In this document: one piece after another, positions 1 to 64,000 of the stretch
Position numbering within the stretch: the stretch's first letter is position 1
How the letters are laid out: the number at the start of each line of letters is the position of its first letter
NCBI RefSeq assembly: GCF_900070355.1
Contig: NZ_LN849456.1
Coordinates: forward strand, 1,860,001-1,924,000
Origin: Devriesea agamarum
Lineage (GTDB): Bacteria; Actinomycetota; Actinomycetes; Actinomycetales; Dermabacteraceae
DNA length: 64,000 bases
Direction: 5' to 3'
The notes under the pieces: model-generated
Databases searched by the model: none
The model's input: only the letters and a program-made list of their open reading frames with translations
What the model was told of the DNA's origin: nothing
Program-made: the position numbers and the translations under genes

Positions 1-2168
1 CGGGTTGCCGGGGCCCCGGGACGGTAGGTGCCGTCCGGGTATCCGGTAGAGATTCCCTGCTGGTTCATCCAGGAAATCTCGTTGTAGAACGCGGTTCCCG
101 GCTTCACATCGGTAAACGCCGCTTTACTGGGCTGCGGCAGCGTCACCGTGAGCATCACATCGGTGCCGGTATTCGGTTGCGAGGAGATGTGCAGGTCAAC
201 CACCTTGGCCCCGGCCTGGTCCCGCGCTGATGCGGCCAAGGCATCTAACGGAAGCCGCAGCTGGGCCACACCATCGCGGTAGGGGGCCGTCAATGGCTTC
301 GTACCCGTTGCCGTGCCGTTCGCTGTCCCAGGGTTCGCCTTGCCGATTGTCGCCGTGGCCTGGGCGATCTGCGGGGCGCCGAGGCTCAGGGATTCGAGTC
401 CCTTCACATCGATCACCAAGTCAGTGCCGACAACGCGGGGTTGCGAGGTTTCCAGGCCGCGCGCCGCAAACGGCGGAACGGTGGGGCGATGAGCACCCAG
501 ATAGTCAATCCAGGCGTCCCGGTCCACCAGACCGGTGTCGGTCATGTTCTTCCCCTTAGTCAGAACATGGAAGTTGTCGCCGCCATTGATCAGGAAGCTG
601 GCCGAGACCACCGTGTATGTGGCGTGTGGATCGAGCGCTTTACCGTCGATGTGCACCGAAGTGATCCGCTGGCCTTCCGGCCGAGTGGAATCAAAGGTGT
701 AGGACACGTTCTTGGACAGTCCGAGTTGTATGTACGAGCGCGAGGGTACCGCTCCGTGAATATCCCGTTGCCACTGCTGTTCGAGCAGTGTTTTCACCTG
801 GGCGCCGGTGAGGTCTACCGTGCTGAGACCGTTAGCAAACGGGATGACGTCGTTGGCTTCACGGTAGGTGATCTTGCCGTCACCTTCGCTTCCTGAAGCC
901 TTATAGAACATATCGGCGCGGACCCCACCGGGGTTCATCACCCCGATATCGGCGCGCTTACTGGCATAGTTCTTTTGCTGGGTGCTCCACCGCATCGATT
1001 CAGCCAGCAGGTCCGACAGGGCGGAGCCACGACCGCGGTCATCGCCCTTGGCAGGCATCTCACCCTGACCGTTCCAGCGCCAGAATCCGTCTTTGTAGGT
1101 GGCGATTTGCGGTCCCCAGGCTGTGGTGATGTCGGCATCGAGGCTGCCGACGATCTTCGCGCCTTTCACTTCACCCGCAGCTTTTGCCTTCTCCACAATT
1201 TTTTTGGCCTCGTGGTAGCGGGGAAGCTTGGCCGCATCGCAGGCTGCGAGGTCTGCGCCCTTGGTCGCCAAGAGTTCGTTGGTCACCAGCTTGAGGCGGT
1301 CGCTGGCCTTGTCGTATTGGAAGGTCACCTTGGACAGCAGTTCCCCATATGAGGCTGCTTGAATAATGGGTCGGGTCCGGTCCGTTCCCGGCACTTTCGC
1401 TTCGTAGTCGTAGCGGACATGGGTGTGTCCGTTGTAGATGGCATCGGCCTTGGGCGAGGTTTTCTCGACCATCTTGGTGAACACCTGATCGTCGGTCTGC
1501 GGGGCTTTCCCCGAGTCAGCACCGACGGCCGCTCCTTCGTGGTATTCGACGACTAGCACGTCGTAATCGGCGGCAGGGATGGTGTCGATGACGGCGTTGA
1601 CGGAGTCGACGGGATCCTTGAACTGGATATCAGCGATTCCGCTCGGCGTCACCAGCGACGCGGTTTGTTCAGTCACCGCGCCCACAACAGCAACCCGCAC
1701 CTCGCCCGCTTTGACGATGACGTAGGGCTTGGCGGCTGGTCGTCCGTCGCGATGGAAAACATTCGCGCCAAGCAGCGGGAACTTGGAGCGCTTTTCGACG
1801 CGGTTGACCAGGGCGTCATACCCGCCGTCGAACTCGTGGTTGCCGAGCGCGGAGGCGTCAAGGTCCAAGGCGTTTAAGTAATCGATGGTCGGGTTGTCAT
1901 CGGCGATAAAGGAGGAGAACTCCGAGGCCCCGATATTGTCGCCAGCGGACAGGAATGCGCTGGCCGGAGCTTTAGCCCGCTGGGTTTCCAGTGTGCAGGC
2001 GAGGTTGAGCGCAGATGAGTCAATCCGGCCGTGAAAATCATTGATGTTAAACAGGGTGAAGGTCGTCGGAGCTGCAACCGCAGATGTCAGGCTGACAGGC
2101 AGAAGCAGAATTCCGGTCGCAAGGGCAGCGGTAAGGGTTCGCCCTCGTCGGCGACATGAAGGAGACAC
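1..2168 (-). CDS. Secreted 5'-nucleotidase / cyclic phosphodiesterase with C-terminal SLH domain (3' end outside window)
   Basis: Reading the minus strand from a GTG at 2168 gives at least 722 codons with no stop before the window edge. An in-frame stop lies five codons upstream, so this GTG is the only usable start; its ribosome binding site is weak. An Arg-rich N terminus and hydrophobic core ending in SAVAA look like a signal peptide. The metallophosphatase motifs follow in order: NINDFHGR, GNHEFD, NGHTHVRY. The C-terminal nucleotidase domain has NPGGVRAD and INGGDNF. After a Thr/Ala-rich linker, the last visible residues (AFYNEISWMNQQGISTGYPD) are a clear S-layer homology domain. Family members hydrolyse extracellular nucleotides to nucleosides and phosphate. 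SLH domains normally bind secondary cell wall polymers, so the enzyme is probably held on the wall. Further SLH repeats probably lie beyond the edge. Confidence 0.9.
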   Translation of the reverse strand, partial: MSPSCRRRGRTLTAALATGILLLPVSLTSAVAAPTTFTLFNINDFHGRIDSSALNLACTLETQRAKAPASAFLSAGDNIGASEFSSFIADDNPTIDYLNALDLDASALGNHEFDGGYDALVNRVEKRSKFPLLGANVFHRDGRPAAKPYVIVKAGEVRVAVVGAVTEQTASLVTPSGIADIQFKDPVDSVNAVIDTIPAADYDVLVVEYHEGAAVGADSGKAPQTDDQVFTKMVEKTSPKADAIYNGHTHVRYDYEAKVPGTDRTRPIIQAASYGELLSKVTFQYDKASDRLKLVTNELLATKGADLAACDAAKLPRYHEAKKIVEKAKAAGEVKGAKIVGSLDADITTAWGPQIATYKDGFWRWNGQGEMPAKGDDRGRGSALSDLLAESMRWSTQQKNYASKRADIGVMNPGGVRADMFYKASGSEGDGKITYREANDVIPFANGLSTVDLTGAQVKTLLEQQWQRDIHGAVPSRSYIQLGLSKNVSYTFDSTRPEGQRITSVHIDGKALDPHATYTVVSASFLINGGDNFHVLTKGKNMTDTGLVDRDAWIDYLGAHRPTVPPFAARGLETSQPRVVGTDLVIDVKGLESLSLGAPQIAQATATIGKANPGTANGTATGTKPLTAPYRDGVAQLRLPLDALAASARDQAGAKVVDLHISSQPNTGTDVMLTVTLPQPSKAAFTDVKPGTAFYNEISWMNQQGISTGYPDGTYRPGAPAT

Positions 2169-2403
2169 TGAAACTCGCTTTCACGGGTCTTGGGACGGGA
2201 CACCGCGCAGTTGGCACGCAGAATATCGCCACTTGTGCGGTGGTGAGTCCTATTGAACGTGACCAACCCCAGGATTGTCTGCTCGATGACCAATCAACCC
2301 AGGTATCTTGAAGGCAAGAGAAAACCGCCGTGAGAGACTGACAGCACTTCGGATAGGCCACCGACGTTCGATCCGCTACCTCGACGACGTCGAAAGGAGT
2401 GCC

Positions 2404-3756
2404 ATGACCGTCTTTTTCTCGCACAAGCGCCGCACGGTTCCAGCCAAGGACGGAGCATCTTGGCCGCACGTGATCGTCGTCGGCGGTGGTTTCGCCGGAG
2501 CGTCCCTGGTGCAAGCCCTGCGCGATACGCGGGTGCGTGTCACTCTGATCGACCGCAACGTGTACAAAACCTTCCAGCCGCTGCTGTACCAGGTAGCGAC
2601 CGCCGGGTTGAACCCGGGCGATGTCACCATGTTTTTGCGCGGGCTCTCCCTGAAACTGCCCAATATGCGCTACTGGCAGGGTGAACTCACCGGCATTGAC
2701 CAAGCCTCCCAGGAAGTTGTCCTTCGCGACGGCACTCGGATGCATTACGACCAGCTGGTGATCGCCACTGGCGCCACCACGAACTTCTTCCACACCACGG
2801 GTGGCGAAGAACACGCCATGCCGATGTACACCCGCTCTCAGGCGCTCGCTATCCGCGACCGCATCTTCGCCGAGCTGGAGCGTGCCTCCCGCAGCCGCGG
2901 GCAAGACCATCTGTGCGTGTCCATTGTGGGCGGCGGCCCCACCGGGGTAGAGATCGCTGGCGCTTTAGCGGATTTCCGTATGCAAGAGCTGGACATCCTC
3001 TACCCGGAGATGGATCCGGGCACCCTGGAAATTTCCATTATTCAGCGCGGGGCCGATCTGCTGAAGCCGTACCGCGAAAACTTCCGCCAGTATGCAGCTG
3101 ATGAATTGCGTGCCCGCGGCGTCGTTTTGCGTACCGGCCACGGGGTGAAAGAAGTCGGGTACGACTACGTGGTTTTGGATAACGACGAAATCGTAGAATC
3201 CGACATCACGATTTGGGCTGCGGGCGTGTCGGCGACTCCAGACGTGAAGAACTGGGGCCTGCCGCAGGGCAAAGGCGGCCGGATCGAAACCGATGAGCAT
3301 TGCCGGGTGAGCGGTACGCAGAACATTTACGCCGCGGGTGACATCGCGGCCATGCCCGAGGTGCTGCCTCAGCTGGCTCAGCCCGCTATCCAAACTGGTC
3401 AGCACATCGCCAAGGTGATCCGCGCAACGCTTCGCGGCGAGGAGCCCCCGGCGTTTTCTTACCGAGACTTCGGCACGATGGCCACGATTGGTCGGCATGC
3501 TGCAATCGCTCAGATTCCCGGTGCTCCTGACCTGTCTGGGTCGATTGGCTGGGTCGCCTGGATCGCGATTCACGTGAAGTCCCTGATTGGGCATCGCAAC
3601 CGGCGCGCCGTCCTGATGAACCTGCTGTCCTTGTATTCGGGGAATCGACACACGCACCAGCCGAACCCGGTGGTCGGTGAGATTAATTCCGAGGAGGCGG
3701 CGGCTATCTACGAGGCGATGCGGGATCTGCGGCGGTTCGGCGGCGATAAGAGGTAA
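2404..3756 (+). CDS. ndh: Type II NADH dehydrogenase (NDH-2)
   Basis: A 450-residue flavoprotein that passes electrons from NADH to quinone without pumping protons. The first Rossmann fold (VIVVGGGFAGASL) binds FAD. The second (VSIVGGGPTGVEIAGALADF) binds NADH. The YAAGDIAAMP motif near the C terminus is the usual FAD contact, and the C-terminal segment with two hydrophobic patches fits membrane association. The frame is open from 2308, but AAAGGAG at 2393-2399 sits just before the ATG at 2404, so that start is preferred. It is divergent from the 5'-nucleotidase across 235 bases. Length and motifs are normal for the family. Confidence 0.95.
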   Translation: MTVFFSHKRRTVPAKDGASWPHVIVVGGGFAGASLVQALRDTRVRVTLIDRNVYKTFQPLLYQVATAGLNPGDVTMFLRGLSLKLPNMRYWQGELTGIDQASQEVVLRDGTRMHYDQLVIATGATTNFFHTTGGEEHAMPMYTRSQALAIRDRIFAELERASRSRGQDHLCVSIVGGGPTGVEIAGALADFRMQELDILYPEMDPGTLEISIIQRGADLLKPYRENFRQYAADELRARGVVLRTGHGVKEVGYDYVVLDNDEIVESDITIWAAGVSATPDVKNWGLPQGKGGRIETDEHCRVSGTQNIYAAGDIAAMPEVLPQLAQPAIQTGQHIAKVIRATLRGEEPPAFSYRDFGTMATIGRHAAIAQIPGAPDLSGSIGWVAWIAIHVKSLIGHRNRRAVLMNLLSLYSGNRHTHQPNPVVGEINSEEAAAIYEAMRDLRRFGGDKR

Positions 3757-3786
3757 GTCGCATTATCGGCACCGAGTAATGCGTGA

Positions 3787-3840
3787 GGGCGCCGGCAGTC
3801 CCCGGTCGAGTTAACTGCGACAAGAAGCGAGCCGGCGCCC
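3787..3840. repeat. 10-bp perfect inverted repeat in the ndh / small ORF gap
   Basis: GGGCGCCGGC at 3787-3796 pairs with GCCGGCGCCC at 3831-3840 across a 34-base loop. It lies between converging ndh and the small minus-strand ORF. There is no T-run, so a classical terminator is uncertain; it could still end transcription from either side. Confidence 0.45.
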
Positions 3841-3862
3841 AATCGGCTGCCGATCACTCTTC

Positions 3863-3979
3863 TTAGTGAAACAGCAAATGCATACCAAGCTGGACCGAAG
3901 CCATCGTAACGATAAATATCGTTATAAACCTAGCGTAAACAAGCCACTTCTTCGCTCCCGTTTCAGCAGGGCGTCTCAT
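3863..3979 (-). CDS. Small single-span membrane protein, 38 residues
   Basis: The minus strand has AAGGAG, a 7-base spacer, ATG at 3979 and a 38-codon frame ending in TAA. The product begins MRRPAETGAKKW, a positively charged head, followed by about 24 mostly hydrophobic residues ending in MHLLFH. That suggests one transmembrane helix with the N terminus inside. It lies 140 bases downstream of the GH125 gene on the same strand and has its own strong ribosome binding site. I do not recognise the family. Short NSS-transporter subunits and respiratory-complex small subunits have a similar shape but no partner is adjacent. A small hairpin, TCACT/AGTGA (3855-3870), overlaps the stop codon. Confidence 0.6.
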   Translation of the reverse strand: MRRPAETGAKKWLVYARFITIFIVTMASVQLGMHLLFH

Positions 3980-4119
3980 ACGTTCACTCCTTACTCAAAT
4001 GGCACCGATTCAACATTTTGACCGATTCAATATTTCGGATGCCATCACCCACATACACAGGCACAGCTTCCGCATAGGAGACGCATCCCCACTAAGTGAG
4101 ACGACTCATGCTGCACACC

Positions 4120-5433
4120 TCACGCATGAGGCTGATATGCCGGACTCACCCCTGGGATCCGGAAACCGGCATGAACCAGGGCGAGCTCAGTGAACATCAT
4201 ATTCGACCAGGAAAACCATTCCCGGGTGAACGTCGCCGGCTCATTGACGTGAACACCCTCATGCATCATCCCGGTTCCGCCGTCGGTTGCCATCATAAGG
4301 TCGAGAAGACGGCGCTGCTCCTCGGCATCCGTACTGGTGAGCCCCTGAATCGCCAGGGCAATCGGCCACACGTGATCGGGCGGAGTATGCGGGGATCCGA
4401 CACCTTGCAGCTGCTCACCCTGGTAGTAATACGGATTGTGAGAGCTGAGCACCACCCGCCGGGTGGCACTGTAGACGGGATCTTCAATATCAATGCAGCC
4501 GAGATAGGGCAGCGAGAGCAAACTCGGCACATTGGCGTCATCCATCACCACATGCGCACCCTGACCATCGACCTCGTAGGCGAGGATGGTCTCCCCGCCT
4601 GGGCCGTCCACCATCGCATGTGCGGCTAGTCCGCCTCGAATCTCGCGGGATTTCACTCGCGCCTGAGCTGCAAGCTCTTCATCCTTCAACACCTCGGTTG
4701 CGATCTGCACCAGCGCATCGAGAGCCCGCGCGAGGTAAAAGTTCCCGGGCACGTTATAGCCCAGTTCGCAAGCGTCATCGCTCGGACGGAAGCCGGACCA
4801 CACCATGCCGGTGGGCACTACCAATGAGCCCCGCCCGTCGCGGCTTAAGGTGTCCTGTGCCGGAACTCCGGCGCGGCGGAAATAGTACTGGCTGCGTTCT
4901 TCATGATCCTGTTCCCGCTCAATGACGGTCAGAATGTTCTGCGCAGCTACCCGGAAGTTCTCGTCAACAAAGCCGGTGTATTCGGTGGCGCGCCATAAAG
5001 CATGGGCCAAATCCAAGCCGTAGCTCAAAGAGTCGAGTTCAAACTTTCGTTCCCAAATCCAATCGGAGACGACATCGGTATCGTCGTCGTCCCAGTGCTT
5101 GCCGTCCGCCGTACGGTTGAATGCATTGGCGTATGGATCCAGCGCAATGTACTGCCAATGCCTTCGGAGCAGACCTCCGATGAGCTGCTGAATCTCAGGA
5201 CGCCCCTGGGCCAGGTAAAGCAGGGGTCGCAGCTGCGCCGCCGAATCGCGCAGCCACATCGCCGGAATATCTCCGGTGATGACGAACGTCGTCCCATCCT
5301 CGTCCACGGTGACGGTGGTTTCGGTGGTGTTGCGCAGGTAGCTGACGACCCTGTGCGCAATCTCCTCACTACCGGTCACCTCGGACACACGATCGCGGAC
5401 TTCGTCGAGCAGATCGACATTGAGCTGAACCAA
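4120..5433 (-). CDS. GH125 exo-alpha-1,6-mannosidase
   Basis: A 437-residue metal-independent exo-alpha-mannosidase of glycoside hydrolase family 125. GDIPAMWLRDS at residues 54-64 is a family signature. RPSDD (about 216-220) and MHEGVHV (Glu about 392) fall where the general acid Asp and base Glu lie in characterised GH125 enzymes. EWFSWSNMMF near the C terminus is also typical. There is no signal peptide, so it should be cytoplasmic and act on imported manno-oligosaccharides or glycan fragments. Translation starts at a TTG at 5433; AAAGGAG six bases upstream supports it. No sugar transporter is adjacent, so the substrate source is not visible here. Confidence 0.9.
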   Translation of the reverse strand: MVQLNVDLLDEVRDRVSEVTGSEEIAHRVVSYLRNTTETTVTVDEDGTTFVITGDIPAMWLRDSAAQLRPLLYLAQGRPEIQQLIGGLLRRHWQYIALDPYANAFNRTADGKHWDDDDTDVVSDWIWERKFELDSLSYGLDLAHALWRATEYTGFVDENFRVAAQNILTVIEREQDHEERSQYYFRRAGVPAQDTLSRDGRGSLVVPTGMVWSGFRPSDDACELGYNVPGNFYLARALDALVQIATEVLKDEELAAQARVKSREIRGGLAAHAMVDGPGGETILAYEVDGQGAHVVMDDANVPSLLSLPYLGCIDIEDPVYSATRRVVLSSHNPYYYQGEQLQGVGSPHTPPDHVWPIALAIQGLTSTDAEEQRRLLDLMMATDGGTGMMHEGVHVNEPATFTREWFSWSNMMFTELALVHAGFRIPGVSPAYQPHA

Positions 5434-6050
5434 CTGCGGCTCCTTTAATCTCAGGGCGGCTTCGGGGGAACGTGCTACAGGCTTAATGCACGCGAGCGCC
5501 GCAAGTCCCTAGCCTAACTGTTCAAAGACTAAACAAAGGTCCCGCACATCCATTGCGCCGCATCCGATGTGGCAGACGAGTGCCGCGGGTCGTCGTCCTC
5601 GGCAGGTCCACCGCGACACTTGAGGGTCGCTGCATCTCTTGAGATTTCCGCACCGCTGGCGAGGAGCTGCATCTTTGGCGAGCCCGCCAACCCTCCACCA
5701 CATATCGCGTTCCTTGGGCACATATCGCGCACCTCAGAACCACTATGCGGACCAGATCTCGCACAGTGACACATCCAGCGCAACGCGGCAAACAGGGATC
5801 AGAGCCCTACCAAACCTTACAAATATAGATCGGATGTCATTACTATAAATTGTCGCAATTTCGGCTGACCCAATTGATGCACATTTCTTTATGTAGCCCT
5901 CAACACCGCCCTCAACAGGGGTATCCTCAACATGCCAAGGAGTTCGCACACGCCGGGGGCTACCCCGCGAACAACTGATCTCCTTTAGGGTTGCGTTACA
6001 CCGCCTCGGAAAAGTCACATCAATAGCCAGCACCCGCCGGAGCCTAAACG
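5434..6050. other. 617-base intergenic region without a convincing gene
   Basis: The region is less GC-rich than its neighbours, especially 5820-5900. The short frames on both strands lack a ribosome binding site and typical codon use, so I call none of them. It must hold the promoters of the GH125 gene (minus) and of the glycosyltransferase gene (plus). Short imperfect direct repeats at 5700-5759 are listed separately. Confidence 0.6.
5700..5759. repeat. Imperfect 20-base direct repeats (ACATATCGCG core)
   Basis: ACATATCGCG begins at 5700 and again at 5720, a 20-base period. A weaker third unit (CACTATGCGG) starts near 5741. CATATCGCG also occurs once more near 8070. The repeat has no assigned function; an upstream regulatory role is possible. 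Confidence 0.45.
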
Positions 6051-8030
6051 ATGAACCCCTTCCCCTCCATCACCGTCAAGACACTGCGCACGGCATTTTG
6101 GCATTTTCGTCGTGGCGGAATTCCACAAGTTCGCACCTGGTATACCCGGCAGAAATTACGGCAAACCGAGTCGAACGCCGATGCCCTTTCACTCCGAACC
6201 ACGCCACGACAATGCCGCTATCGCCCCAAAGACCCCTACGAAACGGCTGCAGCGGGCAAACAGGAACAGGACTACACGGTTGTCGACTTCACCCCAGCCA
6301 CACTGCCGCAACGACCTCCCCGCGCTTCAGAACTTAACGTAGCCGTCATTCTGGATGACTTTTCCCAATTGGCCTGGAGTTACGAATTCAACACCATCCA
6401 GATTACGCCGCAAAACTGGCCCCATATTCTCGCCGCGACGTCAATTGACATGCTGTTAGTGGAATCCGCATGGCAAGGAAACCAAGGAGCGTGGCGCTAC
6501 CACCTCACCGGCCCCTCGGCACCCTCACCAGCTCTGATCTCACTCCTAGAGCACTGTCAGAAGGCGCAAATCCCCACAATTTTTTGGAACAAAGAAGATC
6601 CGCCCCACTTCGAGGATTTCCTGGCAACGGCTCGCCTCTTCGATCAGGTTTTCACCACCGACGAGACCCTGATCCCCCGGTACCGAGAAGAACTCGGACA
6701 CGACCGGATCGCAGTCCTCCCGTTCGCGGCGCAAGATGCGGTGCACAATCCGATTCGACCCCGGCGCGGCCATCAAGAACGAGACGTCGCGTTCGCCGGA
6801 ATGTATTTTGCCCATAAATTTCCCGAACGCCGCGAACAAATGGATCTTCTGCTCGGGGGCGCCTTAGATGTCTCCGACCGAATGACCTACGGTTTAGAGA
6901 TTTTTAGCCGGTTTTTGGGAGAAAATGACCGCTACCAATTCCCAGGGAAGCTCGCACGCCGCGTTGTCGGCTCCCTGACCTACGATAAAATGCTGACGGC
7001 CTATAAAGCCTACAAAGTGTTCCTCAATGTCAATTCGGTGGTCACCAGCCCATCCATGTGCGCTCGACGAGTTTTTGAGATCACCGCCTCCGGAACACCC
7101 GTGGTCTCCACCCCCTCCGCCGCACTTCCCACCTTCTTCACCGGCCAGCAAGTTCCGCTCGCAACCTCTCGCGAAAGCGCCGGCCACATCGTGCGTGCCC
7201 TGGTGCGTTCCCCAGAGTTGCGCGATCGCACCGTGCACTGCGCCCAGCGCACCATTTGGCAACGGCATACCTACTCCCACCGGGCCCACCAAGTGCTGAC
7301 TGCTGCCGACCTCGGCGACCGCGCTATGCCGCTTGAGCTGCCCACCGTCTCCGCCCTGGTCTCAACCAACCGACCCCACCAGCTGAACCATCTCCTCGGT
7401 TCAGTCGCCCGTCAGAGCGGAGTGGAGCTCCAGTTAGTGCTGGTCTCCCACGGGTTTGAACTCGATAAAGCCGCAACCGTCGCACAGGCTCACGAGCTAG
7501 GTATCGCCGATGTGCACGTAATTCACATGCCGAGTGACACCTCCCTCGGAGAGTGCTTAAACCGAGCGGTCGAGGCTGCCGACGGGGATGTTCTCACCAA
7601 AATGGATGATGACGACGTCTACGGCACTCATTACCTGATGGACCTGCTGTATGCACTGCGCTGGTCCGGGGCCACTCTGGTGGGGAAACAAGCGCACTAC
7701 ATGTACCTCGCAGACCATGACGCCACTCTGCTTCGTTTTCGCGATAAAGAGCATCGTTGGACCGACCTGGTCATGGGGCCGACCCTAACCGCACTGCGCG
7801 ATGTCTTCCGCACTCACCCCTTCACGCCAGTTAGCCGTGGTGAAGATACCCAATTCCTGCGAGCTATCACCGCCGATGGCGGCTCTATCTATTCCGCAGA
7901 CCGCTTCAATTTCACGCAGATGCGCAGCGGACTGCGGGGCGGGCATGCCTGGTCAGCTGATGACCGTGAACTGCTTGCTACTGGCGATGTGGAATATTTC
8001 GGATACCACGAAACGCATATCAACATCTAA
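6051..8030 (+). CDS. Two-domain glycosyltransferase: CgeB-like GT-B part plus GT2 domain
   Basis: A 659-residue protein opening the polysaccharide locus. Residues about 90-400 form a CgeB/DUF3880-type glycosyltransferase region with VESAWQGN, TIFWNKEDPPHFEDF (about 177) and a C-terminal helix region with ASGTPVVSTPSA. Residues about 425-600 are a family 2 GT-A domain beginning SALVSTNRPHQ, with KMDDDDVYG (about 517-525) as the DXD-type metal and nucleotide-sugar site, and SRGEDTQFL as the acceptor-side motif. GGAG eight bases before the ATG supports the start. No signal peptide is seen, so it is probably cytoplasmic or at the membrane face. It likely adds two different sugars. It shares the FWNKEDP motif with the gene at 9556. 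Confidence 0.82.
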   Translation: MNPFPSITVKTLRTAFWHFRRGGIPQVRTWYTRQKLRQTESNADALSLRTTPRQCRYRPKDPYETAAAGKQEQDYTVVDFTPATLPQRPPRASELNVAVILDDFSQLAWSYEFNTIQITPQNWPHILAATSIDMLLVESAWQGNQGAWRYHLTGPSAPSPALISLLEHCQKAQIPTIFWNKEDPPHFEDFLATARLFDQVFTTDETLIPRYREELGHDRIAVLPFAAQDAVHNPIRPRRGHQERDVAFAGMYFAHKFPERREQMDLLLGGALDVSDRMTYGLEIFSRFLGENDRYQFPGKLARRVVGSLTYDKMLTAYKAYKVFLNVNSVVTSPSMCARRVFEITASGTPVVSTPSAALPTFFTGQQVPLATSRESAGHIVRALVRSPELRDRTVHCAQRTIWQRHTYSHRAHQVLTAADLGDRAMPLELPTVSALVSTNRPHQLNHLLGSVARQSGVELQLVLVSHGFELDKAATVAQAHELGIADVHVIHMPSDTSLGECLNRAVEAADGDVLTKMDDDDVYGTHYLMDLLYALRWSGATLVGKQAHYMYLADHDATLLRFRDKEHRWTDLVMGPTLTALRDVFRTHPFTPVSRGEDTQFLRAITADGGSIYSADRFNFTQMRSGLRGGHAWSADDRELLATGDVEYFGYHETHINI

Positions 8031-8192
8031 ATACATATCGATACACAAAAAGCATCAATAGATAACTGCATATCGCGACCCACGGGAGCCTCGAAAAATC
8101 GCGGCAACCACATCAAAAAAGTACGGAGGTCATAAACAAACCTGTTGGGCATCGGCGCTAGATAAACGGACGGATCTCACATTCTCTGTCCT

Positions 8193-8214
8193 GACCAGAA
8201 CCGATAACCTGGTC
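8193..8214. promoter_or_regulatory. Inverted repeat upstream of wecC, possible operator
   Basis: GACCAG at 8193-8198 and CTGGTC at 8209-8214 form a perfect 6-bp inverted repeat with a 10-base gap, about 100 bases before wecC. The surrounding 8031-8314 gap is relatively AT-rich. Only the symmetry supports a role. Confidence 0.25.
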
Positions 8215-8314
8215 TGTGACGATTCAATTTTCCTCACGACCTTGGCACATATCCCCACTTTTATATTTTCGTCTATTTCGCTTCTTCAAAACCTTTCCCC
8301 CAAGGAGCCCACCC

Positions 8315-9559
8315 ATGAACGCCATGGACACCGTTTGCGTCATCGGTCTCGGATATATCGGATTACCCACAGCGGCAGTGCTCGCGCAGGCAGGAACGAG
8401 GGTGATCGGCGTCGACGTGAATACCCAAAACGTTGCGGCGATCAACGCGGGAAAGGTGCCGTTCGTCGAGCCTGATCTCGAAACCACGGTCGCTGGCGTC
8501 GTCGCCCAGGGCCGTCTCACCGCCCAAACCGACACTCCCGAGGCCGACGCCTACATCGTGGCCGTTCCCACCCCATTTCAAGGGGACCACGAAGCCGATC
8601 TGTCATACATCAAGGCCGCCAGCAAAGGCATTGCGCCCCAGCTTCGCGGCGGAGAACTGGTGATCCTCGAATCCACCTCCCCGCCCGGAGCAACCGAAGA
8701 GATGTCCCGCTACATTCTCGACGAGCGCCCCGACCTCACCGCCGCACCCGGCCTGCCCAATAGCGTGTACTTCGCGCATTGCCCCGAACGTGTCCTCCCG
8801 GGCCGGATCATGGTCGAAATGGTCGCCAACGACCGCATTATCGGTGGCCTGACCGCAGAAGCCGCAGAGATGGCCCGACAGCTATACTCTCGCTTCTGCC
8901 AGGCGCAGCTGCTATTGACCGACGCCACCACCGCCGAAATGGCGAAGCTCACCGAGAACTCATTCCGCGACGTGAATATTGCCTTCGCCAATGAGCTATC
9001 GATAATCTGCGACCACCTCGGAATCGACGTGTGGGAGCTGATTGAACTGGCCAACCACCATCCCCGGGTCAATATTCTTCAGCCCGGCCCCGGAGTGGGC
9101 GGCCACTGCATTGCCGTCGATCCGTGGTTCATCGTCTCTGCGGCGCGCGAGCAGGCACAGCTCATTGGCACCGCCCGCGAGGTTAACGACGCTAAACCGG
9201 ACTTCGTGATCACGAAGGTCCTCGACAAAGCCGAGAAGTTTAAGGCACCGGTCATTGCCGCTCTCGGCATCGCTTTTAAAGCGGATATCGACGATCTGAG
9301 GGAATCCCCATCCCGGGATATCGCCTTGAAACTGGCAACGAAGATTCCCGACGGCCAGGTCCTCGTGGTCGAACCCAATATCTGTGAGCTTCCCGCCGAT
9401 TTGGCCGACCGTGAAAACATTGAGCTGGTATCACTGGATGACGCTCTTGACCGTGCCGACATCGTGCTGGTGTTGGTCGATCACGAACCTTTTACGTCTG
9501 TGGACCGTAAACGCCTTGAGGAAAAGATCATTATCGATACGAAAGGGCTGTGGCGATGA
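8315..9559 (+). CDS. wecC: UDP-N-acetyl-D-mannosamine dehydrogenase
   Basis: A 414-residue member of the UDP-sugar 6-dehydrogenase family that oxidises UDP-ManNAc to UDP-ManNAcA with two NAD+. The N-terminal NAD fold is VCVIGLGYIGLPTAAVLA. The catalytic cysteine is Cys-265 in GPGVGGHCIAVDP. FKADIDDLRESPS is the UDP-binding C-terminal motif. The frame is open from 8216, but AAGGAG at 8302-8307, seven bases before the ATG at 8315, marks the start. Its pairing with wecB in the same locus favours UDP-ManNAc over UDP-glucose as substrate. It overlaps the next gene by four bases (ATGA), so the two are translationally coupled. Confidence 0.88.
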   Translation: MNAMDTVCVIGLGYIGLPTAAVLAQAGTRVIGVDVNTQNVAAINAGKVPFVEPDLETTVAGVVAQGRLTAQTDTPEADAYIVAVPTPFQGDHEADLSYIKAASKGIAPQLRGGELVILESTSPPGATEEMSRYILDERPDLTAAPGLPNSVYFAHCPERVLPGRIMVEMVANDRIIGGLTAEAAEMARQLYSRFCQAQLLLTDATTAEMAKLTENSFRDVNIAFANELSIICDHLGIDVWELIELANHHPRVNILQPGPGVGGHCIAVDPWFIVSAAREQAQLIGTAREVNDAKPDFVITKVLDKAEKFKAPVIAALGIAFKADIDDLRESPSRDIALKLATKIPDGQVLVVEPNICELPADLADRENIELVSLDDALDRADIVLVLVDHEPFTSVDRKRLEEKIIIDTKGLWR

Positions 9560-11934
9560 GAGGTGGGCGATCCCGCCGGTTAATGCTGGCCATCGCCCTG
9601 CCCGGAGGGCTGGGTTTGCTGCTGTGGCTGGTCGCGATATGGATGGCGACCGGTCATGCCATCATCGCCCTCCTTGCCACGGCAGCAATCGCACTGTTCG
9701 CTCTCGCCACCGGGCTACTTGTGCTCAGTCTGCACCGCCACCAAGCGCGCCAGCTCACAGCGGTCGAAAAGCGTCTTTACAAGGAACTCACCCGGCTGGT
9801 CTACTTCACCCGCCGCACCCCAGCCATTGCCGGAACCGTCGGCCGACTGGCGCAACTCCAGTCCTCGGCTGAACACGCCGCTCAGCTGACCGGCCCGCAG
9901 CCGCATGCCACCGGCGCCGTCACCGCTTACCTGCCCGGCCAAACCAAAGGCCTCCCCATAAAGGCCCGGATTACCAGTGGTTTCAAGCTTCACGACAGCG
10001 CACCGGACGACATTGCTTTCGCACTGACTAAGCAACCTCTCAGCGTCACGATCCAGGAAGAGGGGCTTCGCCACCTCACCATGCGGGTGCAGTTGGAAGC
10101 CGCACCGCAAAGCCAGATCATTCGCGCCGGGATTGTCACGATCAAGGCATACAATGCTCGCGGCACAGAGCTTCCTCCGGTCTCAATGCTCAAGCATTCC
10201 CCCGAAGTCGGTCAGTACATCTACCTCGATCTCAATAAGCTCACCGACCTCACCTTAGATATTCCGCTCCCAGTCACCACTCAATCAGTAACCCTGGCGT
10301 TTTGCAGCTGGGCCGCCGAACCCGGGACTGTACGCATCCGCAATCTCATTGAGGCAAAAACCTCCGTAACCAGCGCCTCCGGTCCAGCCGCCGCGGGATC
10401 AGCGGCCATGCCGGCGGTAACCGCCCGCGACCGAGACCAGACCATCGCCGCGCCCCCGAAGCGGCGCATGCGCGATCTGCGGGTCGCGATGATCTGCGAC
10501 GAATTTACATATAACTCTTTTAGCCCAGAATTCCATGCAATCCCCCTTGAGCCGTCAACCTGGCGGCAAACCCTTGAATCCGAGCCCGTAGATTTCTTTT
10601 TCTGCGAATCCGCATGGTCGGGAGTCAACTCCCAGACCCGGCCATGGAAGGGCCAGATCTATTCCAGCGTGAACTTCGCTCGGGAAAACCGCACCGAGCT
10701 TCTCAACATTCTCGCGTTTTGCTCAGAACACGGAATTCCCACCGTGTTCTGGAATAAAGAGGACCCCTCGCATTACGACGATAAAGTCCACAACTTTATC
10801 GACACAGCGAAACTATTCGACCATATCTTCACCACCGATGCCGACTGCGTTGAACGCTACCGTCGCGATCTCGGGCACAGCAGCGTGCACGTGCTTCCGT
10901 TCGCCGCGCAACCGAGGATTTACAACCCCCGTTCCACCGGCCACCGCAGTGACGACGTCCTGTTTGCGGGCTCCTGGTACACCTACCATGAACAGCGCTC
11001 CCAGGTCATGCAGCAGATCATGGACGGCATCGTGAGCCGGGGACTGAACCTCAAGATCTTTGACCGGTTCTTCGGAGGGGATGACCCCAACCACTTCTTC
11101 CCGGAGAAATACGCCCCCTTCTTACATCCCCCGGTCTCACACCGTCAGCTCGCCCAGGAATACCGCACGGTCAACTACGGTCTAAACTTCAATACCGTCA
11201 CCGACTCCCCCACCATGTTCGCCCGGCGGATCTTTGAGCTTGCCGCCTCCAACGTCGCCGTTATATCGAATTGGTCAGCCGGAGTGGAGAGCATGTTCGG
11301 GGACTCGATCATGTATCCAGACCGCGACCCGTCCTGCCTCGACCTGCTCGGAACAGCTGACGGCGAGGACCGGCGCTACTGGGCCATGCTCACCACCTTG
11401 CGCGAGCACACCTACACCCAGCGCGTGGCCGACATCGTGAAAGTGCTTGGGTTGGACGTCGATATTCCCGGCCCCGGCCTGACCCTGCTACAAGCAGTGC
11501 ATCACGAAACCGAAATCAACCAGCTGCTGCATCAGCGGCACACACTCGGGGACGCCGTATCGCACCACTGCTTCGTGCTGTCTAAGTCCATCCCCAACGA
11601 CCGGTTGAGCGCGCTGTATCTCGACCTCAACCGCTATGGCTCAACCTGCGTCTCATCCGCGGTGCTGCGCACCCAGCCGGTGCGACTGGCATCCTTTGCC
11701 CCCGACGACCATGTGCTCCTGACCGATGCGAGGACGACCGTCGATCCGGCAGCCGTCCGAGACGCAACCGCCCATACGAGCTACGAGGACGGACCCATCA
11801 GCGTGCACAAGGCGACCCGAGAATTCTCCTACGTCTGCATTCCCAGCACACTGGGCACCGTCGTACACCGCGATGCGCTCGACCCGCGTGACCCCATCGG
11901 CGCGGATAAACCAATCGTCGCGTACCACCTCTGA
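9556..11934 (+). CDS. Membrane-anchored CgeB-like glycosyltransferase with degenerate C-terminal domain
   Basis: A 792-residue protein starting at the ATG that overlaps the wecC stop. Two hydrophobic helices (about residues 8-60) anchor it. Residues about 110-270 are predicted beta-rich and resemble a carbohydrate-binding or accessory sandwich. Residues about 305-640 are a CgeB/DUF3880-type glycosyltransferase with CDEFTYNSFSPEF, TVFWNKEDPSHYDD and the ARRIFELAASNVAVISNWSA donor-side region. The last 150 residues align by order with the GT2 domain of the 6051 gene, but the acidic metal motif is replaced by LLTDART, so this part probably is not catalytic. Alternative: it has diverged to bind the acceptor. 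Confidence 0.75.
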   Translation: MRGGRSRRLMLAIALPGGLGLLLWLVAIWMATGHAIIALLATAAIALFALATGLLVLSLHRHQARQLTAVEKRLYKELTRLVYFTRRTPAIAGTVGRLAQLQSSAEHAAQLTGPQPHATGAVTAYLPGQTKGLPIKARITSGFKLHDSAPDDIAFALTKQPLSVTIQEEGLRHLTMRVQLEAAPQSQIIRAGIVTIKAYNARGTELPPVSMLKHSPEVGQYIYLDLNKLTDLTLDIPLPVTTQSVTLAFCSWAAEPGTVRIRNLIEAKTSVTSASGPAAAGSAAMPAVTARDRDQTIAAPPKRRMRDLRVAMICDEFTYNSFSPEFHAIPLEPSTWRQTLESEPVDFFFCESAWSGVNSQTRPWKGQIYSSVNFARENRTELLNILAFCSEHGIPTVFWNKEDPSHYDDKVHNFIDTAKLFDHIFTTDADCVERYRRDLGHSSVHVLPFAAQPRIYNPRSTGHRSDDVLFAGSWYTYHEQRSQVMQQIMDGIVSRGLNLKIFDRFFGGDDPNHFFPEKYAPFLHPPVSHRQLAQEYRTVNYGLNFNTVTDSPTMFARRIFELAASNVAVISNWSAGVESMFGDSIMYPDRDPSCLDLLGTADGEDRRYWAMLTTLREHTYTQRVADIVKVLGLDVDIPGPGLTLLQAVHHETEINQLLHQRHTLGDAVSHHCFVLSKSIPNDRLSALYLDLNRYGSTCVSSAVLRTQPVRLASFAPDDHVLLTDARTTVDPAAVRDATAHTSYEDGPISVHKATREFSYVCIPSTLGTVVHRDALDPRDPIGADKPIVAYHL

Positions 11935-11953
11935 GCCTGAAAACGAGACCACA

Positions 11954-13912
11954 GTGACCCTCGACGACCATCCCGCTCTCACCATCATCATTCCGTGCCA
12001 CAATGCCGCGCAGAAAGTGCAGCCGTGCCTGTCCTCCCTGCGCGCGCTGAATGCGGTGCTGGACTCCCTAGAAGTCCTATTTATCGACGACCGGTCTGAC
12101 GACAACACCGTCGATATCCTTCAATCTGCCGCCGCAACCCACCCCAACTGGCAGGTGATCACCCTAGAAGCCAACAGCGGGTCCCCATCGCGTCCGCGCA
12201 ATGTTGGAATTAACGCCGCTCAGGGCCAGTACGTGCTGTTCATCGACGCCGACGACGAAGTGATCGTGGACTCCGTGCTGGCTCTGCTGCGCGACGCCCA
12301 CCAGCACCACGCCGATATCGTGCGTTCCCCGCTGATCGTGGACAACGGCAAGTCGCGGTGGGTAGCAAACCGCATCACCGACTTCCCTCACGACGGCACG
12401 CACCGGGATCAAGTCATCTCGATCCTCACCCACCAGAGCACCACCGTCTCGACCATGGTCCGCACCCAACTGCTCAGAGAGCACGATGTGCGTTGGCCAG
12501 AAGACTTACGCATGGGAGAAGACACCGTCTTCCTCACCGCAGCGTTGCTGGCGGCAACTAGCATCCGATACGTCGACGAGCCGGTGCAGGTTTACCACAA
12601 AGCCGTCACCGCCCAGGCGTCCTCAACCCAGCAGTACGGAGAACGTGAACTGCGCAACCACCTCACCGTGTGGTCAGACGTAGACACCCTGCTGCGCCCA
12701 TTGGATGTGCGCTTTTTCGACCTGCGCGGGCAGGTCGCTTTACAAAGCGTGTTTGAAGCGCTGCGCCTACACGGCACCGGGGACATCACCCGCGCCACAC
12801 ATACCCGTTTCCAGGAATACCTCACCTCCACGGTGGACTGTCTGAACCTCGACTCGCTGCGACCGCGCAACCGAGGATCCATTGCGACACTCCTGGATGG
12901 CTCCTATGAAGATTTCGTTCACGACTGCAAACCGCGGCTGCTTATCGCAGGCTACGACCTGAAATTTATCCGTTCCGCCGAGGAAAGCCTGTCCACCGAG
13001 TTCACCGTGCGCTATGACGAATGGTCCGGGCACGACACGCATGACCCGGCCACTAGCCGGGACTTGCTGGACTGGGCCGACGTGATCTGGTGCGAATGGC
13101 TGCTGGGTAATGCCGTCTGGTACGCCAAGCACAAGCGGGCCGAGCAGCGCCTGATCGTGAGGATTCACCGGTTTGAACTCACCCGGTCCTTCGGGCACCA
13201 GATCGCCATGGACACGGTCGATGCGTTCGTCGGGGTCAGCGTGCACACCCTGGAAGAGGCCATCCACACCTTCAACCTGCCCCGCGAAAAAACCGCTGTC
13301 ATCCCCAATTACCTCGCCCTGGATAAATACACCGCTGCCGACCCTCACAATGAGTCACGCCCGTTTGACCTCGCCATGGTAGGGATCGTTCCAGCGCTCA
13401 AAGGGTATCGCCGAGCGTTAGACCTGCTGCTGGCCTTGCGCGCCATTGACTCGCGCTACACGCTGACGCTGTATGGCAAAACCCCCGACAGCCTGCCTTG
13501 GCTGATGCGTGACCCCGCTGAACGCAAGTATTTCGAGGACTGCGAGCACTTCATTGAGGACAACGGTCTCACCGATTACGTGCGCACCGCTGGATGGAGC
13601 GACTTGCGGTCGACCGTGCACCGTCACGGATTCGTGCTGTCGATGAGCGACCTCGAAAGTTTCCATCTGGCACCGGCGGAGGCGTTTGCCACCGGTAACC
13701 AGGGTGTGTTCGTGAATTGGCGCGGCGTTGAGTACATCTACCCGGCCCGCTATATTTTCTCCACGGTCGCCGAAATGGCGGCGTACATTGCGGCGAACCG
13801 AGATCTGACCACCTTCACCGCCAACGCTCAGGAGGGCGTGGCGCATGTGCGGGCACGATATGACGTCAGCGGTTTCACTGCATCGGTCAAAGATCTGGTG
13901 CGCCGCTCATAA
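11954..13912 (+). CDS. Bifunctional glycosyltransferase: GT2 domain then GT-B domain
   Basis: The first domain (about residues 10-300 of 652) is a GT2 enzyme: LTIIIPCHNAA, FIDDRSDDNT, ARNVG-type SRPRNVGINAAQG, and FIDADDEV as the DXD motif, followed by MGEDTVF. The second (about 320-650) is a GT-B glycosyltransferase with WADVIWCEW, VGIVPALKGYRRALDL and SDLESFHLAPAEAFATG near the donor site. The frame is open upstream to 11726 inside the previous gene, but a GTG at 11954 immediately precedes the GT2 fold and fits the 19-base gap after the preceding stop. The ribosome binding site is weak. The gene ends the plus-strand run and converges on the DUF6270 gene with only 28 bases between stops. Confidence 0.8.
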   Translation: MTLDDHPALTIIIPCHNAAQKVQPCLSSLRALNAVLDSLEVLFIDDRSDDNTVDILQSAAATHPNWQVITLEANSGSPSRPRNVGINAAQGQYVLFIDADDEVIVDSVLALLRDAHQHHADIVRSPLIVDNGKSRWVANRITDFPHDGTHRDQVISILTHQSTTVSTMVRTQLLREHDVRWPEDLRMGEDTVFLTAALLAATSIRYVDEPVQVYHKAVTAQASSTQQYGERELRNHLTVWSDVDTLLRPLDVRFFDLRGQVALQSVFEALRLHGTGDITRATHTRFQEYLTSTVDCLNLDSLRPRNRGSIATLLDGSYEDFVHDCKPRLLIAGYDLKFIRSAEESLSTEFTVRYDEWSGHDTHDPATSRDLLDWADVIWCEWLLGNAVWYAKHKRAEQRLIVRIHRFELTRSFGHQIAMDTVDAFVGVSVHTLEEAIHTFNLPREKTAVIPNYLALDKYTAADPHNESRPFDLAMVGIVPALKGYRRALDLLLALRAIDSRYTLTLYGKTPDSLPWLMRDPAERKYFEDCEHFIEDNGLTDYVRTAGWSDLRSTVHRHGFVLSMSDLESFHLAPAEAFATGNQGVFVNWRGVEYIYPARYIFSTVAEMAAYIAANRDLTTFTANAQEGVAHVRARYDVSGFTASVKDLVRRS

Positions 13913-13940
13913 CGCCCGCCCTCACCGTGGGATCAGGAGC

Positions 13941-15089
13941 TCAGCGCTTGACCTCGACATCGAAGCGGTGCACGAGGAGGTCTTTCGCGCCTTCCCACGG
14001 CACAATATCGACCGATTTGAGGTAGCGCGGCTCATCCCATGACACGTTAAAGGTCGCAATATCCTGCTGCGACCGCAGCGGAATGTACACGTAATGCCCG
14101 TGCCCTTTGAACTCGGTGTAGTTCGCCCCGTGGACCTTAAACTTTTCCTCCTCGCGGAACGTCAGCACCATCAGCGCCCCCCGCAATGGATCCCGTGCAG
14201 TTCCCGTCACCGTGAGTTGCGCACTGACACCTTGGCACGGGCGTCCGATGTGATGACGCGCAACACCGTCCGAAGCCAGTGCATGGGGCTGCGCCAAGCT
14301 CAGGCGACAACCAGCATCCTTGCTCACCGACCGCAAGCCGACCCCCAGACGCCGTTCAAGCTCCCCGACCACAAAGCGATAAAAATCGGCGGAATAGTGA
14401 TAGGAAGCCAGTCCCCATTTGTGCTGAGGATCAAATGAACACACCTCGTCGGGAACAAAGAGAACGGGCAGCCCCTCCTCCTGAACACGCTCAGCCAATT
14501 CCTGCATCGGCGAGCCAAAAGCCTCCTGCTGTCCTTTAATTTTACTGAGCGCGTCCGCATCGGCGTGCACTCCCGCCAGCGGGCTCGTCGCGAGCGGGGC
14601 CGCGATCAGCAACGAACGCTCCCGGCACCCGATGTCATCGAGAAGATCTGCGAAACTGCGCAGAGCATCATCGAAGAGCCGCATATACCGACGGCTTCCA
14701 AATCGGGTCAAACGACAGGTTTCTTTCCAACGGGCGACAAAGTCGGTTGAACGCAGTTCCACCGAGTTGGTGATCCGGCCCCCGCCCGGAGTCTCGTACA
14801 CGCCATCGCGTTCATCCATCAGGTCCCACAGCAGCACATCACATTCTGGGGTGCGTTCACGCAGAACAACTGCCGCCGATCCCGCAATGTCACCCTCCAC
14901 CATGCGGCGCTGAAACGGCGAGGTTAGACCCGAGGTATCGACATCGATCTCGACCGGACCGCCAAACGCGCTGAGCAACGACTGCCGGGCAATGTAGTGA
15001 TCGACACTCACGTCATCGGTCGTGACAAATTCCAGAGCATCCCGGCTCACGCAGCTCCCATAGATAACTACCTTGGCAGATCTGCTCAC
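13941..15089 (-). CDS. DUF6270 domain protein of the polysaccharide locus
   Basis: A 382-residue protein with the DUF6270 signature at the N terminus (VVIYGSCVSRDALEF; Gly-11, Ser-12, Cys-13, Arg-16, Asp-17). LLWDLMDERDGVY and the WGLASYHYSADFYRFV region near residue 235 are other polar clusters. The last 100 residues are beta-rich. DUF6270 proteins recur in surface-glycan loci; the GSC motif and later His residues suggest an SGNH-hydrolase-like fold acting as an esterase or acyltransferase, but that is inference. No signal peptide. Its ATG overlaps the stop of the upstream AsnB-like gene by four bases, so the two proteins are made together. Confidence 0.7.
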   Translation of the reverse strand: MSRSAKVVIYGSCVSRDALEFVTTDDVSVDHYIARQSLLSAFGGPVEIDVDTSGLTSPFQRRMVEGDIAGSAAVVLRERTPECDVLLWDLMDERDGVYETPGGGRITNSVELRSTDFVARWKETCRLTRFGSRRYMRLFDDALRSFADLLDDIGCRERSLLIAAPLATSPLAGVHADADALSKIKGQQEAFGSPMQELAERVQEEGLPVLFVPDEVCSFDPQHKWGLASYHYSADFYRFVVGELERRLGVGLRSVSKDAGCRLSLAQPHALASDGVARHHIGRPCQGVSAQLTVTGTARDPLRGALMVLTFREEEKFKVHGANYTEFKGHGHYVYIPLRSQQDIATFNVSWDEPRYLKSVDIVPWEGAKDLLVHRFDVEVKR

Positions 15090-17533
15090 GCCTCATCTCC
15101 TTCATGCTTTGGCTGAGTTTCCACCAGTTCCACTCCATCCACACGTATAAATACTGGGGCATTTCCCGCCCACCGACGCACCGAGCACTCAACACGCTGA
15201 TTCGCACCACCCGGGACCGTCACCTCATATTCAAACATTGAGGTTCGGGAGTCTTGAACAATATAGATGTACCAAAATCCGCTCGGCGACCATGTCATTC
15301 CCGTTACCGGCTGATCGTGGCCGATACCATGCATGGCGATCAATACCCGATCACCTGACTCTTTGAGCACCTGTCCGCGAAAACGCATCGCCCCCTGGTT
15401 ATCACTGTGCACACAAAAATCAAGAGCGTCCCCGAGACGATAAAACGGACCAAGGCTCGTAGCGCTCGCATATAACTCATTGTGCCGCTGAAGTGCCTGC
15501 GGATCTTCGCCTAAAACCTGACGCAAACGCTCAGGTTCCAGCGCAGGCCTCAGCCCGCGCCCCGTGCGCTGTTGGAGCACCAGATCACGGATGGCCATTT
15601 CCGCCGCGACCAACGCCGCACGGGCGGCCAATGCCTCCTGATCCTCAGCACCCTCGGGTTGAACCACAGCAGCTCCGCTCTGCTGTTGAACCGGCGCTGT
15701 CCCGGACTGATCGCCAGCCCCTGCGACATCCACATGGGGCGTCACAGTCTGCAACGGCGGATCGCCGATGAACTCTGCGACTATCCGCTCAATCTCCTCG
15801 CGCCGTCTCGCATCGAGCATGGTGGCCCCGAGTCGGTGCACCAGCACCACTTTGAAGATCGCACCGAGCTGGTACAGGTTTCCAAACGACCACTGACCAG
15901 AAGGCCGCATCACCAGGTCACCCACAGCTTGAACGTCGAGAAAATCCAGGTCTGAGGCCACATCTCGGATATAGTCGGCGACCCGACGCCGCATCCGTTC
16001 AAAGATGTCTATGCGCCACTGGTACCGACCGAATGCACTCTGCGACGGGAAAGCCGGATTGAAGTCAAAAGGTGGCTGCGGCGTACGTCGCAGCGGCAAA
16101 CCCATCCGGTCGGCAAACTCGGCGGTTTGAGTCGGCCAGGCATCGCCCGCAAACGCTGCCGCTTCAATCGACTTATCGAATCTCCTCACAAGAAGGTAAT
16201 GCAGCATTTGAGCTTGCGTAAACTCGGGCCGAACCCCGCCTAAAATACTGTGAATCCGACAATCCAGAAACGGATGAAATTCTGCAGCGCCAGCATGGCT
16301 GAGAGTAATCGAACCCGCGGTGTGCATGGGACTGCGGAGAACAAACTGTTCAGTCATTTCCAGCTTGGAATCCGGAACCCCGGCGAGCGCAACATCGAGC
16401 ATCCCCATATAGAGCGACTTTAAATGCTGACGAGTATCGGCGGTGAGCAAGGTCGAGACCTCGAAAGCCTTCGCCCGCTGAGCCAGATAGGTGGCCCGAT
16501 CCGGGTAGGTCGCTTTGGCTTTCATGCCGTATTGGTGTCCACCGATCAAGAGATCAGGCCGCAACTGTACTCGTTGCCGGTCGGCTAGCGATGTGCCGAT
16601 AAAGTCCATCAGCACGTCATCGACCACGCTGCGAATGAGGTCTGGACCGCGCTGAATCAACTGTCTGCGATCAATGTGATGGCGATCTGTCAGCTGTGCC
16701 ATCTCCATGACTTCATGGGCGGCCATAACGTCCGGCGCATACGGCTCGCCAAAGGTCATGAAATGATACCTGCGCAGGTGATCGCTGGTGCCCAGCAAAC
16801 CCATAATGGCCCGGGAGTCCTTTCCCCCACTGAGCGAAATAGTTTTCCCTGCTTCGACCGTGGCGAGGAAATCCTCGATATCCGCGGCGAACTCATTCAG
16901 GCGATCAGCAACGTCGGCATCGGATATCGGCGTGTAACTCACGCCCTTACGCGGGGCGATTTCCGTGATCCCGTCCGGCTGGGCCACGTATTTCACGCCC
17001 GGGCGAGTCCTCGATACACCCTCAAGGTAATACTGGTAATCCCCGAGGTGGAACTTGTGGATCATCCAGGCTAAAGAGGTCCGGTTGAACCGTTCGCGTC
17101 CACTCAGCCACGGGCCCAGCAGCGCTTGATGGTTAGTCCAGATGAACTCATCGTCAGTCTGCGTGCTGAGCAGCTGATCTGTTCCAGGATGCCCCGCAAA
17201 CACGGTGAGCTGGTCCTCTCGCACCATGAGTGCGAGGAGGCATTCGGGCACCGCGAGCGGATCTGAACCGTGCTTGTGGTCGGCCAGATCCACTGCTAAG
17301 CGGTCAAGGGTGCGCCGGGTGCGCTGTCCCTGCACGATGAGCAGGCCGCCGTCCTCTAGCGGGATGACCGAGGCATCCAAGGCCGCACCGTAGTGGAACA
17401 GGATGACCTCTGCAGCACCGCGCCGGTACACATCCACGCGGGGTTCGGTTTCGTACGGCAACCTGCGCCAGATGTCTTCGACGGCGGCGCATGACCGACC
17501 GGGTTTCGCCAGGCGGGCGAGAATCACCGACAT
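15086..17533 (-). CDS. Asparagine-synthetase-like ATP pyrophosphatase with extra C-terminal beta domain
   Basis: An 815-residue protein. The N-terminal 190 residues follow the layout of a class II glutamine amidotransferase but have no catalytic Cys at position 2. The PP-loop is intact: ISLSGGKDSRAIMG with SGGKDS at 235-240, followed by HFMTFGEPYAPDV and HPFLDCRIHS. These are the AsnB/asparagine-synthase ATP-binding elements. Residues about 560-640 are an Ala/Gln-rich linker and the last 130 are beta-rich. A functional PP-loop without a glutaminase suggests ATP-dependent adenylation and amide formation with free ammonia or another amine. In this locus a uronic acid such as ManNAcA is a plausible substrate, which is inference. 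It overlaps wecB by 10 bases and the DUF6270 gene by 4. Confidence 0.72.
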   Translation of the reverse strand: MSVILARLAKPGRSCAAVEDIWRRLPYETEPRVDVYRRGAAEVILFHYGAALDASVIPLEDGGLLIVQGQRTRRTLDRLAVDLADHKHGSDPLAVPECLLALMVREDQLTVFAGHPGTDQLLSTQTDDEFIWTNHQALLGPWLSGRERFNRTSLAWMIHKFHLGDYQYYLEGVSRTRPGVKYVAQPDGITEIAPRKGVSYTPISDADVADRLNEFAADIEDFLATVEAGKTISLSGGKDSRAIMGLLGTSDHLRRYHFMTFGEPYAPDVMAAHEVMEMAQLTDRHHIDRRQLIQRGPDLIRSVVDDVLMDFIGTSLADRQRVQLRPDLLIGGHQYGMKAKATYPDRATYLAQRAKAFEVSTLLTADTRQHLKSLYMGMLDVALAGVPDSKLEMTEQFVLRSPMHTAGSITLSHAGAAEFHPFLDCRIHSILGGVRPEFTQAQMLHYLLVRRFDKSIEAAAFAGDAWPTQTAEFADRMGLPLRRTPQPPFDFNPAFPSQSAFGRYQWRIDIFERMRRRVADYIRDVASDLDFLDVQAVGDLVMRPSGQWSFGNLYQLGAIFKVVLVHRLGATMLDARRREEIERIVAEFIGDPPLQTVTPHVDVAGAGDQSGTAPVQQQSGAAVVQPEGAEDQEALAARAALVAAEMAIRDLVLQQRTGRGLRPALEPERLRQVLGEDPQALQRHNELYASATSLGPFYRLGDALDFCVHSDNQGAMRFRGQVLKESGDRVLIAMHGIGHDQPVTGMTWSPSGFWYIYIVQDSRTSMFEYEVTVPGGANQRVECSVRRWAGNAPVFIRVDGVELVETQPKHEGDEA

Positions 17534-18807
17534 CCGGGTGGCTCCGACATCGTTCCCGGTGTGTCTACAGAGGTGCCAGCAAAGGTGGGCGCGTGGATTC
17601 CCGCGCCGGTGGCGGTCTCGGTGCCCACGTCGAGGTTCAGGCCGGCGTTCACGTCGATGTCCGGCACAAAGTCAGCGGGCCGGGCACCGCCCAGGAACGC
17701 CCAGCGAATCGCCTCAAGGGTGCGGCGAGCCGCCAATCCGTCGCCGTAGGGATTCACCGCATTAGCCATCGCCCGATAGGCATCCTCGCAATCGAGCAGG
17801 CGTGAAACCTCATCCACCAGCCGATCCCGCTCCGTGCCCACGAGTTTGACGGTTCCGGCCAGAACCGCTTCGGGACGCTCAGTGTTATCGCGCATCACCA
17901 GAACAGGTTTACCCAGGCTCGGCGCTTCTTCTTGGACACCGCCAGAGTCGGTCAGCACCACGTCGGCCATAGCCAGAACCTTCGTGAACTCGGCGTACCC
18001 CAGGGGTTCGGTCATGATCACGTTCGGGAGACCCACCAGGGGTGGAACCATCGTCTGGCGCACCAGCGGGTTGCGGTGTAGCGGAAGCACCACCGTCAGG
18101 TCGGGATATTTCTCGGCGAGCGCGGCCACCGCGGAGGCGATATCTGACATCGCAGCACCCAAGTTTTCCCGCCGATGGGTGGTGACGAGAAGGACCTTGC
18201 GCTCACTGTCCGCCGACAGCCGTTCAAGACGTTCGTCGCTGAGCGTCACCTTGCGCGCCGACATGTGCAAAAGAGCGTCGATCACACTGTTTCCGGTGAC
18301 GATCACGGCGTTCGGATCCACACCTTCTGCGACCAGGTTTGCTTTCGAGATCGCGGTGGGCGCTAAATGCAGCCGCGTGATTTGAGTGGTCAGTTTCCGG
18401 TTGGCTTCTTCAGGGAACGGCGAGTCAATGCAACCCGACCTGAGCCCCGCCTCCAAGTGGATCACGGGAATGCGCCGGTTAAACGCTGCAATGGCCGCGC
18501 CCATCACCGTGGACGTATCGCCTTGAACTATAACCGCGTCGGGGGCCTGCTCTTCCAGGACTCGATCTACGCCCTCGATCACCCGAGCCACAATGCCATT
18601 GAGGCTCTGACCGGCCGACATAATGTCGAGATCCCGGTCGGGAACGATTTCAAAAAGCTGATTGACCTGATCGAGCATCTCCCGGTGCTGGCCGGTGACA
18701 ACCACGATGCTGTCCATGTCCTCGGCCATGTCAATGGCTTTGATGACCGGCGCAACCTTAATCGCTTCCGGCCTGGTGCCGTAAATGGTCATAACACGCA
18801 TGGACAC
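17524..18807 (-). CDS. wecB: UDP-N-acetylglucosamine 2-epimerase (non-hydrolysing)
   Basis: A 427-residue enzyme converting UDP-GlcNAc to UDP-ManNAc, the substrate for WecC. Family motifs are MTIYGTRPEAIKVAPV, VVTGQHREMLDQV, GDTSTVMGAA, LEAGLRS, TTHRRENLG and LTDSGGVQEEAPSLGKPVLVMR. GTG at 18807 is preceded by AAGGAG. The core ends near residue 370. The remaining roughly 55 residues are a Gly/Thr/Ala-rich tail not usual in the family, and its 3' end overlaps the AsnB-like gene by 10 bases. The enzyme is cytoplasmic. Confidence 0.93.
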   Translation of the reverse strand: MSMRVMTIYGTRPEAIKVAPVIKAIDMAEDMDSIVVVTGQHREMLDQVNQLFEIVPDRDLDIMSAGQSLNGIVARVIEGVDRVLEEQAPDAVIVQGDTSTVMGAAIAAFNRRIPVIHLEAGLRSGCIDSPFPEEANRKLTTQITRLHLAPTAISKANLVAEGVDPNAVIVTGNSVIDALLHMSARKVTLSDERLERLSADSERKVLLVTTHRRENLGAAMSDIASAVAALAEKYPDLTVVLPLHRNPLVRQTMVPPLVGLPNVIMTEPLGYAEFTKVLAMADVVLTDSGGVQEEAPSLGKPVLVMRDNTERPEAVLAGTVKLVGTERDRLVDEVSRLLDCEDAYRAMANAVNPYGDGLAARRTLEAIRWAFLGGARPADFVPDIDVNAGLNLDVGTETATGAGIHAPTFAGTSVDTPGTMSEPPGCR

Positions 18808-18910
18808 CTGATCTCCTTCATCGGGGTCAATTCCTTCGTGAGGCCTCTATTTCCTCAACGAAAGACCTATCTTCCTTGGCGGGACCCATTTCTTGAGCGG
18901 GCCTATATCC

Positions 18911-18934
18911 CTCATGGAGCCTCTCCTCCATGAG
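18911..18934 (-). other. Perfect 9-bp hairpin over the stop codon of the ABC ATPase gene
   Basis: CTCATGGAG (18911-18919) and CTCCATGAG (18926-18934) pair perfectly around a 6-base loop. On the minus strand the hairpin contains the last codons and stop of the upstream gene. No T-run follows, so it may be an mRNA-stability or attenuation element rather than a terminator. Confidence 0.4.
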
Positions 18935-19973
18935 CACGATGGTGCTGACCATAAGGGTCAAGGGCTTGCGTTTCGATCACCGGCGCCTCACCAAAACGAC
19001 GATGACGACCCCGAATACTCTGCCTGCGGGCAGGCACGTTCTGCGGCAATTTGATACGTTCAGGCGGAGCCGGGGCGCGGGTAGACTCCCCCTCTTCCAT
19101 CGCTGCTTGCAGCAAGCTTGCGGCTTTAGCGGTATCGCCCTGGGCGAGGTTATGCGCGAACCAGCGATATTTGCGCGCAACGGTAACCGCTTCCCCATCC
19201 ATCACCATGCGCCCGTGATCCATCCAGATGGCCCGGGTGCACATTTCCTCAATGGCTTGGGCCGCATGGTTGACCAGGAATACGGTGCCCGCCCGTTCGA
19301 GCATCTGTTTCATGGCGCGTTTTGAACGATCCATGAACACGGCATCGCCCGTCGCTAACGCTTCGTCGATCATTAAGATTTCGGGGCTGGCGGCCAGCGA
19401 GATCGCGAACCGCAACCGTGCCCCCATGCCGGAGGAATAGGTCTGCATCGGCAGATCGATGGCATCTCCGAGCGCAGACAGTTCCACCACCGAGTTGAAC
19501 GCTTCATCGGCCTGCTCCGGAGTCATCCCCATAGCAAGGCACCCGAGTCTGATGTTCTGGGCTCCGGTGAGATGCGGAATCAGCGCGGCGCTCACACCCA
19601 GCAGCATCGGCCTGGCACTGGTGAGCACACTGCCTGACGTGGGTGCTTCAAGCCCAGCCAGAACCCGCAGCAGCGAGCTTTTGCCGGAGCCGTTGCGACC
19701 GATAATGCCGACGAATTCCCCTTCGGTCACGGAGAACGACACGCCTCGCAGCGCTAGCACACTCACCCGCTGGCGACGGGCACCTAGACGCACGCGAAGA
19801 CCACGAGATGTTCCCGGCCGAGAGACTTTGGTCGTGGTGTAGCGCAGTCGCACATCGTCGGCGACCACGGAGATTCTGTCGCTGCGTTGCAGGTCCGCTG
19901 CCGGGGCCGCAGTGGGGCGGGAGGAGTCTTTGCCCGCGGGCCACAGGTTTCGCATCTCACTGTCCGCCGCCAT
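18912..19973 (-). CDS. Polysaccharide/teichoic-acid ABC exporter, ATP-binding subunit (TagH/Wzt-like)
   Basis: A 353-residue ATPase. Walker A is GIIGRNGSGKSSLL, the signature is YSSGMGARLRFA (variant of LSGGQ, usual for TagH/Wzt) and Walker B is ILMIDEALATGD. About 100 residues after the nucleotide-binding domain are Arg/Pro-rich and do not look like a Wzt carbohydrate-binding domain. ATG at 19973 lies within the end of the permease gene (17-base overlap), with AGGAGG close upstream. It energises export of the lipid-linked glycan built by the locus. Confidence 0.88.
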   Translation of the reverse strand: MAADSEMRNLWPAGKDSSRPTAAPAADLQRSDRISVVADDVRLRYTTTKVSRPGTSRGLRVRLGARRQRVSVLALRGVSFSVTEGEFVGIIGRNGSGKSSLLRVLAGLEAPTSGSVLTSARPMLLGVSAALIPHLTGAQNIRLGCLAMGMTPEQADEAFNSVVELSALGDAIDLPMQTYSSGMGARLRFAISLAASPEILMIDEALATGDAVFMDRSKRAMKQMLERAGTVFLVNHAAQAIEEMCTRAIWMDHGRMVMDGEAVTVARKYRWFAHNLAQGDTAKAASLLQAAMEEGESTRAPAPPERIKLPQNVPARRQSIRGRHRRFGEAPVIETQALDPYGQHHRAHGGEAP

Positions 19974-20868
19974 ACTTCGCCTCCTTCTTCCAAAAGAAGA
20001 TGAATCCGACGACGGTTAGGGCGATACCCCAGCCGAGCAGAACTGCCCACTCTGACCAGTGCGGCCATACCCCCTGCATCAAAATTTCGCGATACATGGT
20101 CAAAGCCGCGAAGAGCGGATTCAGGTTGAGGATTGTCACTACCACGGTGTGGTCGAGGAACCGGTCGATCGGGAACAGAACTCCTGAGCCGTACATCAAG
20201 ATCCGGCTCACAAACCCCATGGCATGGGCCATATCGGGAAAGACGAACCCGATCCGGGCAACGACCAGGGTCATCCCGACGTTGAGTAGGGTCTGCGCCA
20301 GCAGCACCACGGGCAGAAGGAGCCAGGTGAGTGTAGGCAGCTCATGCGTGGGAATCACGATGATGGAGATCAGCATGACCACCACCACCGGAACCAAATT
20401 GATGGTCTCCTGAACAACGGAGGCAATAGGGATCGCCGCCCGCGGGAACGAGAAGGACTTAATTAGCGATCGTCCCTGGCGCATCACCGAAGTTCCGGCA
20501 GTCAGCGCCCGCGCCGAAGATTGGAACATCAACACGCCGATCACAATGAAGGCGACATAATTTTCCGTGCCGCCACCCGCGTGGAGCACGACCCCGAAAA
20601 TCAGCCAATAAAAAATGACATCGAGTAATGGCTTCAAGATGAGCCACTTGTTGCCCAGCAGATTGCCATGGTGCTGGGAGGCTGCCCGCATCCGGGAGTC
20701 CATCAGGATGAAATGCCTGCGCTCCCATAGGTCGCGAATATAGCGGGGAAGCGGTGGCCGAACCCCGACATGCCCGAGGTCTGAGGTGTCCATTCCTTCG
20801 CATTGCAATTGCTCGACGAGGGTCACCGCATCGGTTTGGCCCTGCACGCGAATCCCTTTGACGCTCAT
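19957..20868 (-). CDS. Polysaccharide/teichoic-acid ABC exporter, permease subunit (TagG/Wzm-like)
   Basis: A 303-residue integral membrane protein of the ABC-2 family. A cytoplasmic N-terminal segment of about 60 residues contains RDLWERRHFILMDSRMRAA, followed by six hydrophobic helices starting at LLDVIFYWLIFGVVL and ending at GIALTVVGFIFFW. Together with the downstream ATPase it forms a 2+2 exporter for an undecaprenyl-linked chain. Its start overlaps the end of the upstream GT4 gene by four bases. The N-terminal 40 residues are longer than usual and polar. Confidence 0.88.
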   Translation of the reverse strand: MSVKGIRVQGQTDAVTLVEQLQCEGMDTSDLGHVGVRPPLPRYIRDLWERRHFILMDSRMRAASQHHGNLLGNKWLILKPLLDVIFYWLIFGVVLHAGGGTENYVAFIVIGVLMFQSSARALTAGTSVMRQGRSLIKSFSFPRAAIPIASVVQETINLVPVVVVMLISIIVIPTHELPTLTWLLLPVVLLAQTLLNVGMTLVVARIGFVFPDMAHAMGFVSRILMYGSGVLFPIDRFLDHTVVVTILNLNPLFAALTMYREILMQGVWPHWSEWAVLLGWGIALTVVGFIFFWKKEAKYGGGQ

Positions 20869-22766
20869 CCAACTCCCGTCATCCGTCGCGGTGCGACAGC
20901 CAGACTGTCATAAAGCTGGCGATAACTGGCGCCAGCCGCTGACCAGGTCCGTTGTCGTGCGCGGGTCCGGCCCTTGCGGGCCAGGTTCTTGCGAAGATCA
21001 GGGTCACGTGCAAGATCCCGAACTGCCCGCGCGAGCGCGTTATGCTTACCGGCGGCGACATACAGGGCCGCATCACCGAGGACTTCTCGCAGCGCAGGTA
21101 GATCACTCGCGATCACCGGTCGGCCTAACGCCATTGCTTCCACTGGTTTCAGCGGGGTAACCCGGCGGCACACGTCGACGTCGCGCCGGGGTATGACTAC
21201 GGCATCTAAGGCCTGCTGGTACCCGGTGGCTAGGTCTCGTCCCACCCGTCCGGGCATGTGCACACGCTGGGCGATACCGAGTTCGTGAGCTAGGCGTTCC
21301 AGCGCCGGTCGGGAGACTCCGTCACCCACCAGCATGACGTGCAGAGGAAGAGACTGCTCGGCGCCAGCCTCGCTCTGGATCTCGGCGCCAGCGTCATGAT
21401 GGATCCCGGCCTCGGCCTCGCTATGGATCAGTGTGGCGGCGGCCCGCAGCAGAACATCGAATCCCTCGTAGTCCACGAGCGAGGACACCGATCCGATCCA
21501 GAATCCGTCCGACGGTAGTCCGAGTTCGGTGCGAGCGCGAGCGGGCGAGGTCGCACGGTCAAGCAGCTGGTCGTCCACAGAGTTGGGAATCACGGTGATG
21601 CGATCAGCCCGGACCCCGCGATCCACCAGCACATCGCGCATGGTGTGCGAGAGCGTCACCACTGCATCCGCTGCCCCGGCGAGTTCACCTTCGCGTCGCG
21701 CCAAACCTGTGGCTCGTTCACTGGATGCTGCCCGGGCACGAGCGCGGTCGTCGCGTTTTGAGGCCACCCAGGTTTGTTCCATGAGGCCGCGTACTTCGTA
21801 CACCCATGGCAAACCGGTGTGGCGGGCCACGGCTTCGGCCACCAGTGCATTGGTGAAGTTTGTGGTGCAACACAGCAGGTGGGGACGATATTTTTCCACC
21901 AGCTGCGCTATCTGTTCAGCCTGGGCTTGAAGGCGCTGGGTGGTGGTTTCCGGAAGTCTCGCGCCAAGAATCCGATGGTAGGTGATCGAATCCACCGTAT
22001 CGGTTGCGCGGGCGAAGACTTTGCCGACGGTGACGGGGTACCCGATGCGGGTGACTCCCTGCACGTCGATTCCCGCGTTCTGGTGGGCCCTGAGCACCTT
22101 ATGGGTACGCAGTGTGTACCCGGATTGGGTGTGCGGCAGAGAGTTCGTCACGATGTGCAGTGCGCGCAGGGGTACTGGCCCGTCTGTAGCTGAGGCTTTC
22201 AGCTCTGTTCGGGCGTGCTGAGCCGTCCACTGCGGCTGGCCCGCTACGGCTCCTAACCGCATCCCAGAGCGCAGCAGGTCGTGTTCGCTGAGTAGGCGTT
22301 TCCGGTAGGCCGCTTGGGCACCGCGCGCGCCGGTGAGACTGGTTATGGCTGCGGAGATTTCTCCTGTGTGCCACAGGGCCCGCGCCCGCACCAGGTTGCC
22401 TCGGGTTCCGGCCGGGGCGCATGCCATCGCGATGTCTACGTCGTTGAGCTGTAACGCCACGTTGGCGGCCAGACGAGATGTTCGTCCGCTGTCACTGAGT
22501 TCTTGGAGCACTCCATGGGCTTGACCGTCTCTGCCCGATAGCAACAGTCCCAGGGCTTTAACCCCCGGGGTTGTGAGCCCGCCCAGAGCGGTGAGTGCAG
22601 AGCCGAGCATACGGGCAGGCCGGTAGGGCATACGCCGCGATATTTGCATACCCAACAAAATCGGATCGTCGAGAGCGTGCCTGAACGCGGTGCCTGCCAC
22701 CAGGGCAGCATTCGAGACAAGTCGATGCGTGCGCGCAACCTGTCTAACTCGCAAGGAGAGGCTCAT
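20865..22766 (-). CDS. GT4-family glycosyltransferase with long N-terminal region
   Basis: The C-terminal 400 of 633 residues are a GT4 glycosyltransferase: HIVTNSLPHTQSGYTLRTH at the acceptor side, PWVYEVRGLMEQTW, VIPNSVDD and VEAMALGRPVIASDLPALREV at the nucleotide-sugar site. About 200 N-terminal residues are helical and Ala-rich with TPR-like spacing and no clear function. Near residue 460 a repetitive Glu/Ala/Gly/His insert (SEAEAGIHHDAGAEIQSEAG) interrupts the domain; the DNA there is locally repetitive (about 21360-21430). It precedes and overlaps the exporter permease gene. Confidence 0.85.
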   Translation of the reverse strand: MSLSLRVRQVARTHRLVSNAALVAGTAFRHALDDPILLGMQISRRMPYRPARMLGSALTALGGLTTPGVKALGLLLSGRDGQAHGVLQELSDSGRTSRLAANVALQLNDVDIAMACAPAGTRGNLVRARALWHTGEISAAITSLTGARGAQAAYRKRLLSEHDLLRSGMRLGAVAGQPQWTAQHARTELKASATDGPVPLRALHIVTNSLPHTQSGYTLRTHKVLRAHQNAGIDVQGVTRIGYPVTVGKVFARATDTVDSITYHRILGARLPETTTQRLQAQAEQIAQLVEKYRPHLLCCTTNFTNALVAEAVARHTGLPWVYEVRGLMEQTWVASKRDDRARARAASSERATGLARREGELAGAADAVVTLSHTMRDVLVDRGVRADRITVIPNSVDDQLLDRATSPARARTELGLPSDGFWIGSVSSLVDYEGFDVLLRAAATLIHSEAEAGIHHDAGAEIQSEAGAEQSLPLHVMLVGDGVSRPALERLAHELGIAQRVHMPGRVGRDLATGYQQALDAVVIPRRDVDVCRRVTPLKPVEAMALGRPVIASDLPALREVLGDAALYVAAGKHNALARAVRDLARDPDLRKNLARKGRTRARQRTWSAAGASYRQLYDSLAVAPRRMTGVG

Positions 22767-22928
22767 TGCCGCGTTCCAGCTTTCCGCCGGACCAAAGGGG
22801 GGACGTCCGACGGGAAAAGCCTACCTGGGGCATAGTCCCCGGTCACACTCGGGCCGCCAATATCCATCACATGTCAACCACACGGTTGAGGGACATACAC
22901 CGCACAGCAAAAGATATGCCCGGGGCGG

Positions 22929-24353
22929 TTATTGGGCGCTCAAATACTCTTTCAGCGCATCAGCAGCCGGGCGCGGAACAAATCCGGTCGCCGCTAACTT
23001 CGACAAATCCAGCGTCGAAAACTCCGGCCTGGGAGCGATACCTTCCTTACCCGCGAAGTACTCGGAGGTGGTCACGGGCGTCACCCGGGACCGATCGTGC
23101 CCCGTCAGTTCGTACACATCAGCGGCAATATCAGCCCACGACTGGGAGGGGCCCTCGTTGCTGAGGTTGTACACACCCGGCGCCGCGCCACAGCTGAGCA
23201 AATGCTCAATCCCTGCAGCGAGATCGTCAGTGAAGGTGAGCCGACCAATTTGGTCGCCCACCACCGTCGGGTCAATCCCGCGGGCCGCAAGGTCTGCCAT
23301 CGTGCGCACAAAGTTCTTGCCGTCGCCAATCACCCAACTGGTGCGCACCACAAAATGGCGCGGCAGGCTCGACACAATGACGTCACTGGCGGCCTTGGTC
23401 TGCGCATACACACCGAGCGGGCTCAAACCCTCCTCTTCGGTATGCACCTCACGGGTACCGTCAAATACATAGTCGCTGGACACGTGCACGAACTGCGCGC
23501 CGAAATCGCGCGCTTTGTCCACCAATCGCGCAAGACCCGTGACGTTGACCGCCCACGCATCCGCGCGCCCCTGCGAGGTTTCGGCGAGATCCACCGCGGT
23601 GTACGCGGAGGCGTTGACGATGACACCGAAACGAGAGAAATCAAAGGCATCCACCGATGCCGGATCGGTGAGATCCAGCTCGTCGCGGTCAATACCCACC
23701 ACTTCGCGTCCGGCAAACCGGCCACCGCCCGCTTCGGCGCGCGCCAAAACTGCCCGCCCAAGCTGACCACCTGACCCCACCAGCAGCACGGGCTTCGCCG
23801 GCATGGGCGTGACGTCCTCCAACATGGGATGGGCAAGGTCTTTATCAGAGCGTTCAGCCTCATCCAACGGAATCGGCCAGTTAATAGCGACCGTCGGATC
23901 CGCCAGGTTGAGGAAGGTGTACTGCGCCTGGGCATCAGCCGACCAGTGGGCATTGACGAGATACGTGTAAGCGGCGGGCGCCTCAATCGTCTGGAAACTG
24001 TTGCCCACCCCGCGCGGCACAAAAATTGCCGTCGACGGATCAATCTCATGCGTGTAGACGGTTCCGAAACTCGGGCCTTCCCGCAGATCCACCCACGCCC
24101 CGAACACGCGACCAGTCGCCACACTGATGTACTTATCCCACGGTTCTGCGTGAATACCTCGGGTCACTCCAACTTCCTGGTTAAAGGAAATGTTGTTCTG
24201 CACCGGTCCGAGGTCCGGCAGGCCGAGGGCAAGCATCTTCTCGCGCTGCCAGTTCTCTTTAAACCATCCGCGCGCATCTCCGTGCACCGGAAGATCCAGG
24301 ACGAGCAGTCCGGGAATAGGGGTGGTCCGAACCGCTAGTTCCTTGGTGGTCAT
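22929..24353 (-). CDS. rmlCD: Fused dTDP-4-keto-rhamnose 3,5-epimerase / dTDP-4-keto-rhamnose reductase (RmlC-RmlD)
   Basis: A 474-residue fusion carrying the last two steps of dTDP-L-rhamnose synthesis. Residues 1-190 are an RmlC cupin: DARGWFKENWQRE, the active-site His in TRGIHAEPWDKYI and FVPRGVGNSFQT. Residues about 190-474 are the RmlD short-chain reductase: VLLVGSGGQLGRAV for NADPH, VSSDYVFDGT, and YAQTKAASD supplying the Tyr-x3-Lys pair. AGAGGA seven bases before the ATG supports the start. The order on the strand is rmlA, rmlB, rmlCD. Such fusions are known in some actinobacteria. Confidence 0.9.
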   Translation of the reverse strand: MTTKELAVRTTPIPGLLVLDLPVHGDARGWFKENWQREKMLALGLPDLGPVQNNISFNQEVGVTRGIHAEPWDKYISVATGRVFGAWVDLREGPSFGTVYTHEIDPSTAIFVPRGVGNSFQTIEAPAAYTYLVNAHWSADAQAQYTFLNLADPTVAINWPIPLDEAERSDKDLAHPMLEDVTPMPAKPVLLVGSGGQLGRAVLARAEAGGGRFAGREVVGIDRDELDLTDPASVDAFDFSRFGVIVNASAYTAVDLAETSQGRADAWAVNVTGLARLVDKARDFGAQFVHVSSDYVFDGTREVHTEEEGLSPLGVYAQTKAASDVIVSSLPRHFVVRTSWVIGDGKNFVRTMADLAARGIDPTVVGDQIGRLTFTDDLAAGIEHLLSCGAAPGVYNLSNEGPSQSWADIAADVYELTGHDRSRVTPVTTSEYFAGKEGIAPRPEFSTLDLSKLAATGFVPRPAADALKEYLSAQ

Positions 24354-24417
24354 CGGTTTCCTCTCGCTGATCGCTTATCCGCTGTCTTGGCTACCGGGGC
24401 ATCTACTGCCGGCGCTG

Positions 24418-26290
<1,873 letters not shown>

Positions 26291-26339
26291 GGTCACTAGT
26301 GTGACACGCGCGATCCCGAAGATGGCCCCAATACCGGCG

Positions 26340-27599
26340 TTACGATCCTTCGTGCTCGTCACAGACGCGTTGAAGAATCTCTAAATAGCGGCGCGCAAGA
26401 ATGTCATCGTCCGCGTGATCGGCCACCCAACGCCGACCCACATCGCCGCGATCCAGCTCCTCGCGGTGCGATTGGAGCCGGCGCCACAGGTCAGCCAAGC
26501 CTTGCGCATCCCCTGGCGCAAGCACATCTCCCGCCCCCGAATCCCGCAGCACCTGGGCAGCCTCACCATCCAGCAGACCGGTAATGTGCCTGCCCACCGC
26601 GAGCACTTCAAAGAGCTTGGACGGGATCGTCCAGCGGAAAGGTTCCCAATCTCGCAGGGACACCACCACCGTGTCGGCCCATAGGTAATGCCCCATCACC
26701 TGTTCGGGCGGAATCCGATCGTAAATGGTCACCGGAGCCTTGGTGCGGGCCACTAGCTGCGCCAGGCGCTGTCGGTCCGAACCGTGTCCGATCAGGCGCA
26801 CCGAGATCGGAACTCCCGCCTTTGCGAGCGCTGCCGCCGCGTAGACCAGCGTGTCAAGGCCCTGGCTGCGCCCCATATTCCCCAGATACAGGCAGTTCAA
26901 GGGGCGTCGCGCTCCCTCATCCTGGCCCCGACCTACCGGCGGCAGCAGAGGCCGGTGCGCAAGATCCGTGCCGTTGCGCACCACGTCCACCCGCCGGATA
27001 CCGCGCCCGCGCAGCACCTGGGCAAAATGTTCGGTCGTGGTAATCACATGATCAGCCGTGCGCTGACCGTTGGTGATGGCCCGGTGCACGCGCACCTTCA
27101 CCTCAGCGATCAGCCTGGCGTCACGGGAGAGCCCGCCGGTGTGCGTCACCAGGTCCGGCCAGGCATCGCGCATTTCCACGACCATCGGCAGACTGTACCG
27201 GCGTGCCAGTGCCCACGCGGCGAGCAGTGTGGGGATCGCTGGCACGGTCACCACGATCACCTCGGGGCGCGCCTCAGGATGTCGCCATAACCGGTCCAAT
27301 CGGTATGCCATAGACGCCGAACTCACCAGGTGATCCAGGGTTCTCGTGATGATGTCCTGGCCGTGCATCAGGTGAGCGACCCGCAGGATCCGCTCACCCT
27401 GATCACCTCGCTCGACCCGCCCCACCCGGTGGCGCCCTCGTTCAGCGCGGGGAATGCGGCCACTGGGATAGTGGGGCCGGGGGCAGACAACGAAGAGCTG
27501 GTGCCCAGCTTGTGCGAACCGGCGCGCCAACGCGCCCCAGCGACGCTGCGGTGCCCCGGTTTCCGGGGCGTAGTAGTGGGTGAGGAGCGCGATTCTCAT
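26340..27599 (-). CDS. GT4-family glycosyltransferase (WcaI-like)
   Basis: A 419-residue GT-B glycosyltransferase. [21 protein letters not shown] is the acceptor-side N terminus common to WcaI-like enzymes. [36 protein letters not shown] and [17 protein letters not shown] lie at the C-terminal donor site. It is upstream of rmlA on the same strand and probably transfers rhamnose or another sugar in this locus; the acceptor cannot be read from sequence. There is no good ribosome binding site, and the 123-base gap before it has no promoter I can support. Confidence 0.87.
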
Positions 27600-27722
27600 C
27601 TCATGAGGTGGTGGGAGCTTCGAGGGAGGAAGGGGAGCGGCCCGGGTTTACACCCAGCCTAGACACCGTGGGCAGTGGGCACAGTGCCATTGAGGGTGGC
27701 AAACCTCAGCTGACGTCGACCA

Positions 27723-28478
27723 TCAGTCTGAACGCAACCCGGACTGTGAATCGGCGGCGTCACCGTGGCGGTCCGGGCTGTCCTGGCCCTCGCGCTCGTC
27801 GTCGCGATGATCATTAGCGTCGCACTCATCGTTGGTGTCGTACTGATCGTCGCGATGCGGATCGGCGTTGCCGCGCGGATCATCAGCGTCGCGCTGCTCA
27901 CCGTTACGGCGCTGCTCGCCTTGATCAGCCACATGATCACCGTCATCACCCGAGCCGGGTGCTTCACCTGCGTCACCCCGAACGGTCTGGTCGTAATCGA
28001 GACCGTAGTACTGGAAAATCTCGCGTTCTTCCTCCGGGGTGAGATGCCCGTCGGCATCCAGGGTCGGAGCCGCTTTGACCTCGTCGCGATCTCGCACCAA
28101 GTGCACCGCATCATCGTCAATCCGCGCTAGCGCCACCGGGACAAAAACTTCCTTGGTTCCGAACAGGCCCATAGTCACCGTCAAGAAGGTGGGGTGCTGA
28201 GTGCTGTCGTCGAGATAAATATCCCCGACTTTGCCGATTTTGTGGCCATCGGCTCCGAACACGGAGGCATTGCGCAGAGCACGGTACTGCTCCTGGACGC
28301 CCTTGGACTCCGCATGGCTTGATCGTGGGCCGCCCGATGTGGGCTGAGATTCGGCTGAGGAGATCTCCGAGGTGGGTTCCTGTGCCTCGGCCATCACATC
28401 AGTGTCGGGAGTCGGTTCAGACTGCTGTATGCCGTTCAGGGCGGAATCCTCCATGTCAACTGTGCCAGGTTTGCTCAT
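27723..28478 (-). CDS. PRC-barrel domain protein with acidic Asp/His-rich tail
   Basis: A 251-residue protein. Residues about 62-150 are a PRC-barrel: YRALRNASVFGADGHKIGKVGDIYLDD, FLTVTMGLFGTKEVFVPV and DGHLTPEEEREIFQYYGLD. The first 60 residues are Ser/Thr/Glu-rich and the last 80 are an Asp/Glu/Gly/His/Arg-rich low-complexity tail. PRC-barrels occur in stress-induced actinobacterial proteins and as protein-RNA or protein-protein modules. No membrane segment. The start overlaps the end of the CofE-like fusion gene by four bases, so the two are probably expressed together. Confidence 0.8.
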   Translation of the reverse strand: MSKPGTVDMEDSALNGIQQSEPTPDTDVMAEAQEPTSEISSAESQPTSGGPRSSHAESKGVQEQYRALRNASVFGADGHKIGKVGDIYLDDSTQHPTFLTVTMGLFGTKEVFVPVALARIDDDAVHLVRDRDEVKAAPTLDADGHLTPEEEREIFQYYGLDYDQTVRGDAGEAPGSGDDGDHVADQGEQRRNGEQRDADDPRGNADPHRDDQYDTNDECDANDHRDDEREGQDSPDRHGDAADSQSGLRSD

Positions 28479-31039
28479 CGGGCGAACACCACTGCCATCG
28501 GGGTTTGCTCACGGCCTTGTCCCAGGGGATTATCAGCGAACTGCAATTCATAGTATTCGCTGCTTTCCGGCGCCGCCTTGCCGAGCGTGTTGCGACCAAT
28601 ATCGTTGGCATCCATCACTACCGTGCCGGTAAAGGTGTCGCGCCATGCGGGCGGCACCGCATCCAGCACCACCCGGTTTAAGAAGTCGGCCACAATGTCG
28701 GGATCTTTAGGCGGAAGTTTCGCCGAAACATTCGCCGGATACACCGAGTACTCAGTTGGGCCATCAATAGCCCGGACGTTACCGCCCACCACCTCGTAGA
28801 ACAGGCCCTTACGACCAATCAGCTTACCCACCGCACCGGCCGCTGACGCCAGCAATACCCGCGGCAGACCCGCTTCCTGAATCGCTAAATGCATGGTCAC
28901 CGGATCACCGAGACCAATACCGGCAGGGGTTCGCGCCACGTATTTCGACAGGTTACGAGCCCAGATCCCGGGATGAATGTCCCAGACGAAATAGGACCGG
29001 CCCTGCATAATCGCGATGATTTTTTCGCTCACCGTCAGGTTCCAGGGGCGACCCACCGTCGCATCCCAGTGCGAGTCATCTTCATCAGCGGTTGCGAGGT
29101 GAGCGTCCAACGCCTCGAAAAAGTCCCGCACATACCCGCCGATTGACGAGGCCATCTCGGTTTCCGCCGTAAACTTCCCGGTGCGCAGCGGATACCGACG
29201 GACCATTCCGCCACCCACCGAGGCCGGCATCGCCAAGTCAAGGTTCTTCCCCTCGTTGGAGGCTAGCACCTCCTTCGGTGCGGGTTCGTCATGCGCCCCG
29301 TGGTCATCGCCCTCAGAAGCGGCGGCTAGACCCTCAGCGCGGAGCCAGTTGTCATCCTCAATCGAGGATTCAAGCAGTTCTCGAAGCCACAGCTCCAGCA
29401 AGTAGATGCGCCATAGCGGAGCGGAATCCGTGGCGAGTCGACCCGCGATGTAGGCGTCAAACGCATCCAGAGCAGCCCGCTGGTTTATCCACGGCCGCGC
29501 GCCCAAGGTCGATGAACGCAAAACTGCGTGCACCGAGCCCTTCAGCCGGGTAAACCATTCGTCGTCGTCAATTGTCCGCGTCGGCGCAGCCGGTGTTTCC
29601 TGGATCTCAGGCGGAAGAACGCGTTCGCAGGACGCCAGACCCGCGGGACCCACCGCAGACAGCACCCGAGCATCCGCGCAGGGCAGCACCAGATCCACGC
29701 CGCACGCTGCCGCGGTATGGCAGACCGCTTCAATATCGTCTGCCCGTACCCCGGTGTTGGCCGCACTCGGGGCAACGCTCACACACGATGAGGAAGCTAC
29801 ATCGACCGGATCGGGAAGACGCACAAGATCATCAATGCATAGCCGTTTACGCCGAGCCTGCGCCACCTTTTTAGCCAGTCCGGTCACCGTCTGCCGCGCC
29901 TTATCCACCGTGTGCCGGGCGCGAGTCACCACATCCAGGCCAGAAACCGTCACCTGGGTGTCATCAAACACCTCCGCGACCTGTGGCTTCGGTGTTGACG
30001 CCAGCAAACCCGCACCGGGAAGGCCCGTGGTGTCCACCACCAGCGGCACTGTCTCGGCAAGCTGACGCATCGCACAAAAATGAGCGTATTCCGCGAGGGT
30101 GCGCGGCGGCGCAGACCGAGTTCGCAAAAACAGTCCGAGATCGCGTTTGAACTGGTCCGTCGACGGATGAAGATCGCGGTGCGCCGTCGCCGACCCCAAT
30201 CGATCCACCACGATCTGGGCACGCGGACCGAGTGCCTGAACACTGTGAGCGCTGCGGGTTGCCGCCGACCGCACCGCAACCGTCGCCAACGCCGGGGCAT
30301 CCTCAGGCAGATCAGTTGCCGACCAGGCCCCCAGCGCAAGCGCGACCGCGGCCGTCGCAGCGTCATCGGTCATCGCAATTCCCACCGCCGGGCCAGTGAC
30401 CTCGTCGTGTCCTGCGACGCGATCCGGTGAGAACGCGGATTCGAGCGCTAAACCAACCGCCTCCACCACACCGGTGGAATCACCCGCATCAGCAGCGCGG
30501 CGTCCCCGCGACGTTCCCCGCGGCCGCCCGTTGTTCACGCGCTCAAAGCAGCACCGCCGCACATCGCCGTCAGCGTGGATCCGCACGATCTCATCGGCGC
30601 GTACCCGCTGAATACCAGCGATCAACGTATGCGAGGACTGACCGTCGGCATCGCCGCGCACATAGGCGTACGCCTGTTGCGGATCCGGACCCAGCTCATA
30701 CCCTGCACTGCGCAGTGCCCACACCAGTTCAGGTAGCTGCGCAGCCACTGTTACCGCTACAGCCTCGGGGGCATCAGATGCGGACGGATGGTGCACATGA
30801 AAGAACAGAGGCGATGCTGCCTGCCCATGCCTGGCAAGGACCAGCCCGTCAGAAGTCGGGATCACAGCGGCCCACACCTCGGGGCCTTTGGCCTGCGGCT
30901 GGTCCGCACTCACACAATCGGTCACCTCGTCCAACGACAAATTGCAGCGCCCGACAAAAGCCGCTGGGCCAGCCTCGGGCCCATTAAGACCGACGACATA
31001 CTGCCTTGCGCCGGTCATGGGCCCGGGAAGGTCTGACAT
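28475..31039 (-). CDS. Degenerate asparagine-synthetase-like protein fused to CofE-like gamma-glutamyl ligase domain
   Basis: An 854-residue protein from the ATG at 31039; AGGA seven bases upstream favours it over the TTG at 31060. Residues 1-180 resemble the class II glutaminase half of AsnB (LARHGQAASPLFFH, SHTLIAGIQRV) without a catalytic Cys. Residues about 215-560 follow the synthetase half, but the SGGxDS loop is replaced by VGIAMTDDAATAAVA. The last 250 residues match the CofE/F420-0:gamma-glutamyl ligase family: YPLRTGKFTA, LTVSEKIIAIMQGRSY, ARTPAGIGLGDPVTMHLAI, GRKGLFYEVVGGNVRAIDGP and VVMDANDIGRN. No cofC, cofD or fbiC gene is in the window, so F420 synthesis is unlikely. The substrate is unknown. 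Confidence 0.72.
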   Translation of the reverse strand: MSDLPGPMTGARQYVVGLNGPEAGPAAFVGRCNLSLDEVTDCVSADQPQAKGPEVWAAVIPTSDGLVLARHGQAASPLFFHVHHPSASDAPEAVAVTVAAQLPELVWALRSAGYELGPDPQQAYAYVRGDADGQSSHTLIAGIQRVRADEIVRIHADGDVRRCCFERVNNGRPRGTSRGRRAADAGDSTGVVEAVGLALESAFSPDRVAGHDEVTGPAVGIAMTDDAATAAVALALGAWSATDLPEDAPALATVAVRSAATRSAHSVQALGPRAQIVVDRLGSATAHRDLHPSTDQFKRDLGLFLRTRSAPPRTLAEYAHFCAMRQLAETVPLVVDTTGLPGAGLLASTPKPQVAEVFDDTQVTVSGLDVVTRARHTVDKARQTVTGLAKKVAQARRKRLCIDDLVRLPDPVDVASSSCVSVAPSAANTGVRADDIEAVCHTAAACGVDLVLPCADARVLSAVGPAGLASCERVLPPEIQETPAAPTRTIDDDEWFTRLKGSVHAVLRSSTLGARPWINQRAALDAFDAYIAGRLATDSAPLWRIYLLELWLRELLESSIEDDNWLRAEGLAAASEGDDHGAHDEPAPKEVLASNEGKNLDLAMPASVGGGMVRRYPLRTGKFTAETEMASSIGGYVRDFFEALDAHLATADEDDSHWDATVGRPWNLTVSEKIIAIMQGRSYFVWDIHPGIWARNLSKYVARTPAGIGLGDPVTMHLAIQEAGLPRVLLASAAGAVGKLIGRKGLFYEVVGGNVRAIDGPTEYSVYPANVSAKLPPKDPDIVADFLNRVVLDAVPPAWRDTFTGTVVMDANDIGRNTLGKAAPESSEYYELQFADNPLGQGREQTPMAVVFAR

Positions 31040-31167
31040 AACGGGATCCTGTTCGTTCAAGGGGTCAACATGTCATGGTGTGCACGATCTTCGCGGCAGG
31101 TCACCGCAGGGTACACCCCTCCAGCATCCCACGTTCGCAGTCATGTATCGACCCAGGATCCGCGGGT

Positions 31168-31866
31168 TCATCGCTCATTCGACTGGTGGTCGGGACCATC
31201 TACCTGCGTCGGGCCGAACTCGTCAAGAGGTTCCACCAGAATCATCGTCAGAAATTCACGCACGTCCTGACTCACCGACACCGCTCCCCCGAGCCGCCGA
31301 TAAACAGACAAGGAATCCACCATCGAGAGCAGAATCCGGGCTGCACAATCTGGATCCACCCCCGGCTTCAAGCCACCCTCAGCGGCAATAGCTCCCAGGC
31401 AACCGCTGATCATCTCAACCACGCACTGGTTTCGCTGCACAACTCGCTCGCGCGCCGGATGCCGCTCCTGCAGTGATTCCAGCTGCAACACCGAGAACAA
31501 CGAGTTGAGCTGGTGCGCCTGCTCTAAACGGTCGAGAAGTTCCACTAAATAGAGCAGAGCCTCTCGCCCTTTAGTGCCAGCCCGCTGAAATTCGTGATCG
31601 CGATTGGCTTCTGCAATATCGAGAACGGCTTCAAGAAGCTTTTCCTTCGACGTGAAATGGTGCAGCATCCCCGGATGCGAGATGCCAACCTGCGCCGATA
31701 TATCGCGCAGGCTCGTTCCCCGATAACCACGCTCCGCAAATAGTTTCGCGGCGCATTGAAGTATTTCTCGCCGTCTTCCTTCGCCCTTTACGTAATTCCT
31801 GTGCTGCAACAAGCTCGGGACGACCTTTCTGTCTGACAGCCACGCCGCTGAGGCTGCGACTGACAT
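31168..31866 (-). CDS. TetR-family transcriptional regulator
   Basis: A 232-residue regulator. The helix-turn-helix is at about residues 30-80: RRREILQCAAKLFAERGYRGTSLRDISAQVGISHPGMLHHF. The remaining 150 residues are the helical ligand-binding domain. It is on the same strand as, and 128 bases upstream of, the CofE-like fusion gene, so it may control that gene and the PRC-barrel gene. The N-terminal 25 residues before the DNA-binding domain may be over-called; internal starts are possible. The ligand is unknown. Confidence 0.85.
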   Translation of the reverse strand: MSVAASAAWLSDRKVVPSLLQHRNYVKGEGRRREILQCAAKLFAERGYRGTSLRDISAQVGISHPGMLHHFTSKEKLLEAVLDIAEANRDHEFQRAGTKGREALLYLVELLDRLEQAHQLNSLFSVLQLESLQERHPARERVVQRNQCVVEMISGCLGAIAAEGGLKPGVDPDCAARILLSMVDSLSVYRRLGGAVSVSQDVREFLTMILVEPLDEFGPTQVDGPDHQSNER

Positions 31867-32021
31867 CGTGGAATTGTTACCCGTTCACCTACGAGACATA
31901 AACCGCCATCGGGATGCTCGCGGGCGGCAGTATGCTAACTCAACGATGTCCACCCTCTCTGAGATATCCCTTCCCAGCGACAGAAAATTAACGAGGTGGA
32001 ATCAGCGACAGCGCCGCGGAC

Positions 32022-34672
<2,651 letters not shown>

Positions 34673-35009
34673 GCGTGGATGTCCTTCCGGCCGTGGGCTT
34701 CTCGGGGATGAGGGTGCAGCGAACTGGGGTCACACATGGGGAGGGATGACTCCTGGGTCAGGTCGCCTGCACAGCGCGCCCAGTTTACGACGCCCCGCAC
34801 CCCGTTTTGCGTTCACGTCCGCCACCGCTATGACATTTCGCTATCGACACTGCGGTATGTAGCCACCGACATTGCGGTATGTAACCACCGACAAGGCCGC
34901 GTTTTGCTACCACACGGCGTCATATAGCGATCAGCACTCTAACCTTTAGCGCTCACCGCTGCGGTATGTAACCATCAATGGCTTGTCATACGGCACCATC
35001 GGCGGCTTG
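34673..35009. other. 337-base gap between nadE and lysC holding short direct repeats
   Basis: No gene is supported. The part nearest lysC (34673-34800) should hold the lysC-asd promoter. The part from 34830 to 35010 is filled by short repeats described separately. Base composition drops relative to the flanking genes. Confidence 0.6.
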
Positions 35010-35020
35010 TCATGCGACAG
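34851..35020. repeat. Cluster of short direct repeats (TGCGGTATGTA and GGCTTGTCAT units)
   Basis: TGCGGTATGTA(G/A)CCACCGACA occurs at 34851 and again at 34873, a 22-base period. A third copy, TGCGGTATGTAACCATCAAT, is at 34960. Directly after it GGCTTGTCAT occurs at about 34980 and 35004, the latter overlapping the nadE stop. They are not palindromic CRISPR repeats and have no cas genes nearby. Confidence 0.6.
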
Positions 35021-37193
35021 ATTGTTGGGCTGCCCGCATTGCGGCGATCTCGTCCAGCCAGATCCTGGCCCGCGCATCGGACGGCATCCGCCAATCCCCG
35101 CGCGGCGACAGCGACCCTCCCGCGAGCACTTTGGGCCCGTTGGGAATGGCAGACCGTTTGAATTGCTGGGATACGAACCGGCGACAGAACACCTCAAGCC
35201 AATGGTCAATCTCCTCGCGGGTATAGGCCCGACGATCCGCATCACGATAACCAGGGGGCCAACTTCCTCTCATCTGATCGGACCACGCCGCTTCAGCGAG
35301 CAGAGCCGTTTTACGCGGACCATAGCCGCGGCGCAGCAGATAGTAGAGCGCGAAGTCGTGCAGCGCGTACGGCCCGATGGTGTCTTCGGTGGACTGCACC
35401 TGCCCACTCTCTCCTGCCGGGATCAGCTCGGGGCTAATTTCCGTGCCGAGAATGGAATCGAGGACATCGACGGTGTCGGTTCCCAGGTCGCCGGTGTCGA
35501 TCACCCACCGGATGAGATGTTGAATTAGTGTTTTCGGAACCCCAGAGTTCACCGTGTAGTGGGACATGTGATCGCCCACCCCGTACGTACACCAACCGAG
35601 TGCGAGTTCGGAAAGATCACCGGTTCCTACGACGATTCCGCCCCGCTGGTTAGCCAAACGGAATAGGTAGTCATAGCGCAGACCAGCTTGCACATTTTCA
35701 AAGGTGACGTCGTAGACGGGCTTACCGCGCCCGAAGGGGTGACCCATTTCTTCGAGCATGCGGGTGGCAGCCGGACGAATATCAATGGTTTCAAACGTGA
35801 CGCCGGTGGCTTCGGCCAGACGCTGAGCGTTGGTGCGGGTGTGGTCACTGGTGGCAAAACCCGGCATGGTGAAGGCGAGAACGTCCCGGGCTGGTCTACC
35901 GAGAACCTTCATGGCGCGCAGGATCACCAGTAGGGCGTGAGTGGAGTCGAGCCCTCCGGACAGGCCTATGACGGGACGGGATCCTCCGTCACGATCTCCG
36001 CCGATGGACCGCAAGCGTTGCACTAGGCCCGCGACTTGAATCTGGAATGCTTCGTAGCAGTCTTGTGCGAGCCGGTCGGCATCCTGCGGAACGAATGGGA
36101 ACCGTGCGACGGGGCGCCGCAGCTGTGAACCCCGGGCCAGCGGCCTCCTGTTCGCGCTTTGAGGATCGCGAAGATGCACCTGGATGCGACGATATTCTGC
36201 GGTGCGCTGCGCGTGTGTGCGCCGGTTGTCGTCGAAGGTTCCCTGGCGCAGGCGTTCAGCCAGCAGGCGCTCAACGTCAACATCGACGACCGTGGCTCTC
36301 GGCCCCGTGGGGAAACGCTCAGTTTCTCCAAGCAGGTCGCCGTTTTCGTACACGAAGGTTTGTCCATCCCAGGCCAGGTCAGTGCTGGATTCTCCCTCCC
36401 CTGCGGCGGCAAACACATAGGCAGCCGCGCACCGCGAGGACGCCGACCGGGCCAGCAACTTGCGGTCTTCTGCTTTACCAATTGTGATCGGGGAACCGGA
36501 CAGGTTTGCGAGCACGCTCGCTCCCGCCAGCGCCGCCTCTGCGCTGGGTGGGATCGGCACCCACATGTCTTCACAAATTTCGACATGGAGTGTGCACCCG
36601 TCGATCTCTGCAATATCGAACAGGAGATCTGGGCCGAACGGTACGTCCTGGCCCAAGACCTGGGCTGCGGGGATGGTCTCATCGGGCGACGTGGAGCCAG
36701 CAAGTCCCCCGGATGCTGAGGAGGTGGCGGGCACGGGTGCGGACGGAAGGGATATGGCTTGCCCTCGCTGATCGTCGCCGGGCGCATACCATCGCCGCTC
36801 ATAAAACTCGCGGTAGGTCGGCAGATTCGATTTGGGGATGATTCCGAGCACGGCGCCGCGGTGGAGGACGGCTGCACAGTTGTAGACGCGGTTTTGTTTG
36901 ACCAGCGGCAGGCCAACGACCACGAGGGGGATGAGATCGATGGTTGCCTGCGCTATCTCTGCGAGCGCGGCCAGTGCCGCTTTCAGCAGGGGCGCCTGCA
37001 ACACGATGTCATCTAATGAATAGCCGGTGAGGGACAGCTCAGGGAAAACAATCAGGTCAGCGCCTTCTGTGGCGCAGCGACGAATTTCCTGGATGTGCCG
37101 GGCGGCGTTGGTGGCGGGATCAGCAAGCGACACCGGAACGGTGACGGCGGCTACCCGGATGAAGCCCTGGTCATAGGCGCAGTCGATACTCAC
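35010..37193 (-). CDS. nadE: Glutamine-dependent NAD+ synthetase
   Basis: A 727-residue enzyme making NAD+ from nicotinic acid adenine dinucleotide, ATP and glutamine. The N-terminal nitrilase-type glutaminase has the triad Glu-52 (FPELSLTGY), Lys-121 (IPKSNLP) and Cys-207 (EICEDMW). The C-terminal synthetase has the PP-loop GLSGGLDST and GTGDLSELALGWCTYG. Glu-52 and Lys-121 sit where they do in the M. tuberculosis enzyme, but the Cys is about 31 residues later because of a Ser/Ala/Gly/Pro-rich insert at about 150-180. ATG start. It is upstream of the repeat block and downstream of recR-dnaX on the opposite side, all on the minus strand. Confidence 0.94.
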   Translation of the reverse strand: MSIDCAYDQGFIRVAAVTVPVSLADPATNAARHIQEIRRCATEGADLIVFPELSLTGYSLDDIVLQAPLLKAALAALAEIAQATIDLIPLVVVGLPLVKQNRVYNCAAVLHRGAVLGIIPKSNLPTYREFYERRWYAPGDDQRGQAISLPSAPVPATSSASGGLAGSTSPDETIPAAQVLGQDVPFGPDLLFDIAEIDGCTLHVEICEDMWVPIPPSAEAALAGASVLANLSGSPITIGKAEDRKLLARSASSRCAAAYVFAAAGEGESSTDLAWDGQTFVYENGDLLGETERFPTGPRATVVDVDVERLLAERLRQGTFDDNRRTHAQRTAEYRRIQVHLRDPQSANRRPLARGSQLRRPVARFPFVPQDADRLAQDCYEAFQIQVAGLVQRLRSIGGDRDGGSRPVIGLSGGLDSTHALLVILRAMKVLGRPARDVLAFTMPGFATSDHTRTNAQRLAEATGVTFETIDIRPAATRMLEEMGHPFGRGKPVYDVTFENVQAGLRYDYLFRLANQRGGIVVGTGDLSELALGWCTYGVGDHMSHYTVNSGVPKTLIQHLIRWVIDTGDLGTDTVDVLDSILGTEISPELIPAGESGQVQSTEDTIGPYALHDFALYYLLRRGYGPRKTALLAEAAWSDQMRGSWPPGYRDADRRAYTREEIDHWLEVFCRRFVSQQFKRSAIPNGPKVLAGGSLSPRGDWRMPSDARARIWLDEIAAMRAAQQSVA

Positions 37194-37215
37194 AAACCCA
37201 ACTTAGCAAGCCGGT

Positions 37216-37809
37216 CTATACGCTGCGCCGTCCCGCGAACGCACGGCCGAGAGTTAGTTCGTCGGCGTAGTCGAGATCGCCGCCGACGGGCAGCCCAGAG
37301 GCGAGTCTGGTGACTGCGATGTCCATCGGGGCGAGCAGGCGCGATATGTAACTCGCTGTGGCTTCCCCTTCGATGTTGGGGTCCAGGGCGAGAATCACCT
37401 CGCGGGTTTCACCAGAGCCGAGGCGTGCCATGAGTTCTTTGATTCGCAGGTCGTTGGGGCCGACTCCACCGATGGGGTCGATAGCGCCGCCGAGCACGTG
37501 GTACCGCCCTTTAAATTCGCGCAGACGTTCAATGGCGACGACGTCTTTAGATTCCTCCACCACGCAAATTATGTCGTCGGTGCGGCGGGCATCAGCGCAG
37601 ATCCGGCATCGATTGTCTTGCGCAAATGTTCCGCATACTTCGCAAAACCGCACTTTTTCTTTGGCTGAGATGAGGGCGTCGGCGAGCTTGCGGATCTCTG
37701 TGGCGTCGGTGTCCAGCACGTGAAAAGCGAGGCGCTGGGCAGACTTCGGGCCGATGCCCGGCAGTTTGCCGAACTCCTCGATCAGGTCCTGAACTATGCC
37801 TTCGTACAC
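37216..37809 (-). CDS. recR: Recombination mediator RecR
   Basis: A 197-residue DNA-repair protein that loads RecA through RecFOR. The helix-hairpin-helix is [21 protein letters not shown], followed by a four-Cys zinc motif ([16 protein letters not shown]) and a Toprim domain ([33 protein letters not shown]). Translation starts at GTG. It follows dnaX by 90 bases with no ybaB/ebfC gene in between, although that gene often lies there in bacteria. Length is standard. Confidence 0.95.
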
Positions 37810-37899
37810 GCGTTTAACTTTAAGTCACTCATACGACGATGCGTGCACGCAGCCTGGCTCGGTGTGCACCGCAATGGCAGATGCCTTCTCGGTTTGCCG

Positions 37900-40800
37900 T
37901 CACTCCCCGGGTTTGGTGTCGATCACTTCGAGCACTTTGCCGCCGAGAACTGTGGCGATAACCTCACGACCTGCGGTGATGGCTCCTGGTCCGGCGTCGG
38001 CGTCATCAGGGGATGCCCCGCCGGTGGGATCTTCATCCTCGGGTAGAGCCTCCTGCGAACGCAGTGCTTGATGTCTCAGCCCTGCCCGCGCGGATTCTCG
38101 GGCGGCTTCTCTGGCGAGCGCTGCCCCGCTCATCCGCGGGGTGGCTGTTGCCGAAGGGTGGACGGAGGTGCTGGGCGTTCCCGCAGACGGTGCGGCAGGT
38201 GTCATGGGCGACGACGAGCTCAATGGCGGGGTTGCCGGTGAGTTCAACGCCGAATTCACGGGTCGATTCGCCGGCGGGTTTACGGACTGGGCAGCCTGCG
38301 GTTGAGCGTGGCTTTCCTGGGCTACGCGTTGGAGTTCCTGCGCCGCGGCCAGCAGCGCATCGTTGCCGTCGCGGTGGGCTTTGATCGCTGCCCTCAGGGC
38401 CGATGCCCCGTGGGTGCGTGGATGGTCTGGGCCGAGACCATCGCGCCCGACTGACTCCGGCAGGGGGCCGCTCCATGCTGACGTCGCCGAACTAGCTGAT
38501 GATGCCGAACGATTGGCCCGTTGCCCGGCGGCCTGGTCACCGCAGTGGCCGCTAGGGCGGGCACTAGCCTGGGCACTGGGGCGGGCGCTGGCCTGGGCAC
38601 TGGGCCGCCAATCGTCCTCCGGTGGGGGCAGTTGATCGTCCGGTGGCAGTACCTGGTCGTCCGGTGGCGGCACCTGGTCGTCGAGCGGCGGCACTAGATC
38701 ATCCGGTATGGGGGACCGGCTATATCGGGGTGTGCCCCCGCGCGGAGGTGAGGCGATCTGCGCGGGTTCGGTCCCGGTGGGTGCAGCCTCAGGCTTGGCT
38801 GGGTCAGCCGCCGGCCTCATGGATGCAGCCTCAGGCCTAGCCGGCGCGCTATCGGGCCTTGTGGGTGCGGCCTGTGGTTTAGGGGGTGTGACCTCGGGTG
38901 TAGCGGGTGTTGTCTCCGTCCTCGCGGGCGCTGCCTGTCTGCTCGGCACGGCGGACGGGGTCGAACCATCGGCGACCATCGCGGTCACGGTGACGTCGAG
39001 GTGCAGGATCTGTCGGACTGCTTGCGCCATATTGTCGGCGGCTGTTCCGCGACCAAATGCGTCAACTAGCCCCTGCGACCGGAAGCCGAGCACGAGCTGC
39101 TGACCGTCGAATGCGTGTGGCTGCGCGTTCTGGGAGATCAACGCCCAGGATGGACGCCTAATACCGTGCAAGGCACCCATCAGAGCAGACCAATGTCCGC
39201 GCAGTTCCTCGGCGCGGTCAGCCCCAGCACCCGGGGGCGTGGGTGCGGTTGGTGTCACGTCAGCTGGTTGCTGAGCCGAGATATTTTGTCCCTGAGCCGA
39301 GCCTCCTTGCGGGGAGGATGAGGTGCCATGCGGCTGAGTAGCCTTGTCGTGCGGGGAGGATGAGTTATCCGATCCGGCGGACGAGCCCGGAATCCGGGCG
39401 ACTTCACCCCAGCCGTCGTCAAGGGCCTGCTTCGGCGCTTGCGCCGGGGCGGGTGTGCTCGAATGATGTTGTTCCGCGACAGGGTGGCCTGCGGGGGCGG
39501 AGACCTGGCTAAGGGCCGACGTGGGCGCGGCGCCCGGGGTTGCTTCCCGGGCTCTACGTGCCGACTCTGCTCGCTCGCGCGCTATCTGACGTGCGCGTTC
39601 ACGACCCGATACGCCCTGAGCGTTGGACATCTCAGCCGTAGGGGGCGCGGGGGCCACCGGGGAGGCAGAGACCGCAGGGGCCACCGGGGACGCAGGGGCC
39701 GCGGTCTGGTTCTGACTGAACGAGGAATCCGGTGCGGAGGATGCTTGACGACCACTACTGCGGCCCGCTCCCGACTCGGCCCCTCTATGCTGAGGCAATC
39801 CGGTGGGATGCGATGCACTGGCCAGGCCGTTCGCGGCCATAGCGCCCGCTCCCGGACCGAATGTCGACAGCAGTAGCCGGGCGCACAGCAATTCCAGGTG
39901 CAGACGAGGTGAGGTCGCTCCCGTCATCGTGCTCAAAGCGTCATTGACGATATCGCCGCAGCGTGAAAGCTCCGCGGGACCAAAAACTTCAGCCTGAGAC
40001 ATCATGCGCGATAGCTGGTCAGCGGGTACTTCCGGAAGAAGGTCTGCGCCTCGGTCTGGAACCGCCGCCAGAATAATGAGGTCGCGCAGCCGCTCCAGCA
40101 CATCTTCAACAAAGCGGCGCGGTTCCTGCCCGGAGCCGATCACCTGCTCCACCGCTCCGTACAGAGATGAAGCATCCCCCGCGGCGATAGCTTCGACGGC
40201 TCGGTCAAGCAGCTCGGCGTCGGTGAAGCCGAGCAGGGACACCGCCATTGGATAGTCGATGCCTTCGCCCCCGGCACCTGCCATCAGCTGGTCCAGAACC
40301 GACAGGGTGTCGCGCGCAGAGCCTCCACCCGCCCGAACCACCAGGGGTAGCACGCCGGTCCCCACGGGAACGCCTTCTTGTGAGCACACCTGTTCGAGAT
40401 AGGGAGTCAACACCTGGGGCGGAATCAGCCGGAACGGATAGTGGTGGGTGCGCGAGCGGATGGTGCCGATCACCTTGTCTGGTTCCGTGGTCGCGAACAC
40501 GAATTTCACATGGTCTGGTGGTTCCTCCACCAGCTTGAGCAGGGCGTTAAAGCCCGCTGAGGTCACCATGTGGGCTTCGTCGATGATAAAGATTTTGTAC
40601 CGGTCGCGGGCCGGGGCGAAGGTTGCACGTTCCCGCAGTTCACGGGCGTCATCGACACCACCGTGGCTGGCCGCGTCAATTTCGACGACATCGAGACTGC
40701 CCGGGCCACCGCGCGCAAGATCCCGGCAGGAATCGCAGTGCCCGCAGGGGGTGTCGGTCGGCCCTGCGGCGCAGTTCAGGCAGCGGGCGAGGATCCGGGC

Positions 40801-40959
40801 CGAGGTGGTTTTCCCGCATCCGCGCGGTCCTGAGAAAAGGTAGGCGTGGCCGATGCGATTGTTGCGCAGGGCTCGCATCAAAGGCTCGGTGACATGGTCC
40901 TGACCGATTACATCGGCGAAGGACTCCGGGCGATAGCGACGATACAGAGCGGTGACCAC
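37900..40959 (-). CDS. dnaX: DNA polymerase III gamma/tau subunit
   Basis: A 1019-residue clamp-loader ATPase, starting at GTG. Residues 1-370 are the conserved AAA+ part: LYRRYRPESFADVIGQDHV, Walker A FSGPRGCGKTTSARI, the zinc module CLNCAAGPTDTPCGHCDSC, Walker B IIDEAHM and SVLDQLMAG. Residues about 370-1019 are mostly Ala/Pro/Ser/Gln-rich low complexity, including a stretch of near-identical PPLDD/PPPDD units at about 38610-38700. One more ordered block (RAEELRGHWSALMGALHG to VLGFRSQGLVDAFGRG) is the tau domain III-V-like part. The low-complexity portion is much longer than in most DnaX proteins. Confidence 0.95.
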   Translation of the reverse strand: MVTALYRRYRPESFADVIGQDHVTEPLMRALRNNRIGHAYLFSGPRGCGKTTSARILARCLNCAAGPTDTPCGHCDSCRDLARGGPGSLDVVEIDAASHGGVDDARELRERATFAPARDRYKIFIIDEAHMVTSAGFNALLKLVEEPPDHVKFVFATTEPDKVIGTIRSRTHHYPFRLIPPQVLTPYLEQVCSQEGVPVGTGVLPLVVRAGGGSARDTLSVLDQLMAGAGGEGIDYPMAVSLLGFTDAELLDRAVEAIAAGDASSLYGAVEQVIGSGQEPRRFVEDVLERLRDLIILAAVPDRGADLLPEVPADQLSRMMSQAEVFGPAELSRCGDIVNDALSTMTGATSPRLHLELLCARLLLSTFGPGAGAMAANGLASASHPTGLPQHRGAESGAGRSSGRQASSAPDSSFSQNQTAAPASPVAPAVSASPVAPAPPTAEMSNAQGVSGRERARQIARERAESARRAREATPGAAPTSALSQVSAPAGHPVAEQHHSSTPAPAQAPKQALDDGWGEVARIPGSSAGSDNSSSPHDKATQPHGTSSSPQGGSAQGQNISAQQPADVTPTAPTPPGAGADRAEELRGHWSALMGALHGIRRPSWALISQNAQPHAFDGQQLVLGFRSQGLVDAFGRGTAADNMAQAVRQILHLDVTVTAMVADGSTPSAVPSRQAAPARTETTPATPEVTPPKPQAAPTRPDSAPARPEAASMRPAADPAKPEAAPTGTEPAQIASPPRGGTPRYSRSPIPDDLVPPLDDQVPPPDDQVLPPDDQLPPPEDDWRPSAQASARPSAQASARPSGHCGDQAAGQRANRSASSASSATSAWSGPLPESVGRDGLGPDHPRTHGASALRAAIKAHRDGNDALLAAAQELQRVAQESHAQPQAAQSVNPPANRPVNSALNSPATPPLSSSSPMTPAAPSAGTPSTSVHPSATATPRMSGAALAREAARESARAGLRHQALRSQEALPEDEDPTGGASPDDADAGPGAITAGREVIATVLGGKVLEVIDTKPGE
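38600..38705. repeat. Tandem repeat inside dnaX encoding Pro/Asp units
   Basis: About seven imperfect units of GGTGG(C/T)GG(C/T)AC(C/T)TGGTCGTC on the plus strand encode (V/L)PPxDDQ repeats on the minus strand. They are in frame, so copy changes in whole units would keep dnaX open. Confidence 0.6.
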
Positions 40960-41027
40960 GCCCCAACCCTAGTTCAGCCCACCGACATTCCAACCCTGAG
41001 CGTCTCTGCCCGGTCTAGAGGACTCAC

Positions 41028-41122
41028 AAAAAGGACTCCTCGCGCACCTGACAGAGCCCGCCTGCCCTTGCTGCCGTCAGGCCCTGGGGGGATTCAGCGA
41101 GATGACACCGCACGAGGAGTCC
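41028..41122 (-). ncRNA. ffs: Signal recognition particle RNA, small bacterial type (4.5S/scRNA)
   Basis: On the minus strand, GGACTCCTCG at the 5' end pairs with CGAGGAGTCC at the 3' end to give one long hairpin, followed by a T-run (A-run at 41028-41032 on plus). The apical part has the SRP consensus CAGGGCCTGACGGCAGCAAG (GGNAGCA-type tetraloop) and GCAGGCGGGCTCTG. It lies directly upstream of dnaX, the usual actinobacterial position. The RNA binds Ffh and targets membrane proteins. Confidence 0.92.
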
Positions 41123-41129
41123 GAGCACC

Positions 41130-41157
41130 ACTGTACCGAACACTGGAGCTGGAGCAA
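41130..41157 (-). promoter_or_regulatory. Probable promoter of the SRP RNA
   Basis: On the minus strand TTGCTC (41157-41152) and TACAGT (41135-41130) are separated by 16 bases. A start seven bases beyond the -10 falls at 41122, exactly the first base of the paired RNA. Confidence 0.55.
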
Positions 41158-41324
41158 ACTGCGGAAGAGTAATTGTCTAAGCCGTCTGCATAGATCCGCA
41201 ATGAATCCCGCATGCAGCTCCATCTGGCGCCCAGGCTTCAGATCCGTGCAAGACCCGGTCTAACGGTCCACATCAACCCTATCTAGACCTATTAATCCCA
41301 TATAGATCTGTTCACTTCGCGCCC

Positions 41325-42851
41325 TCAGTCGAAGAAGTGCGGCACGTCGATGGCTCCCCCGTCTGCTTCAAATTCGGCGATAACGCGGGCGGCAAGGTCG
41401 TCATCCCGCAGGAAATCGAGGGCGGTCACGGCGAGTCCGAAAGCCGCGTCTGCGATGGCGCGGTGGGCATGCTCGGTGGCGGCAGCCTGTGCGAACTCGG
41501 GGGTGTGTAGGCCACAGGGGGCGCCACCGGTGATCCCGATCAGGGGATGTATGCCCGGCACACGAAAACTCACGTTGCCAAAATCGGTCGAGGCCAAAGT
41601 GGTGCGGGGGGCAGCGTGCTCAGATAGCGGGGTGCGGCCGCGGCGTTGCTGAGCGCGGACCCAGCGCGAGGTGAGCGCACTGTTTGTGCGCACAGGCAGC
41701 GATGGGTGGCAGCGATCCCAGGCGAGGTCGAGTCCGCATCCCGTCATGAGCGCTGCTCCGCGGGCGACATCTTCCACGCGCTGGGAGAGCTCGCGCAGGG
41801 TTTCGGGGTAGAGCGAGCGCACGTAGAGGTCGAGCACGGCGCGATCTGGGATGACGCTCGCCCGGTCGCCGCCTTCTCTGATCACGGCGTGCAGACGGTC
41901 GCACGGCGGCATTTGCTGCCGGAGCAGACCGAGCCCTTGATACATGAGGGAAGCGGCGTCGAGCGCATTGCGACCCATGAAGGGCTGGGCTGAGGCGTGG
42001 GCCGATAACCCATGAAAGACGACACTGAGGACTCGTCGCCCGAGCCAGGGTTGGGAGGCGATGTCCTGGGCGAAGGGGTGAACCATAATCGCGGCATCGA
42101 GACCGTCGAAAGCGCCAGCTCGAGCCATCACCTCTTTACCGGTGTGACCCTCTTCGGCGGGGGTGCCCAGGTATACAACGCGACCGGGAATCGCGCCGGG
42201 GTGGGTCCGTTCTAGCTCGACGAGCGCAAGAAATGCCCCGAGACCAGCGGTTGCGATGACGTTGTGTCCACAGGCGTGCCCGATCTGCGGGAGCGCATCG
42301 TATTCGGAGAGCACGGCGATACTCCGCTGAGATGGAGGGACCGGGTCGCTCACCGATGCGACGCCGGTCAACTCTGCTCGCAACGCGGTGTCACAGTCGT
42401 GGGCGCCGGTGCGTACGGCGATGTCATGACCGGCGAGGACCTCCGCGATGCGGGCTGCTGAGCGATGTTCTTCAAAGGCGGTTTCAGGATGGGCATGGAG
42501 GTCGTCGGACAGTGCCACGAGCTCGTCACGCAGACCGTCGACGATCTGTTCGATCAGATCTACGACGTCTGCGGGCGCTCCGGTGTAATCCTGAACGTCG
42601 TCGAGAGAACCATTGATGGCCCCGGATATGCCACTCCCTTCAGAGTGGCAGGGATCCTCAGCTGCTTTGGTCGCGGGCCCAAGATCGCGTTCAACCTGGG
42701 CGCTTCGAGCCGAAACGATCCGTAGATAGGTATCCGATACGGGGACGGGATCTGGGCCGATGATCACGCGTGTCTCCCGTGGCGATTCGTGGGGAGTGCT
42801 CGTCGTTTTGTGGTCGCGATGGCTGGCGCAGGCGGGATCGTCGTCGTTCAT
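41325..42851 (-). CDS. M20-family amidohydrolase / aminoacylase
   Basis: A 508-residue metallopeptidase-family hydrolase. LHAHPETAFEEHRSAARIAE, VLSEYDALPQIGHACGHN (metal-binding Asp and His), GTPAEEGHTGKEVMA (metal-binding Glu-Glu) and MVHPF are the amidohydrolase motifs, and FHGLSAHASAQPFMGRNALDA is the dimerisation domain motif. Enzymes of this subgroup split N-acyl amino acids or p-aminobenzoyl-glutamate. About 110 N-terminal residues are acidic and of low conservation. Several starts are possible; ATG at 42851 is chosen because the frame upstream to 42911 looks non-coding, but its ribosome binding site is poor. Cytoplasmic. Confidence 0.85.
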   Translation of the reverse strand: MNDDDPACASHRDHKTTSTPHESPRETRVIIGPDPVPVSDTYLRIVSARSAQVERDLGPATKAAEDPCHSEGSGISGAINGSLDDVQDYTGAPADVVDLIEQIVDGLRDELVALSDDLHAHPETAFEEHRSAARIAEVLAGHDIAVRTGAHDCDTALRAELTGVASVSDPVPPSQRSIAVLSEYDALPQIGHACGHNVIATAGLGAFLALVELERTHPGAIPGRVVYLGTPAEEGHTGKEVMARAGAFDGLDAAIMVHPFAQDIASQPWLGRRVLSVVFHGLSAHASAQPFMGRNALDAASLMYQGLGLLRQQMPPCDRLHAVIREGGDRASVIPDRAVLDLYVRSLYPETLRELSQRVEDVARGAALMTGCGLDLAWDRCHPSLPVRTNSALTSRWVRAQQRRGRTPLSEHAAPRTTLASTDFGNVSFRVPGIHPLIGITGGAPCGLHTPEFAQAAATEHAHRAIADAAFGLAVTALDFLRDDDLAARVIAEFEADGGAIDVPHFFD

Positions 42852-43107
42852 GCGGCCAGGGTAACGCCTCCTCATCGCATGCCGGGGGTCACATGACAAT
42901 CCGCCCGGCACATGCGAACTCTCTGAGATATTTCACCATTCGAGACGGCCGCACTCCACCTGGCGGACACGATGGATACTGTGTGGTCTCCTCGGGACCA
43001 CGACGACGGATCCGGGGCGGTCCAATCCAGCGACCGACTGCCCCGTGAGTCGGCCACTCCCCCGGAAACCCGCCCCATCGTTGAGCTTCTCGATAGGACT
43101 TACCCTC

Positions 43108-44772
43108 ATGACGGCTTCTTCGCCCGCGGCTCCGCGCGCTAATCGCGGTGCCTTCGCCGGACGCTCCGCGTTCATCTTCGCCGCGATCGGCTCCGCTGTC
43201 GGTCTCGGCAATATCTGGCGCTTCCCGTACGTCGCCTATGAAAACGGTGGCGGGGCCTTCATGATTCCCTACCTGGTCGCACTGCTGACCGCCGGGATTC
43301 CGCTGCTATTTATTGATTACGCAATCGGTCACCGCTGGCGTTCCTCGCCCCCGCTCGCCTATCGGCGTCTCGCCCGTAAAACCGAGGCGATCGGCTGGTG
43401 GCAGGTATTGGTCAGCTTTGTGATCGCCGTGTACTACGCGGTGATTATTGCCTGGGCTGCCAGCTACATGGTCTTTTCTTTCACCAAGGCCTGGGGTGAT
43501 GATCCCGGCACCTTCTTCAAATCCACCTACACCCAGTCGGTGGATAGTGCCCATGCGAGCATCGGTTTCGACATCGTGCCCGGCGTCATGATTCCGTTGG
43601 TGCTGGTATGGATTGCCTGCATCCTGGTGCTTGCACTCGGAGTTCAAAAGGGCATCGGGGCATCCTCGACAATCTTCATCCCGATCCTGATGGTGCTGTT
43701 CTTGATTCTGGTCGTGCAGTCCCTATTCCTTCCGGGCGCATCGAAAGGTCTTGAGGCCTTGTTCACCCCGAACTGGGAATCGCTGACCAAACCGGCTGTC
43801 TGGGCGGCAGCGTACGGGCAGATCTTCTTCTCCCTGTCGGTTGCGTTTGGCATCATGCTCACCTATTCGTCGTACCTGAAGAAGAAAACCGACCTCACCG
43901 GGTCGGGCCTGGTGGTCGGTTTCGCCAACTCGTCCTTCGAGGTACTGGCCGGCATTGGCGTTTTCGCCGCGCTCGGTTTCATGGCCACCTCGTCGGGCCA
44001 GCCTGTGTCCGACGTTGCACAAAGCGGCATTGGCCTCGCTTTCATTGCTTTCCCGACGATCATCAACCAGGCTCCGGCCGGGGTTTTGCTCGGGGTGCTG
44101 TTCTTTGCCTCGCTACTGCTCGCCGGTTTCACCTCCATCATCTCGATCTTGGAAGTTGTGATCTCAGCGATACAGGACAAGCTGGGGCTCAGCCGGATCA
44201 CCGGAACCGTCGTGGTGTGCGTGCCAATGGCGATCATCTCGCTCTTACTGTTCCCGACCACCACCGGCCTGAACTTGCTGGATGTGATCGACCACTTCGT
44301 CAACTACTTCGGTATCGTGGCTATCGCTTTGGTCTCCACCGTTGCCCTGGCCTACGGGGTGCGTGCGTTGCCCACCCTGCGCGACCATCTCAACGCGCGC
44401 GGTTCGTTCAAGGTGGGTCGTATCTGGATGCTGCTGGTCGGTGTGGTCAGCCCGATCCTGCTGGTCATAATCCTGGGCGGCGACCTCACTCACACCCTGA
44501 GGGATGGCTACGGCGATATGCCCACCTGGTTCGTCGGCGTCTTCGGTTGGGGTCTGGCGGCTCTGCTGATTGTTTTGTCGATCTGCCTATCTTTGGTGCC
44601 GTGGTCGCGTCGCTCGAATCACGATACTCTCGATAGTGATGGCGATCCGATCCCCGACCCGGTAATCCCGGGCAAGGGGCTTCAGGAGCTTGGGGTTGCA
44701 GCGCCCGCAGCTGAGGCGTCTGCGGCCAAAGCGCCCGCTGCTACCACCTCGACCAGCGGAAAGGAAGGCTGA
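43108..44772 (+). CDS. metP: NSS-family sodium-dependent amino-acid transporter (MetP-like)
   Basis: A 554-residue membrane protein of the neurotransmitter:sodium symporter family. FAAIGSAVGLGNIWRFPYVAYENGGGAF is the first helix with the Na+ and substrate site. About twelve hydrophobic helices follow and an Ala-rich cytoplasmic tail ends the protein. The ATG at 43108 has AGGA upstream and follows a frame open from 43045. A 38-residue single-span protein follows one base after the stop, as in the corynebacterial methionine/alanine importer MetPS. Methionine or alanine is thus the likely substrate. It is divergent from the amidohydrolase gene. Confidence 0.85.
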   Translation: MTASSPAAPRANRGAFAGRSAFIFAAIGSAVGLGNIWRFPYVAYENGGGAFMIPYLVALLTAGIPLLFIDYAIGHRWRSSPPLAYRRLARKTEAIGWWQVLVSFVIAVYYAVIIAWAASYMVFSFTKAWGDDPGTFFKSTYTQSVDSAHASIGFDIVPGVMIPLVLVWIACILVLALGVQKGIGASSTIFIPILMVLFLILVVQSLFLPGASKGLEALFTPNWESLTKPAVWAAAYGQIFFSLSVAFGIMLTYSSYLKKKTDLTGSGLVVGFANSSFEVLAGIGVFAALGFMATSSGQPVSDVAQSGIGLAFIAFPTIINQAPAGVLLGVLFFASLLLAGFTSIISILEVVISAIQDKLGLSRITGTVVVCVPMAIISLLLFPTTTGLNLLDVIDHFVNYFGIVAIALVSTVALAYGVRALPTLRDHLNARGSFKVGRIWMLLVGVVSPILLVIILGGDLTHTLRDGYGDMPTWFVGVFGWGLAALLIVLSICLSLVPWSRRSNHDTLDSDGDPIPDPVIPGKGLQELGVAAPAAEASAAKAPAATTSTSGKEG

Positions 44773-44773
44773 G

Positions 44774-44890
44774 ATGTCCGGAATCTCAATTGCGATGATG
44801 TTCGTCGCCATAGTCACCGTGTGGGGCGGCCTCGTCGCGGCCATTGTGAACCTGCTGCGTCACCCTGAAGAGCCCGACCAGAAGCTGTGA
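44774..44890 (+). CDS. metS: Small subunit of the NSS transporter (MetS-like)
   Basis: A 38-residue peptide, MSGISIAMMFVAIVTVWGG at the start and ending in PEEPDQKL. One hydrophobic helix is followed by a short charged tail. It begins one base after the transporter stop (TGAGATG), so translation is coupled. In Corynebacterium glutamicum the equivalent MetS is needed for MetP activity. Size, topology and position all match. Confidence 0.85.
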   Translation: MSGISIAMMFVAIVTVWGGLVAAIVNLLRHPEEPDQKL

Positions 44891-44999
44891 CCTTGATCCC
44901 GCCGCGCCACCTGCGGTTCCGCTGCTCACAGCAGATCAGGTACACTTCTAAACGCTCTAGGAGATCTTGTGAGTTCATCACGTGATCAACCAGGGCACT

Positions 45000-45084
45000 G
45001 GAGGATTCGCCTAGCGGCCTATGGCGCACGCCTGGAACGCGTGTTGGGTTAACGCCCTCGGGGGTTCAAATCCCCCATCCTCCG
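45000..45084 (+). tRNA. tRNA-Ser (anticodon GGA)
   Basis: The acceptor stem GGAGGAT (45000-45006) pairs with ATCCTCC (45077-45083), with G as the discriminator base. The anticodon stem CACGC/GCGTG encloses CTGGAAC, giving anticodon GGA for UCC/UCU. A long variable arm and the T-arm GGGGGTTCAAATCCCCC complete a serine tRNA. CCA is not encoded. Confidence 0.95.
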
Positions 45085-45090
45085 CAGTCG

Positions 45091-45126
45091 GTCCGGCTCC
45101 ACCTCGCAAGGTGGGGCCGGACTTTT
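45091..45126 (+). terminator. Rho-independent terminator after tRNA-Ser
   Basis: GTCCGGCTCCACCT (45091-45104) pairs with AGGTGGGGCCGGAC (45109-45122) with one G-T pair and a short loop, followed by TTTT. It starts six bases after the tRNA. Confidence 0.9.
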
Positions 45127-45516
45127 CATATGTGGCGCCCACCCAGGGCGACATGCTTCCCCGCGTATCAGCGTGCTTCTTTATCACCATCGATCAATTT
45201 ATGAGCAGAATTCATTACTCACCCGGGGTTGAACGGGTTCTTTCATAACCGCATCCGGGTTATTAAGACCTCCGCTTTTCCTGCCGCTCGCCGACCATTG
45301 GCGAACAGGGCACTTCCGTCATCGCGTGCGCTATCTTTATTACCTGCCTTCTCGACATCATGCACATTATCGTCATGACACACATTGACACAGTGCATTC
45401 CCAGACTGATCACGCTAATCACATTACCTAGACAATAATGATTCTCATATCGTAAATATTTAAGGCCACATGCACTGACTCTTTTATGAGCTGTGAGCTC
45501 ATGGCATCCTAAGTAA
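45127..45516. other. 390-base gap upstream of the CDF transporter gene
   Basis: An AT-richer stretch with no convincing gene. A 93-codon minus-strand frame (45243-45524) overlaps the CDF start, lacks a ribosome binding site and has atypical composition. The region holds a metal-box-like palindrome at 45435-45450 and presumably the CDF promoter. Confidence 0.55.
45435..45450. promoter_or_regulatory. Candidate Zur/Fur-like metal-responsive operator
   Basis: ATAATGATTCTCATAT is a palindrome (ATGA-TTC-TCAT core) about 70 bases before a zinc/cation exporter gene. The AT-rich ATGAnnnTCAT layout resembles Fur/Zur-class boxes. Assignment rests on form and position only. Confidence 0.4.
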
Positions 45517-46545
45517 ATGCCCACAGCATCTCCGGCGGAGCCATCTCACAGCGATACACCCACCTGCAATTCCGAGCAGCTCCGGGGCGCTCACAGCCCG
45601 CACCGCTCGTCGAACCACGGCCACACCCACACCCACACCCATTCCCATTCGCATTCGCATTCGCATTCAGGTTCGCCGCGTCGGCTGATCCTGGTTGCGG
45701 TACTCACGGCCAGCGTGTTCGTGGTCGAGGTCATCGGCGCCCTGCTCACCGGGTCGCTGGCTCTGCTGACCGACGCGGGCCACATGATGACCGATGTGAT
45801 TGGCCTCGGCATCGCCGCTATGGCTGCGCACCTCGCCACCCGGCCCGCCGATGATCGACGCACCTGGGGATTTTTACGGGCCGAAGTTCTAGGGGCCGGT
45901 ATTCAGGCGACCATCTTGCTGGGGGTCGGTATCTATGCCGTCATCGAAGGTATCCAGCGCTTGTTTTCCCCGGAACCGATTACCTCCTGGGGTCTGCTGA
46001 TCTTTGGCATTATCGGACTCACGGTCAATATTGTCGCGGTCTTTTTGCTGAGCACATCGAAGGATTCATCCTTAAATTTGCGGGCTGCATTTTTGGAAGT
46101 GGTTGCCGATGCCCTCGGATCAGTAGCGGTCATTGTTGCGGCACTTGTGATGGCACTGACCGGGTGGGAGCAGGCTGATGCAGTTGCCGGGTTGATTATT
46201 GCCGCGCTGATTATTCCGCGCGCTCTGTCGATCCTCCGCGAAAGCGCAAGCGTTCTCATGGAGTCCACTCCCGCGGGGATCGATGTGGAGGAGTTGCGCC
46301 ACCATCTGTTAGAGCGGCCACGGGTTTTGGCGGTACACGACTTGCACGTCTCCCGAATCTCAACCAACCTGCCTGTGTTGAGCGGACATGTCACGGTCGA
46401 GGACGAATGCTTTTATGACGGGTCAATTCCCGCGTTGCTCGACGAGCTGCAAGCGTGCCTAGCCGGGCATTTTGATGTGGAGCACTCTACGTTCCAGATT
46501 GAGCCCGCGCGACACCGAGGTCACGAAAATCTCGGGCATAGCTAA
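45517..46545 (+). CDS. Cation diffusion facilitator, zinc exporter (CzcD/ZitB-like) with His-rich N terminus
   Basis: A 342-residue CDF protein. Residues about 27-50 are alternating Thr-His and Ser-His pairs made by hexanucleotide repeats. Six helices follow. LLTDAGHMMTDVIGLGIA and FLEVVADALGSVAVIVAAL carry the HxxxD metal-site pairs in helices 2 and 5. The cytoplasmic C-terminal domain is metal binding (LAVHDLHVSRISTNLPVLSGHV). It exports Zn(II), possibly Cd(II) or Co(II), against protons. ATG start with a weak ribosome binding site. It is alone in its transcription unit. Confidence 0.92.
   Translation: MPTASPAEPSHSDTPTCNSEQLRGAHSPHRSSNHGHTHTHTHSHSHSHSHSGSPRRLILVAVLTASVFVVEVIGALLTGSLALLTDAGHMMTDVIGLGIAAMAAHLATRPADDRRTWGFLRAEVLGAGIQATILLGVGIYAVIEGIQRLFSPEPITSWGLLIFGIIGLTVNIVAVFLLSTSKDSSLNLRAAFLEVVADALGSVAVIVAALVMALTGWEQADAVAGLIIAALIIPRALSILRESASVLMESTPAGIDVEELRHHLLERPRVLAVHDLHVSRISTNLPVLSGHVTVEDECFYDGSIPALLDELQACLAGHFDVEHSTFQIEPARHRGHENLGHS
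45616..45667 (+). repeat. Hexanucleotide repeats encoding (Thr-His)n(Ser-His)n in the CDF gene
   Basis: CCACAC units are followed by CATTCG/CATTCC units. Both have a 6-base period, so slippage would change the number of His pairs without breaking the frame. Confidence 0.75.
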
Positions 46546-46592
46546 GGCGTCTCTCATGCAAATCCCCCGCGCCCGCAGACAGTTAAGTCGAG

Positions 46593-46988
46593 CTATCGCC
46601 GTCTGATGAGGCGCAACGAGACCGGTCCGCGACGACGCGGGGCGGTCGCCTCACCCTCGGATACACCGTTGCCGCAGCAGGAGGATCCAGGAGCGTTATC
46701 GGATGCCGATGCGCACGAGCCGCACCCTCCGGACGGGCAGGAACCTGAAGGAATCGTGCGGTCGAGCCGCCCCATCCGAGCAAGTTGATCCAGGGCTGCT
46801 GCCACGGTCGCCGCCGATAGACCGGTGCGCCGGGACACATCCTGTCCGGTGGCCGCCCCCATGGTGACGGCGGTCCACACTTGGCTGAGCACTCCCCCGC
46901 CGCCGGATATTCCTGCACCACCAGGCATTCTTCCGTCACCAGGCATTCTTCCGTCGATCCCGGCGCTTTCGGGGCGTAGGTTATTCAT
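46593..46988 (-). CDS. feoC: FeoC-like winged-helix protein, Cys-rich
   Basis: A 131-residue protein starting at ATG 46988, ten bases after the feoB stop, with GAAGGAT upstream. Residues about 40-85 look like a small winged helix (VLSQVWTAVTMGAATGQDVSRRTGLSAATVAAALDQLARMG). A Cys/Gly/Ser cluster follows (SCPSGGCGSC and SSCCGNG), possibly an iron or Fe-S sensing site as proposed for FeoC. Arg-rich C terminus. Third gene of the feo operon; weakly conserved family, so the name rests partly on position. Confidence 0.65.
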   Translation of the reverse strand: MNNLRPESAGIDGRMPGDGRMPGGAGISGGGGVLSQVWTAVTMGAATGQDVSRRTGLSAATVAAALDQLARMGRLDRTIPSGSCPSGGCGSCASASDNAPGSSCCGNGVSEGEATAPRRRGPVSLRLIRRR

Positions 46989-46998
46989 CGTCGATCCT

Positions 46999-49002
46999 TC
47001 ACCACAGCAGGCGTCCGATTTGGAAAATGGCCACCGCAAGCGTCCAGGCAACCACCAGTTGCAGTCCGACGCCGATCAGCGTCCACCGCCAACCAATTTC
47101 CCGCCACTGAGCGGCAATGGTGGCGACACACGGGGTATAGGCAAGCAGGAACACCATAAAGGCCCAGGCAGCGGGAATAGCTGCGCCGTGAGAGGACTTC
47201 TCGAAGGTCTCCCGCACATCCTGGGCGAGCGGACTCTTGCGCCGCTCAACATCATCGAGGTCAGAAGGGTCTTCAACCGCGTAGGTCTGAGCCCACGAGG
47301 ACACCACGGCTTCTTTAGCAACGAAACCGGTCACCAGGGCGCCGGTGGTGCGCCAGTCATCAAATCCAGCCGGGGCGAAGATCGGGGAAATAGCGCCGGA
47401 GACGGTGGCGTACACCGAGTCTTCAGGGGGCACCTCGCCAAAGGGGGCGTCACCGCGCACCGGGATAGCTTGGAGCGCGAACACGACAACCACCGTGGCC
47501 ACGATAATGCCGCCCGCGGTTTTGAGGAACGCATAGGTTTTCACCCAGGTGGCCTGGACAATCAGGCGCAGCACGGGGATCTGGTAGGTGGGTAGGTCCA
47601 ACACGAGCGGGCTAGAACCCATCGTGCGCCACAGCGTTGAACGCAGCAGCAGTCCCACGACGACCACGAGCGCCACCGAGATCACGTACATTGCCCACAC
47701 CACGGTCCCCGCATGGTCCGGGAAGAATGTGCTGGCGACCATCAGATATACGGTGAGGCGAGCGCTGCACGAGGTGAACGGGATCAGCAGTGCGGTCAGC
47801 AGGCGTTGGCGGGCGTTGGGCAGTACTCGAGTGGCGGCAATCGCCGGAACGTTGCACCCAAAACCGACGATGATCGGCAAAAATGCTTTACCGGGCAGGC
47901 CAATCATGCGCATGAGCCGGTCGGCGACAACCGCTGCGCGGGCCATGTAGCCGGAGTCTTCCAGCAGTGCCAGTGCTAGGAACATGATGATCATCAGCGG
48001 GACGAAGGTCAGCACCATCCCGACACCTGCGATGAGCCCGTTTTCGACGAAGCCGGTGATGATGGGGTTACCGAGCCCGAGGGCTTTTAGCCATCCATCA
48101 ACGGTGGAGGTTACCGGACCGGAGAAGAAGGTATCTAGCCAGTCTTGCAGCGGGGAAGCAACCCGAGTCGTGAGCTGGAAAACGCACCACATCACGCCGA
48201 GGAAGATCAGCGGCCCGAGGACGGGGTTCAAGATGATGCGGTCGACTCGTTCGCTGACGGTGGCGCGCACTGTTTCGGCGCGGACGGTTGCCGCCTGCAC
48301 GGCCTCATCGACCCAGGAGAATCGGTTATCGGCCAGAGCGAAGTCATCCTCATCCTGGGACGGCGCAGCGGGGGCATCGGTAGCGGGTCCGTCGGTCGCA
48401 GATGCCGCCGCTGTGATCCGTGGGGAAAACGGTTCCCGGGAGAGCGTTTGCCCGATGAGCGTGGCGAGCTGATCCAGGCCGGTTCGGCGGCGCGGATCGA
48501 CCGGGGCGACGGGGCAGCCGAGGCGCTTAGACAGTACCTCGGGGTCGTATTCGAGCTGACGACGTGAGGCAACGTCATTCATGGTCATCGCGATGACGAC
48601 CCGGTACGAGGTTTCCCTAATCTGCGCGGCGAGGTAGAGCGAACGGGCCAGGTTAGAGGCGTCGGCCACAACGACGACCAGGTCGGGCCGCTCCTCTACG
48701 GGGCGTTCGATGAGTAGCTCGCGGGTGAGTTCTTCGTCTGGGGAGAGCGGGTCTAGCGAGTAGGCCCCGGGGAAGTCGATGGCATCGACGACTCGTCCGC
48801 AGGGCAGTTTCCAGGCGCCACGCCCAATTTCAACGCTGGTGCCGGGCCAGTTCCCGACCGAGCGGCGCGCACCGGTGAGAGTGTTGAACAGAGTGGATTT
48901 CCCGACGTTGGGGGCACCGACAAAGGCCACCACGGCGCTGCCTGCGGGGGCTACGGTAAGTGCCCCGTCGCCGTGGCAGGACGGGGTTTGTGCTTTGGCC
49001 AC
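46999..49002 (-). CDS. feoB: Ferrous iron transporter FeoB
   Basis: A 667-residue GTPase-permease importing Fe(II). The N-terminal G domain has G1 GAPNVGKST (29-37), G3 DFPGAYSLDP and a G4-like MTMNDVASR. The membrane part contains the two gate repeats, including GFGCNVPAIAATRVL and a second with CSARLTVYLM, and VAKEAVVSSWAQTYAV. Start is 4 bases before the end of feoA's intergenic space, so the operon feoA-feoB-feoC is tight. Length is shorter than E. coli FeoB but usual for actinobacteria. Confidence 0.95.
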   Translation of the reverse strand: MAKAQTPSCHGDGALTVAPAGSAVVAFVGAPNVGKSTLFNTLTGARRSVGNWPGTSVEIGRGAWKLPCGRVVDAIDFPGAYSLDPLSPDEELTRELLIERPVEERPDLVVVVADASNLARSLYLAAQIRETSYRVVIAMTMNDVASRRQLEYDPEVLSKRLGCPVAPVDPRRRTGLDQLATLIGQTLSREPFSPRITAAASATDGPATDAPAAPSQDEDDFALADNRFSWVDEAVQAATVRAETVRATVSERVDRIILNPVLGPLIFLGVMWCVFQLTTRVASPLQDWLDTFFSGPVTSTVDGWLKALGLGNPIITGFVENGLIAGVGMVLTFVPLMIIMFLALALLEDSGYMARAAVVADRLMRMIGLPGKAFLPIIVGFGCNVPAIAATRVLPNARQRLLTALLIPFTSCSARLTVYLMVASTFFPDHAGTVVWAMYVISVALVVVVGLLLRSTLWRTMGSSPLVLDLPTYQIPVLRLIVQATWVKTYAFLKTAGGIIVATVVVVFALQAIPVRGDAPFGEVPPEDSVYATVSGAISPIFAPAGFDDWRTTGALVTGFVAKEAVVSSWAQTYAVEDPSDLDDVERRKSPLAQDVRETFEKSSHGAAIPAAWAFMVFLLAYTPCVATIAAQWREIGWRWTLIGVGLQLVVAWTLAVAIFQIGRLLW

Positions 49003-49006
49003 GTGG

Positions 49007-49240
49007 TCAGCCCTTCCCGGCGATGCGCAGTGCCGCGCAGGTGCGGCGGTCCAGAGCGACTCTGCTCGATCCGATTCCGATCAGGCGTCCGCCGCCGGGG
49101 GTGCGCTGAATTGCGCGCACGCTGACACCGGTGCGCAATCCGAGTTCTGCAAGGCGGCGACGAAAGCCTGCGTCGACCTGGGGGTGGCCGAGTGTGACCA
49201 GCTCGTCGAAGTGCACGTCGAGAAGAGTGGTGGCGGACAT
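49007..49240 (-). CDS. feoA: Ferrous iron transport protein FeoA
   Basis: A 77-residue SH3-like protein: FRRRLAELGLRTGVSVRAIQRTPGGGRLIGIGSSRVALDRRTC is the family core. FeoA supports FeoB function. ATG at 49240 is preferred over a GTG at 49258. There is no Shine-Dalgarno sequence, but a -10-like TATCCT lies six bases upstream, suggesting a leaderless transcript whose promoter overlaps a DtxR/IdeR-like box. Confidence 0.85.
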   Translation of the reverse strand: MSATTLLDVHFDELVTLGHPQVDAGFRRRLAELGLRTGVSVRAIQRTPGGGRLIGIGSSRVALDRRTCAALRIAGKG

Positions 49241-49245
49241 GTTGA

Positions 49246-49268
49246 CAGGATAAGGCACGCCTTACCTA
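49246..49268 (-). promoter_or_regulatory. DtxR/IdeR-like iron box and -10 element of the feo operon
   Basis: On the minus strand TAGGTAAGGCGTGCCTTAT resembles the DtxR/IdeR consensus TTAGGTTAGGCTAACCTAA in both half-sites. Its end overlaps TATCCT, which is placed for a start at the A of the feoA ATG. Binding of an iron-loaded repressor here would shut off Fe(II) uptake. Confidence 0.55.
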
Positions 49269-49282
49269 TCCACGAGGGTTGA

Positions 49283-49676
49283 GATCGCAATGTGATCGAG
49301 CATCCTAAATAGGATCGGCACCGTATTAATCGCGAACTCGCGGGGGTCGAAGCGCCGCTTTAATAGCTGACATCCACCACTCAAAATACGACTCTAGCTG
49401 CGGGTTTGCCCGCACCCTCGAGGGCCACGCAGCACATATGGAAGCTTTTAAGACTTTGACAAGAACTGTACTTAATCAAGTTTATTGCGGGGTAACTGTT
49501 AATTCCTGCGACTCTCCCAGCATTCCAAGGTCTCGCACCCCTGAACTCCCGTTTGCCCTGAAGCATCTGGCGCTCCTGAAGAATCTGCTAGCTCCAAGGT
49601 GTCTGCTGCCAGCCCCAAGGCGTCTGCTGCCAGCCCCAAGGCGTCTGCTGCCAACCCCAAGGCGCCCGCCCCAGCC
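49283..49676. other. 394-base gap between feoA and the putP stop
   Basis: No gene is supported. The feo promoter is at the left end. An AT-rich patch lies near 49440-49500, and a 21-base tandem repeat occupies the right end (49590-49672). Confidence 0.55.
49590..49672. repeat. 21-base tandem repeat downstream of putP
   Basis: Units start at 49590 (AGCTCCAAGGTGTCTGCTGC...), 49611, 49632 and 49653. The second and third are identical, the first has two changes, and the fourth diverges after CCCCAAGGCG. It lies just past the putP stop. Both strands stay open through it, giving Ser/Ala/Pro/Lys or Ala/Leu/Gly/Asp readings, but no start supports coding. Confidence 0.85.
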
Positions 49677-51209
49677 TTAGGCTTTTGCACCTTTTCGGTC
49701 AAGGGCCGCTATCATGCGGTCGAAATCATCACCATCAGGATGGGCCGCAGCCCCTCCCGGGCGCGGCTTCCAGGTCAGCCAGCTCACCACGACCGCAAGC
49801 ACCAGACACACGAGAAAACCCGGCACAATTTCATACAGGGCCCCGTCGAGCATCCCGAAAAGATTAGCCGCAGGCGTGCTCTTCCAGGTAAATACAACTA
49901 CCGCACCCGCGACCATCCCGACCAGCGCTCCGGCCGCCGTCAACTTCCGCCAGTACAGCGACAGCAGGATGATCGGACCAAACGCCGCACCAAAACCAGC
50001 CCAGGCGAAACTAACCAGATCCAGAATTGTTTTGTTTCGCTCCCACGCCAGTAAAGCCGCCACAATAGCCACCACGAACACGCCACCACGACCTAGCCAC
50101 AAGCTACGACGCGCCGAAAACGTCTTCCCCGACAGGCCCACCAAGTCCTCAACCAGCGCAGACGAGCACACAATCAGCTGCGACGAAATGGTCGACATAA
50201 TCGCAGCCAGCACCGCCGCCAACACCACCCCAGCCACAAACGGATTGAACAAGATCTGAGCGAGATCCAAGAACACCGCTTCTTTATCGCTGAGATGCAG
50301 CTCCGGGTGCAGATGGAAATACGCGATCCCCGCCATCGCGGTGGCAGTCGCCCCGGCCACGCAAAGCACCATCCACCCGATACCAAACCGGCGCCCCACC
50401 TTAGCTTCACGCGATGACCGCAACGCCATAAACCGGATGATGATGTGCGGCTGCCCAAAATAACCGAGACCCCACGCCAACGAGGACACCACCCCTGCCA
50501 CGGTCGCGCCCGCCACCAGCGAAGTAAAAGTCGGGTTCACCTGGGAAATCGCGTGAATCATGGGGCCCGGCCCGCCGACAGCGGCAATTGCCGCCACGGG
50601 AACCAGGATGAGGGCGCTCATCATAATGAGCCCTTGCGCAACGTCGGTGTAGGTGGCACCCAAAAAACCACCGAACAGCGTGTAGCACACGGTCACACCC
50701 GCCACAACCAGCAACCCGGTGTGGTAGGTCCCCCCAAATGTCGACTGGAAGAACACACCCCCGGCAACCATGCCGGAGGACACGTAGAAGGTGAAGAAGA
50801 CCAGGATGACCAGTCCGGCCACAATGCGCAGCAAGCGGGAACGGTCATGCAGACGGTTCTCTAGAAAGGTGGGAACGGTAATCGCGTTCCCTGCGATTTG
50901 GGTGAACTCTCGCAACCTGGGCGCAACAAAGGTCCAGTTCAACCAGGCGCCGACGGTCAAACCGATCGCGATCCAACCTTCCACCAACCCAGAGGCATAC
51001 AGCGCACCCGGCAGCCCCATGAGCAACCAGCCCGACATGTCCGACGCCCCGGCAGACAACGCCGCAGTGAAGGGACTGAGTCCGCGCCCACCAAGCATGT
51101 AGTCATCCCCGGTGGCTGTTTTGCGAAAGGCATACAAACCAATCAGCAGCATCGCAAGGAAATACAGACCAATCGCGATGGCCTTGGGAAGAAGATCCGA
51201 ATCCGTCAC
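49677..51209 (-). CDS. putP: Sodium/proline symporter (SSS family)
   Basis: A 510-residue solute:sodium symporter with about 13 hydrophobic helices. GRGLSPFTAALSAGASDMSGWLLMGLPGALY is the PutP helix 2 signature with Na+ site residues; RLREFTQIAGNAITVPTFLENRL, GALVGMVAG and AAVLAAIMSTISSQLIVCSSAL are further family marks. The first in-frame GTG (51215) overlaps its own GGAGG, so the second GTG at 51209 is the start. It imports proline, as nutrient or osmoprotectant. Monocistronic by position. Confidence 0.92.
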   Translation of the reverse strand: MTDSDLLPKAIAIGLYFLAMLLIGLYAFRKTATGDDYMLGGRGLSPFTAALSAGASDMSGWLLMGLPGALYASGLVEGWIAIGLTVGAWLNWTFVAPRLREFTQIAGNAITVPTFLENRLHDRSRLLRIVAGLVILVFFTFYVSSGMVAGGVFFQSTFGGTYHTGLLVVAGVTVCYTLFGGFLGATYTDVAQGLIMMSALILVPVAAIAAVGGPGPMIHAISQVNPTFTSLVAGATVAGVVSSLAWGLGYFGQPHIIIRFMALRSSREAKVGRRFGIGWMVLCVAGATATAMAGIAYFHLHPELHLSDKEAVFLDLAQILFNPFVAGVVLAAVLAAIMSTISSQLIVCSSALVEDLVGLSGKTFSARRSLWLGRGGVFVVAIVAALLAWERNKTILDLVSFAWAGFGAAFGPIILLSLYWRKLTAAGALVGMVAGAVVVFTWKSTPAANLFGMLDGALYEIVPGFLVCLVLAVVVSWLTWKPRPGGAAAHPDGDDFDRMIAALDRKGAKA

Positions 51210-51760
51210 AGGCACCTCCGTTGGCGACGAGTGCGCTCACCGCTCGGCGACGCGTTGGACACTCTAGCGGAATCTTGACATCAAGACTCTCGAACGGACG
51301 GAAGATGAGAGAAGGTGGGGATCAGGAGTTGAGTTGAGGAAGCCGAGTGGGCTGCTGTAGGTGCGTACCGGGAGAGTTTGCTCGTGGGATCAAACGGAGC
51401 CGGCCGGAGGTCAGTAGGCGGGAGAATGAACGACGCCGGTCGGCATTCAGGCCCTACCTCCAGGGGAACTGCCAGCTGTCACCTTGCCATCGGTGACCCC
51501 TTAAGGAACGAGCAGGTTGCAAAACGTGCATCGTGGTGAAACCTCCTATCACCGTACTTTCGTTCTACTACACGGCATGGAAAACCAGGTTTCCGAATCG
51601 CGCCTGATTACGACTCGATGCACCGTGACATGTCATGGGAATTCATGAAAGACATTTGTTGTAATTCGAGTCTCCCCGTAGGCTAACTCTTGTCATCGTT
51701 CCGGAATGTTTTCCCTGAGCACGATCCGGGCACAGTTCGCCCACCGGACGGAGGTGTGAA
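51210..51760. other. 551-base gap upstream of the MoaD-like gene
   Basis: No gene is supported. GTCACC/GGTGAC (51478-51497) form a short inverted repeat. A palindrome cluster and a promoter-like pair near 51626-51684 are listed separately. The 5' untranslated leader to the MoaD-like ATG would be about 70 bases. Confidence 0.5.
51626..51684 (+). promoter_or_regulatory. Palindrome cluster and promoter of the MoaD-like / MFS unit
   Basis: TGACATGTCA (51626-51635) is a perfect 10-base palindrome. ATGTC...GACAT (51630-51655) with inner CATG...CATG forms a second symmetric unit. Right after it TTGTTG (51656-51661) and TAGGCT (51679-51684) are 17 bases apart, giving a plausible -35/-10. The palindromes would place a regulator against the polymerase. 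Confidence 0.45.
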
Positions 51761-52036
51761 ATGAGCACCCACGCCGTCTCCATCACCTTCGCCTTGGCAA
51801 ACAGTACTGGCGCCCCGCAGCGGCTCAACGTGGATGGGGAATCGGTCACTGAACTCCTGCAGCAGCTCACGCGAGCGCATCCGAGTTTGCGGCAGCCACT
51901 CACCCCGGTTGATGGGCACCTACCAAAGTACATCCGGATCGTCGTTGATGGGGTTAGCTGCAGCGATGCACGCCATGATGAGGTCCTGAAACCTGATGCT
52001 CAGGTGATGATCATGTCGGCGGTCGCCGGAGGATGA
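51761..52036 (+). CDS. MoaD/ThiS-like beta-grasp sulfur-carrier protein
   Basis: A 91-residue ubiquitin-like protein ending in Gly-Gly (MIMSAVAGG), the site that is adenylated and thiocarboxylated in MoaD, ThiS and CysO. VSITFALANSTGAPQRLNVDGESVTELLQQL and DEVLKPDAQVMIMSAVAGG match the beta-grasp strands. GGAGG five bases before the ATG gives a firm start. Its stop overlaps the MFS gene start (ATGA). No E1-like enzyme, MoaE, ThiG or JAMM protease is in the window, so its partner is unknown. Confidence 0.82.
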   Translation: MSTHAVSITFALANSTGAPQRLNVDGESVTELLQQLTRAHPSLRQPLTPVDGHLPKYIRIVVDGVSCSDARHDEVLKPDAQVMIMSAVAGG

Positions 52037-53280
52037 GTACTGACGCCGAGACACCGCGGGGGTCGGCGCTGCGTCTGCTCACAAGGAATCCCCGTTTTGC
52101 CCGGGTCGCTCTGGCCCAGGCGATCAACAGTTTTGGCTCGTCCATGGCACCCATCGCTTTAGCGTTCGCGGCGCTGGATCGCGGATCCGGACTTGGTGGG
52201 CTCGCGCTTATTCTGACCGCCACAGCTTTGGGGCCCGCGATCATGACGATCATCGGTGGCGTCGCCGCAGATCATGGGAACCGGGCACGCTTGATCCTAG
52301 GATCCCGCGGCGTCTGCGGCTTGCTGCAGACCGCAACCGCCGTCCTGGTCCTGAGCGGGCTCTCCAGCCCATGGTCGTTAGCGCTGCTCAGTTTCGCCAT
52401 GTCGTCACTGTCCTCGTACACGATTCCTGCGGCACGAGCGCTGGTTCGCGACCTGGTGGACGGAGAGGAGTTACAGCGAGGCACCGCGGTCATGAGCCTG
52501 TGCATCGATACCGCGCGGCTGCTCGGCCCCGGCCTGGCTGGGATCCTCCTCGCCGTCATTCCCAACGGAGCGGTCCTGCTCATCGACGCCTCCACGTTCT
52601 TCATCTCTGCGGCGCTGATTCTCAAGATCAGACTCGACCCTCTGCCTGCCAGAAAGGCCACGGCGTGGCAACAGCTACTCGGTGGGATCAGCTACTCAAT
52701 GGGGCATCGGTGGCTCTGGGTCACCGCGATCTGCGGCATGTTCATTAACGGTGCATGGATGGCTGGTTACCAGCTTCTGGGGCCACAACTGGCGCATACC
52801 GATTATGGCGGGCCAGCCTTTTGGGGGCTTTGCGGAACCGCATATACGGCGGGGTTGCTTCTCGGCGGAATCCTGGCCCTGAAGATCCAGACGAAGCAAC
52901 CGATCATCGCTTCCGTCTTCGCCTCTACCGGACTCGCACTGCCCCTGGTGGCACTCGGTCTTCATATGCCGGGTGTCCTCGTCGTCATCTCCCTGGCTTT
53001 GGCATCGGCGCTTTTAGCATTAGCCATGACGTGGTGGTCGTCGGGAGTCCCTGCCTTGGTCGACCGAGAGCATCTCGCCCGGACCTTCGCTTTCAACTCT
53101 GCCATTGAGCTCGGAGGCGTGCCTTTGGCCTACGCTGCCGTCGGAACCACCCACGTGGTCATCAACATCCAAGCACCAGCATCTGAGCTTGCAGCCGCAG
53201 TGGTCATCGTGATCGCTAGCGCAATCAACCTGTTAGCCCTATATAGATTCGCTCGCCCCGAAAAACTGCCACGGCCTTGA
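52033..53280 (+). CDS. MFS transporter coupled to the MoaD-like gene
   Basis: A 415-residue major facilitator protein with about 11-12 helices. The first cytoplasmic loop motif GGVAADHGNRARLILGSR and the helix 5 region LGPGLAGILLAVIPNGAVLLIDASTFFISAALIL resemble the MFS_3/enterobactin-exporter-like subgroup. Translation couples through ATGA to the MoaD-like gene, and the AGGAGG of that region serves as its ribosome binding site. Probably an exporter of a small molecule; the substrate cannot be inferred from sequence. Confidence 0.85.
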   Translation: MSTDAETPRGSALRLLTRNPRFARVALAQAINSFGSSMAPIALAFAALDRGSGLGGLALILTATALGPAIMTIIGGVAADHGNRARLILGSRGVCGLLQTATAVLVLSGLSSPWSLALLSFAMSSLSSYTIPAARALVRDLVDGEELQRGTAVMSLCIDTARLLGPGLAGILLAVIPNGAVLLIDASTFFISAALILKIRLDPLPARKATAWQQLLGGISYSMGHRWLWVTAICGMFINGAWMAGYQLLGPQLAHTDYGGPAFWGLCGTAYTAGLLLGGILALKIQTKQPIIASVFASTGLALPLVALGLHMPGVLVVISLALASALLALAMTWWSSGVPALVDREHLARTFAFNSAIELGGVPLAYAAVGTTHVVINIQAPASELAAAVVIVIASAINLLALYRFARPEKLPRP

Positions 53281-53381
53281 GACATCGGCCGAAAAGGCGA
53301 GAGAACGGTTAATCCGAGGACGGCTTCGCGGACACAAAACCGACTCTTCATAGGTAGGGGCAGACCTGGGAAGGACCATAA

Positions 53382-53645
53382 TCACTGCACCTTCTTCGCG
53401 CTCTTCTGTTCAAGTCCGAACGACTGGACCAGGCCAAGCAGGTTGTCACGCCCAGACTCCAGGTCCTTGTTATCGCGTTCGTGGGCAATGCGGCAGGCGT
53501 GCCCGTAGGCGTCGATGATGAGGCTGTCTTTGAGTCGCTGTCCGTGTTTAAAGAGTCGGTGCGCTGTTTTGAGGGCGTGGCGGGATGCTGTCTCGTCACG
53601 TTGCAGGGTTCCTGCTGCGTCGCAGAGAACTTTTACGCCCTGGGT
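53382..53645 (-). pseudogene. C-terminal fragment of an unidentified gene, no start codon
   Basis: Between a TAG at 53646-53648 and a TGA at 53382-53384, the minus strand has 87 open codons with strong protein-like composition (GTLQRDETASRHALKTAH, LKDSLIIDAYGHACRIAHER, NLLGLVQSFGLEQKSAKK), all helical and charged. ATG, GTG and TTG are absent except at the very end, so it cannot be translated alone. It is probably the 3' end of a decayed gene. I do not recognise the family. Confidence 0.55.
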
Positions 53646-53876
53646 CTAGACGCGTTCGACGAACGCCTTTCGGATCTTGATTGGCTGCCGCCAACCCTAA
53701 AGTTCCTCCTAATCATCGACGGAATCCATGAAGTCCTAGCCAACACCTCAAACCGGGGTAAGAACGTCTTTGAGAAATGCATTCGCACAGCTAGAAGTGA
53801 ACTAAAGTGCCCGCTGGAATGGTGAGACGCCCAGCCCGGCATGGATCTCCGGGGCCTCACTGCCACCATATCCATG

Positions 53877-53920
53877 CCCCAGGCCCCAGGCCCTGGATCC
53901 CAGATCCCAGATCCCAGATC
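53877..53920. repeat. Two adjacent 7-base tandem repeats
   Basis: CCCCAGG x2 plus CCC at 53877-53893, then GATCCCA x3 plus GATC at 53896-53920. Both lie in the gap before the TetR gene. Confidence 0.75.
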
Positions 53921-53983
53921 AGCTTGTCGGTTTACCGACCCGCATTATCGACGGTCCGTACCCCAGGCGCTCCGCTTAGAGGC

Positions 53984-54676
53984 TCAGCCATTTAGAGGCT
54001 CAGTCACCGACAGGATCACCTCGGTGAGAACCTCGCAGAGTTTCGCAAATGACCGGGTATCGCGTCCGTCGAGCAATGCTTCCCGCATGTGCTGGTCCGC
54101 GAGGCCGTGCACGATATCCACCAGATCGTCAATATCGATCAGTAGCCGCAAACCGCAGTCCTTTAGTCCGCGCAGTATGCCTTCACCGATCAGCTGACGA
54201 AACTCAGCGCGAGCTGCTCTCCAGGTTGCGGCTGCTTCCGGCGAGCGCATAGCGTGCAATTCGAGTTCCTGCCTGACCAGGTAGAACGTGCGCCGAGATG
54301 GCAGTGTCTCCACGATGTCGCGCACGATTGCCTGGACTCGGTCACGTACCGGGCCGGGTTCGGTCTGGACGCCCGCGGCATCCGAGGATGCAGCGATCGC
54401 GGCATGCAGTTCTTTGCCGAAGATCTCGTGATGCTGCGCTAAGAGAGCCGCGACCAGATCATCCATATCGCGGAAATTTGAGTAGAAGGCGCCGCGGGTG
54501 AATCCGGCGGCGTCGCAGAGCTGTTCCACGCTCACCCCGGCCACTCCTCGCTCCGCGAATAGGGTGCGTGCGGCGTCCAACAGCCGAGCCCGCGTGCGTT
54601 GGCGTCGGGGCCCAAACCCCTTGCCCGAATCCTCTGTGTTCTGGGGCGCGACTCCGGTGAGCTCCGCCTGTCCCAT
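53984..54676 (-). CDS. TetR-family regulator of the YhgE/Pip gene
   Basis: A 230-residue regulator from ATG 54676, which has GAGGGGG upstream; the frame is open further but that part looks non-coding. The helix-turn-helix covers about residues 25-70: RARLLDAARTLFAERGVAGVSVEQLCDAAGFTRGAFYSNF. The rest is a helical ligand-binding domain. It is divergent from the Pip gene across 82 bases, and a TetR-like palindrome sits inside the Pip promoter, so it is very likely its repressor. Confidence 0.88.
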   Translation of the reverse strand: MGQAELTGVAPQNTEDSGKGFGPRRQRTRARLLDAARTLFAERGVAGVSVEQLCDAAGFTRGAFYSNFRDMDDLVAALLAQHHEIFGKELHAAIAASSDAAGVQTEPGPVRDRVQAIVRDIVETLPSRRTFYLVRQELELHAMRSPEAAATWRAARAEFRQLIGEGILRGLKDCGLRLLIDIDDLVDIVHGLADQHMREALLDGRDTRSFAKLCEVLTEVILSVTEPLNG

Positions 54677-54722
54677 CGGGTCCCCCTCACTCGTCGATGC
54701 CTGCCAACACACTAAGGATACA

Positions 54723-54751
54723 TTGACATATCCAATACAGGTTTGTATCGT
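54723..54751 (+). promoter_or_regulatory. Consensus leaderless promoter with overlapping TetR-like operator
   Basis: TTGACA (54723-54728), a 17-base spacer and TATCGT (54746-54751). The expected start, seven or eight bases later, falls on the ATG at 54759, so the mRNA is probably leaderless. ATACA-GGTT-TGTAT (54735-54748) is a perfect palindrome in the spacer reaching into the -10, ideal for repression by the divergent TetR protein. Confidence 0.75.
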
Positions 54752-54758
54752 TCGCGGA

Positions 54759-57700
54759 ATGAGCAGTTCTGTCGGTCCCGTCCACCCCCGTGCGACCCCC
54801 GGCCCCACTCCCCCGGACTCCAAGCGCCCGCACTCAGGTTCCTCCACCTCACGCGGCACAGCCAACTCCGGCCTTCTTGCCGCACTCCCCCGCGAATGGA
54901 CCAAACGCCTCACCATCCTGTTCGTCGCAGGCCTGGCCATGGTGCCGATCATCTATTCCGGCCTCATGATCTGGTCGTTCTTCGACCCCACCCACAACCT
55001 GAACCACATGCAGGCCGCCGTCGTCAACGAAGACACCGGCGCCTCCACCACCCGAACCGACGGAACCACCGAACACCTCAACGTCGGCGAAACCCTCACC
55101 CACAACCTCACCACGACCCGAAGCGACTCCAACTACACCTGGGTCAGCACCGACCGAGCTACCGCCGATCGCGGCCTTGCCAACGGCACGTACGCAGCCG
55201 TCATCGAAGTCCCATCCAACTTCTCCTCCCAGATTGCGTCCCTCGGCGCCAAAAATCCTGCCGAGGCCGCCCCCGGTCTGCTGACCGTCACCACCAATGA
55301 CACCATTAACTACGTGGGCGGAAACTTCACCAAACCCATCGCCACCGCCACCACCGACGCCCTGGAAAAATCCGTCCTGAAGGACTACCTCGGAAACGTC
55401 TACATCGGGTTCACCACGATGCACGACAAAATCTCGCACGCCTCAGACGGCGCCGAAAAACTTCACGACGGCACCAGCCAGCTATCCACGGGCAGCTACA
55501 ACCTGATCGTCGGACTCAACCAGCTTCAAAGCGGCGCCGGAACCCTCAGCAACGGTGCCACCCAAGCTGCCAACGGATCACAGCAGCTCGCGAGCGGCCT
55601 CAGCACGCTCGATACCCAAGGCGCTGGCCTTCGAGATGGCTCCCACGCCGTCAACCAGGGAGCGACACACCTCGCCCAGGGATCCCGCCAACTGTCCGAT
55701 GGCACCTCAGCCCTTGCCGGAGGCGCTGACAAGGTCGCGGCAGGCAGCGCACAGGTTGCAGCAGGCACCCGCGAACTCGATGCCAAAGCCTCCGACATCG
55801 AACGGGGAGCCCACAACCTCGGTATCACCCGCAGCTCGATCCAACGAGTCACCGACCAGCTCAACCAGACCATCGACTCAACGGCAAACACGCTCAACAC
55901 GCTGATTGACGCACTCAGCCAGGCAGGTCCGCAGGCCGACAGCGCCAGCCGCAGTGCTCATGAGGTTGCGACCGGTGTTCGCGATGCCCACAACCGCACA
56001 CTCAACACCGCTCGTGACCTCAGCGCACGGTCCGCAGATTCACAGAACCTCACCGCCGACTCCGCAGAGACCTCCCGCAACGCCAAGGCCCTCGCGGATT
56101 CCCTGGACAAGGCGAAAACCGCCGCGAACCTCAGCACCGACGCCGACTCGCTCAGCTCCAACGTCACCAGCTACACCGCATCGGCCGACCAGCTCGCCCG
56201 GGACTGCTCGGCCTCCGGCGCATCGGTGGCCTTCTGCTCCCGCCTGAGCACCCTGAGCACCGACTCTAAGAATCTGCGTTCTGACGCTTCCGGCCTGGCC
56301 TCAACCGCGAAAACCACTCACGAGACGCTGAGCGCAGCGAGCGACACCGCAAAGGGAATATCCAAAACCGCTGCCCACATGCATGATGTGGCTCCGGGAC
56401 TCACCTCAGTCCTCGATCATTCCAAAGAGTCCGTCGAAAGTGTGACCCGTTCGCTGGAACCGCTGGTATCCACCACGGGTGAACACGAACGCCAGCTCGG
56501 CACACTGAACGACACCTTGCTTCGGGCTCGCGCAACCTCCAACGGCATCGACCGGCAGTCCCTCCGCGAGATCGTGGCGGACCTCCAACGGCGAGCGCAC
56601 AACGCCGTAAACGTCGTGCCGAGTGCCTTCCAACAAGCCCAAGACGCTATTAACGGCATCCACCGACTCAACGCCGGAGCGCAGCAGGTATCGGCCGGAG
56701 CCCGCAATCTCGCATCTGCGGCTGAGCGCACTCACCAGGGTGCATCTACCCTGGCCGATGGAGCCACGTCCCTTAACCGTGGCACCGCCGCCCTCGCCAA
56801 CGGCACGGATCGCTACACCGAGGGAGTTCACGACGCCAGCGGCGGCGCACAGCGTCTACACGATGCCAACAACCGCATAGCCACTGGTGCCGCAGAGATT
56901 CAGCGCGGAGCCGACTCCGCACACAACGGCGCAACCCGGCTGCACGACGGAGCCGAGCAGGCTGATTCCGGCGCTGCGAAGCTCGCCGAGGGCCTTGCCA
57001 CCGCGAAGAACGATGTGCCCTCGTACACCACCGATGAGAAAAACCATCTCGCCGACGCGGCAGCCCGGCCCGTGTCAATGGATTTCGTACGCCAGCACGA
57101 TGGCACCACCTTCGGTAACGGACTGACACCGCTGTTCTTGTCCCTCGCTCTATGGCTGGGCGGTATGGCCATCTTCTTGATGATGCCGCCGTTTAGGGCC
57201 AACGCGTTGGAGCGGGGCATGAACCCGATTCGCGCCACCCTCGGAGGCCTGCTGCCGGCGTGGGCCCTAGGTGTGGTGCAGACCATCATTGCCTACGCAA
57301 TTTTGCGTTGGGGTGTTGGCATCCAGATCGAAAACCAATGGCATTTCGTGGGGATTGCATTGTTTGCATCCATCGTGTTTGTCACGATCAACCACAGCCT
57401 GTGCGCCACCTTCGGGCCCATCGGCAGGTTCATCGGGCTATGCCTGATCGCGCTTCAGGTCGCGGGGGCTGGCGGCACCTACCCGATTGCCACCTCACCG
57501 GGATTCATCCAGTGGGTCCACCCCTACCTGCCGATCACACACACAGTGGATGCATTCCGAGGCGCTATCGGCGGAGGCTGGGTCGATCCCTCCGGGGACT
57601 TCATAGAACTCACGTACTGGCTGGTGGTCGCCCTTATATTCTCACTGATCGGTGCCAGAATACGGTGGTTCGTCGGTCGGTCGGCGCGCATCCGGCGACT

Positions 57701-57785
57701 TTCTGCGGCCCGCTCCCGGCGAGCTGCCCGCGACGGCTCCTACGCACCGGACTTCTCCGGTATGGGATCGTCTCGGCTCGCGTGA
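54759..57785 (+). CDS. YhgE/Pip-family membrane protein
   Basis: A 1008-residue protein. One N-terminal helix (about residues 55-75, LTILFVAGLAMVPIIYSGLM) is followed by a large extracytoplasmic region. That region starts with the YhgE N-terminal domain (HMQAAVVNEDTGA) and continues with many xxLxxGaxxLxxGa repeats (GSRQLSDGTSALAGGADKVAAG) typical of Pip proteins. At least five helices form the C terminus, ABC-2 permease-like (FLSLALWLGGMAIFLMM onward). Family members include the phage infection protein of lactococci, but their normal role is unknown; export or wall-related functions are suggested. The start is at ATG 54759, with no ribosome binding site, consistent with leaderless translation. 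Confidence 0.88.
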   Translation: MSSSVGPVHPRATPGPTPPDSKRPHSGSSTSRGTANSGLLAALPREWTKRLTILFVAGLAMVPIIYSGLMIWSFFDPTHNLNHMQAAVVNEDTGASTTRTDGTTEHLNVGETLTHNLTTTRSDSNYTWVSTDRATADRGLANGTYAAVIEVPSNFSSQIASLGAKNPAEAAPGLLTVTTNDTINYVGGNFTKPIATATTDALEKSVLKDYLGNVYIGFTTMHDKISHASDGAEKLHDGTSQLSTGSYNLIVGLNQLQSGAGTLSNGATQAANGSQQLASGLSTLDTQGAGLRDGSHAVNQGATHLAQGSRQLSDGTSALAGGADKVAAGSAQVAAGTRELDAKASDIERGAHNLGITRSSIQRVTDQLNQTIDSTANTLNTLIDALSQAGPQADSASRSAHEVATGVRDAHNRTLNTARDLSARSADSQNLTADSAETSRNAKALADSLDKAKTAANLSTDADSLSSNVTSYTASADQLARDCSASGASVAFCSRLSTLSTDSKNLRSDASGLASTAKTTHETLSAASDTAKGISKTAAHMHDVAPGLTSVLDHSKESVESVTRSLEPLVSTTGEHERQLGTLNDTLLRARATSNGIDRQSLREIVADLQRRAHNAVNVVPSAFQQAQDAINGIHRLNAGAQQVSAGARNLASAAERTHQGASTLADGATSLNRGTAALANGTDRYTEGVHDASGGAQRLHDANNRIATGAAEIQRGADSAHNGATRLHDGAEQADSGAAKLAEGLATAKNDVPSYTTDEKNHLADAAARPVSMDFVRQHDGTTFGNGLTPLFLSLALWLGGMAIFLMMPPFRANALERGMNPIRATLGGLLPAWALGVVQTIIAYAILRWGVGIQIENQWHFVGIALFASIVFVTINHSLCATFGPIGRFIGLCLIALQVAGAGGTYPIATSPGFIQWVHPYLPITHTVDAFRGAIGGGWVDPSGDFIELTYWLVVALIFSLIGARIRWFVGRSARIRRLSAARSRRAARDGSYAPDFSGMGSSRLA

Positions 57786-57932
57786 TTTAACAGGCCGATG
57801 CCTACGAGGAAACCGCGAGACCAGTGGCTAGACCCTGGGTCGGGCAGCCGATCTGAACTATAGGCGATCTCATACAGGGAGCCCAGACACGCCTCATGGA
57901 CCACCTCAGGCACCCCGCAAAATAACTGGAAA

Positions 57933-57974
57933 TGGCGCGTGCCCCGAACCTATGGAGGTTCGGGGCACGCGCCA
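57933..57974. terminator. 19-bp perfect hairpin between YhgE/Pip and ferritin genes
   Basis: TGGCGCGTGCCCCGAACCT (57933-57951) pairs perfectly with 57956-57974 around ATGG. It lies between two converging genes and probably acts in both directions. T-runs are poor on both sides (TTTCC on minus). Confidence 0.75.
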
Positions 57975-57990
57975 TATAGGAGTGGGAGCG

Positions 57991-58512
57991 TCAGCTACCG
58001 GAGTTTTCCGTGGTACCCGCCGGACGGGCGCCAAGTTCAGCGTCCAAGCGCAGCAGGCCGGAACCGTCGTCACCAATCAGCTCGATTCGACCGAGGATTT
58101 CGCTAGCGGTCGCTTCTTCCTCGATCTGCTCATCGAGGAACCAGTTCAGCAACGGACGCGAGTCGAGGTCACCGGCCGCATCGCAGGCGCGGTACAGCGC
58201 ACGGATGGACTCAGACACCTTCTTTTCATGTGCCAGAGCGGCCTCAAAAATCTCCTTGGCGCTTAGACCTGGGCGCAGCGAGGGTGCCGGGATGGTGCCG
58301 ATGCTCGCGTGGTTGTCGCGATCCACCACGTGGTCGATGAACTTGTTGGCGTGAACGATCTCTTCGTCGGCCTGGTGGCGAAGCCATGAGGCCATGCCCA
58401 CCAGGTTCTGCTCGTCTGCTTCGATGGCTAGCTGGCGGTATGTAATCGCCGCCTGGAACTCCATCGTGATCTGGTCGTTGAACATTTTCTCAAGGTCTGC
58501 ATTCAGCTTCAT
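57991..58512 (-). CDS. ftn: Ferritin (non-haem)
   Basis: A 173-residue four-helix iron-storage protein. Ferroxidase residues fit Glu-18, Tyr-25, Glu-51 and His-54 (QITMEFQAAITYRQLA and ADEEIVHANKF), then Glu in AALAHEKKVSESI and in WFLDEQIEEEATASEI. It oxidises Fe(II) and stores it in a 24-mer. No haem-binding Met pattern of bacterioferritin is obvious. ATG start. It complements the feo uptake system in this window, though the genes are 9 kb apart. Confidence 0.92.
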   Translation of the reverse strand: MKLNADLEKMFNDQITMEFQAAITYRQLAIEADEQNLVGMASWLRHQADEEIVHANKFIDHVVDRDNHASIGTIPAPSLRPGLSAKEIFEAALAHEKKVSESIRALYRACDAAGDLDSRPLLNWFLDEQIEEEATASEILGRIELIGDDGSGLLRLDAELGARPAGTTENSGS

Positions 58513-58841
58513 GGACAGAGCCTAAGCGCTAATCCTGACAATATCCAGAAAAGAGTTTAGAGTTTTGCGATGGTTTGCTACCCCATGAGACGCATGAGAG
58601 GTGTTCTGGGGTACGGGCTACAAGCCGCAGCGGGCTACGAGCTGCGGGCTCCAGGCATCGGGCTCCAGGCTCCAGGCCACGGGTGAACAGACGGGGTGGC
58701 GAATGGGGTAGCGAACGGCCATACAAAAGTACTTACTTACCACACCACAGTCCCGCACAGCGGGCATTCAGATAAGGACTTTGAGCTCCAAGAATCACGA
58801 TTTGGCCAACACGGCACCTATCGACCCCTTACCCTGAGTCC
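58513..58841. other. 329-base divergent gap between ferritin and rocD
   Basis: It holds both promoters, which I cannot place firmly. On the minus strand GGATTAGCGCTTAGG near 58525-58540 is a weak iron-box-like sequence before ferritin. A repeat block of CGGGCT(A/CC) units lies at 58614-58679. No gene is seen. Confidence 0.45.
58614..58679. repeat. Imperfect CGGGCTA / CGGGCTCCAGGC repeats
   Basis: CGGGCTA occurs twice, then CGGGCTCCAGGC twice and TCCAGGC again, over 66 bases. The CCAGGC part recalls the CCCCAGG repeat at 53877, but the two blocks are not copies. Confidence 0.6.
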
Positions 58842-60065
58842 ATGAGCACTGATGCTATGACGACCACTGACGATCGCCCCCAGTCCTCGCACCTCGCTAA
58901 CAATTACTTACCCCTTCCGATCACCATCGCCTCCGCAGACGGCTGCCGCGTCACCGACATCAACGGCAAAACATATATCGATGCCCTCGCCGGATACTCG
59001 GCACTGAACTTCGGCCACCGACATCCCCGCCTACTCGAAGCCGCCCGGCGCCAGCTCGACCGCATCACCCTGACCAGCCGAGCCTTCCACTCCGACACCC
59101 TTGGCCCGTTCACCGATGCCCTTGCAGCCCTCATCGCCAAAGACGTCGTCCTGCCCATGAACACCGGGGCCGAAGCCGTGGAAACCGCCCTGAAGGTCGC
59201 CCGACGATGGGGACATCAGGTGAAAGGGGTCATCGCCGACAGCGGCACCATCGTCGTCATGGGCGGCAATTTCCACGGACGCACCACCACCATCATCTCG
59301 TTCTCCGACGACGACACCGCCCGCGCAGGATTCGGCCCCTACACCCCAGGATTCCTCTCCGTACCGTTTGGCGACGCTGAAGCGCTGCGCTGGGCGCTGA
59401 CCGATCACCCGGATGTGATCGCCGTACTGCTCGAACCCATCCAGGGCGAGCAAGGCGTCATGATCCCTCCATCCGGGTACCTCAAGACGGTCCGGGAACT
59501 GTGCACTGAGCATCACGCACTGATGATCGCCGACGAAGTACAGTCCGGCCTTGGCCGCACCGGCTACACGCTCGCCATTGACCACGACCACGTCGTGCCC
59601 GACATCATCACCCTGGGCAAAGCCCTGGGAGGCGGCATCATTCCGGTATCGGCAGTTCTGGCAAACCACGACGTCATGGACGTCATCACCCCCGGATCCC
59701 ATGGCTCTACCTTCGGGGGCAACCCCCTGGCCTGCGCGGTTGCCACCGAAGTTGTCGCCATGCTGGAGACCGGAGAGTTCCAAGCCCGCGCTAAATCGCT
59801 GGAAACCCCATTTCACAATGGCTTGGAGGCACTGATCGGGGACGGTGTGGTGTCCGTGCGAGTGCGCGGTCTGTGGGCCGGAGTCGACATCGATCCCAAA
59901 CTGGCCACGGGGAAAGAGATCTGCTTGGCGATGGCCGAACACGGCGTGCTCGCCAAAGAGACCCACGGATCCACAATCCGACTCGCTCCGCCACTGACTA
60001 TCTCAGAAGATGACCTTCAGGAAATCATCGGTGTCTTGCGCACGGTGATCGCCGCACGGCACTGA
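58842..60065 (+). CDS. rocD: Ornithine--oxo-acid aminotransferase
   Basis: A 407-residue class III PLP aminotransferase converting ornithine and 2-oxoglutarate to glutamate semialdehyde and glutamate. NTGAEAVETALKVARRWG binds phosphate, DEVQSGLGRTG holds the Asp, TLGKALGGG the PLP lysine and GSHGSTFGGNPLACAVA the second phosphate site. NNYLPLPITIASADGCRVTDINGK and the order of motifs point to ornithine rather than acetylornithine aminotransferase. ATG start. Proline or arginine breakdown is the pathway; the glutamate semialdehyde step gene is not here. Confidence 0.88.
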   Translation: MSTDAMTTTDDRPQSSHLANNYLPLPITIASADGCRVTDINGKTYIDALAGYSALNFGHRHPRLLEAARRQLDRITLTSRAFHSDTLGPFTDALAALIAKDVVLPMNTGAEAVETALKVARRWGHQVKGVIADSGTIVVMGGNFHGRTTTIISFSDDDTARAGFGPYTPGFLSVPFGDAEALRWALTDHPDVIAVLLEPIQGEQGVMIPPSGYLKTVRELCTEHHALMIADEVQSGLGRTGYTLAIDHDHVVPDIITLGKALGGGIIPVSAVLANHDVMDVITPGSHGSTFGGNPLACAVATEVVAMLETGEFQARAKSLETPFHNGLEALIGDGVVSVRVRGLWAGVDIDPKLATGKEICLAMAEHGVLAKETHGSTIRLAPPLTISEDDLQEIIGVLRTVIAARH

Positions 60066-60154
60066 CCTGGGGTCTTACCGCATTACCGGCTGACGTAACT
60101 CAACCACACTGACCACAGCTGTTTGACGGGCCGGCGTGGACGGGCCCGACCCAG

Positions 60155-61117
60155 TTACGCGGTCAGCCCCTTCGACGCCAGCCATTCGCGCGCGATCACG
60201 TCGGCCTTGCGCTGTTTATCGACGCTAGCTGTGTTCATCTGGATCAGCTCGTCGGTGGTGAGCGCATCCGTCACGGACTTAATCGCCGCCGCGAGCTTGT
60301 CGTCGATCTTCTTGCTGACCAGTGGAATGATGTTCTGCGGAAGAATCAGATGCTTGGGATCCTTTAAGGTGACCAGCGAATTTTTCCCGATTGCTGGATC
60401 GGCGCTGTAGATGTCGGCAAGCTGCACTTCACCATCGAGCAGGGCTTTCACCGTGAGCGGGCCGCCGGAATCCTCCACAGGAGTCACCGAGGCATTTTTC
60501 ACGCCGTAGACCGTCTCCAGCCCACTGGGGCCGTAAGGCCGGGTCTCAAATTCGCTATTAGCGGCAATAGCCAGCGGCGTCGTGATTTTCGCGAGATCCG
60601 CCAGCGACGCAAGTCCGTGGTCCTGGGCGAATTCCGCAGTGACGTTGTAGGAATCCTGGTCACTGGCTGCGGCGGCGGGAAGCACCCGCAACCCGTCGGG
60701 AAGCGCTGTGCCCAGGGCCGCCTGGATCGCGTCGGGATCTTTGGCGGTGGCTTTCTTATCGAGGTATTGCAGGAGGTTACCCGAATATTCAGGGAAGACG
60801 TCGATCTTCCCGGCGGTGATCTCCTTCATGTAGACCTCGCGCTGACCGATCCTCAGCTCCCGCTTCACCGGGCGACCCGCATGCTCGATGATCTGGGCGA
60901 AGAGCTCAGCGATGATCTCATTGGAGTAGTACTGCTGGGAACCAATCACAATGGCATCTGTGGCATCCGCCGTTCCAGCCGGGGTCGGTTTGTCCTGGGC
61001 AAGGGGGTCGCCACCTCCTCCGCACGCCGTCACGGCCAACGTAATCGCGGCTGACCCAACAACTCCGGCAAAGGCGCGTCGGCTATATGGTCGATGAATC
61101 TTCTCGGTCGGGGTCAT
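60155..61117 (-). CDS. Osmoprotectant ABC transporter substrate-binding lipoprotein (OpuCC/OsmX-like)
   Basis: A 320-residue lipoprotein with a twin-Arg-like SRRAF start, hydrophobic core and lipobox AVTACGGGG. The mature part is a quaternary-amine binding protein of the OpuAC/ProX group: IVIGSQQYYSNEIIAELFAQII, IDVFPEYSGNLLQYLD and LADIYSADPAI. It captures glycine betaine, choline or carnitine outside the membrane. Last gene of the four-gene operon, 136 bases after the second permease, so it may also have its own promoter (a GTATAC-rich patch near 61175-61200). Confidence 0.88.
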   Translation of the reverse strand: MTPTEKIHRPYSRRAFAGVVGSAAITLAVTACGGGGDPLAQDKPTPAGTADATDAIVIGSQQYYSNEIIAELFAQIIEHAGRPVKRELRIGQREVYMKEITAGKIDVFPEYSGNLLQYLDKKATAKDPDAIQAALGTALPDGLRVLPAAAASDQDSYNVTAEFAQDHGLASLADLAKITTPLAIAANSEFETRPYGPSGLETVYGVKNASVTPVEDSGGPLTVKALLDGEVQLADIYSADPAIGKNSLVTLKDPKHLILPQNIIPLVSKKIDDKLAAAIKSVTDALTTDELIQMNTASVDKQRKADVIAREWLASKGLTA

Positions 61118-61253
61118 CGGTCTCTCCTGGTCTCAGATGTTGCCGCTTACGTGAGCGATCGGGATAGTCGACGGTGGGTTCGGCGGGTATACATAAATAC
61201 AGGGTGTACCTGGGCGAGTGTCCGGGACAGCAGAGCTGACCGGTGATGCAGGA

Positions 61254-61919
61254 TTACCGGGCGTCAACACCTCCGGGCCTGCTGACTCTTTGCAGGATGA
61301 GCAGAACAACTTCCAGCACCACAGCCAGCGCCACAACCAGAATGGACCCGGCTAGCATCTGGGTGTAGTCCTGGGTTTTGAGTCCGAGGAAGACGTACCG
61401 TCCAAGCCCACCCGCTCCGACATAGGCCGCCAAGGTCGCCGTAGCCACCACCTGCAAGACTGCCGAGCGAATCCCTCCGATGAGAAGCGGCAACCCCAGC
61501 GGGATCTCCACCCGCCAGAGAATCTGCCACTCGGTCATCCCCTGGGCGCGCGCCGTATCTACCACGACCCGGGGAACCGCTTCGATCCCGGTGTAGGCAC
61601 CAGCCAGCACTGACGGGGCCGCAAGCACGATGAAAGCGAGCATCGGCGCCATCAACCCGAGTGGAAGCAGCAGCGCAAATAGCGTGATCAACCCGAGGGT
61701 GGGCAGTGAACGAGCGGCACCGGTGGCGGCCACCGCCAAGCCTCGACCCTTGCGCGTATGGCCGATTAACCAACCCAGCGGAACCATCACCAGGCAGGTG
61801 ATAGCCACTGCAATCACGGTGTACCAAAAGTGTTCCCACAGCCGGTTCCAGATTCCGTTCACACCGGTCTGGTTCGCAGGGGCAAAGATCCAGCTGAGAG
61901 CGTTCAGAACGAAAGTCAT
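61254..61919 (-). CDS. Osmoprotectant ABC transporter permease 2 (OpuCD/ProW-like)
   Basis: A 221-residue membrane protein. Six hydrophobic segments; the binding-protein-dependent transport signature is ARAQGMTEWQILWRVEIPLGLPLLIGGI (EAA-type loop). VGAGGLGRYVFLGLKTQD is typical of OpuC/ProW permeases. It starts inside the end of permease 1 (4-base overlap). Confidence 0.9.
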   Translation of the reverse strand: MTFVLNALSWIFAPANQTGVNGIWNRLWEHFWYTVIAVAITCLVMVPLGWLIGHTRKGRGLAVAATGAARSLPTLGLITLFALLLPLGLMAPMLAFIVLAAPSVLAGAYTGIEAVPRVVVDTARAQGMTEWQILWRVEIPLGLPLLIGGIRSAVLQVVATATLAAYVGAGGLGRYVFLGLKTQDYTQMLAGSILVVALAVVLEVVLLILQRVSRPGGVDAR

Positions 61920-62560
61920 CGCGCACCTCCTCGCCGCCTAGTCCAAGGCATTGCGATGAATCCGACAATGACCAGCAGGCGGTCCAGCACCAATGCGAGC
62001 ACGGCGGTGGCGAGGATTCCGGTCATGATTTCAGAGAGGATGCCGCGCTGAATTCCGTCCGTGAACAGTTGACCGAGGCTGTTGACACCGAGCACAGCCC
62101 CTACCGTTACCAGCGACACGGTGCTGACGGTTACCACGCGCAGCCCGGCCAGCAACACCGGTCCGGCCAACGGCAGCTCTACACGCATGAAACGTGCCAG
62201 CGGCGCATACCCTTGGGCGGTGGCGGATGCCAGCACATCCGCATCGACGCTGCGGAACGCTTCAGAGGCCGCCGGCACCATCAGAGCAAGCCCATACATG
62301 GTGAGAGCGACGACGATGTTCAGTGGATCTCGGATACCGGTGCCGAGAATTAACGGCAGCACAATAAACAAGGGAAGGGACGGTATCGCGTATAAAAGTC
62401 CGGTTCCCACGGTCACGGTGCCCCGCAACCATCCGGTGCGACTTGCCAGTTTCGCAAGCGGCACCGAAATCAGAAACGACAGCGCAATTGCGGGTAGCGC
62501 CTGGGCGAGATGCGCCAGCGTCGCCGACGTGATGACGTCAAAGTTACGAGTCAGCCACAT
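61916..62560 (-). CDS. Osmoprotectant ABC transporter permease 1 (OpuCB/ProW-like)
   Basis: A 214-residue permease paralogous to the next gene. ATAQGYAPLARFMRVELPLAGPVLLAGLRV is the EAA loop; LLYAIPSLPLFIVLPLILGTGIRDPLNIVVAL is a typical helix pair. Its start codon overlaps the stop of the ATPase gene. The two permeases form the membrane channel. Confidence 0.9.
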   Translation of the reverse strand: MWLTRNFDVITSATLAHLAQALPAIALSFLISVPLAKLASRTGWLRGTVTVGTGLLYAIPSLPLFIVLPLILGTGIRDPLNIVVALTMYGLALMVPAASEAFRSVDADVLASATAQGYAPLARFMRVELPLAGPVLLAGLRVVTVSTVSLVTVGAVLGVNSLGQLFTDGIQRGILSEIMTGILATAVLALVLDRLLVIVGFIAMPWTRRRGGAR

Positions 62561-63438
62561 CAGGCCGAGCCGTCCTGTTCATGCGCGGTAGGGGTGGCGT
62601 TGGCACCACCGGGTCCAGCGCTCACTCCGCCGTCGAGAATCCCGGCAGCGCGCCCATGCGAATCCACCACCACTTTCACCCCGTGGCGTTCTTGAATCCG
62701 CAAAGTGCGGTTGCCGCGACCGAGGCCGACGAAATCCGAGACAAAGTCATCGGCAGGGGCAGACAAGATCTCTTCCGGGGTACCCACCTGGGCAATCTCA
62801 CCGCCGACTCGGAAAATTACCACGTTATCGCCGAGCAGGAACGCTTCGTCGATGTCGTGGGTCACGAACACAATGGTCTTATCGAGCTCGTCTTGCAGCC
62901 TGAGGAGTTCCTGCTGCAGATCGGCCCGCACGATCGGGTCCACCGCCCCGAACGGTTCATCCATCAACAAAATATTCGGTTCAGCGGCGAGCGCACGGGC
63001 AACCGCGACCCGCTGCTGCTGCCCACCGGACAGCTCGCTCGGATATCGGTCACCGAGCGAGGGGTCTAAGCCCACAACATCCAGCAGGTCTCTCGCTCGG
63101 GCACAGGCATCTCGACGGGAGGAACCTGTCAGCCTCGGCACTGTGGCAATGTTGACCAGCACACTGCGGTGAGGAAGCAGGCCCGCGGCTTGGGGCACAT
63201 AGCCGATGCTGCGCCGCAGGTGGACTGGATTTTGATCCCGGATGTCCTGGCCGTCGATCAGGATCCGCCCCGAGGTGGGTTCAACCATCCGATTCACCAT
63301 GCGCAGCAGGGTGGTTTTTCCGCAGCCGCTGGAACCCACGAACACGGTGGTGCCGCGGGCTGGAACGCTGAGGGAGAAGTTGTTGACGGCAATGGAGCCG
63401 CCCGGATAGTGCTTGCTTACGGCGTCAAACTCGATCAT
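62560..63438 (-). CDS. Osmoprotectant ABC transporter ATPase (OpuCA/ProV-like)
   Basis: A 292-residue ATPase. Walker A FVGSSGCGKTTLL, signature LSGGQQQRVAVARAL, Walker B NILLMDEPFGAVDP, switch VFVTHDID. The frame is open to 63657, but GGGAGG before the ATG at 63438 fixes the start at MIEFDAVSKHYPGG. The CBS domains found in many OpuCA proteins are absent; only about 50 residues follow the nucleotide-binding domain. First gene of the operon. Confidence 0.92.
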   Translation of the reverse strand: MIEFDAVSKHYPGGSIAVNNFSLSVPARGTTVFVGSSGCGKTTLLRMVNRMVEPTSGRILIDGQDIRDQNPVHLRRSIGYVPQAAGLLPHRSVLVNIATVPRLTGSSRRDACARARDLLDVVGLDPSLGDRYPSELSGGQQQRVAVARALAAEPNILLMDEPFGAVDPIVRADLQQELLRLQDELDKTIVFVTHDIDEAFLLGDNVVIFRVGGEIAQVGTPEEILSAPADDFVSDFVGLGRGNRTLRIQERHGVKVVVDSHGRAAGILDGGVSAGPGGANATPTAHEQDGSA

Positions 63439-63629
63439 GGTGCCTCCCATGGTGTGCCGTCTAGGCGTTCCGACACCGTACCCTCTCTGAAGGCACACCC
63501 CAAGTTTTGCGGCATCTATGCTGGTAGAGACACTTTCGTAACTCAGGGCAACTCCTATGCAGCCGGGATCCCTCCTGTGCAGCCCAGATTGTCTCCACGT
63601 GGCTTCACGCAGGGTACCTCGCACGGACC

Positions 63630-64000
63630 TCAGGACGCCTGGTATGCACCCTGCCACACGCAGTCAAAGGGGGCACGGCCCTGCATGCGGTTCTCAATGG
63701 AGCTGGTCACCAGAGCTTTTGCGATCTGGGCCGCCTCCAACGGCTCGGTTCCCTTCGCTAGTTCCGCCGTGATCGCCGCCGCCAGCGAGCATCCGGCACC
63801 GGAGACTCGCTCGTGGCCGATCTTCGGAGCTGACAGGCGGGTAAGCTCGCGGCCGTCGAAAAACACGTCCACAGCATCCGAGCCATCCAAAACCACACCA
63901 CCCTTGGCTAACACATAGGGAACTCCCAGATCGTGGATGCGCCGCGCCGCTTCTTCGAGATCTTCCACAGTGTCGATGCGCTCCATGCCAGATAGAGCCA
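63630..64000 (-). CDS. thiD: Hydroxymethylpyrimidine (phosphate) kinase, C-terminal part (5' end outside window)
   Basis: The open frame enters from the right edge and ends at 63630; 123 residues are visible. DLEEAARRIHDLGVPYVLAKGG, the phosphate-transfer loop HERVSGAGCSLAAAITAELAKG (GAGC in place of GTGC) and the ribokinase-type C terminus match ThiD. The enzyme phosphorylates HMP and HMP-P in thiamine synthesis. Other thi genes would lie beyond the edge. Pyridoxal kinase is a less likely alternative. Confidence 0.8.
   Translation of the reverse strand, partial: ALSGMERIDTVEDLEEAARRIHDLGVPYVLAKGGVVLDGSDAVDVFFDGRELTRLSAPKIGHERVSGAGCSLAAAITAELAKGTEPLEAAQIAKALVTSSIENRMQGRAPFDCVWQGAYQAS

Follow-up and report, generated by a model that had tools for sequence, protein, structure and literature searches.

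In the F420-0:γ-glutamyl ligase CofE, arginine 234 stacks on F420 (PMC10861534). A CofE relative in a different pathway, FolC2/CT611 (COG1478, TIGR04132), works on folate in organisms without F420 (PMC1971073). In peptidoglycan, the α-carboxyl of D-Glu2 is amidated elsewhere by MurT/GatD, and D-Glu2 amidation affects cross-linking (PMC3266927). AsnB-family enzymes also act on peptidoglycan, as with the LtsA/AsnB mDAP amidotransferases (PMC8554201). Neither an AsnB-CofE fusion nor a CofE-like peptidoglycan enzyme was found described in the open-access literature searched.

The gene considered here encodes an AsnB-shaped half joined to a CofE-like half and may represent an unrecognised route of cell-wall modification. 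It lies in the 64,000-nucleotide stretch of Devriesea agamarum DNA analysed (the window). The coding part, 28478-31039 (-), specifies 854 amino acids; a second possible start upstream, TTG at 31060, would give 861. The fused-gene stop is overlapped by the ATG of the PRC-barrel gene (ATGA). The features discussed below are as follows:

22929..27599 (-): glycosyltransferase and genes presumed to be rmlA/rmlB/rmlCD-like, downstream of the fused gene; order partly common to loci L117, L118 and L032
26340-27599 (-): glycosyltransferase gene within this rml stretch
27723..28478 (-): PRC-barrel protein gene (PF05239, 41.9 bits)
28475..31039 (-): fused gene, 854 codons plus TGA, ATG at 31039
28478..29266 (-): CofE-like ligase domain, residues 592-854, from sequence and fold comparisons
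28610..28612 (-): codon of D810 (VVMDAND), aligned with CofE D150
28763..28765 (-): codon of D759 (RAIDGP), at the CofE D109 position by motif order; the CofE motif is AGIDASN
29330..31039 (-): AsnB-fold half, residues 1-570, from fold match and motif table
31168..31866 (-): TetR-family regulator upstream of the fused gene (PF00440, 57.6 bits)
32022..34672 (-): upstream genes that we take, from their Pfam domains, to be asd and ask; L117 and L118 keep the same order

A preliminary description of this gene had proposed an AsnB-shaped region in which both active sites are lost, and structure prediction and motif comparison support that view. Residues 1-570 of the predicted model matched TsnB9 (Z 17.5), the R142I variant of human ASNS (Z 16.6) and Escherichia coli AsnB (Z 14.7), an AsnB-family fold. 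By sequence, the protein scored 13.7 bits against PF00733, under the cut-off of 21, and matched no curated NCBIfam AsnB model up to E = 1. In the motif table, none of Cys2, RGPD, SGGxDS, GQGADE or RRNKIGF was present in the AsnB half, and the PP-loop position occupied by SGGxDS reads AMTDDAATA. Intact relatives pass TIGR01536, with a score of 393 bits vs a cut-off of 267 for the Intrasporangium calvum protein (L035).

Structural matches to the full model fell mostly on residues 2-559, and the CofE-like domain was therefore also folded separately. Folded alone, it matched CofE (2PHN) with Z 12.8 over 183 residues at 3.2 Å, the next unrelated fold scoring 4.9; within the full model, residues 611-854 matched the same structure with Z 13.4. 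The relationship is remote by sequence: the PF01996 score was 12.8 bits, under the cut-off of 25, and neither TIGR01916 nor any other NCBIfam model matched up to E = 1. When the CofE-like family was compared with a two-row CofE alignment by hhalign, only 54 columns towards the N-terminus were paired, with a probability of 52; the D759 region stayed unaligned, and this comparison gave no confirmation of the Asp positions. Eight residues (E672, K673, Q679, R681, D759, D810, N812 and D813) are invariant in 56/56 fused rows. D810 corresponds to CofE D150 by HMM alignment; for D759, the pairing with D109 comes from the order of the motifs and not from a residue map based on structure. CofE D109 and D150 are, we presume, metal ligands. 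The ligase domain appears intact, as had been supposed, and both aspartates are kept. In some genomes the domain is also encoded unfused, as a separate protein.

A glutamate ligase for F420 or folate would fit the CofE fold, and the G477 protein and the four scanned standalone relatives from Clostridia all score above the PF01996 cut-off. This reading is nevertheless extremely improbable. CofD exceeded its cut-off in 8/43 carrier genomes and in none of the other 35/43; neither CofD nor CofH was found in the genome of the window (the one genome scanned for CofH), and the F420 role was rejected on the lack of both. A PF01933 match in that genome proved to be the gene we take to be yvcK, between the presumed rapZ and whiA. 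The structural match also has no counterpart of CofE 222-249, which includes the F420-stacking R234. FolC was over cut-off in 22/22 carrier genomes tested, and on this count replacement of a missing FolC and a folate role were rejected. The supposition that other F420 genes are absent holds for CofD and CofH but not for the ligase family itself, since a second F420_ligase gene lies at G000:C1:69728-70354 (PF01996, 145.8 bits).

The preliminary description had also placed the gene in a surface-glycan locus with TetR and PRC-barrel genes. Such genes are present, but they are a poor guide to function: neighbours differ outside close relatives, and the TetR/rml setting recurs in L117, L118 and, partly, L032, being absent from the other 23 of the 26 loci compared. 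A family-wide conserved operon was ruled out on this variation. Elsewhere, murB lies near the CofE-like gene in 8/21 loci and is followed by PHP-rapZ-yvcK in all 8/8; glmS adjoins the standalone gene in 4/11 Clostridia loci; the order in G605 is ftsZ...proC-asnB-cofE-like-divIVA; and in G477 a MurT_C/GATase_3 gene (a MurT-GatD-like fusion) and a transglycosylase lie nearby. Many other neighbours, in Actinobacteria and Clostridia loci, carry no recognised cell-wall signal.

The fusion itself recurs in many genera and is therefore more than a chance joining. All three AsnB motifs checked are kept in 25 of the 46 fused rows that show the N-terminus, and the glutaminase cysteine is gone in 10/46, a count that leaves out 10 loci truncated at the locus boundary; from this table 11 duplicate loci were dropped, and its pattern missed the solo AsnB proteins L109 and L115. 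Decay of the AsnB half requires at least four changes on the CofE tree, for which 12 near-duplicate or cut rows and 7 solo AsnB were removed and 8 of the 11 Clostridia loci plus L032 added. In pairs of decayed proteins from the window clade and from Brachybacterium (L053, L058 and L067), dN/dS was 0.46-1.04 for the AsnB half and 0.10-0.27 for the CofE half of the same pairs. Purifying selection thus acts on the CofE half even where its AsnB partner is decaying. A Dermabacter trio, with values of 0.18-0.22 and 0.04-0.05, respectively, is the weakest case against a scaffold role of the AsnB half.

Such a role had been proposed with the suggestion that the ligase serves a glycan or lipid-linked acid, the AsnB part being scaffold or acceptor. 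The adjoining rml and glycosyltransferase genes (common to L117, L118 and partly L032), the still-predicted AsnB fold and the low Dermabacter ratios speak for this proposal; yet it is highly unlikely, since the remaining loci in the comparison do not show that setting, AsnB dN/dS is high in the other decayed pairs, and the CofE-like part can exist as a separate protein. Because many relatives have an intact AsnB half, decay recurs and dN/dS is high, the scaffold idea is set aside; the AsnB shell has the look of a relic, not of a scaffold under conservation.

The genome of the window also contains a solo AsnB (L114) without a CofE part, which nests within the fused clade on the AsnB tree (12 near-duplicate or cut rows removed first), and a further AsnB, L107, with an SSGIDSS motif, which falls outside that clade, lacks a CofE part and is presumably of LtsA type. 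Compensation of AsnB loss everywhere by a partner gene was rejected: among the ten genomes with a fully decayed fused AsnB (G000, G004, G005, G007, G010, G012, G013, G018, G020 and G029), a second full-length AsnB was present in 1/10, that of the window. The split into two genes is therefore seen only there, the other 9/10 being without another full-length AsnB. The ancestor would have been a bifunctional enzyme, a glutamine-dependent AsnB joined to a CofE-fold ligase; in the window lineage, the AsnB half, without its catalytic residues, would be a decaying relic, and the intact same-clade AsnB would place the two functions in two genes. The family would also offer a clean example of a bifunctional enzyme whose halves repeatedly decay or part.

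A lack of MurT in carriers of the CofE-like half was predicted ahead of the count, with MurT scored as a match to the MurT_C profile (PF08353); the controls Corynebacterium glutamicum and Lactococcus lactis both gave such a match. In both genome sets together, MurT_C occurred in 4/92 carriers vs 48/68 non-carriers (Fisher p = 5e-20, with kinship ignored, which inflates p). Some of the 92 carriers were counted on imperfect CofE-like matches: a stop interrupts the match in G109 and G567, that in G572 and G635 is partial, and several are weak, with E between 1e-17 and 1e-33. The non-carriers were genomes listed by the searches rather than a random draw, with 12/16 of the phylum list from two families (f21 and f22). 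In the family of the window, MurT_C occurred in 0/26 carriers vs 9/10 non-carriers, and within genus g5 alone in 0/21 vs 5/6; both g5 and g6 contain switches within the genus. The MurT-bearing carriers are G065 (marginal, 24.5 bits), G409, G295 and G477. The CofE-like half and MurT are therefore nearly mutually exclusive, with complementary genome distributions. Conversely, the CofE-fold ligase might serve a different small acid, with carriers lacking MurT by coincidence of lineage or as an indirect consequence of their type of cell wall. This would suit the diverse neighbours in Actinobacteria and many Clostridia, the absence of MurT from 20/68 non-carriers as well (G022 among them), and the change of acceptor exemplified by CT611, a folate enzyme (PMC1971073). 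This alternative is unlikely, as the exclusion holds within single genera and in two phyla and had been predicted.

The CofE-like half most likely acts as CofE does, using GTP (or ATP) and metal to convert a carboxylate to an acyl phosphate, which an amine would then attack to give an amide. The carboxylate would most likely be the D-Glu2 α-carboxyl of the stem peptide of peptidoglycan, either in UDP-MurNAc-peptide or in a lipid precursor, and the amine most likely glycine, with ammonia the next candidate. We consider the chances even that the ligase takes over from MurT/GatD by capping this carboxyl, glycine being a possible cap; activity, substrate and nucleophile are all deduced. The earlier idea of a ligase outside any F420 pathway is supported, and the enzyme probably acts on the cell envelope, but the suggested acceptor becomes a stem peptide rather than a glycan.

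A glycinamide cap is known for Brachybacterium from older chemotaxonomy; it was not encountered in the open-access literature searched. Intrasporangium calvum is a carrier species whose genome (G060) lacks MurT, and glycine is reported on its D-Glu2 α-carboxyl (PMC3035309). The genomes matched to Brachybacterium vulturis (G027) and B. avium (G026) are carriers, and glycine is reported in both peptidoglycans (PMC6090031). Against the capping reading count the genome matched to B. faecium (G028), a carrier whose murein is reported as mDAP, Ala and Glu without glycine (PMC3035206), and that matched to B. nesterenkovii (G022), a non-carrier with glycine in its peptidoglycan (PMC10581053). A fuller version of the glycine reading is less likely than not: a CofE-fold enzyme in at least two phyla, replacing MurT/GatD, would add glycine to the D-Glu2 α-carboxyl, an intact AsnB half would amidate the adduct to a glycinamide cap, and lineages leaving the glycine unamidated would let the AsnB half decay.

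Alternatively, the CofE-like domain could amidate D-Glu2 with ammonia, giving D-isoglutamine as MurT/GatD does, with the ancestral AsnB as the class II glutaminase supplying it, the part that GatD plays for MurT. Mutual exclusion with MurT, the fusion or operon linkage to a glutaminase-bearing AsnB, the adjoining glmS (another class II glutaminase) in those 4/11 Clostridia loci and B. faecium all agree with this, and free ammonia can replace the GatD glutaminase in vitro in Staphylococcus aureus (PMC3266927). It is nonetheless rather improbable: the ligase persisted in the 10/46 rows that lost the glutaminase cysteine, the other standalone Clostridia loci, viewed by eye, have no recognised glutaminase neighbour, and I. 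calvum has glycine at D-Glu2. If the capping reading is true, stray-looking F420 ligase genes in Dermabacteraceae, Intrasporangiaceae, Actinomyces/Schaalia and some Clostridia would be cell-wall enzymes, one could test where the D-Glu2 substitution of these taxa comes from, and a second fold would have reached the MurT site.

Compared with A. fulgidus CofE (2PHN/7ULD), the window protein shares the fold, the D150 position and the order of the ID, PPxDPD and DxND motifs. It differs in having Ala at the T151 position, in the fusion to AsnB, in the IDGP, MDANDIGR and DNPLGQ motifs, not seen in the CofE stretch compared, and in the structural alignment ending at CofE 221 (residues 222-249 were compared by range only). 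With FolC2/CT611 it has in common being a CofE relative placed in another pathway, but carriers of the fused family that were tested keep FolC. Residues 1-570 have the fold of asparagine synthase (TIGR01536, PF00733) without any catalytic motif checked. The LtsA/AsnB mDAP amidotransferases are likewise AsnB-family enzymes on peptidoglycan, and L107 is a candidate of that kind in the same genome; by contrast, L107 and its like stand apart from the fused clade. With MurT/GatD, a lipid II isoglutaminyl synthase, the window protein would share the D-Glu2 α-carboxyl as its site, in keeping with the complementary distribution of MurT_C. MurT/GatD, however, is a Mur-ligase homologue with a class I glutaminase (PMC3266927), whereas the window protein has the CofE fold and, up to E = 1, matched neither MurT_C nor any Mur ligase domain in Pfam.

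The gene under study, in which an AsnB-like half precedes a CofE-like half, has the following layout.

28475-31039, minus strand: fused gene, single open frame of 854 codons

A full-length AlphaFold2 model of the product, built from 37 rows (mean pLDDT 73.9), gave an AsnB fold for residues 1-570 (Z 17.5 with TsnB9, 16.6 with a human ASNS variant and 14.7 with E. coli AsnB) and a CofE fold for residues 611-854 (Z 13.4 with 2PHN), bearing out the fusion of the two domains proposed in the preliminary description. Folded alone (pLDDT 89.1), the C-terminal domain matched 2PHN with Z 12.8 over 183 residues; the next unrelated fold reached 4.9. Pfam scores of the protein lay below cut-off (PF00733, 13.7 bits; PF01996, 12.8 bits), and an NCBIfam scan of it gave no match. 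The stop codon overlaps the start of a PRC-barrel gene (ATGA, window 28475-28478), which suggests translational coupling.

Searches with the window protein gave matches in 26 of the 58 genomes of the relatives scan (own genome counted) and 52 loci in genome contigs. Fusions were found in Brachybacterium, Dermabacter, Helcobacillus, Intrasporangiaceae, Flexivirga, Actinomyces, Schaalia and one Coriobacteriales MAG; the Clostridia form is a standalone CofE-like protein of 231-247 residues (one copy, L079, is cut). At E 1e-15, the CofE-like domain was present in 24/396 genomes of the phylum (own counted) and in 22/291 genomes from the class to which one of the Clostridia carriers belongs (itself counted; one match broken), carriers being genomes with the domain, fused or standalone. 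In genome G029 the fused gene, with a decayed AsnB half, seems to be spread over two contig ends (L029, L005); a B. phenoliresistens record (L032) has the same C-terminal part.

The AsnB half is complete in many of the fused relatives, and four of these (L035, L033, L050 and L073) scored above the TIGR01536 cut-off. Among 46 fused sequences with the N-terminus in view, Cys2, RGPD and SGGxDS were all kept in 25, and Cys2 in 36; SGGxDS was kept in 44/56. All three motifs were lost in the window protein and its relatives L003 and L004. Mapped on the tree of the CofE domain, full decay requires at least four changes (seven with partly decayed sequences counted), counts that do not separate gain from loss. 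Two genomes hold second fused copies with AsnB motifs kept (L112, L113) beside partly decayed first copies (L042 and L045, respectively); these pairs represent duplication, then decay once more. In G605 the halves form a split pair: asnB (Cys2 after a TTG start, RGPD, SGGLDSS) stops at TAA, and a standalone cofE-like gene begins with ATG immediately after it.

Selection on the two halves was compared by Nei-Gojobori dN/dS, computed with custom code; pair L033/L034 yielded no value. In intact pairs the halves evolved at similar rates (AsnB 0.10-0.39, CofE 0.12-0.48), as in L035/L072 (0.216 and 0.167, respectively) and, less evenly, L035/L080 (0.37 and 0.189). Values of 1.037 and 0.267 were obtained for the decayed pair L053/L058, 1.472 and 0.35 for decayed L058 versus intact L063, and, near saturation (dS 1.5-1.9), 0.459 and 0.104 for window/L003 and 0.468 and 0.146 for window/L004. 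By these ratios, the AsnB half of decayed pairs is relaxed and the CofE half is not. The Dermabacter trio was intermediate (0.18-0.22 and 0.04-0.05); some constraint is therefore left on its AsnB half. In the window protein the AsnB half is dead, and the ligase half is what selection keeps.

An SGGxDS-keeping fused copy was the sole full-length AsnB in 11/33 genomes (G001, G017, G035, G058-G061, G065, G067-G069). Where the fused copy was fully decayed (10 genomes), an additional intact AsnB was found in the own genome only. There, intact L114, which has no CofE part and carries the motifs of the fused clade, nests within the fused AsnB clade (SH-aLRT 99 and 95, nearest fork 92, in a quick tree with long branches). 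A third AsnB-family gene of this genome (L107, G000:C1:1079793-1080896; SSGIDSS) lies outside that clade and is presumably of the LtsA type, which amidates diaminopimelate. Flexivirga genome G062, with an intact fusion, also has a solo AsnB (L111, 614 residues) outside the clade.

In the CofE-like half, E672, K673, Q679, R681, D759, D810, N812 and D813 were invariant in 56/56 fused sequences, and counterparts of E672, K673, Q679, D759, D810, N812 and D813 were kept in a 23-sequence set including Clostridia; D810 aligned with CofE D150. The structural match stops at CofE residue 221, and the last 28 CofE residues are therefore without counterpart in it, among them R234, which stacks on F420 according to the available part of PMC10861534. 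FolC and CofD were the control families compared in carriers. FolC was above cut-off in 22/22 carriers checked. CofD was above cut-off in 8/43, each from the Intrasporangiaceae group or Flexivirga; one more, G068, had only a CofD fragment at a contig end, and 17/43 (G068 counted) had weaker matches below cut-off, of the kind given by YvcK. F420 genes do not track the CofE-like family. The earlier claim that other F420 genes are missing holds for CofD and CofH, both absent from the own genome, but fails for one FbiB-like PF01996 gene. This second PF01996 gene (L001, G000:C1:69728-70354) is FbiB-like in its N-terminal part (PRK13294, 202.8 bits; cut-off 304).

The D-Glu2 alpha-carboxyl of peptidoglycan is amidated by MurT/GatD (excerpt of PMC3266927), and in I. 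calvum, a carrier species, it bears glycine (excerpt of PMC3035309). The absence of MurT from carriers was put down as a prediction ahead of the search for MurT_C (PF08353). Within the window's family, PF08353 was found in 0/26 carriers versus 9/10 non-carriers; the tenth, G022, had neither gene. Elsewhere in the first set it was found in 1/11 (marginal) of carriers G058-G068, 0/4 of G605, G709, G682 and G688, 1/1 (G409) and 0/8 Clostridia carriers, and in 6/14 (order) and 4/6 (Clostridia) non-carriers. The second set (n = 80) gave 2/42 carriers (G295, G477) versus 29/38 non-carriers. Both sets together gave 4/92 versus 48/68 (Fisher, 5e-20), genus g5 0/21 versus 5/6 (7e-5) and Clostridia 1/32 versus 15/20 (5e-8), values that ignore kinship and compare with non-carriers that are not a random draw. 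We propose that the CofE-fold ligase caps this carboxyl in place of MurT/GatD.

In the chemistry proposed for CofE (PMC10861534, in part), a carboxylate attacks the GTP gamma-phosphate to form an acyl phosphate, which an amino acid amine then attacks. The CofE-like half may act likewise, activating the D-Glu2 carboxylate of the stem peptide for attack by glycine or ammonia. The AsnB half of intact fusions would supply ammonia or amidate the product. Peptidoglycan of B. vulturis and B. avium contains glycine (excerpt of PMC6090031), and the genomes taken as these species (G027, G026) are carriers. That of B. equifaecis is given without glycine in the available part of PMC10581053; G016, loosely assigned to this species, is a non-carrier with MurT, but carrier G014 fits it too. 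Against glycine as a general rule, the accessible text of PMC3035206 reports none in B. faecium murein, yet the genome taken as this species (G028) is a carrier; B. nesterenkovii has glycine, yet the genome taken as such (G022) is a non-carrier. Confidence is therefore greater in the site of action than in the nucleophile.

The order ask-asd-TetR-fused gene, with rml genes downstream, was shared by the window, L117 and L118; the remaining Actinobacteria loci viewed had different neighbours. In Clostridia, glmS (GlmS confirmed) lay directly upstream of the CofE-like gene in 4/11 loci (L079 is cut there), and in a second sample murB followed it in 8/21. All eight murB loci, fetched at length, continued with PHP-rapZ-yvcK (L124 with an additional stretch ahead of PHP), with whiA in view in six; the NCBIfam check there covered murB only. 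Many other loci viewed had no such cell-wall neighbour recognised. In G605, proC and divIVA flank the split pair, and ftsZ lies upstream of it. G709 and G682 have alanine-racemase-like genes, scoring under the TIGR00492 cut-off, near the CofE-like gene; in G682, two adjacent frames (L142:4115-5823) match alanine racemase in its N-terminal and C-terminal parts, respectively, and are perhaps one broken or split gene. In G477, a transglycosylase and a MurT_C/Mur_ligase_M gene lie upstream. The latter (L147:5371-7545) adjoins the CofE-like gene and encodes a single 725-residue protein with Mur_ligase_M, MurT_C and one sub-threshold GATase_3 stretch, resembling MurT and its partner glutaminase GatD fused in one chain.
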